A DNA stretch of 64,000 nt. It comes from Salvelinus alpinus. Its lineage: Eukaryota > Chordata > Actinopteri > Salmoniformes > Salmonidae. The position numbers and the translations under genes are program-made. Positions 1 to 64,000 of this stretch are shown here, piece after piece. Numbering within the stretch: position 1 is the first letter of the stretch; every line of letters begins with the position of its first letter. A model generated the notes under the pieces. It had not been told where the DNA came from. It did no database searches and worked only from the letters and a program-made list of their open reading frames with translations. Where the stretch lies: the NCBI RefSeq assembly GCF_045679555.1, contig NC_092110.1, positions 3,487,390 to 3,551,389 on the forward strand. Direction: 5' to 3'.

Positions 1-2165
<2,165 letters not shown>

Positions 2166-2429
2166 ATTACTAAAAATGCACTTTAGCAAGTCTTCATTCA
2201 TATTGACAATTAGATTGGTATAGTCCACATGGAGAATTCAATCAAAGGGCACTTCATTTCATATAAAAGTATTTTAAAATTCAAAATTTGTAAAAATGTC
2301 TACTTAACATATCAAAGGGCACTCATTTTGTGGAACGACCCAGTTCTGGCCGTTGGAATGCTCTCGTCAAGATTGTTTGTTTATTTGTCATATGCACATG
2401 AAAGACATGTAGTCACTACATGACAAATA

Positions 2430-2841
2430 CAGTGCATTTGGAAAGCTTTCAGACCCCTTGACTTTTCCATATTTGGTTACGTTACAGCCATATTCTAAAA
2501 TGGATTAACATGTTTTTCCCCCCTCTTCAATCTAGACACAATACCCCATAATGACAAAGCAAAAACAGGTTTAGACATTTTTGCAAATGTCTAAAAAAAT
2601 ATATTAAAAAAACGTAAATATCACGTTTACATAAGTATTAAGACACTTTACTCAGTACTTAGTTGAAGCACCTTTGACAGCGATTACAGCCTCTAGTCTT
2701 CTTGGGTATGACGCTACAATATTGGCACACCGGTATTTGGGGAGTTACTCCCATTCTTCTCTGCAGATCCTCTCAAGCTCTGTCAGGTTGGATGGGTAGC
2801 ATTGCTGAACAGCTATTTTCAGGTCTCTCCAGAGATGTTCA
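2430..2841 (-). mobile_element. Tc1-like transposon, terminal part (first piece)
   Basis: This begins directly after a TA at 2428-2429 with a Tc1 inverted-repeat start (CAGTGCATTTGGAAAGC). It continues into sequence antisense to the C-terminal end of a Tc1 transposase and stops at 2841-2845, where a LINE is inserted. The same element resumes at 6440 without loss of its internal order, so both pieces are one insertion. Confidence 0.75.
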
Positions 2842-5800
2842 ATCAAATCAAACTATTATTTGTCAGATGCGCCGAATACAACAAGTGTAGACTTTACCGT
2901 GAAATGCTTACTTACAAGCCCTTAACCAACAGTGCAGTTCAAGAAGAGTTAAGAAAATATTTACCAAGTAGACTAAAATAAAAAGTAATAATAAAAAGTA
3001 ACACAATAAGAATAACAATAACGAGGCTATATAGAAGGGGCACTGGTACCGAGTCAGTGTGCGGGGGTACAGGTTAGTTGAGGTAATTTGTACATGTAGG
3101 TGAGGGTGAAGTGACTATGCATAGATAATAAACAGCGAGTAGCAGCAGTGTACAAAAAGTTCAGCAGTCTTATGGCTTGGGGGTAGAAGCTGTTGAGGAG
3201 CCTTTTGGTCCTAGACTTGGCGCACCGGTACCACTTGCCGTGCGGTAGCAGAGAAAACAGTCTGTAACTTGGGTGACTGGAGTCTCTGACAATTTTATGA
3301 GCTTTCCTCTGACACCGCCTATTATATATGTCCTGGATGGCAGGAAGCTTGGCAGTACTGGGCCGTTCGCACTACTGGGCCGTTCGCCGTTCGCACTAGC
3401 GCCTTACGGTCAGATGCCGAGCAGTTGCCATACCAGGTGGTGATGCAACCGGTCAGGATACTCTCGATGATGCAGCTGTAGAACCTTTTGAGGTTCTGGG
3501 GACCCATGCCAAATCTTTTCAGTCTCCTGAGGGGTAAAAGGTTTTGTCGTGCCCTCTTCACAACTGTCTTGGTATGTGTGGACCATGATAGTTCGTTGGT
3601 GATGTGGACACCAAGGAACTTGAAACTCTCGACCTGCTCCACTACAGCCCCGTCGATGTTAATGGGGGCCTGTTCGGCCCGCCTTTTCCTGTAGTCCACG
3701 ATCAGCTGCTTTGTCTTGCTCACATTGAGGGAGAGGTTGTTGTCCTGGCACCACACTGCCAGTTCTCTGACCTCCTCCCTATAGGCCGTCTCATCGTTGT
3801 TGGTGATCAGGCCTACCACTGTTGTGTCGTCAGCAAACTTAATGATGGTGTTGGAGTCGTGTTTGGCCACGCAGTCATGGGTCAATAGGGAATACAGGAG
3901 GAGACTAAGTACACACTCCTGAGGGGCCCCCGTGTTAAGGATCAGCGTGGCAGACGTGTTGTTGCCTACTCTTACCACCTGGGTGCGGCCTGTCAGGAAG
4001 TCCAGGATCCAGTTGCAGAGGGAGGTGTTTAGTCCCAGAGTCATCAGCTTAGTGATGAGCTTCGAGGGCACTATGGTGTTGAACGATGAGCTGTAGTCAA
4101 TGAACAGCATTCTCACATAGGTGTTCCTTTTGTCCAGGTGAGAAAGAGCAGTGTGGAGTGCAATTGAGATTGCATAATCTGTGGATCTGTTGGGGGGGTA
4201 TGCGAATTGGAGTGGGTCTAGGGTGTCCGGGAGGATGCTGTTGATGTGAGCCATGACCAGCCTTTCAAAGCACTTCATGGCTACCGACGGGAGTGCCACG
4301 GGGCGGTAATCATTTAGGCAGGTTACCTTCGCTTCTTGGGCACAGGGACTATGATGGTCTGCTTGAAACATGTAGGTATTACAGACTCAGTCAGGGAGAG
4401 GTTGAAAATGTCAGTGAAGACACTTGACAGTTGGTCCGCGCATGCTTTGAGTACACGTCCTGGTAATCCGTCCGGCCCAGCGGCTTTGTGAATGTTGACC
4501 TGTTTAAAGGTTTTGTTCACATCGGCAGTCATCCAGAACAGCTGGTCCTCTCGTGCATGCTTCAGTGTTGCTTGCCTCGAAGCGAGCATAAAAGGCATTT
4601 AGCTCGTCTGGTAGGCTCGCGTCACTGGGCAGCTCGCGTCTGGGTTTCCCTTTGTAATTCGTAAGAGTTTTCAGGCCCTGCCACATCCGACGAACGTCGT
4701 AGGATTCAATCTTAATCCTGTATTGACGCTTTGCTTGTTTGATGGTTCGTCTGAGGGCATAGCGGGATTTCTTATAAGCGTCCGGATTTGTCTCCCGCTC
4801 CTTGAAAGCGGCAGCTCTAGCCTTTAGCTCGATGCGGATGTTGCCTGTAATTAGAGGTCGACCGATTATGATTTTTCAACACCGATACCAATACCGATTA
4901 TTGGGGGACCAAAAAAAGCCGATACCGATTTATCAGACGATTTTTATATATTTGTAATAATGACAATTACAACAATACTGAATGAACACTTTTATTTTAA
5001 CTTAATATAACACATAAATAAAATCATTTTAGTCTCAAATAAATAATGAAACATGTTCAATTTGGTTTAAATAATGGTTAAACAGTGTTGGAGAAGAAAG
5101 TACAAGTGCAATATGTGCCATGTAAAAAAGCTGGTCAAATCCGGAAACTATCATTTCGAAAACAAAACGTTTATTCTTTCAGTGAAATACGGAACCGTTC
5201 CGTATTTTATTGAACGGGTGGCAACCCTAAGTCTAAATATTGCTGTTACGTTGCACAACCTTCAATGTTATGTCATAATTATGTAAAATTGTGGTGGTGT
5301 ACTCCTCAATACCATTGGATGAATCCAGGAACATATTCCAGTCTGTGCTAGCAAAACAATCCTGTAGTGTAGCATCCGCGTCATCTGACCACTTCCGTAT
5401 TGAGCGAGTCACTGGTACTTCCTGCTTTAGTTTTTGCTTGTAAGCAGGAATCAGGAGGATAGAATTATAGTCAGATTTGCCAAATGGAGGTTGGGGGAGA
5501 GCTTTGTATGCATCTCTGTGTGTGGAGTGAAGGTGGTTGAGGATTTTTTTCCCCCTCTGGTTGCACATGTGACATATGCTGGTAAAAATTTGGTAAAACT
5601 GATTTAAGTTTGCCTGCATTTAAAGTCCCCGGCCACTAGGAGCGCCGCTTCTGGGTGAGCATTTTCTTCTTTGCTTATGGCCTTATAGAGTTGGTTGAGA
5701 GCGGTCTTAGTTCCAGCTTCATTCTGTGGTGGTAAAAAGATGGCTACGAATAATATAGATGAGAACTCTCTTGGTAGATAGTGTGGTCTACAGCTTATCA

Positions 5801-6438
5801 AAAGGTACTCTACCTCAGGCGAGCAATACCTCGAGACTTCTTTAATATTAGACATCGCGCACCAGCTGTTATTGACAAATAGACACACACCCCCACCCTT
5901 CGTCTTACCAGAGGTAGCGTCTCTGTTCTGCCGGTGCATGGAAAATCCCGCTAGCTCTATATTATCCGTATCGTCGTTCAGCCACGTCTCGGTGAAACAT
6001 AAGATGTTAGAGTTTTTGATGTCCCGTTGGTAGGATAATCTTAAAACGTAGGTCATCAATTTTATTTTCCAATGATTGCACGTTAGCAAGAAGAACGGAT
6101 GGCAATGGGAGTTTACTCGCTCGCCTACGGATTCTCAAGGCTGCCCTCTCTGTGGCCCCTTTTCCTGCGTCTTTTCTTCACGCAAAAGGCGTGGATCTGG
6201 GCCTGTTCCAGTGAAAGCAGGATATCCTTCTCATCGGACTCGTTAAAGGAAAAAGTTTCTTCCAGTCCGCAGTGAGTAATCGCTGTTCTCATGTCCAGAA
6301 GTTATTTTCGGTCATAAGAGACGGTAACATTATGTACACAATAAGTTTTAAAAAACAAGTTAAACAAAACGCAAAAAAACTAACAAAATAGCACAATTGT
6401 TTGGGAGAATGTTAAACGTCAGCCATGTTCTTTGGAGC
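2842..6438 (-). mobile_element. LINE of the CR1/Rex1-like group, both ends present, inserted in a Tc1 copy
   Basis: Read on the minus strand. The 5' end is near 6438. An apurinic-type endonuclease region lies at 5604-6089 (words CFTETWLN, GGGVCLFVNNSW, LLVAGDF). Reverse transcriptase lies at 3322-4598, with [18 protein letters not shown], the polymerase box FADDTTVVG, and a C-terminal FLGVHIT segment. The 3' tail at 2842-2855 is the reverse complement of TTTGATTTGATT. Frames are broken in several places, so it is not autonomous. A second element interrupts it at about 4851-5289. The insertion point in the Tc1 copy is flanked by a short ATCA repeat. Retaining the 5' end is less usual than 5' truncation. 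Confidence 0.8.
4851..5289. mobile_element. Unclassified salmonid repeat nested in the LINE
   Basis: The LINE reading stops at about 4850 and resumes at about 5290 (VYSSIPLDESRN-type sequence on the minus strand). Between them lies a dispersed salmonid repeat that begins TTAGAGGTCGACCGATTATG. It is rich in the word CCGATACCGAT and contains the segment around ACGGAACCGTTCCGTATTTT (5191-5210). I cannot assign a superfamily. The short open frames inside have no recognisable product. Confidence 0.55.
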
Positions 6439-6439
6439 C

Positions 6440-7117
6440 ATCAGGTTCAAGTCTGGTCTCTGACTGGGTCACTCGAGGACATTCAAAGACTTATCCCGAA
6501 GCCACTTCTGCGTTGTCTTGGCTGTGTGCTTAGGGTCATTGTCCTGTTGGAAGTTGAAACTTGGCCCCAGTCTGAGGTCCTGAGCACTCTTGAGCAGTTT
6601 TTCATCAAGGATCTCTCTGTACGTTGCTCCGTTCACTTTTCCCTCGATCCTGACTAGTCTACCAGTCCCTACCGCTGAAAAACATCCCCACAGCATGATG
6701 CTGCCACCACCATGCTTCACCGTAGGGATGGTACCAGGTTTCCTCCAGACGTGACGCTTGGCATTCAGGCCAAAGAGTTCAGTCTTGGTTTCATCAGACC
6801 AGAGTATCCTGTTTATCATGGTCTGAGAGTCCTTAGGTGCCTTTTGGCAAACTCCAAGCGGGCTGTCATGTGCCTTTTACTGAGGAGTGGCTTCCGTCTG
6901 GCCACTCTACCATAAAGGCCTGATTGGTGGAGTGCTGCAGAGATGGTTGTCCTTCTGGAAGGTTCTCCCATCTCCACAGAGGAACTCTGGAGCTCTGTCA
7001 GAGTGACCATCGGGTTCTTGGTCACCTCCCTGACCAAGGCCCTTCTCCCACGATTGCTCAGTTTGGCCGAGCGGACAGCTCTAGGAAGAGGCTTGGTGGT
7101 TCCAAACTTCTTCCATT
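6440..7117 (-). mobile_element. Tc1-like transposon, transposase part (second piece)
   Basis: This continues the Tc1 copy that starts at 2430. Minus-strand frames at 6469-6819 and 6816-7037 carry a Tc1/mariner transposase. The second frame holds the N-terminal DNA-binding part (SGLYGRVARRKPLL). The first holds catalytic DDE words, LWSDETKTELFG (first Asp) and QQDNDPKHTAK (second Asp). A frameshift separates them. The outer end is missing, because at about 7118 the sequence switches to another repeat. Confidence 0.8.
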
Positions 7118-7600
7118 TAACCTCTACGGGATGGGTGTCCCTAAACCTGGACGGTTGTTGCTAACGTCCGCTAATGTGACTAGAATGACTTTGTATACAA
7201 CAGCCATCTTTCCGGGACATAGACATGTGTAATATGGTCAATCAACAGTAGCTATTACAGTGAAAAAATACCATGCTATTGTTTGAGGAGAGTGCATAAG
7301 AACATAAAAATGATCACAGCAACTGGTTTAATACATTCACCTCTGAAGGTAAATAATGTACTTACATTCAGTAATCTTGCTTTGATTTGTCATCCTAAGG
7401 GTCCCAGAGATAAAAATGTAGCATAGTTTTGTTTGATAAAATCCATTTTGATGTTCAAATGTAGGAACTGGGGTCTACAGTTTAACCCCAAATAGTTTCA
7501 AATAGCATCAATAATTTGATATCTTTGCTTCAGGTCCTGAGCTACAGGCAGTTATATTTGGGTATGTCATTTTTGGTGGAAATTGAAAAATGTTGTTAGC
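7118..7600. repeat. Common dispersed salmonid repeat, family unassigned
   Basis: This starts with CCTCTACGGGATGGGTGTCC, carries the word GTAGCTATTACAGTGAAAAA near 7247, and ends near GAGCTACAGGCAGTTATATT (7540-7559). I recognise these words from many salmonid loci, but cannot give a superfamily or see terminal repeats here. No coding content. Confidence 0.5.
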
Positions 7601-8544
7601 GAATGTCATTCTAAAACAAGCTCGAGACTTTTATTTTGGCTGCTGCTTTTGGAAGCTGCAAAGCAACTAAAGTCTGGGCTACAGTTGCTTGATTGACTAG
7701 CTAACCTAGACTAGCTACGTTCAGCTCATGTCCTTTGCAGATGTCACATTCCTGACAAAAGTTTGTAAGTATAAAAAAGATTTATAACCGAGTAAAGGGA
7801 GACGTAAAGTAAGAATTGAATGTGTAAATGTTAATTCATAGTCGTAACATAGCATCGTACATTTACAGATCTAATTTAATGGTTACGTTTCATGTTTCAC
7901 ACATTGCTTTTCTTACGATCTTAACAATTTAGGTATGGATTTTCTTACGATCCTAACAATACATACATTCAACCTTTTGGCAGCTATCTGGCTCCAAATA
8001 CATTCAGCCTCTTGCAAATTGAAGGGAAATTATGAAACATTGAGAGACTAAAGATAAATTGTAAAACAATTAAATTAATTGGTAACATTTTTGGGGAAGC
8101 CTTGCTTACCTTGGCAACCGTGAATACACATCACTGGATGCTATGCTACTGGCCTCATACCATGAATATGCATGAATATCCATCTGGAGATATCTCAAAG
8201 TTAGTGTTTTTTCTCAAAGTTGCCGTGATATCACGAGTCCTACTTATCAGTACACTCGTAACAACTTAAGCATTACAAAAAATATATTCTATCAAATAAA
8301 CCTCATGTGATAAAAATAAGCCATTCATTTTTGTTGTTGACCAAATTCGACACTCATTGATTTCTCTCTCAAACTCTTTGCTTGGTGGACGAAACAACGA
8401 AATAAATGCACCTGCTGGAGGGACACATATTTTCCGCCGAGTTGGGCCTCTCTCTTTCTCTTCTACTACTGCCCTCTCCTGACGCATTTCAGAATCGTTT
8501 TGTGCATTTCCGCCTTGTTCAATAAAGTTGGAATTGAAGCCAAA
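7601..8544. other. Intergenic region and probable afg1l promoter
   Basis: AT-rich sequence without a recognisable gene. The last 100 bases before the afg1l start codon should hold its promoter and 5' UTR, but I see no convincing TATA box. A 73-codon minus-strand frame at 8266-8487 has no recognisable features. Confidence 0.4.
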
Positions 8545-11500
8545 ATGGCGACGTGCATGTTGTCGTCAAAGATGTCGCCCTTGGTGTCACCCATCATTAG
8601 ATTTCTACTGAAAGATCAGTACTATTCCTCGAAAACGATATGTAACGGTGTGACTAACATTTCCAGACGAGGTGAGAATATTATTTTGGTGAGGCAAGAG
8701 CTACATTGACTGCTGTGTGTTGTTCAAAATGAGTACTGACAGTTAGTTAGCATAGCTAGCTTCTCTAAACCCCTAGTGCCAGCTGTCAAACTTAATTCCA
8801 TTCCTGACCTGTCTAGTTAGACTAGATAGCTAATTAACTAGCAACCTATGCGTCAATCAGCCATTATTATAATGACATTTTTAGATAGCTACTTACATTG
8901 TTACGGTGCTTACACAACTTACCTTTAGAGACGAGGGAATATCGAATCGCTGACGGAACCTTTTGGCTTTGGACAGTTTGCTCGCTAACGTTAAATGAAT
9001 AACGTTACGTTTCTGCTCTTAGCACGTTAACCAATAACCGCCACAAGGGGGGTCTAGCTAACTATGTTACTAGTTACCACAGCTTCAGGATGTAACGATA
9101 ATTCCGATTCCGTGATCTTTTCTACTGCTCAGGCTACTCGACGGATGCTCTCCCCCAGCCGGCTGCAGAAGACAGCAATGCTGCCGCAGCGTACAGCGGA
9201 CCAATGGAGCACTACAACAGTCTGGTCAGGGATGAGTCGCTGCAAGAGGACCCGCATCAAAAAGCCGTGGTTCAGACCTTGGATAAAATGCACAAAACCC
9301 TAAGAGGTTACAACAACCAGCCTACGTCCCTCTTCTCGAAGGTAATCCGATTTCTATGCATGTTCTTACTGATGTCAATAATACATTATTTGATTTTTAA
9401 CACTGTCAAAACACATTAAATAATGTATAGACTATAATCTATAGTTAACCCTATATTCACACACTCACAATACATTGAACAATACATTGAACACTGTCTA
9501 TTTTATTTGACAGTTTTTCTCTAAACCAAAGCCCCCAAAAGGGTACTACATCTATGGAGATGTTGGTAAGTAGTAGCTGTATAATATCCATCTTGGTACT
9601 ACCACTTTAGCATTACATTTATGATATTTCCCTTTTTGACTACATTGCACATTTGAAACAATTAATTATCATTCAGTTTTTCTCTGTTTTATAGGCACAG
9701 GGAAAACGATGGTTATGGACATGTTCTACTCATACGTGGAGACAGAGAAGAAAAAGAGGGTCCATTTCCACGGCTTCATGTTAGATGTACATAATAGTAG
9801 GTTAAGTTGTGTCGCTAAATGACGATTGACATGACTTGTTGATCATACTTAATGTCAATAATGAGTTGAGCAATAGATTCAGATTGATTGATTGAACTGA
9901 GATCTATGAGCAGGTCCAGAGTCAACTCAATCTTTGTTCTTTTACTTATTGTATTTAGGGATACATCGCCTTAAAAAGAGCCTGCCAAAAAGGAAAGCTG
10001 GGAGGATGGCTAAAGTCTATGACCCGATTGCGCCAATAGCAGAGGAGATCAGTGAAGAGGCCTGTCTGTTGTGCTTTGATGAGTTTCAGGTGAGGTCCGG
10101 GGGATATTCCTTTTACTGATCACTTGTAACTACTGTTATACCTTCATCTTATAATTGTACAAAATCATCTGAATAGCGTTAGCTAATGTATGGATGTGAT
10201 AATGAGGAATCCTGTTTTAGCCCAAACCTGTTTTAGAGTTGGACTAATAAAGTTATATTCTATTCTATGCATGGTTCCCAGTATTGGAAGCATGAAAATA
10301 TAACTATATGAGTGAATTGGTTGTAAATTCATTCCACAGGTGACAGACATTGCAGATGCCATGATTCTGAAACAGCTCTTTGAAAACCTCTTTAAGAATG
10401 GGGTTGTTGTAGTGGCCACGTCCAACCGGCCCCCAGAGGGCAAGTAGAATATTACATCACAAAACAAATACCTTGTTGAGCTGCGTTCAGCACAATCCAT
10501 AGAGGACAATCTATACTGATCTAACCAGACCTATTCCTCTCTTCTAGATTTGTACAAGAACGGACTACAGAGGGTCAACTTTGTGCCATTTATTGCTGTG
10601 TTGAAGGTAAATAAATACATTTCTGATTTCTTTTGTATATAAGACAAATGTATTCTACTGTATTTTAGTCAATGCCACTCCAACATTGCTCATCCTAATA
10701 TTTATATATTCCTTAATTCCATTCTTTTACTTTTAGATTTGTGTGTATTGTTGTGAATTGTTAGATACTAGTGCACTGTTGGCGCTAGAAACACAAGCAT
10801 TTCGCTACACCCGCAATAACATCTCCTAAATATGTTTATGTGACCAATAAAATGTGATTTGATTTGAAAACGTACAGGCAAGGTTTGTCTTACAGTAGTC
10901 TGCCTCTTACATGCAGAACTATTGCCAAGAGCTTCGTCTGGACTCTGGGATAGACTACCGCAGAAGAAACAGACCCTCAGCTGGGAAACTGTACTTCCTG
11001 TAAGAACTGCATGGTGCAAACCATGGATACAGCCATGAGGCATTTCAATACTCAAATTACTAGGTTATATTTGGTAGTATTTATTTTAGTATGGAACTCT
11101 TTCTTTCAAGCCAATTTGTGTTTGATCAGTATAGTTTCATGTTTTAAATAATGTGGTTCATCATATTTTGCTATGTTACCCTTTTTCGACACAGCTCAAG
11201 TGAACCTTGTGTTGAGGCAATACTGGACAAGATGTTTGACGAGCTGGCCTTCAAACAGAACGACAGTAAGATGCTCATGTTGTCATTGAGTGTAGATAAA
11301 GAGGGATCGATGGAGCGATCTGTAATTATAGGTGCAAGATATGAACATAACATTCTGTATTAATGGTATACTTAATAATATATTGAGCTTCATTGTGTTC
11401 ATCATGTTGAGTTTATTACTTGTAATTTAGCTAAACCAGATTTTCTTTCTCTAGTAACACGGCCAAGGACTCTGAAACTGCTAGCCAGGGAGGTCAGTCT

Positions 11501-14500
11501 TATGAAAACCTGTGGGACCATAGCAGACTGTACCTTCGAGGAGCTGTGTGATAGAGTAAGTGACCACACCAGACTGTACGTTTAACTGTACGTCCTGTGT
11601 TACTTAGTTGGAAAGAGAGTTGTGGGTTCAATTCCCACAGGGAATTGACATACTAAATACAGTGAGCTCCAACAGTATTGGGACAGTGACACATTTGTTG
11701 TTTTTGGCTCTGACCTACTATGAGGTTAAAGTGCAGAATGTCAGCTTTAATTTGAGGGTATTTTTTAAAATACATATCAGGTCAACCGTTTAGAAATTAC
11801 AGCACTTTTTTTTCTCAAGATTATTTTGTGTCCAATAGAAATTAATGGTAAATTATGTATTGTCATTTTGGAGACACTTTTATTGTTAATAAGAATATAA
11901 TGTTTCTAAACACTTCTACATTAATGTGGATGCTACCATGATTACAGATAGTCCTGAATTAATTGTGAATAATGAGTGAGAAAGTTACAGATGCACAAAT
12001 ATCATACCCCCAAGACATGCTACCCTCTCACCATTACAATAACAGGGGAGATTGTCTTGGGGGTATGATATTTGTGCATCTGTAACTTTCTCACTCATTA
12101 TTCACAATTAATTCAGGACTATCTGTAATCATGGTAGCATCCACATTCACGTAGAAGTGTTTAGAAACATATTATATTCTTATTTACAATAAAAGTGACT
12201 CAAATGACACACTACATTATTTACCATTCATTTCTATTGAGCACAAAATAGTCTGAAACAACTCAAACAAACAGCAAACACATCCAACAAATTTGTAGAG
12301 TCACAAGCTTGATGTAATCATTGTGTGCTGAGAAAATTGGACCAATTATTACACTTTTGACTACTTTAATACATGTAAGTGAATTTGTCCCAATACTTTT
12401 CGTTCCATTGAATGGGGAGAGTAAATTAAGTGCTGCAGCCTCTAAACGGGTCACCCGATAGGGATGAAAATACCCTCAAATTAAAGCTGACGGTCTGCAC
12501 TTTATCCTCATAGTCATTGTATCGTTTCAAGTCCAAAGTGCTGAGTACAGAGCCAAAACAACAAAACATATCACTGTCCCAATACCTTCGGGAACTCACT
12601 GTATATATGCACTCCCTGTACTGTAAGGGTCATACTTATACATGATGTGTTTTGTGTTCTAGCCATTGGGTGCCAGTGACTACTTGGAGATCTCCAGGCA
12701 GTTTGATACTGTATTCATCAGGAACATTCCCCTGCTCACTATGAACAAGAAGACTCAAGCGAGACGCTTGATCACGCTTATAGATGCTTTCTATGACCAC
12801 AAGGTAACATTACAAACCACTTTAGTTTTAATTTATGTTATTTATTTGCACCTAATAAGAAACAAAATCAACAAGCATAATCGTACAGGGAGGGTGAAAA
12901 GAGGGCTTTATTTCTAAGCTTGAGGCTGGATCATTTTAATATGGTATGGTTTATAAGGAAACTTTGTCTGTGCGCCATAAATTCTTATCTCACATCTTCT
13001 ATTATTGTAACACATTGTTATTGTTTTTTGAGACTATCCTTTGATATTAGTGTGCTTTTTATATGTACCGCTGAGGTTGTTTGATTAGCATTGTTGGATG
13101 CACTTGTTTTCTTTTTTTGAGTTGCTTAAAACTAGCCTGGTCCCAGTTTTAGGACCAGGCTTGATGAGAACAACCAGTGTCAGTAAATGTCTCATCCTGG
13201 GTCCCCCAGGTACGAGTGGTGATTCTGGCCGATCACCCTCTGGATGACATCTTTGTACACGACGGAGATCACGAACACCACCATCATGAACTCATGGATG
13301 ATCTCAACCTAAAAAAGGTACGAATTGCAGCCAAATACTCCCAACTTTATATTCTTGGTCTCTAACTTAGGTAGAGAGTATATGACCTACAATATACTGA
13401 GTGTACGAAACATTAGGATATTGAGTTGCACCCCATTTTGACCTCAGAACAGCCTCAATTCGGTTGGGGCAAGGTGTTGAAAGCCTTCAACAAGGATGCT
13501 GGCCCGTGTTGACTCCAATGCTTCCCACAGTTGTCAAGTTGGCTGGAGGTCCTTTGGGTGGTGGACCATTCTTGATACACACAGGAAACTGTTGAGCGTG
13601 AAACCCCCAGCAGCGTTGTAGTTCTTGACACACACAAACTTGTGCGCCGGGCATCTACTACCATACCCCGTTCAAAGGCACTTAAATCTTTTGTCTTGCC
13701 CATTCACCCTCTACATGGCACAAATACACAATCTATGTTTCAATTGTCTCAAGGCTTAAAAATCCTTCTTTAACTTGTCTTCTCCCCTTCATCTACACCA
13801 GGGTCTCCTAACAGGTTGATCGCAGCCCACCTTTGAGTAGCTCGCTAAACAATTCTGAAAGTATATGCAATTTTCAAGTACTCCACCGTAAACTGTCATT
13901 AACAAATATAATTTGTATCTATTTGTTATTTTCAAACTTTCACATTAAATGAGCAGTAGCAATACAGAATCATCACTAGACTGGTGCCTTAGAAGGCATA
14001 TTCTTTACTCACTAGATGCGCTGAAGGGAAGGGAATTCCCTTCAGTCTTCCAGAATGAAGAAAAATGTGTCTTCTAATGTGATTTAAGCATTGACATGGA
14101 CTCAGAACATCCTATTTAGTTGTTTCTCTATGAACAATTGTAATTTTGAGAGTGAAAGACCAAAAAATCTAGAACCAGAAAAAATACAACTGAGAACATA
14201 ATTTGGGAAAATATAAAACAATTTGGGGGGGAAATCACAGATTTTATAGGTCCCCCTTAGTTGTTTATTAACCATTTATTTTACCAGGTATATTGACAGT
14301 ACATAGTGCACTACTTTCTCTGGTACACTGGTACACTAAAGACACGGGAGAAGAGAATAATGTGATTATTTGAAAGTTAGAAAAGTATCTTGTGACATGT
14401 TTTATTTTTTTAAAGTAGTTCTCATGCTAGAAATGGTTGGAGACCCCTGATCTACACTGATTGAGGTGGATTTAACAGGTGACATCAGTAAGGGATCATA

Positions 14501-14824
14501 GCTTTCACCTAGTTATGGAAAGAGCAGATGTTCCCAATGTTTTGTACACTATGACCTTCTGTTTGTTGACTTCTCAGCTTCTCTCCAAACCTGCTTTGTT
14601 CTCAGACTTTAGGAAAAGACCAAACACTTTCACTAATGGTGTTTTTCTATTGAATGCATTTACACCCTCATGTGTTGTTCCTGGATCAGGATGCAGCCAG
14701 TGAGTTGTCTATCTTCAGTGGAGCAGAGGAGATCTTTGCCTTCCAAAGGACAGTGTCTCGCCTCACTGAGATGCAGACTGAAGAGTACTGGCTGCAAGGG
14801 GACAGGAGCACCATCACCACGTAG
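8545..14824 (+). CDS. afg1l: AFG1-like mitochondrial AAA+ ATPase (LACE1), 13 coding exons
   Basis: Coding exons join in phase: 8545-8671, 9133-9341, 9514-9565, 9695-9796, 9959-10089, 10340-10439, 10548-10606, 10917-10999, 11195-11265, 11455-11555, 12663-12803, 13210-13317, 14690-14824. They give 472 residues, close to human AFG1L (about 481). Walker A GDVGTGKT is at residues 127-134, Walker B LLCFDE at 200-205, and a sensor-like [11 protein letters not shown] follows. The N-terminus is basic and hydroxylated, consistent with mitochondrial import. The C-terminal motif [12 protein letters not shown] is conserved. AFG1-type proteins are matrix/inner-membrane AAA+ proteins involved in turnover of respiratory-complex subunits (family knowledge). 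The start ATG has AAA upstream and is the first in frame. Intron 6 uses a GC donor. His-rich DHEHHHHE lies in exon 12. The gene looks intact. Confidence 0.95.
10660..10867 (+). repeat. LINE 3'-tail fragment in afg1l intron 7
   Basis: The block contains GTGCACTGTTGGCGCTAGAA and ACAAGCATTTCGCTACACCC and ends in AAAATGTGATTTGATTTGA. Near-identical blocks occur at 54968-55134 and, shorter, at 55540-55630. The TTTGATTTGA end indicates the 3' tail of a CR1/L2-like LINE, severely 5'-truncated. Confidence 0.65.
11660..12601. mobile_element. Foldback (long inverted repeat) element with TA target duplication, afg1l intron 10
   Basis: This starts CAGTGAGCTCCAACAGTATT and ends with the complementary GGGAACTCACTG, flanked by TA on both sides (11658-11659, 12602-12603). 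The two halves are inverted copies meeting near 12030-12050. Almost the whole 942 bp is a hairpin, except that the left arm lacks a segment of about 175 bp that is present in the right arm at about 12255-12430. No coding capacity. TA ends suggest mobilisation by a Tc1/mariner-type enzyme. Confidence 0.8.
13133..13162. repeat. Short hairpin repeat in afg1l intron 11
   Basis: TAGCCTGGTCC and GGACCAGGCT form a short stem around CAGTTTTA. It is a minimal version of the palindromic repeat seen at 61582-61690. A related CAGCCTGGTCTGAGGACCAGGCT lies at 40323-40345. Confidence 0.5.
13397..14550 (-). mobile_element. Tc1-like transposon remnant with nested hAT insertion, afg1l intron 12
   Basis: The outer ends are inverted (ACTGAGTGTACGAAACATT at left, AATGTTTTGTACACT at right). 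The minus-strand frame 13455-13703 encodes the N-terminal helix-turn-helix of a Tc1-type transposase ([33 protein letters not shown]). The catalytic part is lost, leaving about 500 bp of original element. A second copy of the same lineage lies at 55647-56359. Confidence 0.75.
13799..14449. mobile_element. Non-autonomous hAT-type element (651 bp)
   Basis: Inverted ends CAGGGTCTCCTAAC and GTTGGAGACCCCTG are flanked by a perfect 8-bp duplication, ATCTACAC, at 13791-13798 and 14450-14457. Ends of this type and an 8-bp duplication define hAT. There is no transposase frame inside. The related Tc1 copy at 56230-56250 shows the empty site, with ATCTACAC present once. Confidence 0.85.
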
Positions 14825-15660
14825 CTGTACAGTACCCCTCATCAACCCTCTAAACCCTTCACTACCTGCAAGGACAGTGAAAACCACCTCACCAGTACAG
14901 ACTATCAGTTAATTTGACGGGATCAGTTTGAGCATGGCGAGGCGCAGAATCACTAATCATGATCACATATAAGTGTGGTGATTTGTAGATCAGTGATTCT
15001 ACGCCGTCCGACTGCAAAGTAGTCCGTCTCAAACATGCACATACACTACCACGAGGGACTCCAAACAATGTAATATATTTATTATACTAAGGAAGTATGA
15101 CTTCAAGCCTTTATGATTTTACTTTGCCATTGCACTTTACAAACTGACCATATTGTACAGAATATTTTAAGTTAAACCTTTATCTGTGGAGTTCTTTCTA
15201 TACTGTACACATACGGTAGATAGGGTAAATTGTATGAATGGTGTTTGCAAAAAAGTTCAATGAAATCCACTTATACAAATGGAACTACTGGTTCAAGATA
15301 CATTTGTTTATTTTATTGATATCTTATGATGAAAAGGATTGTCTATTTTAATAAGTGATGTACTGTATTATTTTATTGAGAAGATCATAGAGAGTGATGA
15401 CTACAGTATGGTTCATACGGATGTATGTAAGGCTGCTTGTCTCTGATGTTGAAAGCAACATCCTGCCTTCTTCATGGTTTTGAAGTTTTATTTAGCAAAC
15501 AAATGACTGTAACCTGAGTGCCAGCCTATGCTGTGCTGTCATGCCACCTCTGTCACTCATTGTCATGTCAAATAATTGGAGTGGGAATGAGTACAAACAT
15601 CTAGGATCAGGCTAGGAAACACAGATTACTGGGCACAATTGTGTAGTTTGACATGACATA
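14825..15660 (+). other. afg1l 3' UTR and downstream spacer
   Basis: AT-rich sequence after the afg1l stop codon, probably its 3' UTR in part. I see no perfect AATAAA, so the end of the transcript is not placed. No other feature is supported. Confidence 0.4.
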
Positions 15661-15662
15661 TA

Positions 15663-16941
15663 CTTTATGACCAGAAGTATGTGGACATCTGCTCGTCAAA
15701 CATCTCATTCCAAAATCATGAGCATTAATATGGAGGTGGTCCTCCCCTTTGATGCATTAACAGCCTCCACTCTTCTGGTAAGGCTTTTCACTAGATGTTG
15801 GAAGATTGCTGAAGGGACTTGCTTCCATTTAGCCGCAAGAGCATTAGTGAGGTTGGGCACTGATGTTGGGCGATTAGGCCTGGCTCGCAGTTGGTGTTCC
15901 AATTCATCCCAAAGGTGTTAGATTGGGTTGAGGTCAGGGCTCTGTGCAGGCTAGTCAAGTTCTTCCACACAGATCTCGAACAAACCATTTCTGTATGGAA
16001 CTCGCTTTATGCACGGGGGCATTGTCATGCTGAAACAGGAAAGGCCCTTCCCATAACTGTTATCACAAAGTTGGAAGCACAGAAGCGTCTAGAATGCTGT
16101 AGCGTTAAGATTTCCCTTCACTGGAACAAAGGGACCTAGCCCGAACCATGAAAAACAGCCCCTGACCATTATTCCTCCTCCACCAAACTTTACAGTTGGC
16201 ACTATAGATTCGGGCAGGTTGCGTTTTCCTGGCATCCGCCAAACCCAGATTAGTTCGTCGGACTGCCAGATGGTGAAGCGTGATTCATCACTCCAGAAAA
16301 CGCGTTTCCACTGGTGGCGAGCTTTAAGCCACTCCAGCCGACGTTGATCTTAGGCTTGTGTATGGCCCATTTCATGAAGCCCCTGACTAACAGTTATTGT
16401 GCTGACGTTGCGTCCAGAGGCAGTTTAGAACTCGGTAGAGTGTTGCAACCGAGGACAGATTCACTTCGGCACCCGGCAGTCCCGTTCTAATGGCTTTTAT
16501 GGCCTACCACTTCGCGGCTCAGCCGTTGTTGCTCCTAGACGTTTCCACTTCACAATAACAGGTATTGTAGATATTTGATCGTAGAGTAGTGGCACGAGGG
16601 AACACCTAATGTGTTATGAAATGTCATGTAATATTTCAAATTGCGTATGACCCCAGGAAGAGTATGGGGATCCTTAATAAATACAAACAACACTTATAGT
16701 TGACCGGGGCAGCTCTAACAGGGCAGAAATGTGAAAAACGGACTTGTTGGAAAGGTGGCATTCTATGTGCTACGTTGAAAGTCACTGTGCTCTTCAGTAA
16801 GACCATTCTACTGCCAATGTTTGTCTATGGAGATTGCATGGCTGTGTGCCCGATTTTATACACCTGTCAGCAACGGGTGTGGCTGAAATAGCCGAATCCA
16901 CTCATTTGAAGGGGTGTCCACATACTTTTCTATATATAGTG
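15663..16941 (-). mobile_element. Tc1-like transposon between afg1l and foxo3
   Basis: The ends are inverted (CCAGAAGTATGTGGACATC at left, GTGTCCACATACTTTTC at right) with TA/AT-rich tips. The interior is antisense to a Tc1 transposase but badly decayed; only short pieces stay open (for example 15705-15902). A 3' LINE fragment is inserted at 16561-16689. Confidence 0.75.
16561..16689 (+). mobile_element. LINE 3'-end fragment nested in the Tc1 copy
   Basis: This interrupts the Tc1 sequence after CACAATAACA. It ends with ACCCCAGGAAGAGTATGGGG and ATCCTTAATAAATACAAA, which match the 3' end of the LINE at 23376-24395 (reverse strand). The AACA word on both sides may be the target duplication. Confidence 0.6.
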
Positions 16942-18004
16942 TATCTTTACTGTGTAGTACCATGTGTAATTTTGCCCTCCATGATCATAATAGTATTATA
17001 ATTATTATTTGCAATACCAAGTAAGTACCTTTTTGTAATTATGCAGAATTATTGTATTAAATGTCTTGGTATGTTGCCTCTACTTGAAACGTTCCAACCT
17101 GTCAATGTGATGCAATACAGTGAGCGTGTCACTTTAACGCCGATTCCTTCAGTGCAATCTAGGGGGCAGGTCTTTTCTTTCATCTGGGACTATACAGTAC
17201 TAGTAGCCAGCTGGAGATGGCCTTGGAGGTTGTGCTTGTGGTGTGCACCGCTGCTCGGGATGAGGAGAGGGAGCAGAATCACAAGCAGAGCGAATGTTTT
17301 ATTAATTCGACATGCAACATTGTGTAAGTAGCTGAACTCTTCATTTGTTGCAAATGCTGAAAATAATTTCTCGATGGTAAACCAGTAGCTCACTGGAGGC
17401 AGGGAATGAAAGCTCTCGGCGGTGCTCATAGCTACACGGTTAATAAAGGATTTGGGAAGGAAATGGTCAAGATGGCAGCTCCATTTGGAATGTGAAGGTG
17501 TGGATTCTTATCGCTAGCGAGCAATTTTTTTTTTTAATGTAACCCGCATATTGGAAATAGTAAACAAACACGGAACGCTGTTGATTGTATACAGTAGCTA
17601 GCTAACGTTATTCTAGAGGGTGCGCTACACGCCATTCCCAAGATAGGTGATGGAATTCTGTTGGATCACTTAAAATGTCGTATGTATAATAAATCAATTT
17701 GTTTACAGACAGACGCTGCAGTAATAAATTCACATGAAACAATGGCCTTTTGAATCGCACGATCAAGTTGCTGCGATCATCAGAGAAAAGACAGTCGACG
17801 GGACGCACGTGGAGTTCAATCATCTGGAGGTGTGGAATGTGGACCGTGGACACATTTGACTCATTATGCATGCTTTAAACGAGTCTGGTGATTGATTGCT
17901 AATATTATGCATGATAACCAAACGAATAATAGCCTATTATTAATGGAATGCAACTTTGTTGATCAGTGTATACCGAATACAAGCAAGAAACCAAGGAGAG
18001 GAAT
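16942..18004 (+). promoter_or_regulatory. Upstream region and 5' UTR of foxo3
   Basis: No repeat or coding exon is recognised for about 1 kb before the foxo3 start, so the promoter and 5' UTR are expected here. An in-frame ATG at 17966 would add 13 residues. I chose 18005 because MAG followed by an acidic DPDFEPQ segment matches the FOXO3 N-terminus. The transcription start is not visible. Confidence 0.4.
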
Positions 18005-31849
<13,845 letters not shown>

Positions 31850-34046
31850 GTACAGGCCCGGGACTGTGGAGCTCTGTTTAGTCTCTGTGTTGGGAGTTGA
31901 GACAGTAACGATCAGTATTATCAGTGGGATTTTAGTAAATGTGAAGTGAAAATGTGAAATAGACACTTATTTTAAGTCTCAGGGATTTATCCTTATGTGG
32001 TGATTAGTAAACACTGATATTAAAATGAAATGTTATTTTGTTTTTTTTACCCTGCTTCCCATGTCATATTTCTTAACCATACATTAACCAACACAATATT
32101 TTTGCCAAACCAGCCGTCAGTCCAGTGTGGTTGACTGCCTGTTTACATCTAACAAGCTCCAGAGAATGTTACCATTATTTTGTATATACTTGATTCAGCT
32201 TTTGATGCTTTTACCGGTATGTTCTCAGCAGAAAAGAGGACGAAAGAAATAAGGAAAAAGAGCAATTGTGTATTTTTGAAACGCCTGGCATCAAAGAACC
32301 ATTCCATGCACCTGTATCATAGAACATTTTAGTTTATAAATGTTTAACGTCATCAAATGCAAGGTTATCCACATGGTGTTAATTGTACTGTATGTATGTG
32401 ATGTTTGGTTAATTTTCTTCAGTGATTTTGGTATTCAATACTCCTGAGCGAATTCTCTGCTTGTAAAGTTGCAATGTCACTCTGCACTATAACATGGCCT
32501 GTATTCAATAAAGCATTTCTGAGTATGAGTACTGATACATGATCAGTTTAGCCTTTTAGATCAACAGTCCTACTCTAAGAAGCTTTATGAATATAGGCCC
32601 AGGTGTTGCTTGATTGTTAGTCCTTATAGCAATTCACGATTGCTCTGGAAATGCAATCCCGATGCTCCGTATGGTGGTTTTGACGCGATAGTGGAGCCTC
32701 TGGAGGCTTGCAGAGGCCAAATCGAGCTCCCGCACCGCATTGCCATGCGCCTCCCAAATGTTGTAATAATACGGAGGGCTCCGTATAGCTCTGCATTGAC
32801 ATGATTGGTCGACGGTACATGGGGGCGGAAGGTGCTTTATAAACACATATTAACTTCCTTGACAACTTCCGACAGCTCTGCGAAGCGCAAGAAGTCTGAA
32901 TGCTCTGACTTCTGCGGAGGCCGCGTCGCTCTAAACGCTGTACGGCCATTGCAGATGTTGGATTGACCATGCAGAACCTTTAAGGAAAAGCGTTGTAAAA
33001 AAGGACTGGCAGTTGCATGGTAGCATACCATTTAGATAGCTGTTAAATAGGGAACAATTACAGTACAATATCTTCTTGAATATTGCCAAATCTTTTCCAC
33101 ATTCAAGAAATAAAACATTGAAAATGTACTTTGTTCAGCCCGCGCTTTAGTAGAAATAAGGGATAAAGTACAATTCTAAAGGCAAAACAACTGTCACAAT
33201 AATTTTAACAATGGATTTAACTCATGGTTTTCCAATATACTTTGTAAGAACAAAAAAGGGTCAACATAAGCGTTAAGTTTACAATCTCATCCAATGAGAA
33301 TGGATCTACTTTGTATTTTTACTTATTTTGAACATCTGAAGGAATTACAGTTTACAAAACTCCTATATTTTTTTTTACATTGGATTAACATTTACTCATG
33401 CTAAATATTGACATCTAGGCAAAGCCTGAAATATCAGGTTATTGAAAAGCCCATTCCATACAGAATCAGAAGCAATAAACTCTTTTAACATTCTGTTTTA
33501 AATTATTGCCCCAAAAATAATATAATGTAAATATTTTGAACCGATTTCTCACATGGAATAGGATTAAGTGAAGAGATTATTACCAAAATTTCGAGTCAAC
33601 ATACATTGTACAAGCTTTACGGGTGTCCTATGCTATTGTGTTGAAAATGTTAGGAGTTTTAATGACTCCTTATTTTCTTGACATCTTTGTAACTCTTAAC
33701 GCTACCAACATAGGAGTTCTATGTAATAAATGTAGATGGATTTAGACTCCTGATACAACATATTTTGGATTTGTTTCACGATGATTAGATATTAACCATT
33801 TGACTGGCTGGTTTTCTGCTGAATTTTTTGTTTGTTTTGTATCATCATTAAAGTAATATTGCAGTATTATTTCTCGTACTGTAGATCACTCACTGCCTAC
33901 CTATGATCTTATTAACCTTGCTGGTCCTAAATTACGTCACTCTACTTGATGTTTGTTGGCATTCCCTTATGTATTTTCACTTTGGATGATGTAACGTAGG
34001 TCTAAGAAATGGTGCATGTAAATAAAAGCTTTGTGAAGCACTATAA
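31850..34046 (+). other. foxo3 3' UTR
   Basis: A long AT-rich tail follows the foxo3 stop. AATAAA signals stand at 32507-32512 and 34021-34026. The second is followed by GT-rich sequence (GTGTCTCGG), consistent with a distal cleavage site near 34045. A denser, higher-GC block at about 32600-33010 looks like an inserted repeat, but I cannot name it. Confidence 0.6.
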
Positions 34047-34279
34047 TCGTCTTGAAAATGTGTCTCGGTCTTTTATTGTATTGAATATTTCTATCAATCT
34101 CAACATGTATTTTTTTTTTTTTTAATACTCATACTCCACTGCTACTGCAAGCGTAACCTAGCAAAAATGGATTGAATTTATATAGCAAAATGTTTGAAGA
34201 CAAAAGGGATCCTTCTTCTAAGAACATTGTTCGATTTCCTATATGTCCTTTGTCCTCAGACATCATGCTATAGAAAATG

Positions 34280-34293
34280 GTTGCTAGGGAAAC
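34280..34293. promoter_or_regulatory. RFX X-box-like motif upstream of ccdc162
   Basis: GTTGCTAGGGAAAC fits the RFX consensus RYYNYY-N2-RRNRAC. It lies about 1.4 kb before the ccdc162 start codon. A single short motif can occur by chance; use is inferred only. Confidence 0.35.
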
Positions 34294-34424
34294 ATGCCAT
34301 CTTAAAATGGAGGATTGATAGCTACCAGATGGTTAAAAATTAAACTGAGTACTGCCTTTTTGGGATAGGAATAGTATGGTGTGTGGATGTACACTTGATT
34401 CATAAATTCAATAACAAGGCCATG

Positions 34425-34595
34425 TTTTTTTATTTAACCAGGCAAGTCAGTTAAGAACAAATTCTTATTTACAATGACAGCCTACTGGGGAACAGTGGGT
34501 TTTTACAGATGTGTACCTTGTCAGCTCAGGGATTTGATCCAGCAACCTTTCAGTTATTGGCCCAACACTCTAACCACTAGGCTACCTGCCTCCCC
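34425..34595 (-). mobile_element. tRNA-derived SINE, minus strand
   Basis: On the minus strand: AGGTAGCCTAGTGGTTAGAG (A box), GGTTGCTGGATCAAATCC (B box), then GTCATTGTAAATAAGAATTT and the poly-A-like TTAAATAAAAAAA tail. It sits in the spacer between foxo3 and ccdc162. Confidence 0.8.
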
Positions 34596-35660
34596 CAAAA
34601 CATTATTTGATTTCAAGGGGGCACCAGGATATTGCTTTCTTGTTAATCCTCCATCCACAATCACAGTCACCATGCAGTTCAGTCCAGGCTATCACAGCCT
34701 CTCTTCTCCTTCTGCTGGTGACAAAGGAATTATGAAACTCCCTTGTCCTTGAGTATTTATTGGTAGAAGTGCACCTTGTGACAATTTTTTATTGGATGTG
34801 CCCATCCTCTGTTGGAGCCAATCGGCTTTCCTGTATCCAAGAGAAGTGAGCATGTTGAGCTATTTAAATCCAGCTAGGGGAGCTGATAATAGAATAATGA
34901 AGTATTTGAAATGTACAGTAGGGTAAATATCTACCACCAAGAGATCATTGCACTGTATTGCTGCAAGGTACACCTGACTTATCTAAATTGCTGATCATTG
35001 CTTTGGAAATTTAAAACAGAAGTTTATCATTGTGATTTCATTGAGTGATGTGATTGTCTTTATTCTTTTTGGAAAACAAATCTGCTAAAAATATTATCAC
35101 TGAAAATATTTTACAAGAGCATAGTGCATTTATCTCCCTTGAAATTATTCAAAGAGAAGTGTATTCACCAATGAAAGAAACAGCACAGACAAATATTACC
35201 ACAAATTGATACATTTGAAACACACATTTTGGCATATGGTCCTTGTCTGTCAGAAAATTCAGATTTGCCTAGGTCAGCAATCCTGTTGGATCAAGGGGCG
35301 TTATTGAAGTTCTGGTGCCCTCTAGAGTTCAAAAGTATGTATAGGTCTGTTTAGACTTTTTATGGCCCCATAGTCTCCATGGTGACTCTGGACAACACGC
35401 TTGGGAACCAGTTTGGAGTTGTTTTCAGGAGCCAATGATTCGGTTATTAAGGCAAGTTTATTTTCTGTTTTGGAAGACCTATTGAGAAATCTAACTACTA
35501 CTACATTTTTTTATATAAACCCCCCCAAACAGCAATATCTCTCCTCAGAGATGTTTTGATTGGATAACACCACCAATAGAGTTATGCCGCTTGATTTTGC
35601 TGTGGTACATAAATGACCTTTTGGGGTTTGTTACTTATATAGTATCCAGGACATCCCATC
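34596..35660. other. Intergenic spacer before ccdc162
   Basis: No gene or clear repeat is seen. The promoter of ccdc162 should lie in this stretch. A possible 5' UTR acceptor (TATCCAG) ends at 35649, just before the start codon, suggesting an upstream non-coding exon. Confidence 0.35.
35373..35386. promoter_or_regulatory. RFX X-box-like motif near the ccdc162 start
   Basis: GTCTCCATGGTGAC is a near-palindrome fitting RYYNYY-N2-RRNRAC, 275 bp before the ATG. RFX factors drive ciliary genes; a link to ccdc162 is inference. Confidence 0.4.
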
Positions 35661-38600
35661 ATGTCCAAGGTGGGGTACAAAGTCTCCTCCACTGCCAAGG
35701 TGGAGCAGATGGAAGCAGAGTTGTCTGTCCAGCTGTCAGCTCTCAGAACTGAAATAGAGGAGAATGGATCTCCCCTGGAAACACCCTCCAAGTCTTACAG
35801 GTATAGACGGACACATGGATATGAGGGAGGTCTGTGAGCAAAATAAAGTTGCCCAGTTAAAATGCCAGTGATTGTGATTTTGTCTGTTTGATACTGGCTG
35901 TCTTTTTTGTAAATGTTATTTTGTATTTTATTGTTTTCTACTGCATTCTATATATTTTTTTCATCGTACTATAGCTCAGTTCCAGTTCCTAAAGATGTAT
36001 CGTACTTTCGTATGGAGAGAGAGCAGGTCCTGAGGAGAGGTCTTCAGGTGGCAGAAGCACTGCCAGTGGTGCCTCTGTCTAATGTGCTACAGAGAGAGCT
36101 GCAAAGCTGCCTAAGCCTGGAGTACACACCTGAGAGTCTGCCTCTTCTCCTGCACCAGGTAAACTGTGCTGTTTATAATGTCATTGGGATCACATTGGTG
36201 ACGCTTAGGGCCCCTTCGCTGCCCTGACAAATTGAAGGTGTTGTGAGGCAAAAGGGGGTGCAACTCAAAATTGGGAAGGTGTTTTGTTTTGTACACTCAG
36301 TGTATTTATGGTAGTTTTATGCAGACCGATGCTACCAGTTGGCCCAGATCAAGTACCTGCTGATGCTGAGATGGAGACGGTTCTGTCGTCACTCCCACAT
36401 CATTGAGCAGCTGTATCCATTCTACAAGGTAACCTGGCACTTTGATATTTAATAAATCACCTTAGTTTATTATGAGTAATAGAGGATAATCGATCAATCA
36501 ATAAATCCTTTTTACATGAACAGTTGATCTCTGTGGTGTTCCAGCAGGAAAGCTAAATCAAGCACTAAATTATTTGAAAGAAAACAAATACTATTTGAAC
36601 CCAGGTCAGGTGTGTTCTTTCACCATACTGTTCCACTAGGCCCAGGTATCAAACCTGGTCAGTGAGTATGAGGATGCTGTCCAGCGGGCCAGGAGACTGG
36701 CTGTTTCCAGGGAGAAGGTCCTGACAGGGCGGGGCAACCCCATCAACGCGGTCACCCAGGAAGATGTGACCATCTACCTCACCTGGCTGGTTTGTCACCT
36801 GCATGCCTCCAAGACCATCCACCACTTCCTGACAGTAAGGCCATCAGAGAGACTATGGGCGATGTTTTTGTAGCGCAACAGTAACTTGTTAAGTGCAAAA
36901 TTGACCGTAAACCTCATTGTAATCTGTCACTGTGAAATAATTTTAACAATGTGCATTATACGGAGGAGATTAAGCAATATATAAATAGTTGCCTCTTTGT
37001 TGAAATGCACATTGTTGAAAAAAAGTTTCAAATTAAATCTCGTTGCCAGATTACAATGAGGTTTATGGTACAATTTTCACTTAACACATTGCTTTTTCAC
37101 TACGTTGCCCTATGAGTATGTCCCAAATCGAAACTTTTTCCCTATGTAGTGCACTACATTTGACCAGGGCTCATAGGACTCTGGTCAAAAGTAGTGCCCC
37201 ATATAGGGAAGAAGGTACCATTCAGGGTGCATCCTATGGCTGCATCTCAATGGTCTAAAGTGTCTTCCTCTACTCGTCTCCTCTCCTTCATCGCCATGTA
37301 GCTGAAATCAAAGGCTAGTTTAGATTAGAGCAGATAAAGAAAAAGAGACAAGGAGAGGAAGTCACTTTAGACTACTGAGATGCACCCCAAAGCTTGGTTG
37401 ACTTTTGGGATGGGTGGATGAATACTGTGTAACAGATTTATTTAGAAATAAGACAGTTTGTTACCTCACACTATATGATGGGTTACAGGTGATCCACTAC
37501 ATCCCAGCCTCTGAGAAGAGGGATAAAGATTATTCTGAGTTATTAAGGAAGTCCCCATCAAGTTCCCCAGTGCTGATTGAATCTGTCCACACATCTTCAG
37601 AAGATAAAGACCAAGTCTTTCCTGGGCTTGAGGGTAAACACTAACATTGACTGCTACCTTATTGAACCTCTACATTTAAATGTCTTACTTGAACTAGATA
37701 CAACTCTACATGTGGCTACAAAAGAGATTCAACTCATGCTCGTGATCGTTCCTTTCCGTAGGGATGTTTAGATTGCCTAACCAAGTTCCCATGCACACTG
37801 TGAAACTGGAGGAGTTCCTCCCAGAACTACAAAGCCTGGTCTCCTACTTCCGTTTGCACTACGACACCCAAAACATCAGGAACACTGCAGAGGAGATGGA
37901 GCTCTTCAGCAAGGTAGTAACGTTGAAACATACATTTCAAGTTATTTGGTTCGTAGTGTACTCTCTTGGTGTAGATCCGCACACCAAACCTCAATTTCGT
38001 GTACGTTTCTCATTGACGTCAATTAATAAGTTATGCGAACGTCTGAGCTGTTCGCATTTATCTCAACTCTGAATCTGGTCCTTTGTTTGTTGGTCAGATC
38101 TCAAAGGAGTTCAGGGTGATCTTCAGACAGCAGGAGGTGATGAAGACCTTCCTCCAGTATGATGGGACAGAAGCTGTAGAGGGACAGTGGGGGAGGAAGA
38201 GGAGCACCATGGCTCTGAGGAAGAACGCTAACTGGATACCATACATTCAGGTCTGGAGAGAGAGGGATTGTCCCGGTCTCTGTCATGATCTCTCTCCTGT
38301 CAAGCCTTGTCCTGCATAGTACTTGGTTTGATAACACTTGAAGTGCTAACAAGTTAGTTCAGAGATGATTGAAGAAAAGGTGTCAGGAACGTTGATATAT
38401 TAGGGATGGAAATTAAGCTAGCCCTTTATCCAGAGGCTAGTACTTTTCAGACTGGGCTAGAAGAAAATGTGGCAAACTAGTAAAATGTTGTATTTCCAAA
38501 TATGGCATGGCACAGATTTTGGACCTAGGCTAAAACACAATTGCAGCCTACTAGCCCAGCTGACCAGTGCCCCAAATCCTTAAATTACATCCCTAATTTT

Positions 38601-41600
38601 TATTTTCTGACTGAATACTAACAAAACAGGTGAAGCCCAAACGGGATCCCTGGCAACAGAAACTTGTCACCAAGCTGAAGGAGCTCCAGTCTTATGATGA
38701 GTTGCTGAGGACTCACTGCAGGTTCCTCCAGGTAAACAGTCTGACACCTAAAGGAGGGATTATATAAATAACCTATTAACGTTCATCTCTATAGCTTGTA
38801 TTGTGTATCGAACTATGGGCTAACAACAATTACTTTCAATCTTGTGTTATTTTGCATACTCACAGTGACACCTCTCTCTCGCTCTATCCCTCACTCTCTC
38901 CCTCCCCAGCTGTCAGATCCTGTCGTAGTGACTGAGGCCCTGAGGGAGCATGCTTCCCAGGTATGTGACCCTCAGGCCATCCAGCCCTCATCATCGCTGA
39001 CATCATCACACACCAACAGACACAACACCTTGCAGATCTGGACCAGCATTTACAGCGCTGCCAATCTTTATCAGGCATGTATTACCTAGTCAGAGATGTG
39101 ATTATGTGTGCTACAAAGGTAACATGCTTTTTCATCATGTAAAATGGATTGTGTCTGGGTTCATTATAACCACAATTAGCATTTTTTTCCTGTTAGGAAT
39201 CCAGTGGATGTGGAGGACAGGATAAAAGCAACACAAAGAGGAGAACCACTTCAGTCAAGAAAATAAATGAAAGGTACATTATTAAGAAGGACAGAATAGG
39301 ATCACTTGAATGTGGACCTCAATTGAATTAAAATGGAATGCCTTTTGCTTATTTGGCGTCCCTTCTCTCTCATTCGCCCCAGCTATAGCTACCAGAGCAG
39401 CATGCAGCTGCTGGGTTTGGATGAGGGCCAGGAGGGGGAAGAGGGTACCTCAGACACCGTCACAGCCAGGGGAGCCTACCTGTCACTCCTCTACCTTCAA
39501 CACCTCAAGATCAGGGAACTGCAGGTGAGCTTCATCCAAAGAGACTTGTGTGATTGCTGCTGGAATTGAAACGATGACCTTGGCGTAGCTAGCGCCACAC
39601 AAGACCACAAGGGAGTTCAGGGTAGACTTTTAGACTGTTAGGGACTGCTCGCTAATACTCTTGTCGCTCCCACTGAACCCTGAGCTGTCCTCTCTTCCCC
39701 GGTGAGTCTCTGTTGGGATGCTGAACTGCTATCCATTATCTACTGTATCATATTATTTACCCTCCCATTCCATCTGGAGCCTGAGCTGTCTTACCCGTCC
39801 TCTCTCCCTTATAGCGCATCTCCCTAGGCATTCTAAACTACCTGAGGTCCATAGAGAGAACCCTGACTTTTGACACAGCTGGGATGCGCGTGGAGGGAGG
39901 AGGAGCATGTGGAGGAGGAGGAGCGGGAGAAGGAGGAGCAGGAGGAGGAAGAGCAGCAGGAGGAGGAGGAGGAGGTTTGGTCAGCACCACTGAGGAGTCA
40001 AGCTGGATGAATGCGGCCAGAGGGTGCAGTGGGACAGTCGGAGGTCTGGGCTCTCACCTCTACAGCCACAACACTCCTGTTGACTACAAGGTAGGGCATC
40101 ACAGCTACAGTACAACCTGAGACATTAATGACATTAGTGATTTGTAGGGGTGAAGAAAATAAGTGAGTAAACGCTCATCATTAGAGGTGACTAAAATAAT
40201 GCTCCCTGAACTTTCAACACATTTTTCCTAAAAAGCAGTGTAAACACTTGCATTAAATAAAAAAGGATCAGAATGGCGTTTTTCGTGTGTGAGTTACAGC
40301 CAAGTAGTTCTGGTAACCCTTGCAGCCTGGTCTGAGGACCAGGCTAATCTGACCCTGGGGTGTTTCATTCCACAAAGCTGTTCCTCTTCTGGTTTGGAAC
40401 TCCATTTGGTATTGGTCGATTAACTTATACTGCCTGAGGATTTCACGAGGCACGCCGAATCTCCACCCATGCAAAACCAGGTCCTGTGTCGATCGTATTT
40501 TCAAATAGCACTTATCAGAAAATAACACTGATCACATTTGCATATTTTTTTTTACAGTGTTAGTTTAATCAGCTGTTGTACAAAATTATATAAAACACAG
40601 GAAAATGTAATTTTTACTACACCGATTTTTTTTTACAGAAAGGTATTATGGTAGAGTCAAGAGGCACTATTCATAACATAGGATTTGCATGAGCTAGACA
40701 CACACAAGACACACACACATACAATAATGTTGTATAGAAAATATTTATATTTTTTGTATTACCAATAGCATAGTAATGCTAAATAGATAATTTTTTATTC
40801 AAAAATCGATTTCATCACGAAAAAGCTAAATGACAAAACAATGAACAAGACAGGAGGGGGTTACAACAGCATACAATGAAAATACAATCAGTTTACCTAT
40901 ATAATACACATTGCAAAAGGCTAAGCAAAACTATACTGCTGTTTTCCTGTCCTGTCCTTTCACTTCAGAATCAGATCAATAGTGGAATCATGGTTACAGA
41001 GCTCTGTACTACACTACAGTATCAAGAAGTCTTCAAAATAACTCAGAATGTCCTCATAATCATCCAAGTATATGATTGGCTGGCGGTTGCTATAACCTGC
41101 CTGTTTCAGGAACTTACGCAGCTTTAGGTCACGGATGTCCCTGAGCAGACCCCTGGTGACGCGGTAGGTGTTGTCAGGGTCAAAACTCAGACCGTCATCG
41201 TCATGCTGGGTCACATAAACCTTATCCACAGTCCCGTCTGGACGCAGACTGATGATGAGGCGGTCCATGTTACTGTCGTCTTGGTCACCAGTAAAGTCTT
41301 TTCTGACATACTGAGGAAGGCAATTGGATTCTTCCAGATTCAGGTTGCCCACTATATAGTATGGGTGGACGTTATCTGGGAGCGGGGAATTGCAGGAAAT
41401 TGCAGATATAGTTGTGGTCACATTGCTGCAGTCCCACTCTGGTCTGTTCTGGAAGGGATGGAAATCAAAGCCCCCCTCGTTGGGGTTGTATCTTGCAACC
41501 ATTTCACCCGTGATATCAAAGTCAATGTAATTCTTGGCGAACCAGAACAGGAGCTTGAGTCCATGCCTGGGCAAGTGACGACCAAACCCAGAACGTCTTA

Positions 41601-44600
41601 GATCTGCCATAGTGTTCAACGTACCTCGAACCATGGTGGTACCCTTGAGAGAGAGAGAGAGAGAGAACTTTAGTAGGTGTGATTGTGTGCAATAAAATCC
41701 CATAATATTTTATTAATTAATTAATTTTTATTTAACCTTTATTTAACTAGGCAAGTCTTTTGAGAACAAATTCTTATTTACAATGACGGCCTACCAAAAG
41801 GCAAAAGGCCTCCTGCGGGGACAGGGGGCCTGGGATTAAAAATAAAAAATAAATACAATATAAATATAGGACAAAACACATATCACAACAAGAGAGACAA
41901 CACAACACTACAATAAAGAGAGACCTAAGACAACAACATAGCAAGGCAGCAACACATGACAACACGGCATGGTAGCAACACAACATAACGGCAACATGGT
42001 AGCAGCACAAAACATGGTACAAACATTATTGGGCACAGACAACAGCACAAAGGGAAGGTAGAGAGAACAAGGCATCACGCAACACAGCTACACCTGTCAG
42101 TAGGAGTGTGTATGTTGCAGCTCATTCCAGTCGCTAGCTGCAGCGAACTGAAAAGAGGAGCGACTCAGGGATGTGTGTGCTTTGGGGACGGACCTTTAAC
42201 AGAATGTGACTGACAGAACGGGTGTTGTATGTGGAGGATGAGGGCTGCAGTAGATGTCTCAGATACGGGGGAGTGAGGCCTAAGAAGGTTTTATAAATAA
42301 GCATCAACCAGTGGGTCTTGCGATGGGTATACAGAGATGACCAGTTTACAGAGATGACCAGTTTACGGAGGTGTATAGAGTGCAGTGATGTGTCCTATAA
42401 GGAGCATTGGTGGCAAATCTGATGGCCGAATGGTAAAGAACATCTAGCCGCTCGAGATGAATAGTGTATACCATGGAACGTTATAGGCCCAGTGCAGTCA
42501 ACATTCTGCTTTACCTGTGTTTTGTATAATATTGATGAAACTAACTCTATAAACGTGTGAAGAAAATGTGTTCAGTGTTATTTCTGAATAGTGGCTTGTT
42601 GGAAGTACAATTTAGCCAGAACCTTCTAATCAGCAGGTTTTGCATGGGTGGAGTTTTAGATTGTTAATACACCAACAGCAAAGAGAGTTCTAACTCTCTG
42701 TCAATAACAGTTAGTTTTCCGGTTAAATATCCCTCCCATGAGTCCCCTCCTCTTAAGTCCCTCACTTAGACAACTGCCAGACAGTCTTAGCAAAATTCTT
42801 GCTTGACAAATAGTTTTTGCAAAAAAAATTTTTTTTGTTTATTTTCGGCCATTTTAATGGAAACTTTTAATTGTTACCCAGAAATGATTTGATATTGAGA
42901 TTAAAAAAACAACTGCCCTGGGTCTTTAAAGAAAATATTCAACCATGTTGTGTAATAAATAGAGGGCAATCTCTCACAACGCTTTTATGGTAGAAAAAGG
43001 GTGTGAATGGGTATGACAAATATGTTTAGTGGCTCTGTCCACACTGTGGGCATGGACACATAACCCTTACAACATGCCAGCTGTTCTTAACTAATACTAG
43101 CATTGTATCATCACAGTGTTCAACCTTTTAGATACTGCCTTTAAAAAGCAACAAATCCCGTAGAATGTGGCATCGATTTGAGTCTCAAACAGTTATCCTA
43201 GTGTCAAAATGTACTACAAAGTGTAAATAGGATCATTTTGGTCATAAAGTCAATCTCGTCTAAGAACGGAGTTTGGAACATCTGTGCGTCACAACGGGTA
43301 AATGAAGGTTGGGTTTCGATTTGACGATGTCCATTTGCCGACTAACATGGGGTGAACAGCTGCAGCGATTGCCCTCTATCCAATAACATAGACAGTGAGA
43401 CAGACCTGCACCGCAGTTCCGACTTTGTTTGCATATGTATGAGACATGGATTAGGCTTCCGTGTCTCATTAGGGACAAACATCATTAACCAAACGCAGAA
43501 TCGGTCAGGAAACACACCTCTAAGACTGAACTCTTGTTTTTCTAATGAGCAACAGAAAAGCACACTGTTCAGTGGCTCTTAAGTAAGTATACACACCTGA
43601 TATAGACAAACAAGATCACACAAACGAACACATAAAATATGTTATATTTACAGTAACTTACGGTTTGCTGGTGCTGTGGTGCTGCTCTCCTTCCTCTCCT
43701 CACGTCTGAGACCTGTATGACAGCTATTTTATCCATCTCACAGTGTTTATGAGGGTCTTGTGTGATAAGGAGGCAGGACTAACCATGAAGACCTCAGTAT
43801 ACAGGAAATGAAACTGAAAGTGACCCAGTCCTGTGCTGGACTGAGTTCGATTGCACAAAGTTCCCTTCTTTCTGCCACATATTCAAAAAGTTTCTCTGAT
43901 CTAGGACCAGTTTTAATCCTCACAATCATAATGAATAAGATTACATGAACAGTGGGGACCAGATATTACCTGACATTTAAGGTGGTCGATGTTGTTTTGT
44001 GTCCAATGTTTTTCATTGAACAATATCTGAAACACCGCACAATAGTATTATACCAACACAACACCCCCTACCCACTCTCCACAACTTCCAGACTTCTTGT
44101 GAACTATCAAGTTTGAAGTTTTATTAGTCTTATGTATGGGATACACATGGTGTACACCGTCCAACGAAATGCTTACTTGCAGGTTCCTTCTTGACAATGC
44201 AATAAAAGATAATCAAACCTATTTGAGGGAAATCTTCTGTTAAACCCTGTTAAACTTGGGGGAACTGTGGAGCTACGGTTAGAGGAAGTATGCCTGGTTC
44301 CTGTCATTCTGGCCCCTGTTGTCCTCACTCACTTGCGACAGACTCATACACATACATAGGGTCGCATGTTTTGCAGATGCTTGCATGGGGTAGCTTGACT
44401 ATATAATGCTCCTGTACTCTGTCTGTTTTTGGCCTTTCACTCCATCTCACCTGCAGGGATGGGACGACCAGCCTCCTTATTATAATACGTTTTTAATAAA
44501 AGTAATACCTTGATTGATTATTGATTTTGCCTCTCCTCGTTATTAGTTAAAGGTAGAATTTCCACCACACATAAGAATAAGAACACAAAGTAAATGGCTC

Positions 44601-47600
44601 AGTAGAATAGAATAAACATTTTAGCATAAGTATTATACTGGAAAGCACACATTATACACTCTTAGAACAAAAGGTGCTATCTAGAACATAAAAGGGTTCT
44701 TTGACTGTCCCCATCGGAGAACCCTTTGAATAACCCTTTTTGGTTTCAGGTAGAACCCTTTTGAGTTCCATGTAAAGTTTCCTTTACACAGAGGGTTCTA
44801 CATTGAACCCGAAGGAGTTCAACCTGGAACCCAAAAGGGTTTTACCTGGAACCAAAAACAGATCTATGGGGACAGCCGAAGAACCCTTTTGGAACCCTTT
44901 TTTCTAAGTGTCTTCCAATATTTACACGTGTTTTGGGGGGGCAAGTGTTCAATTGTCCAATCATAATAAGAGTCTGGTAGCAGAAGTTGTGATGTAAATA
45001 TTAGTCATTTAGCAGACGCTCTCATCCAGAGCGACTTACAGGAGCAATTAGGGTTAAGTGCCTTGCTCAAGGGTACATAGACAGATTTTTTACCTAGTCA
45101 GCTTGGGGATTCGAAACAGAAACCTTTCGGTTACTGGCCCAACGCTCTTAACCTGCCGCCCGTCTGTGTAGTATGAATGTGTTTGTGTATGTGTGTGTGT
45201 GCGTGTGCACGTGTGTGTTTGTGTGTGTGCGTGAGTGAGTGAGTAAGTGAGTGATCGAGCGAGTGCGTCTGCTATGTCAAAGGTTCATTAGGGAATTGAT
45301 ATCGGTGTTACTGTGACTACAGGTTCACTGTTCCGAGTTCATGGAGTACCCAGAGGTGGAGAATCTTCATGATTTCTACACCACTGAGGAGCGATACGTC
45401 CACACCCAGGACCAGCGAGGGCTCTACGTGGTGTACGACGTGGCTCTGAAAGACCTGGAGGAGCTGGAAGACACACTGACTCTTCTGGGCTCACACTACA
45501 TCCAGAGGAGTAGTTGGAGGGTCAAGGGCCAGTCTGAGGGAGGCAGGGTCAAGGGTCAGTCTGAGAGGTCACATAGCTCTGCAACGACAGACCTCCACTC
45601 TTCCTGGGCTCAGACAGATGTGGATAGAGTTGCAGTTCTCCTAGACCTGTGGACATGCGAAGCTGCTTTTTTGGAGAGCAAAGTGCAGGTTAGTAAATAT
45701 GCTGAACAGGGCCGTGTTCATTAGGGCACGAAACAGAAAACATCTTAAAATGTTCTGAAACGGAAAACAAAAATTCACATTTCTCGTTGGACATTTAGTC
45801 CCTCCCTGTTTCAGTCTGTTTTCTTCTCATTGATGCCTAATGAACACGACCCAGGCGATAATCAGTTTATTTTAAGTCCAGTATATTGCGTGTCATTACT
45901 TGAACCATGCTCTGTTAATTTCCAGCTGTTGAACTGCTATATTGAGGCCTACCAACATGTGACAGGACCAGAAGAGAGGTTCTCCTTGGCTCAGGTCATC
46001 ACAGACATCATGCACAGGAGGCCTCGGCTACACCTGGACATGGGAGCAGAGTACTTTGTTCAGGCCTACCGGGCAGAGATGGTCTGTATGCAGACACACC
46101 AGCAACTCATCAGAGCCGTGCTGGATAACCAAGTAATTGCTTCTGAAAAATTGTGGCACAGCCTAGAGAGCTATTGATGCCAGTGTGGATAGTTAAATCA
46201 TAACAGGTGTATCTGCCTTGAAGGACCATGAATAAACTATTGGCTGGGATAGCCCGTTAGCAAAGATAATAAAGGCAATAGGTTTTGAAGTTGAATATAC
46301 AGTATATTCACTTTTCCATGCCATGCGTTCTAAAGGTCTCTCTAACTGTGTTATGTTGACTATTAGATAGATCGTCAGCGGCAATACCTCCATCGGGTGT
46401 GGAGAGGAGGTCAGGGACAGGGAGCTACTCCTTGTGACTATGGTCTTCCTCCTAACTATGTGGCCAAACATCTGGTGTCCCTCGGTGGTGGCAGGCAAGT
46501 CCTAGTTCTACCCATGAATTATAGACTGATTACAGTGTAATGTGATATCACCTCAAAACAGACTAACATGTTAAACAGTATAAATGAATAGCTAATATAA
46601 AAATGTGTGCGCACACCCCTGCCTGTCTGTTCTCTTGCTACCAGTCCCGCCCTGATGAATGTGTTCCTTCTGGAGGTGCACCACTCCCTAAGCCTGGCCT
46701 CTGAAATGTACCAGGCCCTGACCCAGGCTCACACTGAGCTCTGCCAGCTCCACCGTGCCAGGGGGGTGACGGAGAGAGTCACCCTGGAACAGAGACTCCT
46801 ACAGCGGGCTCTGCAGCACTGGCACTCCCTGGATCCTCCCGGGGCCTACTATAGCTCTCAAACTCAAAAGGATGTGAGTCGAGTATCTGTATGACAGCTG
46901 TTTTATCCATCTCACAGTGTTTATGAGGGTGTTGTGTGATAAGGAGGCAGGACTAACCATGAAGACCTCAGAGTGTACAGGAAATGAAACTGAAAGTGAC
47001 CCAGTCCTGTGCTGGACTGAGTTCGTTTCCACAAAGTTCCCTACTTTCTGCCACATATTCAACGTTTATCTGATCTAGGACCCGTTTTAATCCTCATAAT
47101 CATAATGAATACGATTACATGAACAGTGGGGACCAGATATTACCTGACATTTACGGTGGTCGATGTTGTTTTGTGTCCAATGTTTTTCATTGAACAATAT
47201 CTGAAACACAGCACAATAGTATTATACAAACACAACACCCCCTACCCACTCTCCACAACTTCCAGACTTCTTGTGAACTATGTGCAATGATTGCAAACAG
47301 ATCGCAGCACCAATCAGCAATCATTTTTTTCTTTCGCTCCAGTTGTTTTCAGATGTTTTCATGGAGGACCCCTCCCTGGTCCGAGCGGTGGGGGTCTCTC
47401 TGATCAGGTCGGCTGAGGAGCAGGACATGAAGCAGGGGAAGGAGAAACAGCTCTTTGCTGTGGAAACCTTCTCCAAGCTGCTGGAGTTAGTCACCATCCG
47501 CCATCGCCTTATGGAGACAGCAGCAGAGACTGCACATCTGGCACAGTTGAGTTGATTCTTCCTATATTGATTGTAGTTAGTTACTTATTTCAGGGGTATG

Positions 47601-50600
47601 TACTGCAGGGGGTCTGCGATTTTTATATATTTTTTTGAATTTTTTATTTTATTATTATTATTTTATGAATATTGCTAGCTGCAGCAGAATACCACCGTGG
47701 ATACCATTTTTATGTCTCTGCGTCCAGTATGAAGGAAGTTAGAGGTAGTTTCATGAGCCAATGCTTACTAGCTTTAGCGCAATGACTGGAAGTCTACAGG
47801 AACAGTTAGCATGCTAGCTATTCTTGTTCATCCGACATTGGGGAAGTAGATAAAGGGCTTCATTGCCAAAATCTCAAACTATCCCTTTAATATGGAGGAA
47901 ATTACAGTCATTAGAGCTAATTAAAGTTTTTTTTTCCTGTAATGAAAATTCTTAGGCGAGCCGTCTAAGTGGTGATTTTCGGGATGGAGAAACAGTTTCA
48001 GTGTCAACCCAAATGACCAAAATTCAAAAGCCACTCGCAAATCTGAGCTATCTTTTTTTGCAGGTGCATGGTAACAGTTGAATAAGATGAGAGAAAATAA
48101 GAAACACGCACACTGCTCTTGCTAGTATTACTGCTCTTTAATAAGCTTTACGTATCGGCTTCAAGGGCAGAAAGATATTGAAAAATATATATACACTACT
48201 GTTCAAAAGTTTGGGGTCACTTAGAAATGTCCTTGTTTTCCATGAAAACATACATGAAATGAGTTGCAAAATGAATAGGAAATATAGTCAAGACATTGAC
48301 AAGGTTATAAATAATGATTTTTAATTGAAATAATAATTGTGTCCTTCAAACTTTGCTTTCGTCAAAGAATCCTCCATTTGCAGCAATTACAGCCTTGCAG
48401 ACCTTTGGCATTCTAGTTGTCAATTTGTTGAGGTAATCTGAAGAGATTTCACCCCATGCTTCCTGAAGCACCTCCCACAAGTTGGATTGGCTTGATGGGC
48501 ACTTCTTACGTACCATACGGTCAAGCTGCTCCCACTACAGCTCAATAGGGTTGAGATCCAGTGACTGTGCTGGCCACTCTATTATAGACAGAATACCAGC
48601 TGACTGCTTCTTCCCTAAATAGTTATTGCATAGTTTGGAGCTGTGCTTTGGGCCATTTGTTGTAGGAGGAAATTGGCTCCAATTAAGCGCCGTCCACAGG
48701 GTATGGCATGGCGTTGCAAAATAGAGTGATAGCCTTCCTTCTTCAAGATCCCTTTCACCCTGTACAAATCTCCCACTTTACTAGCACCAAAGCACCCCCA
48801 GACCATCACACTGCCTCCACCATGCTTGACAGATGGCGTCAAGCACTTCTCCAGCATCTTTTCATTTTCTTTGTGATCCGAACACCTCAAACTTAGATCC
48901 ATCTGTCCATAACACTTTTTTTCCAATCTTCCTCTGTCCAGTGTCTGTGATCTTAATCTTTTATTTTTATTGGCCAGTCTGAGATATGGCTTTTTCTTTG
49001 CAACTCTGCCTAGAAGGCCAGAATCCTGGAGTCGCCTCTTCACTGTTGACGTTGAGACTGGTGTTTTGCTGGTACTATTTAATGAAGCTGCCAGTTGAGG
49101 ACTTGTGAGGCGTCTGTTTCTCAAACTAGACACTCTAATGTAGTTGTCCTCTTGCTCAGTTGTGCACCGGGGCCTCCCACTCCTCTTTCTATTCTGGTTA
49201 GAAACAGTTTGCGCTGTTCTGTGAAGGGAGTAGTACTGTACACAGCGTTGTACGAGATCTTCAGTTTCTTGGCAATTTCTCGCATGGATTTTCTCAGAAC
49301 AGGAATAGACTGACGAGTTTCAGAAGAAAGTTCTTTTTCTGGCCATTTTGAGCCTGTAATCGAACCCACAAATGCTGATGCTCCGGATACTCAACTATTC
49401 TAAAGAAGGACAGTTTTATTGCTTCTTTAATCAGAACAACAGTTTTCAGCTGTGCTAACATAATTGCAAAAGGGTTTTCTAATGATCAATTAGCCTTTCA
49501 AAATGATCAACTTGGATTAGCTAACACAACGTGCCATTGGAACACAAGAGTGATGGTTGCTAATAATGGGCCTCTGTACGCCTATGTAGATATTCCATTA
49601 AAAAAAAAAACATTTCCAGCTACAATAGTCATTTACAACATGAACAATGTCTACACTGTATTTCTGATCAATTTGATGTTATTTTAATGGACAAAAAAAT
49701 GCTTTTCTTTCAAAAACAAGGGCATTTCTAAGTGAACCCAAACTTTTGAACGGTAGTGCATATATTAAATGATACCATCTTTGAGAACTAACAACCAAAG
49801 AAAAGCTAGACAGTCAGGGAGAATAACATTAAAAAAAAGGGCATTCAATCCACATGCCCATTGATTTTGTTATAACGTTTGAGCAGAGGAACACAGCATT
49901 AGCCATAGCAAAATGCATATAATTGCAGGAAATTTAATTTGAAACGACATTACGCTGAGATTATCGTCACTGTATTTGCAGGCTTTGAGGTAAGTGTTAC
50001 TAAATATGTTTATGGTATAAAACATGAAATTTCCATTCTGTAGTGTTCATATTATGGTCTGGCTCTCCTAGGTTATACAAAACACAAGCTCTGGAGCTGG
50101 GCTTTGATGAGTTCCACCTGTATGTGCGCCCGGAGCAGTTTGAGTTTGCTGTCCAGAGAGACAAGGCAGCGCATAGACCTCTGTTTGTTACGGCACTACT
50201 GCAGGACGACAGCTGGATGGACAGGTACCCTCTTTACCCTGTTTACTCTGCTAACATAGATAGATGTGCAGCTAACTTCTTTTTCTTTCTTAGTAAATTG
50301 TATGATATCTACAGGTAGACCTTGAAAAATAAGGGAACTATTAACAATTCACTTTTTTGACTATGTAACGCTTAAAATAATCATAAAAAATCTTCTTCTC
50401 GTGGACTAAAAGTCATATTCACTCCACATTTGGTCTTTGGACTCGTCAAAATAATAACCCCTAAACAGAGAAAATAACGTTGCTGCATTCCAATGACCAC
50501 ACGATACCACACTATATGCTAATTTGCTAAAATATGCAAAAAATATGCAAAGAATCTTCTTCTCATGAACCGTAGACCAAATGACACCACATTCTGATTG

Positions 50601-53600
50601 TAGGCCAATGGTACGTGTCTTAACTTAGTTTGAGAAAAGCTAAGGGATTGGTCAAAGGATGGCTGAGGTATTAAAATTCACTCCAGATGTTGTATTTAGA
50701 CTCATGAGTTCCTACATGATAGAGTGCTTGCTTTGTTATCCTGATCATGTGTCCCTTCTGTCATCCTGTGAACCCTATTTATTGCTGCTCGCAGCTATAT
50801 TCTTATGTTTGTTATTCCCGACTCCTGTAGGTACACTCCGTCTAAGTTTCCACTGAGCATCCAGGAGCTTGATGAGAACCAGATTGGAAAATTCAGCTTC
50901 TACTCTGAAGAGGCAGTAGTGCATGTAAGGTCAACTGAGACTTTGGGCCTGATTCAGAGTTGAGATAAGAGGGTACAGCTTTTGTGTAAATCAATGTCAA
51001 GACAGAATCCTGCCCTTTATGAAGAGATATTATAGCTGTTACCCATTATGATTCGCACTTGATCTTATAGGTGTCACCTCAGTCCATGTCTTCTCTCTAC
51101 ATCTCTCCAGCTCATGAATAGGTCAGCCATAGAGAACCTGCAGGTGACCCTGGCCTGTCAGGTGACTCAGAAGAACGCTCTGATTGGTGCAGTGAAGCAG
51201 GCATGTCTATGTTATTGGTCAGAGACTTTCACAGGCTCTCCAGAGGTACCTTACATCACTACACATATACTTTAATCCAGTGGCCGGTTTGCTGGGATCA
51301 AATTACTTCTCTTTCTCTCTCTTTGATTTAGGAGGTTTTTTGTTCTAGTGGCGATGCAAACTCCTTAGCTAAGCAGGGTCCCAAAGTTCGTAAAGATACA
51401 AGTGAACCAGAGATAACTGGTGCAGGAACCAGGGAGAGGTGAGTTGGAGGGTCAATGATGGCCATGTTTTGTAATGATCAATATTACTACAGTTAAATAT
51501 AATTATTATGTTATGTGATGTTGACTGTTGTGTTTGTTCAAGGCTGACTGAGGCGTTTGTCTCCATCCAGCTGGAGAAAGTGGGTCCACGAGATGAGATG
51601 TTGAACTCTTTCATAAAGAGGAGACAGATCATGGGTGTTGTGATGATGAACCCTGTAAGTGTCATAGAGGTCAGAGGGAGCAGGAAGCTATGTTGGATCT
51701 CAGATATGACTGTTTGATTGTTTACCTTCATGACCTTCTCTTTCACCGCAGGATGAAGTAGCAAAAATCAAGAGGAGGCTGATTATTGAGTTCTGTCGAA
51801 AGTATGTACATCTTTAGTAGAAGTTGACAATCATGATTGCCATGTTCAGACATGTTAAAGTGAAGCTTCCTAGCATGACTCATTTGGAAGTGTTTATTCA
51901 CAGGAGACACGATTGTTTCATCACATTTTGGGGACTTATTTACCTGAAGTCTAACTTTCCTCCAGGTGTACCTGTAACACGTGTTCTGTGTCTGTCAACG
52001 TTTTCCTAGATTCAGTTTGCGTATGTCCCAGTGTTGTGTGAGAGGGCAGATTATAGGCCTGTACCACAGCCTGACCACCTTATTGGACGAGCTCCCAGAC
52101 ATCCGCCAGTCCCACTTCCTGATTGGCCAGGACCATGTGTTGAAAAGCGATATGGACTCAGGACTAGGTGTTCACCCTGACCCCAGGTAAAACCAGTGTG
52201 AGAGAGCGTTTTATAGCATGAAATTATAAGAATACTTACTTCAGAAAACCTTGCATATGCTGACAGAGAGAATATTTTAGGAGTGTCTCTGCGGTTGGAG
52301 GTCAGAGATTATTTTTGTTCCACTTGGTTGGACAGGAAGTTCCAGCGGCGTCCCAGGCGCCTGCTGTCAGCTGACGGCAGAATGTTCCTCAACCTGTGGT
52401 TCCTCCCCCACTACACTGAGGTTCTCCTCATGTTCAGAACCCTGGAGGACTCGGTGAGAGGTTCTAACCTGCTTTACATTATGTTAACCTACAGATGGAC
52501 ACAGACAGACACATGCATGGAGTAGTGGATTGAAATTAGATCTTGTGATATCAGTAAAAAACAAAACCATGGCCTTGGAATGTTTCTAAGACTCTAGAGC
52601 AGGGTTTCCTAACTGGCGGTTTTATTTGGCTGCATAAATTTTCGGAGGATTTAAAAAAACTTTTTTTTATTTTTTTTATTGTTGGACATAAAAGGCTGTA
52701 AAAGTAATTTAGGAAATCTGTTCCCAAGTACTCCCACTCATAATAGAGAGACACGTGATCGTATACAAACGTAAGCAACATCTGTTTGGGCTTACTGCGG
52801 TCAATTTGCAGTCTACAAATTTATTTCTAACTATGTTCCGGACCCCGACCAGCCATAAAAAAATTAAAATCAGCCTTTGGCTGAATCTAGTTGGTGATCT
52901 CTGCATAGAGCACGTTGATCTTTACCTTGAACTTGTTTACTTTTGTTGCATTACAGGCATGTAGCCGGGCTCTTCACCATAGTCTGGAGATAGTGTCTGC
53001 CCTGCATGACATCATCTATTACCTGGTCAGTTTCGCCCGACTGGGGAACCCAGGAGTCTTCAGCTCCAAGAGAGGAGGAGGAGCAGGAGGGGGAGAGCTT
53101 ACAGCTGACTGGGGCGGCACTGAAGGCATCGGTATGCATTGGTTATAAAGAGACCTGTGGTTCCAATGGCTCAGTGGGTTAAATCATGGTGCAGGATTGT
53201 GAGTTTGATTTCCGCGTGGAACACATATACTATCCGTGTCACTGTCAACGTTGACAGTTCTGTGAGTCCCATTGGATGAAAGCATCTGCTAAATGACCAT
53301 GTTATTATCGTTAAGGTGCAGAGCTGTGGGAGATCCAGAAACAGGTCGACTCTCTTTGTGACCCTGGTAGCCCTGAGGCTGTGGGTCGCCTGCTGCAACT
53401 ACGGAGACACGTGCTCTTCTTGCAGTACGACACCGCTGTGAGGCACCTCATCAGGTGAGTGGAGAAAGGTAGAAGAGGTTGATATATGCCATCAGTGAGT
53501 AGGTTTAGAGAAGTGTAATGGAGTATGAGTGTTCCTAGCATAAGAACCAGACCATGGTCAAATACATTGTGTCAACAACTTTCAAACGCTTGAGCTTGAT

Positions 53601-56600
53601 TTAGCTTAATCAGTTCAATGGGACCAATGGAAACCAAAAGTGAAAACACAAAGTATTTGATATGCTCTCTCTCTCGCGCTCTCTCTCTCTCTCAGAGAGG
53701 CGTTTCTCTCCTCTGGTAACATCGTAGCCTATCAGAGCGTGAGTGACAACATGGGACACGCCCTCCCTGCGCTGAGTGACAGCGTCAGAACCAATCACAG
53801 TTCTCTACTGTCTCTACCAGAGCCAATGGAGCCTCACAGCCCCCGGGTTTGTAATAAAGTTTACATTTCTAAAGCCCAGACACTGTTTGTGTTACTATCC
53901 AGAGTAAATGGGAAACACAGTATAGTTAATGCTACTTTTGATGGTTACCCACTGCTCGGGCAGGGTTGTACTCTTAGACAATTGTGAGGTCATCATGTAT
54001 TTGTGCTCTCTAGGCTCAAAGGATGTACCCATGGAGAAGTTTTCTGGTGTGTCATGGATTGCACTCTGTAGACATTTGGGGCATCCCACCCATTGAGTAC
54101 TGCATGCAGGTAGAGCTCTACTCTCCTTTATGATATTTCTTGTTTTTCTGTTCTTTCTAGCAAGTGATTTAGCAAATAGAGGCAACTAGAAATGATCATG
54201 ATAGTGATTGTTTTATCTATTTTGGTTGAATGCATTGTATGCTGCTCTGGATAAGAGTATCTACGATGCTAAATGACTATATTGTGGGTGTTAATGGTCT
54301 TATGCTGCTTGTAATCCAGCTGTGTCTGAGTGGGCTGGGTGACCGCAGCAGGATGGAGGCCAATGGAGCGATCCTGGGCGTGTCTCTACTAATGGAGGAT
54401 GTCTTGAACAGCGGAGGGAGGGGGGCAGCACCGCTACGTCTCCATGACAACAAGGCGGGGGACTCACGTGGAAAGCCCGAGGAAGTATATTTACATACGT
54501 GTTAGAAGATCCTTTCTTTGGGGTGTGTTAAAATATATGGGTTACTAGGTACATAATTGCATTCAAAACACATGTAGGCCTAAACATGTATGTAACATGT
54601 GTTTACCGCCAGAAAAAGCACCTTGTAAGCAACGCCGTGAACAGGTTTTTTTGCACTGGCTGACAGTATTGTGTCTTAATACTAGGAGGATGGTAGCAGT
54701 ATGGATGACAGTGTTGATGAAGAAGAGAAGGGGATCTCCTCTGGTCCCCTCCAGGACCCTCTCCAGGTGCTGTCTGTGTTGAAGGGGTTCCTGCTCCTAA
54801 CCAAACAGCTGGAGGTGTTTAAGGAGAGCTGGGGAAGGCGACAGCTAGGGGTTGAACAGATCAATACCATGAAGATCCACAGGCACTTCTCAAGACTTTA
54901 CAGGTTAGTTAGTATTGCCCATGAAAAAGTTTTTACTTGATGGAATATTCTGACATACCATGCAATACATTTTTCTTATATATTTCTTAATTCCATTATT
55001 TTACTTTAATATGTATGTGTATTGTTGGGAATTGTTAGATACTACTGCACTGTTGGAGCTAGGAACACAAGCATTTCGCTACACCCGCAATAACATCTGC
55101 TAAATATGTGACCAATAAAATGTGATTTGAATACATGGGGGGGGGGGGGGGTGATATCAGGGTTTGTGAACAGTGATGGATAAACAACAGTGACATTAAC
55201 AAACTTTCATACAGAATTGATTGTTCATTGTTCATCAAAATCAAGTCATTTTAATCCTGCCTGTGAGATGATGTGGTCTCATCGTTAATATGTAGCTCAG
55301 TGGGTCTCATGCTTCTACATTTCAGAGCAGACATCCAGTACCCAAGTATGAGAGCCCTGGCTCAACAGATGGGTAAAGAGAAGGACTTTGAGGCTCTGCT
55401 GTCTGACAGCCAGCCTCTACTGCCTCCTGCAGGAGCTTCCGAGGTTCACATCAAGACATTCCAAGTACTGTACTACTGCAGCACACCATGATAGCTCACT
55501 CACACACCTGACCTCTATTGGAATCTTTTAACGCGGTTTAGTCTGAACTAGAAGCACAAGCATTTTGCTACACTCGCATTAACATCTGCTAACCATGTGT
55601 ATGTGACCAATCAAATTTGATTTAGTTTAGGTAGAGCGTAGATGTACACTGAGTGTACAAAACATTAAGAACACCTTCCTAATATTGAGTTGCGGCCACC
55701 TATTTTACCCTCAGAACAGCCTCAATTTGTCAGGGCATGGACTCTACAAGGTGTCGAAAGTGTTCCATATCGAGGCTGGCCCATGTTGACTCCAATGCTT
55801 TCCACAGTTATGTCAAGTTGGCTGGACATCCTTTGGGTGGTCCCATGTGGCTCAGTTGGTAGAGCATGGTGCTTGCAACGCCAGGGTTGTGGGTTTGATT
55901 CCCATGGGGGACCAGTATAAAAAAAGTATGAAAATGTATGAACTCACTACAGTAAGTCGCACTGGATAAGAGCGTTTGCTAAATGACTAAAATGTAAAAA
56001 TGGGTGGTGGACCATTCTTGATACACACGGGAAACCGTTGAGTGTGAAAAACCCAGCAGCGTTGCAGTTCTTGACAAAAAACTGGTGCGCCTGGCACCTA
56101 TTATCATACCCCGTTCAAAGGCACTTAAATCTTTTGTCTTGCCCATTCAACCTCTGAATGGCACACACACACAATCCATGTCTCAATAGTCTCAAGGCTT
56201 AAAAATAATTATTTAACCTGTCTCCTCCCCTTCATCTACACTGATTGAAGTGGATTTAACAAGTGACATCAATAAGGGATCATAGCTTTCACCTGGATTC
56301 ACCTGGTCAGTCTGTCATAGAAAGAGCAGGTATTCCTAATGTTTTGTACACTCGGTGTACGTGATCCAACTGTTAACTTGAGTGTTTTATCAAAATGTAC
56401 ACACATAATGTCTGATGGACATAAAAGGCACCGTATTCGTGGAACAATCCCTATACCGTAGTAGTCTGGGTCCCAAACTGAATCCACGCTACGTTTCACT
56501 ATCGTTTCACTTCACGAAATAAAGCCGTGATTCAGGTTGATTCTACCTTTTTGCTGTTCGCGCCGTTGTCTGTGCCTAACCAAGTTTGTACCATGTTTGT

Positions 56601-59600
56601 GCTGCTACCATGTTGTGCTACTGCCATGTTGTGTTGCTACCATGTTGTGTTGCTGTCATGTTGTGTTGCTACCATGTTCTGTTGTCGTGTTGTTTTGCTG
56701 CCGTGTTGTGTTGTTGTCTTAGGTCTGTCTTTATGTAGTGTCGTGGTGTGTCTCTCTTGTCATGATGTGTGTTTTGTCCTACATTTTTACTTGGAATCCC
56801 AGCCCCTTTCCTCACAGGAGGCGTTTTGCCTCTTGGTAGGCCGTCATTGTAAATAATTATTTGTTCTTAATTAACTTCCCTAGTTAAATAAACTTTAAAT
56901 AAAACATTTTTTAAAGGTTGGAACCCAGACTAGTCGAGTAGTGCTACAGACTGAGGAATAGGTTATAAATTGTGTAATGAAGATGAGGATTAACATGAAC
57001 ATTGGTTTCTCTGTTGACTCTATGCATGGTGGCTCAATCAGTTTCTACGGACTGAGCAATAGGTTATATCTGTAATATGGTAAACAAGACTCTTTGAGTC
57101 TGTGCATGGTGTCTCAGTTGCTCAGGCTGCTGGAGAGTACAGAGTGTGATATGATCCGAGCGGTACAGAGGAGGATCACAAGAGAGCTGACCCTGGTGAT
57201 TTCCGAGCGGGCACGCCAAGACACAGGCCTCCCCACAGGTACACCACTCACCTCTCAGGATGTCTCACGAAGACAGTAACCAATGTTGGATCTGGATTTC
57301 TGTTGTTGTTCTTTTAAAACATTTTAATATGTTTACATTTCTACATGTTACTGTTACATCATGAACAGGTTAAGCAGCTACGAGTGTGAGTCTAAAGATT
57401 CTAGCTGTAATGGTTGTCTTATCACTGTTACGACTGTTCTCCAGAGTTGTGGAAGCAAGGCCCCATGAAGCACAGTCTGTCCCCAGAGAGACCTCAGTTA
57501 GTGGAAAGCTTCACCCAGCAGCTAATGGAGTGTGCTGAGCAGACGGAGGAGGGACAGGTGAGAAACCCAACACAGAATGGATGGACAGGCATGACAATAG
57601 CCCTAAAACAGTTGGTAGCAGTCTGGTCCTTTTTCTCAGTAATAAAAAAAAAATGGCAGTCGCAGGTTCATAGGTTCCAAGCACCGAGAACATGAGAAGA
57701 GTTTAATGACAATATATATGTTATACATCTCCTGCCAGCTGACCTTCCCCACGGCCCACCTCCAGCGGTGTCTGTCCACTCTGGGCCGTTCTGTGATGGA
57801 GAGAGAACGCAGCAGCTTCCTCCTCTACTCCCAGTTCTATGAACAGATCTTACGGCAGGAGAGCCAGCTGCTCTACCGCAGAGAACAGGTATCCTACTCT
57901 ACTGTACTTCAGCAGTTCAGCGTATAAGATGCGCGTCAAGATATGCAATGCCTTTTTTCATTGGTAATACAGTATATGTGTGAACGACTGGGATTAGAAC
58001 CTCTGGGAGATAACCCTAGTGTTCCGGTGTCAGGCAAGGTTAGTTATCAGGGGAGCAGGGTTCCAAACCCGTTTGATTCCGGGGCTTTATACCATTCATT
58101 TGCTAAACAGCACACAAACGTATCTTTAAGTTCGTGCTTCTTGACTTCTCTCTGTACAATATTTGTCCCGAAGGATGTGAAGAACCTTGAGGCGTCCCAG
58201 TCCCAGGCCATCAACCCTTACAGCGAGGTCAGTGGGCTTTGTCGTGGGATGATGTTGCAGACCACAGCCCTACGTACCCGGGTCACCCAACTGGAGGAGG
58301 AACAGAGAGGTCTGGAGCAGCAGATCAGCCTAAAATACAGACAATGCTATGACTCCCTGGTCCGACAACTTTTCTCCACCTGCATTCAACTGAAGGTACG
58401 AAACGCTTTTAAAACCTATCTTTTTTATCATAACGGTAACTATCTAAAGCCTGAAGGAATAATGCATTATGATGTTGTTAGAATGCATTATAAGACTTGA
58501 CATAAGCATGTATGAGCAACTTATAGTGTCTTAGTATCACCTCATAATGATCCTGACTAACTTTGATCCACAATAACGACACTGGTTAATTTGGAAAATA
58601 CTTTGTGTTTGGTCGCATCGTACTTTTGACCACATCACTGACATGCTAAAAGCACCATAACGCACACCCTCTCGTCTTTTTACTTTATTGTTTACTTGGA
58701 TGGATCACAGGCCAGGCTTGATGAGTACCACGTGCGAATGGACCAGGATGTTACTCAGCTGGTGAGCAAAGTGAGGCGAGAGGGAGTGGATAACATCATC
58801 AAGCTGAAGAAGTTTGGCTCCACTAAAGGCAATGAAGCTCTTCTTACGACACAGTCGGAGGTGAGACGATTGGGCCCAAAGTTGTTTTCGAAGCAAGTGA
58901 CTGAATTGTGACTCAGCTGTTTACATAATTATTGCATTCAGGACTAACAGCTATTCTCTTCCTTAATCTTTCTTCTTCTTCTCCTCCTTCAGAAGCAGGA
59001 GCTCCATGACCTGAGCATGGAGAACAGTCTGCTGACTGGCCTGCTGTCTAAGGTGAAGGCACTGGGCCACTGGAGACAGGTGGTTGGACAGGGCAAGTTG
59101 CACCGTAGATTGCTCCACAGCCAGCAGGTACGGTTAGGAGGATTGGAAAGCTGTGTCCCCGAAATCACACAAGTGTATTGACTTGCAATGACCGTGACAT
59201 GCAGGTTGTTTTATTATTTTACCTACTTAAGTTGAATGCACAGATGTTAACCTGTGCATAAGAGCCTCTGCTCAATGATTGTAATATAAATACAAATGTA
59301 CAGACTCATATGGATTGCACCGGAATGGCTGTGGCTTTTCATGTTTTTTGCTGACATTTTGTGCGACTGTGACTTGTGTTGTGTCTAGAGGGAGATGTCC
59401 TGTCAGAGGGAGGCACTGAGAATGAAGATGATGTCAGAGGAGGAAGTGATCGTACTGAAGCAGGAACTGGAAGTCACTCAGCGGGCCATGACACAGTGTC
59501 AGACGGAGTACAACCGCACCAAGAGACTGCTCACCAAACAGGTAGCTAGCTATATCCTCACCCTGAATCATTCACATGCATTTATTTTTACAACATTACA

Positions 59601-61156
59601 GATAACAAGTGGAATTAATCTTGACATTTTCTTCTCATTTTATATAATTGTAAATAGTGTGATATTTTCTGTCATAGCTGATTTAATAACCAGATCTAAA
59701 GATATTTGCCTGTCTGGTCTGACAGTAGAGAGATGTTTATGCCCACAGAGCACAGAGCTCCATGAGGTGAGGCATCACTCTGCTCAGGAGGTCCAGAGCA
59801 GACAGGAGCTGGACAGCTACCACCTGCAGAGCCTGGAGCAGCTGAGAGAGGGCGTGGGGGACAGAGACAGACAGCTCCAAGACCTCAGGACTCAGCTGGA
59901 CAGGAGCAGCAGAGACAGACAGCTACTGAGACAACGCAGTGCCAAAGACATCAGACAGGTGACACTCGTTCTCATCCCTGCAGCACAAACACATTTGTTT
60001 GTGTGATAATATAAAATTATCTGTTTTAGTATTACTAAAACAGACATCATCCGGCTTGAAGGACCATAAAACAGAGATGGATAATAACTTAAGTTCCCAG
60101 ACTTTTAAACATTTACATTGTATGTGTCCCGTAGGTATAAACTAGGGCCCGGCCTTTCCTGGTCATAAAAAATCCCTGGCCCTGGGAATAATTTATCTAA
60201 ATGTGTATATTCCCTGATGAAGGGAGCACATTTACCGTAAATTACAGACATAGCAAGTTTAGATCATTGGTGTAATGGTAATGGACATTAACCCAGGCAC
60301 CCACTGTGGCTTTAGGTGAAGGGCCAGCTTCATCAGGAACGCAGCCTCAAACAGGAGGCTTTCCAGCGGGTGGACAAGCTGCAGAGCCAGGTGGAGGACG
60401 TTGAGACTGCTCTCTCCAGGTGTACCTCCACAGCAGGTAATGGCTAAGCTTCAGTGTGTTCCACTCACTCCCTTTCCATATAGCAGTAACTTACTATGGC
60501 AATGGTTCTCAGTCCTGGTTCTGGGGACCCAAAGGGGTGCACATTTTTGTTTTTGCCCTAGCACTACACACCTGATTCTAATCATCAACTCGTCATCAGG
60601 CTTTGATGATTTGAATCAGGTGTGTGGTGCAAGTGCAAAAACAAAAATGTACCCCTTTGGGTCCAGAGGACCAGGATTGAGAACCACTACGCTATGCAGT
60701 TCTAGAGTAGTGTATGTGCCCAGTAACTTGCAGGTGTAGGGTATAAAACATAACACACTGTTTAATGAATAACTCACTATGCTGCAGCTAGCCATTGATT
60801 CAGCCTGTGCTCTCTCTCACAGGGCAACGCCAGACATCCTGTTACACTTTCCCTCACAACAGATCCAGCATCAGAAATCCAGAACGCGATGGCAAGAGGG
60901 ATTCTACCACCCAGCTGGAGAGACCCAAAACAGTGAGTATCTCTTCTTGGCATATTACAGCCTAGTAACCAGTGAACTTTTGTGTTGCTTCGTTTCCCCA
61001 ATAGAAATGTATCGTATGTGTTGTGTGTTTTGTCAGGACCCGTCTCGCATGCGTATCCTCACCACGGAGGCCCTGCTACCAAACCTCACCGATGGAGGCC
61101 CAACCTCCACCAGTCTCCTCACACACCTTCAGCAGCTGAGACTCAACCATCAGTAA
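35661..61156 (+). CDS. ccdc162: Coiled-coil domain-containing protein 162, 43 coding exons
   Basis: Exons joined in phase: 35661-35800, 35975-36158, 36315-36428, 36640-36834, 37489-37633, 37762-37913, 38098-38250, 38630-38731, 38910-39074, 39197-39273, 39383-39524, 39815-40090, 45323-45688, 45926-46132, 46367-46494, 46645-46873, 47343-47545, 50072-50224, 50831-50924, 51111-51245, 51332-51438, 51543-51654, 51752-51801, 52010-52186, 52336-52453, 52957-53131, 53316-53454, 53696-53846, 54014-54109, 54320-54484, 54686-54903, 55326-55464, 57118-57238, 57445-57557, 57739-57888, 58174-58395, 58711-58860, 58993-59127, 59389-59541, 59749-59958, 60316-60436, 60823-60932, 61037-61156. They give 2203 residues with no stop. 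The N-terminus resembles the DUF4549 region of C6orf183/CCDC162 (from memory). Residues 551-577 are a glycine-rich insert (exon 12). Exons 36-41 are coiled coil. Introns 9 and 15 use GC donors; the donor at 47546 (GTTGAG) is weak. Molecular function is unknown. Human CCDC162P is a pseudogene, whereas this copy looks intact. Confidence 0.85.
37105..37240. mobile_element. Palindromic MITE in ccdc162 intron 4
   Basis: TATGTAGTGCACTACATTTG and CAAAAGTAGTGCCCCATATA face each other around GACCAGGGCTCATAGGACTC. It is the same family as 62711-62829 and as the split copy at 63733-63982, here more diverged. Confidence 0.65.
38402..38597. mobile_element. MITE-like element in ccdc162 intron 7
   Basis: Inverted ends AGGGATGGAAATTAAGC (left) and CTTAAATTACATCCCT (right), about 195 bp apart. 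The inside is partly palindromic (GGCTAGTACTTTTC against GCCTACTAGCCC). No coding content; family not assigned. Confidence 0.5.
40794..43700 (-). CDS. Interferon-type small gene nested antisense in ccdc162 intron 12 (Gig1-like?)
   Basis: Read on the minus strand. A short non-coding exon 1 runs from about 43700 to 43662 and ends at the strong donor GTAAGT. The intron ends in a CT-rich tract and CAAG at 41644. The coding exon starts ATG 41634 in an ideal context (ACCACCATGG) and stops at 41014, giving 206 residues; a second ATG (MADLRRSG) would give 198. AATAAA follows at 40799-40794. The protein is soluble and acidic toward its C-terminus, with no signal peptide or membrane span. Motifs include [48 protein letters not shown] and VYVTQHDD. 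The upstream ISRE and TATA-like box imply interferon control. It recalls fish Gig1-type virus-induced proteins, but I could not verify this. The frame is intact. Confidence 0.7.
41014..41643 (-). CDS. Coding exon of the nested antisense gene
   Basis: This single exon carries the whole protein (start at 41634, stop at 41014-41016). The acceptor is a long CT repeat ending CTCTCAAG, directly before GGTACCACCATGG. Reading further upstream from the ATG at 41703 would pass through the CT-rich acceptor tract (a low-complexity LSLSLSL stretch), so that longer frame is judged not translated. GC content and codon use fit the neighbouring host exons. Confidence 0.8.
   Translation of the reverse strand, partial: GTTMVRGTLNTMADLRRSGFGRHLPRHGLKLLFWFAKNYIDFDITGEMVARYNPNEGGFDFHPFQNRPEWDCSNVTTTISAISCNSPLPDNVHPYYIVGNLNLEESNCLPQYVRKDFTGDQDDSNMDRLIISLRPDGTVDKVYVTQHDDDGLSFDPDNTYRVTRGLLRDIRDLKLRKFLKQAGYSNRQPIIYLDDYEDILSYFEDFLIL
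41715..42480 (-). mobile_element. LINE 3' part in the intron of the nested gene
   Basis: On the minus strand the far part translates to LINE RT C-terminal words ([20 protein letters not shown]). A 3' UTR with repeated CATGTTGTGTTGCTAC-type units follows, then the tail GTCATTGTAAATAAGAATTT and TTAAATAAAGGTTAAAT. The same 3' UTR type occurs at 56575-56905 on the plus strand. Confidence 0.65.
42590..42935. repeat. Unclassified salmonid repeat
   Basis: Words such as ACAACTGCCAGACAGTCTTA, AGCAAAATTCTTGCTTGACA and TGTTACCCAGAAATGATTTG are familiar from many salmonid loci. No ends or coding content are visible. Confidence 0.45.
43724..43733 (-). promoter_or_regulatory. TATA-like box of the nested gene
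   Basis: Minus strand GATAAAATAG. It stands about 25-35 bp upstream of the inferred start of exon 1, which ends at the donor at 43661. Confidence 0.5.
43804..43824 (-). promoter_or_regulatory. Interferon-stimulated response element (ISRE)
   Basis: The plus strand reads GGAAATGAAACTGAAAGTGA; the complement holds ACTTTCAGTTTCATTTCC. GAAACTGAAA matches the GAAANNGAAA core bound by IRF/ISGF3, with a third GAAA next to it. It lies about 70 bp upstream of the TATA-like box of the nested gene, the usual place for an ISRE. Confidence 0.75.
44108..44215. repeat. Short LINE/SINE-like fragment
   Basis: AAGTTTGAAGTTTTATTAGT followed by GTCCAACGAAATGCTTACTT resembles the reverse strand of the LINE 3' UTR seen at 2860-2930 (GAAATGCTTACTTACAAG). 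It begins exactly where the duplicated promoter block ends. Confidence 0.45.
44657..44911. mobile_element. MITE with CACTCTTAGAA ends
   Basis: CACTCTTAGAACAAAAGGTG at the left mirrors AACCCTTTTTTCTAAGTG at the right. The inside is filled with inverted copies of AAAGGGTTCT and AGAACCCTTT, including GGGGACAGCCGAAGAACCCT against the left-side complement. TA precedes the left end. No coding content. Confidence 0.75.
45003..45165 (-). mobile_element. SINE with V-SINE-like tail, minus strand
   Basis: Minus strand: GTTAAGAGCGTTGGGCCAGT (A-box side), GGTTTCTGTTTCGAATCCCC (B box), and the conserved tail GTCGCTCTGGATGAGAGCGT followed by CTGCTAAATGAC. A sister copy is at 63770-63922. Confidence 0.75.
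45175..45265. repeat. Microsatellite, TG/GTGA tract
   Basis: Alternating GTGTGT with GTGC interruptions, then GTGAGTGAGTGAGTAAGTGA, about 60 bp before ccdc162 exon 13. Confidence 0.85.
46887..47281. repeat. Orphan second copy of the ISRE promoter block, ccdc162 intron 16
   Basis: A 395-bp direct duplicate of 43713-44107 begins 13 bp after the ccdc162 exon 16 donor. The ISRE (GAAATGAAACTGAAAGTGAC, 46981-47000) is unchanged. The TATA-like box differs by one base. The first exon and coding part of the nested gene are not included. It nearly fills the 469-bp intron. Confidence 0.85.
47690..47890. mobile_element. TTAA palindromic MITE, partial copy
   Basis: GAAGGAAGTTAGAGGTAGTT near 47731 and the right end AAACTATCCCTTTAA match the element at 21277-21535. 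The left end is lost in AT-rich sequence. Confidence 0.7.
48194..49758 (-). mobile_element. Tc1-like transposon, near full length, ccdc162 intron 17
   Basis: CACTACTGTTCAAAAGTTTG at the left and AACTTTTGAACGGTAGTG at the right, 1.56 kb apart, the usual Tc1 length. Minus-strand frames 49121-49369 (N-terminal helix-turn-helix, [12 protein letters not shown]) and 48615-49133 ([33 protein letters not shown]) encode transposase. A frameshift separates them, and the third catalytic region is out of frame. The copy is inactive. Confidence 0.85.
52600..52903. mobile_element. hAT-like non-autonomous repeat, ccdc162 intron 25
   Basis: CAGGGTTTCCTAACTGGCGG at the left and CTAGTTGGTGATCTCTG at the right resemble the ends of a salmonid hAT-type repeat. 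ATGTTCCGGACCCCGACCAG in the body also fits. Flanks CTCTAGAG and CATAGAGC are only an imperfect duplication. Confidence 0.5.
53160..53300 (+). mobile_element. Decayed SINE, ccdc162 intron 26
   Basis: AATGGCTCAGTGGGTTAAAT (A box), GAGTTTGATTTCC (B box) and the tail TTGGATGAAAGCATCTGCTA with AATGACCATG match the V-SINE-type tail. It ends about 15 bp before the exon 27 acceptor. Confidence 0.65.
54968..55134 (+). repeat. LINE 3'-tail fragment, ccdc162 intron 31
   Basis: Same block as 10660-10867 (GCACTGTTGGAGCTAGGAAC, ACAAGCATTTCGCTACACCC, CAATAAAATGTGATTTGA). A poly-G run of about 16 bases follows at about 55137-55152. Confidence 0.65.
55540..55630 (+). repeat. LINE 3'-tail fragment, ccdc162 intron 32
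   Basis: ACTAGAAGCACAAGCATTTT, GCTACACTCGCATTAACATC and GTGACCAATCAAATTTGATT, a shorter copy of the 54968-55134 block. Confidence 0.6.
55647..56359 (-). mobile_element. Tc1-like transposon remnant with SINE insertion, ccdc162 intron 32
   Basis: Same lineage as 13397-14550: left ACTGAGTGTACAAAACATTA, right CCTAATGTTTTGTACACTC. Only the N-terminal transposase region and the ends remain, and the frame is broken. The SINE at 55842-56000 sits inside. Confidence 0.75.
55842..56000 (+). mobile_element. tRNA-derived SINE with target duplication
   Basis: TGGCTCAGTTGGTAGAGCAT (A box), GGGTTTGATTCCC (B box), and the tail CGCACTGGATAAGAGCGTTT followed by GCTAAATGACTAAAATG, typical of V-SINE-type tails. 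TGGGTGGT stands on both sides (55834-55841, 56001-56008). It is a retroposed SINE, not a tRNA gene. Confidence 0.85.
56575..56905 (+). mobile_element. LINE 3' UTR fragment with short tandem units
   Basis: Repeated units of CATGTTGTGTTGCTAC type (56592-56720), then CCTCTTGGTAGGCCGTCATT, GTAAATAATTATTTGTTCTT and TTAAATAAA. It is the plus-strand counterpart of 41715-42060. Confidence 0.65.
60500..60688. mobile_element. Palindromic hAT-like MITE, ccdc162 intron 41
   Basis: ATGGTTCTCAGTCCTGGTTC at the left mirrors GACCAGGATTGAGAACCACT at the right. Inside, GACCCAAAGGGGTGCACATT faces AATGTACCCCTTTGGGTCC, so almost all of it can fold back. Confidence 0.75.
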
Positions 61157-62700
61157 AAATTATGCTGTTCTTGTAGAAAAATGTCAACCATGTTGTAGCA
61201 AGTAATGAAAACAAACGTTTATTGATGAAAATGATCTAGATGATACACAGTATGTGACGGACCTTTATACACCTGGGCCGCTAAAACAACAAAAACATTG
61301 TAAAACAGTGGTATGACACCTTGTTTAAAGCTATAACTTGGTGTGATCTCATTGTTGCAGATGCTACCATACAAATGTAGTAAGACAAACCAAATATAAA
61401 AGAGTTGAGACAGACCTACATAGGCCCAGTGTATCCAGGCTCAATACACACACACACCTTTAAAAAGGTTATTGTAGAGGAAACAACCTTACATTGTATG
61501 GATAAATCAGGTTAAGAATGACTGTTAATCTCTTCACTCACATGCAGGGGGATTGTTTGTGTGACTTGAGCAGAAACATGGTTAGCCTGGTCTCAGATCT
61601 GTTTATGCTGTTTTGCCAACGCCTACAGTCATTGGAATTTAACCATCTGACTTGGCTAAAAAGCACAAACCTATCTGGGACCAGGCTATAATGTGGGGAT
61701 GATCAATAGGTTAAATCATAGCATCCTCTGAACAGTCTAATATTTGTGGCATGTTCATCACATTAGAAACTACACCAGATAATAGAAGGAAATGAAAAAA
61801 GGGTTGCGTGGAAGAATACAAAAAAGAGTTCTGACAATACAAATAAAATATCACAAAACACACTCGTTTGATGTATATTTTGGAAGTTAACACACAAAAA
61901 TGTTTCAAACTATCCATCTGGGGTGCTAATCATGTTTTCAACCATGCAAAATTTGCACCGGTCTTTCCCCCACAAAATGGAATACAACTGTAGAATAAAC
62001 TGTACAGGGATTCAGAGAAGAACTTAAGGTCAAATAAAGAAATTGTCTTTTACTTTTTAACAGGATGCAAACTATGCCCTTAAGATCCAAGTCTGGCCCT
62101 CAATTTCTACAACAGAATCTTAGACCCATGAATTAAGGCTGGACTCCAATCCGATTACGCTTTGTCGACAATGTACCATTTAATTGAACCAATTTCTGCA
62201 GCGTTTACCAGGAATGCGAGCTCCGAACATAGCCTTTAAAAGCTGCATTACTACAACTCACGATCGGATTGAATCCCAGCCTTCATTTCTACAGCACAAG
62301 CTGACCGAATAATTAAATCTTGTTCTACACACTTCCAAATCCAAACAGATTTTCAACTAATACTCAAATCAGAGAAAAATAAAGTCAAACGATAGGTAGG
62401 TTATTGATAATTAGATCTATTGAGGACATGGAATTTAATGTGTCAGTACAAACACTGCCATAAAACACAATAATACTGAACGGTATATCAGTCCTGACTA
62501 ACCCCACTCTATAACCATGACTTTAAAGTGACTGTTCCATGTGAGGACTGGTAGATTGGTGTATCTTTTTACACATGAGCCCGAATCACACTATAGAGCC
62601 AAACCAAAAACCAAGCAGAGCTGTACAGTACAGTTTGTGTGGAACCTGTAGTGTGAAGCAGGCAATACAGTACAAGTAATGGCCAGCACTTATTGATACA
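61157..62700 (-). other. ccdc162 3' end and possible 3' UTR of a convergent gene
   Basis: No coding exon on either strand. A minus-strand AATAAA (TTTATT at 61218-61223) and a plus-strand AATAAA at 61842-61847 would suit two transcripts meeting tail to tail. In human, CD164 lies next to CCDC162P on the opposite strand; the gene body would lie beyond the window. This is inference. Confidence 0.35.
61582..61690. mobile_element. Short palindromic MITE
   Basis: TTAGCCTGGTCTCAGATCTG at the left mirrors TATCTGGGACCAGGCTATAA at the right, about 105 bp in total, with TGGCTAAAAAGCACAAACCT facing GTTTATGCTGTTTTGCCAA. Confidence 0.65.
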
Positions 62701-62710
62701 GCGTCTTGTC

Positions 62711-62829
62711 TACGTCCCAAATGGCACCCTATTCCCTTTATAGTGCACTACTTTTGACCAGAGCCCTAAAATGGGCCCTGGTCAAAAGTAGTGCACTATC
62801 TAGGGGAATAGGGTCTTATTTTGGAGGTA
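62711..62829. mobile_element. Palindromic MITE (TAGTGCACTACTTTTGACC type)
   Basis: CCCTATTCCCTTTATAGTGC and ACTACTTTTGACCAGAGCCC are mirrored by GGGCCCTGGTCAAAAGTAGT and GCACTATCTAGGGGAATAGG. It is the most symmetrical of three copies in the window. Confidence 0.8.
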
Positions 62830-63732
62830 GGCATGTTTTACAAACCCTGAGACACAGCAGGCAACTTCTGAGCAGTGTCTACGTAGTGCCAAGAGGAAAA
62901 TATAAAGATGAACACTAAAATGACAACTTATAGACAGGACCATGATTGATTATTAGTTGACACGATCAGTTTCAAACCTGATCAACTCTCATCCCCAGAA
63001 ACTACGGTATGCCCACGTTCTCTGACCTGCAGGATTCACTGGACTCAAACAGATCAATAACTAGTATTCACACAAATGGTTTTCACAGAAGTACCATTTC
63101 TCAAATTAGGAAAGTAGATAAGACAACCAAATCACCCTTCATTTAACCAGCCAACATTGTTGTCCGGTCTGATACTGGTTGCAGAGTTAAATAGCTACAT
63201 AGTAAAATGTTCCACTCTGATAATGGCCTGTAGTGTGGACATTAAGTTTCCTCTGAATCTTAAAATTCAGATAAGGTAATGACATTATCCGCTAACTCAA
63301 ACCATGATGACCCTAAATATATAAAACCGTGCACGACAATAACATGTTGTAAATCGCTCTAGCTGGGAGTCAATGAAAAATCTCTTTATTAAAGATCTTT
63401 GTCAGAACCCTCTTATTACCAGAAAGCAAGTGTTTATCATAAGGCTCCACTTTCTTTCGTTGTCAACGTGGCACAGTACTGACTTTGCTAGTTATTCATA
63501 TAAAAATAAAGTAACATTTGTTTTATTTACACATTGACAAGAGTATGTAAAAGTTAATCTCTTCAGTACATTGGTAACAATATGAAATTACAAAGTGGCA
63601 TTGAAAACGATTCAGGTTCTTTCTGTCAAGACTGGAAAAAAGCAGCATTTTGTATGTGCTTATTATGGAGCAGGGTTGGAGTCCATTTCAATTCAGTAAA
63701 AACTTCCTGAATGGACTGAAATGAAAATGGGC
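62830..63732. other. Spacer without a recognised gene
   Basis: AT-rich sequence with no repeat I can name and no convincing coding exon. It may be part of the 3' UTR of the gene expected beyond the window on the minus strand. Confidence 0.3.
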
Positions 63733-63982
63733 ATAGTCCAAAATGGCAGCCTAATTCCTACATTTCAATTTAATAGTAATTTAGCAGACGATCTTGTCCA
63801 GAGCGACTTACAGGAGCAATTATGTGCCTTGCTCAAGGGCACATAGGCAGATTTTCCACCTAGTCGAACCAACGACCTTTCAGTTACTGGCTCAATGCTC
63901 TTAACCGCTAGGCTACCTGCCGCTCTATATCTATGGCCCCTGGTCAAAAGTAGTGCACTATATAGGGAATAGACTGCCAATT
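63733..63982. mobile_element. Palindromic MITE split by a SINE
   Basis: AAAATGGCAGCCTAATTCCT at the left and GTCAAAAGTAGTGCACTATA with TAGGGAATAGACTGCCAATT at the right are the two ends of the same MITE family as 62711-62829. The SINE occupies the middle. Confidence 0.65.
63770..63922 (-). mobile_element. SINE with V-SINE-like tail, minus strand
   Basis: Minus strand: GGCAGGTAGCCTAGCGGTTA, GAGCATTGAGCCAGTAACTG, AAGGTCGTTGGTTCGACTAG (B box) and the tail GTCGCTCTGGACAAGATCGT followed by CTGCTAAATTAC. Sister of 45003-45165. Confidence 0.75.
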
Positions 63983-64000
63983 CAGACATACCCATGGACT

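Follow-up and report, generated by a model that had tools for sequence, protein, structure and literature searches.

MER41-type transposons spread ISREs in primates, and secondary (shadow) enhancers can arise by duplication. The locus described here resembles the former in that an ISRE has come to lie at a new site close to an immune gene, but it is present in two copies only, through duplication, and belongs to no mobile family. It resembles the latter in that a redundant copy of a control region, of putative activity, lies at a distance from the same gene. Onozawa and Aplan (PMC5110952) describe class 2 templated insertions as lacking both poly(A) and a TSD of at least 5 nt and as having short microhomology. 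As in those insertions, a genomic piece was apparently copied so as to leave microhomology at one junction and neither a poly(A) nor a TSD of that length, whereas in our case the presumed donor lies in direct orientation at a distance of just 3 kb, the copy is 3.6% diverged and it is not known to be polymorphic. In Atlantic salmon, the gig1-like genes treated in PMC12247413 have a small first exon, a long intron and their reading frame in the second exon, and after poly(I:C) the ATAC and H3K27ac peaks overlap the first exons of two of three such genes, the second copy having none. Relatives of the gene studied here lie in a virus-resistance QTL of Atlantic salmon (PMC12247413, PMC7316828). The gene itself shares the small first exon, long intron and second-exon frame with the Ssa03 cluster, and the (AC)n reported at exon 1 in that cluster has a likeness in the (CA)n found beside ISRE-bearing block relatives of two genes on sequence C1 of our assembly; from the cluster described there (PMC12247413) our gene differs in standing alone inside ccdc162, in having no (AC)n there and in its duplicated promoter block. 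In the library searched, no paper joined transposable elements, salmonids, interferon and ISRE, and the one paper found on ccdc162 and salmon concerned asthma.

We analysed a window of 64,000 nt of Salvelinus alpinus DNA, corresponding to C25:3487390-3551389 of the 2.37-Gb assembly, in which the following features were recognized.

41014-41634, minus strand: gig1-like coding sequence; 206 codons counted from the chosen ATG, then a stop, with the frame uninterrupted
43662-43712, minus strand: gig1 exon-1 region (5' untranslated), donor CAGCAAACC/GTAAGT, read from the sequence; the TSS may lie inside block 1
43713-44107, minus strand: block 1, 395 nt, proximal promoter region of the gig1-like gene on this strand and probable donor copy
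43804-43821, minus strand: ISRE of block 1, plus-strand reading GGAAATGAAACTGAAAGT
43896-43965, no strand assigned: dispersed-repeat core in block 1 (block positions ~184-253)
44108-44215, minus strand: truncated dispersed LINE/SINE-like element; its probable 3' end adjoins block 1 and the opposite end is placed approximately, class and orientation presumptive
46874-47342, plus strand: ccdc162 intron with block 2, phase-0 donor GAT/GTGAGT, acceptor CTCCAG/TTG, frame kept
46887-47281, minus strand: block 2, probable inserted copy in an intron of ccdc162, 3.17 kb upstream of block 1
46980-46997, minus strand: ISRE of block 2, with the same sequence as in block 1

We take the plus-strand gene to be ccdc162, following the original prediction and a presumed FOXO3-ARMC2-CCDC162 synteny, of which only the FOXO gene was confirmed here. 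Its exons, at 17963-31846 and upstream of ccdc162, encode Forkhead, FOXO_KIX_bdg and FOXO-TAD. Pfam searches returned nothing at or above the cut-off for five ORFs in the ccdc162 frame, and nothing for 8 of 10 further ORFs. Several repeats were also observed in this neighbourhood. A Tc1/mariner-like element at 48187-49765 contains a minus-strand transposase fragment (HTH_Tnp_Tc3_2) and has 53-nt inverted arms (48187-48239 and 49713-49765, 92% complementary). A UnaL2 LINE 3' element lies on the minus strand at 44999-45052 (Rfam RF00436; 40000-50000 searched), and clustered inverted AACCCTTTT-type repeats at 44669-44903 possibly form a folded-back repeat element.

The minus-strand gene was read from the sequence as a small first exon, an intron of ~2 kb with its first base at 43661, and an intact frame in the second exon. 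Published qPCR primers for Atlantic salmon Gig1 (PMC3552842) match it with two and zero mismatches and delimit a 114-nt amplicon. A search of the assembly with the gig1 protein gave 52 matches, 30 of which were taken as loci for this comparison; the 29 loci other than the window gene (L010-L038) had 7 to 13 total mismatches to the primers, some of them only out of register. This fit to the published salmonid Gig1 sequence points to the window gene as a member of the gig1 family. The protein itself was assigned to no family by Pfam, and nothing was found in the PDB up to E 1. Its only match on C25 is the window gene. Ten near-full-length gig1-like matches without stops lie on C1 at 14.009-14.409 Mb, and others on C2, C6, C23 and elsewhere. 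The C6 matches include a second gig1-like array at 58.48-58.65 Mb, with a stop codon in 10 of the 14 matches listed.

Block 1 lies directly upstream of gig1, joined to its exon-1 region; block 2 lies 3.2 kb upstream of the gene and points the same way. The original prediction had placed two 395-nt blocks here in common orientation and had judged them nearly identical by eye. Sequence comparison reproduced the coordinates, length and orientation, with a start-to-start distance of 3174 nt, and the similarity is indeed high, although the wording was slightly generous: BLASTN gives 95.5% identity over 397 columns, with 14 substitutions (3.6%) and two indels of 2 nt each, which offset one another in length. 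Homology stops sharply at the ends of both blocks. Flank pieces of 71-226 nt from both sides of both blocks gave no other match within the window below E 0.1, the block itself excepted, and among repeats of at least 25 nt within 42000-50000 there is no further long direct pair at the ~3174-nt spacing.

The number of such blocks in the genome bears directly on their origin, as two copies, both local, had been proposed to indicate local duplication and hundreds a transposable element. Searching the assembly with block 2, with all 32 first-look candidates scored, we obtained 36 matches, a count that may be a lower bound as the search skips very common words, and one in which a missing match is no proof of rarity. 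Two matches are full-length, and both lie within the window. Three more, all on C1, extend well past the dispersed core (13352099-13352332, aligned with block positions 31-253; 14412116-14412315, with 60-252; 14159537-14159671, with 31-166), and the other 31 are confined to positions ~182-256, which constitute a dispersed repeat. Because the same search returned 1520 first-look candidates for an element that is indeed high-copy, it should also have revealed a block repeated hundreds of times. With two full-length copies, both local, the outcome is therefore that of local duplication and not of a transposable element; the 395-nt block is not a mobile family, and the suggestions of an unrecognised mobile unit or a high-copy repeat genome-wide fall away, only positions ~182-256 being dispersed. 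A previously unrecognised mobile element bearing the ISRE could account for the sharp block ends, for the repeat core inside the block and for the LINE/SINE-like end that abuts block 1, but the sole full-length copies in 2.37 Gb lie 3 kb apart, the search does find a high-copy element when given one, the remaining matches stop inside the block, and its ends show none of the marks of transposition given below, so that we consider this origin extremely unlikely.

Block 2 begins exactly 13 bp past a ccdc162 splice donor (intron bases 46874-46886) and almost fills the intron, both as predicted, occupying 395 of 469 nt if the in-frame acceptor CTCCAG/TTG is used. The intron outside the block amounts to 13 nt on the left and 61 nt on the right, together 74 nt, and we infer an intron of this size before the insertion. 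A length of 74 nt is common among compact fish introns. The insert sits between usable splice sites. An ohnologous ccdc162 locus was sought as an empty site with two exon queries, the adjacent exon as DNA and the neighbouring exon as protein; each gave one assembly match, and no second locus was found. The junctions of block 2, read directly, show neither poly(A) nor a TSD reaching 5 nt, and its ends are not complementary; an inverted-repeat search (arms of at least 25 nt) found no such arms at the block ends. At the right junction only TAT is common to block end and target (GAACTAT/ and CGAGTAT/), and the left junction has no such microhomology match.

Taken with the copy number, orientation, boundaries and in-frame splice sites, these features make it quite probable that block 2 is a one-off copy of the gig1 proximal promoter, placed in a 74-nt ccdc162 intron by templated break repair and not by transposition; direction, empty-intron size and mechanism are the conjectural parts of this reading. 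A DNA break in the short intron would have been repaired by templated copying of the gig1 proximal promoter, by which block 2 would have gained a complete ISRE without exon 1. Repair is suggested by the shape of the junctions and by the 3-nt TAT match, which chance gives easily. With a presumed donor at another site, NHEJ-like junctions and neither poly(A) nor a TSD of at least 5 nt, block 2 can be assigned, putatively, to the class 2 insertions. As a mutational class the duplication is ordinary, and its content is mildly interesting.

The original prediction had also offered the block as the scar of a lost tandem gene copy. It would then be the remnant of a larger tandem duplication of gig1 and part of ccdc162 (a unit of ~3174 nt or more), the rest of which was deleted. 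Direct orientation and the short distance between the blocks agree with such a history, and gig1-like genes do occur in tandem, as in the C1 array. Against it, a unit including flanking gene parts is not seen, homology being limited to 395 nt; neither a second exon-1 region, nor another gig1 coding copy on C25, nor a copy of the two ccdc162 exons searched was found, and the block spacing is shared by no other long direct pair. Beside block 2, where the original prediction had seen neither a first exon nor a coding part, gig1 exon-1 sequence was likewise not found. A second, precise deletion that spared a minimal working intron would moreover be needed. As insertion alone explains how a 74-nt intron grew to 469 nt, a lost tandem copy is unneeded, and we regard it as unlikely.

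The right edge of block 1 (44107) coincides with the end of the LINE/SINE-like element, which was compared by alignment of nine copies. This element gave 1520 first-look candidates in the assembly, of which 40 were scored, and 36 of the 39 non-self matches listed begin within 44104-44112. Its end at 44108 is probably the 3' end, judging from an AATAAA-containing tail and from what we take to be its relatives, and in the window search no homology continues past the element next to block 1. The coincidence of edges may be chance or may reflect a linked event, in which a LINE endonuclease would have nicked the DNA at 44107, the truncated element inserting there, and the 3' end GAACTAT so freed would have primed copying into the ccdc162 intron at TAT. 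The shared edge, the match between the TAT at the block end and that of the target, and a weak target duplication (ATAGGTT/ATAGTTC) flanking the element are what such an event would leave; yet the edges could agree by chance, the left junction is without matching bases, the target duplication is imperfect, and class and orientation of the element are themselves presumptive, so that a linked nick seems decidedly unlikely. Less likely still is the fuller version, in which a single LINE-endonuclease nick beside gig1 both took the truncated element and launched the promoter copy, giving gig1 a second working upstream ISRE. If true, this would be insertion-linked copy-and-paste of promoters without moving a transposon.

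Templated repair requires a donor, and the relatives of the block help to identify it. We compared stretches of ~4-9 kb upstream of 11 gig1-like genes in ten C1 array loci (L040-L049), together with a C2 locus (L050) and a locus at C1:13.35 Mb (L039). Block-like sequence occurs upstream of two array genes out of 11, those in L040 and L041, and also in L039. In the upstream stretches compared, none was found for the other nine, an argument against regarding the block as universal; L044-L047 do have loose GAAA-N1-2-GAAA matches, but these proved to be different sequence and were rejected as relatives. L039 (C1:13344000-13353900) appears as an orphan gig1-like 5' end with a block-like promoter, (CA)n, exon-1-like sequence and a donor, and no gig1 coding sequence was found in this stretch. 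Block 1 adjoins the exon-1 region of an intact gig1 gene, and parts of its positions ~31-253 can be aligned with sequence preceding two C1 gig1-like genes; we therefore take it to be the donor, with copying presumably from block 1 to block 2.

With L039-L041 as outgroups, and with several assignments resting on one or two outgroup sequences, 4 of the 16 differences between the blocks are derived in block 1 and 6 in block 2, and 6 were assigned to neither. Derived changes on both copies imply that both aged independently, and the duplication looks like a fairly old, one-off event; no difference in constraint between the copies is visible. They also argue against an assembly duplicate. The possibility raised earlier, that one copy is an assembly or haplotype artefact, would further have to accommodate the differing flanks of the two blocks, and we give it almost no weight. 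The substitutions include 7 A/C changes and 3 transitions among 14. Relative to pooled C1 array alignments, a poor control that is repeat-rich and in which the transition share ranges from 0.19 to 0.60 by pair, the binomial value is 1e-4 for A/C, 0.09 for A/C plus G/T (strand-neutral) and 0.24 for transitions. We asked this only once the data were known, and the spectrum was not used as evidence, the strand-neutral and transition counts being not unusual.

The 13-nt ISRE match TGAAACTGAAAGT is the same in both blocks (43809-43821 and 46985-46997), which bears out the intact ISRE predicted for block 2, and it fits 12 of 13 positions of GRAAASTGAAAST, which we take to be the consensus. The window contains three motif matches against 1.09 expected, and 10 of 100 shuffles reach three, so the count alone is not significant. 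What gives the motif weight is that relatives of the promoter block carry it too, not its count. The 17-mer GAAATGAAACTGAAAGT is intact in blocks 1 and 2 and in L040 and L041; L050 has it with one mismatch, in gene orientation and ~1.3 kb upstream of the gig1-like match, and the orphan L039 with two mismatches. Retention of the ISRE between the blocks was rejected as evidence of function, since their divergence is too low; unchanged runs longer than the ISRE occur elsewhere in the block. Orphan ISREs were likewise rejected as a trend, since L039 was the sole further orphan gig1 5' end seen and its ISRE is damaged.

The peaks over first exons in Atlantic salmon make it reasonable to expect that block 1 is interferon-responsive, and by extension block 2 might be. 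Block 2 is possibly a putative spare enhancer of gig1. If it works, it would most likely do so as a further element responsive to interferon, lying 3.2 kb upstream of gig1 and oriented like the gene, where ISGF3/IRF factors would bind it beside the original promoter. The alternative of a putative promoter for an antisense transcript is somewhat weakened because block 2 is without the exon-1 junction, differs from block 1 in the TATA-like stretch on the exon-1 side (block position 14; ATAAAATA in block 1, ATAAAACA in block 2), and has its nearest downstream donor-like match on the minus strand at ~45042 in a consensus scan of 43600-47000. Given that distant match, a short alternative gig1 first exon starting from block 2 is not obvious either. 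No sign of selection on block 2 was found by inspection, and it may also be a passive passenger. The locus clearly exemplifies the duplication of an interferon-type control block, without its gene, beside an antiviral gene. If active, block 2 would offer a natural experiment on the effect of redundant ISREs on the strength of an interferon-stimulated gene; if inactive, it would serve as a neutral control for ISRE decay.
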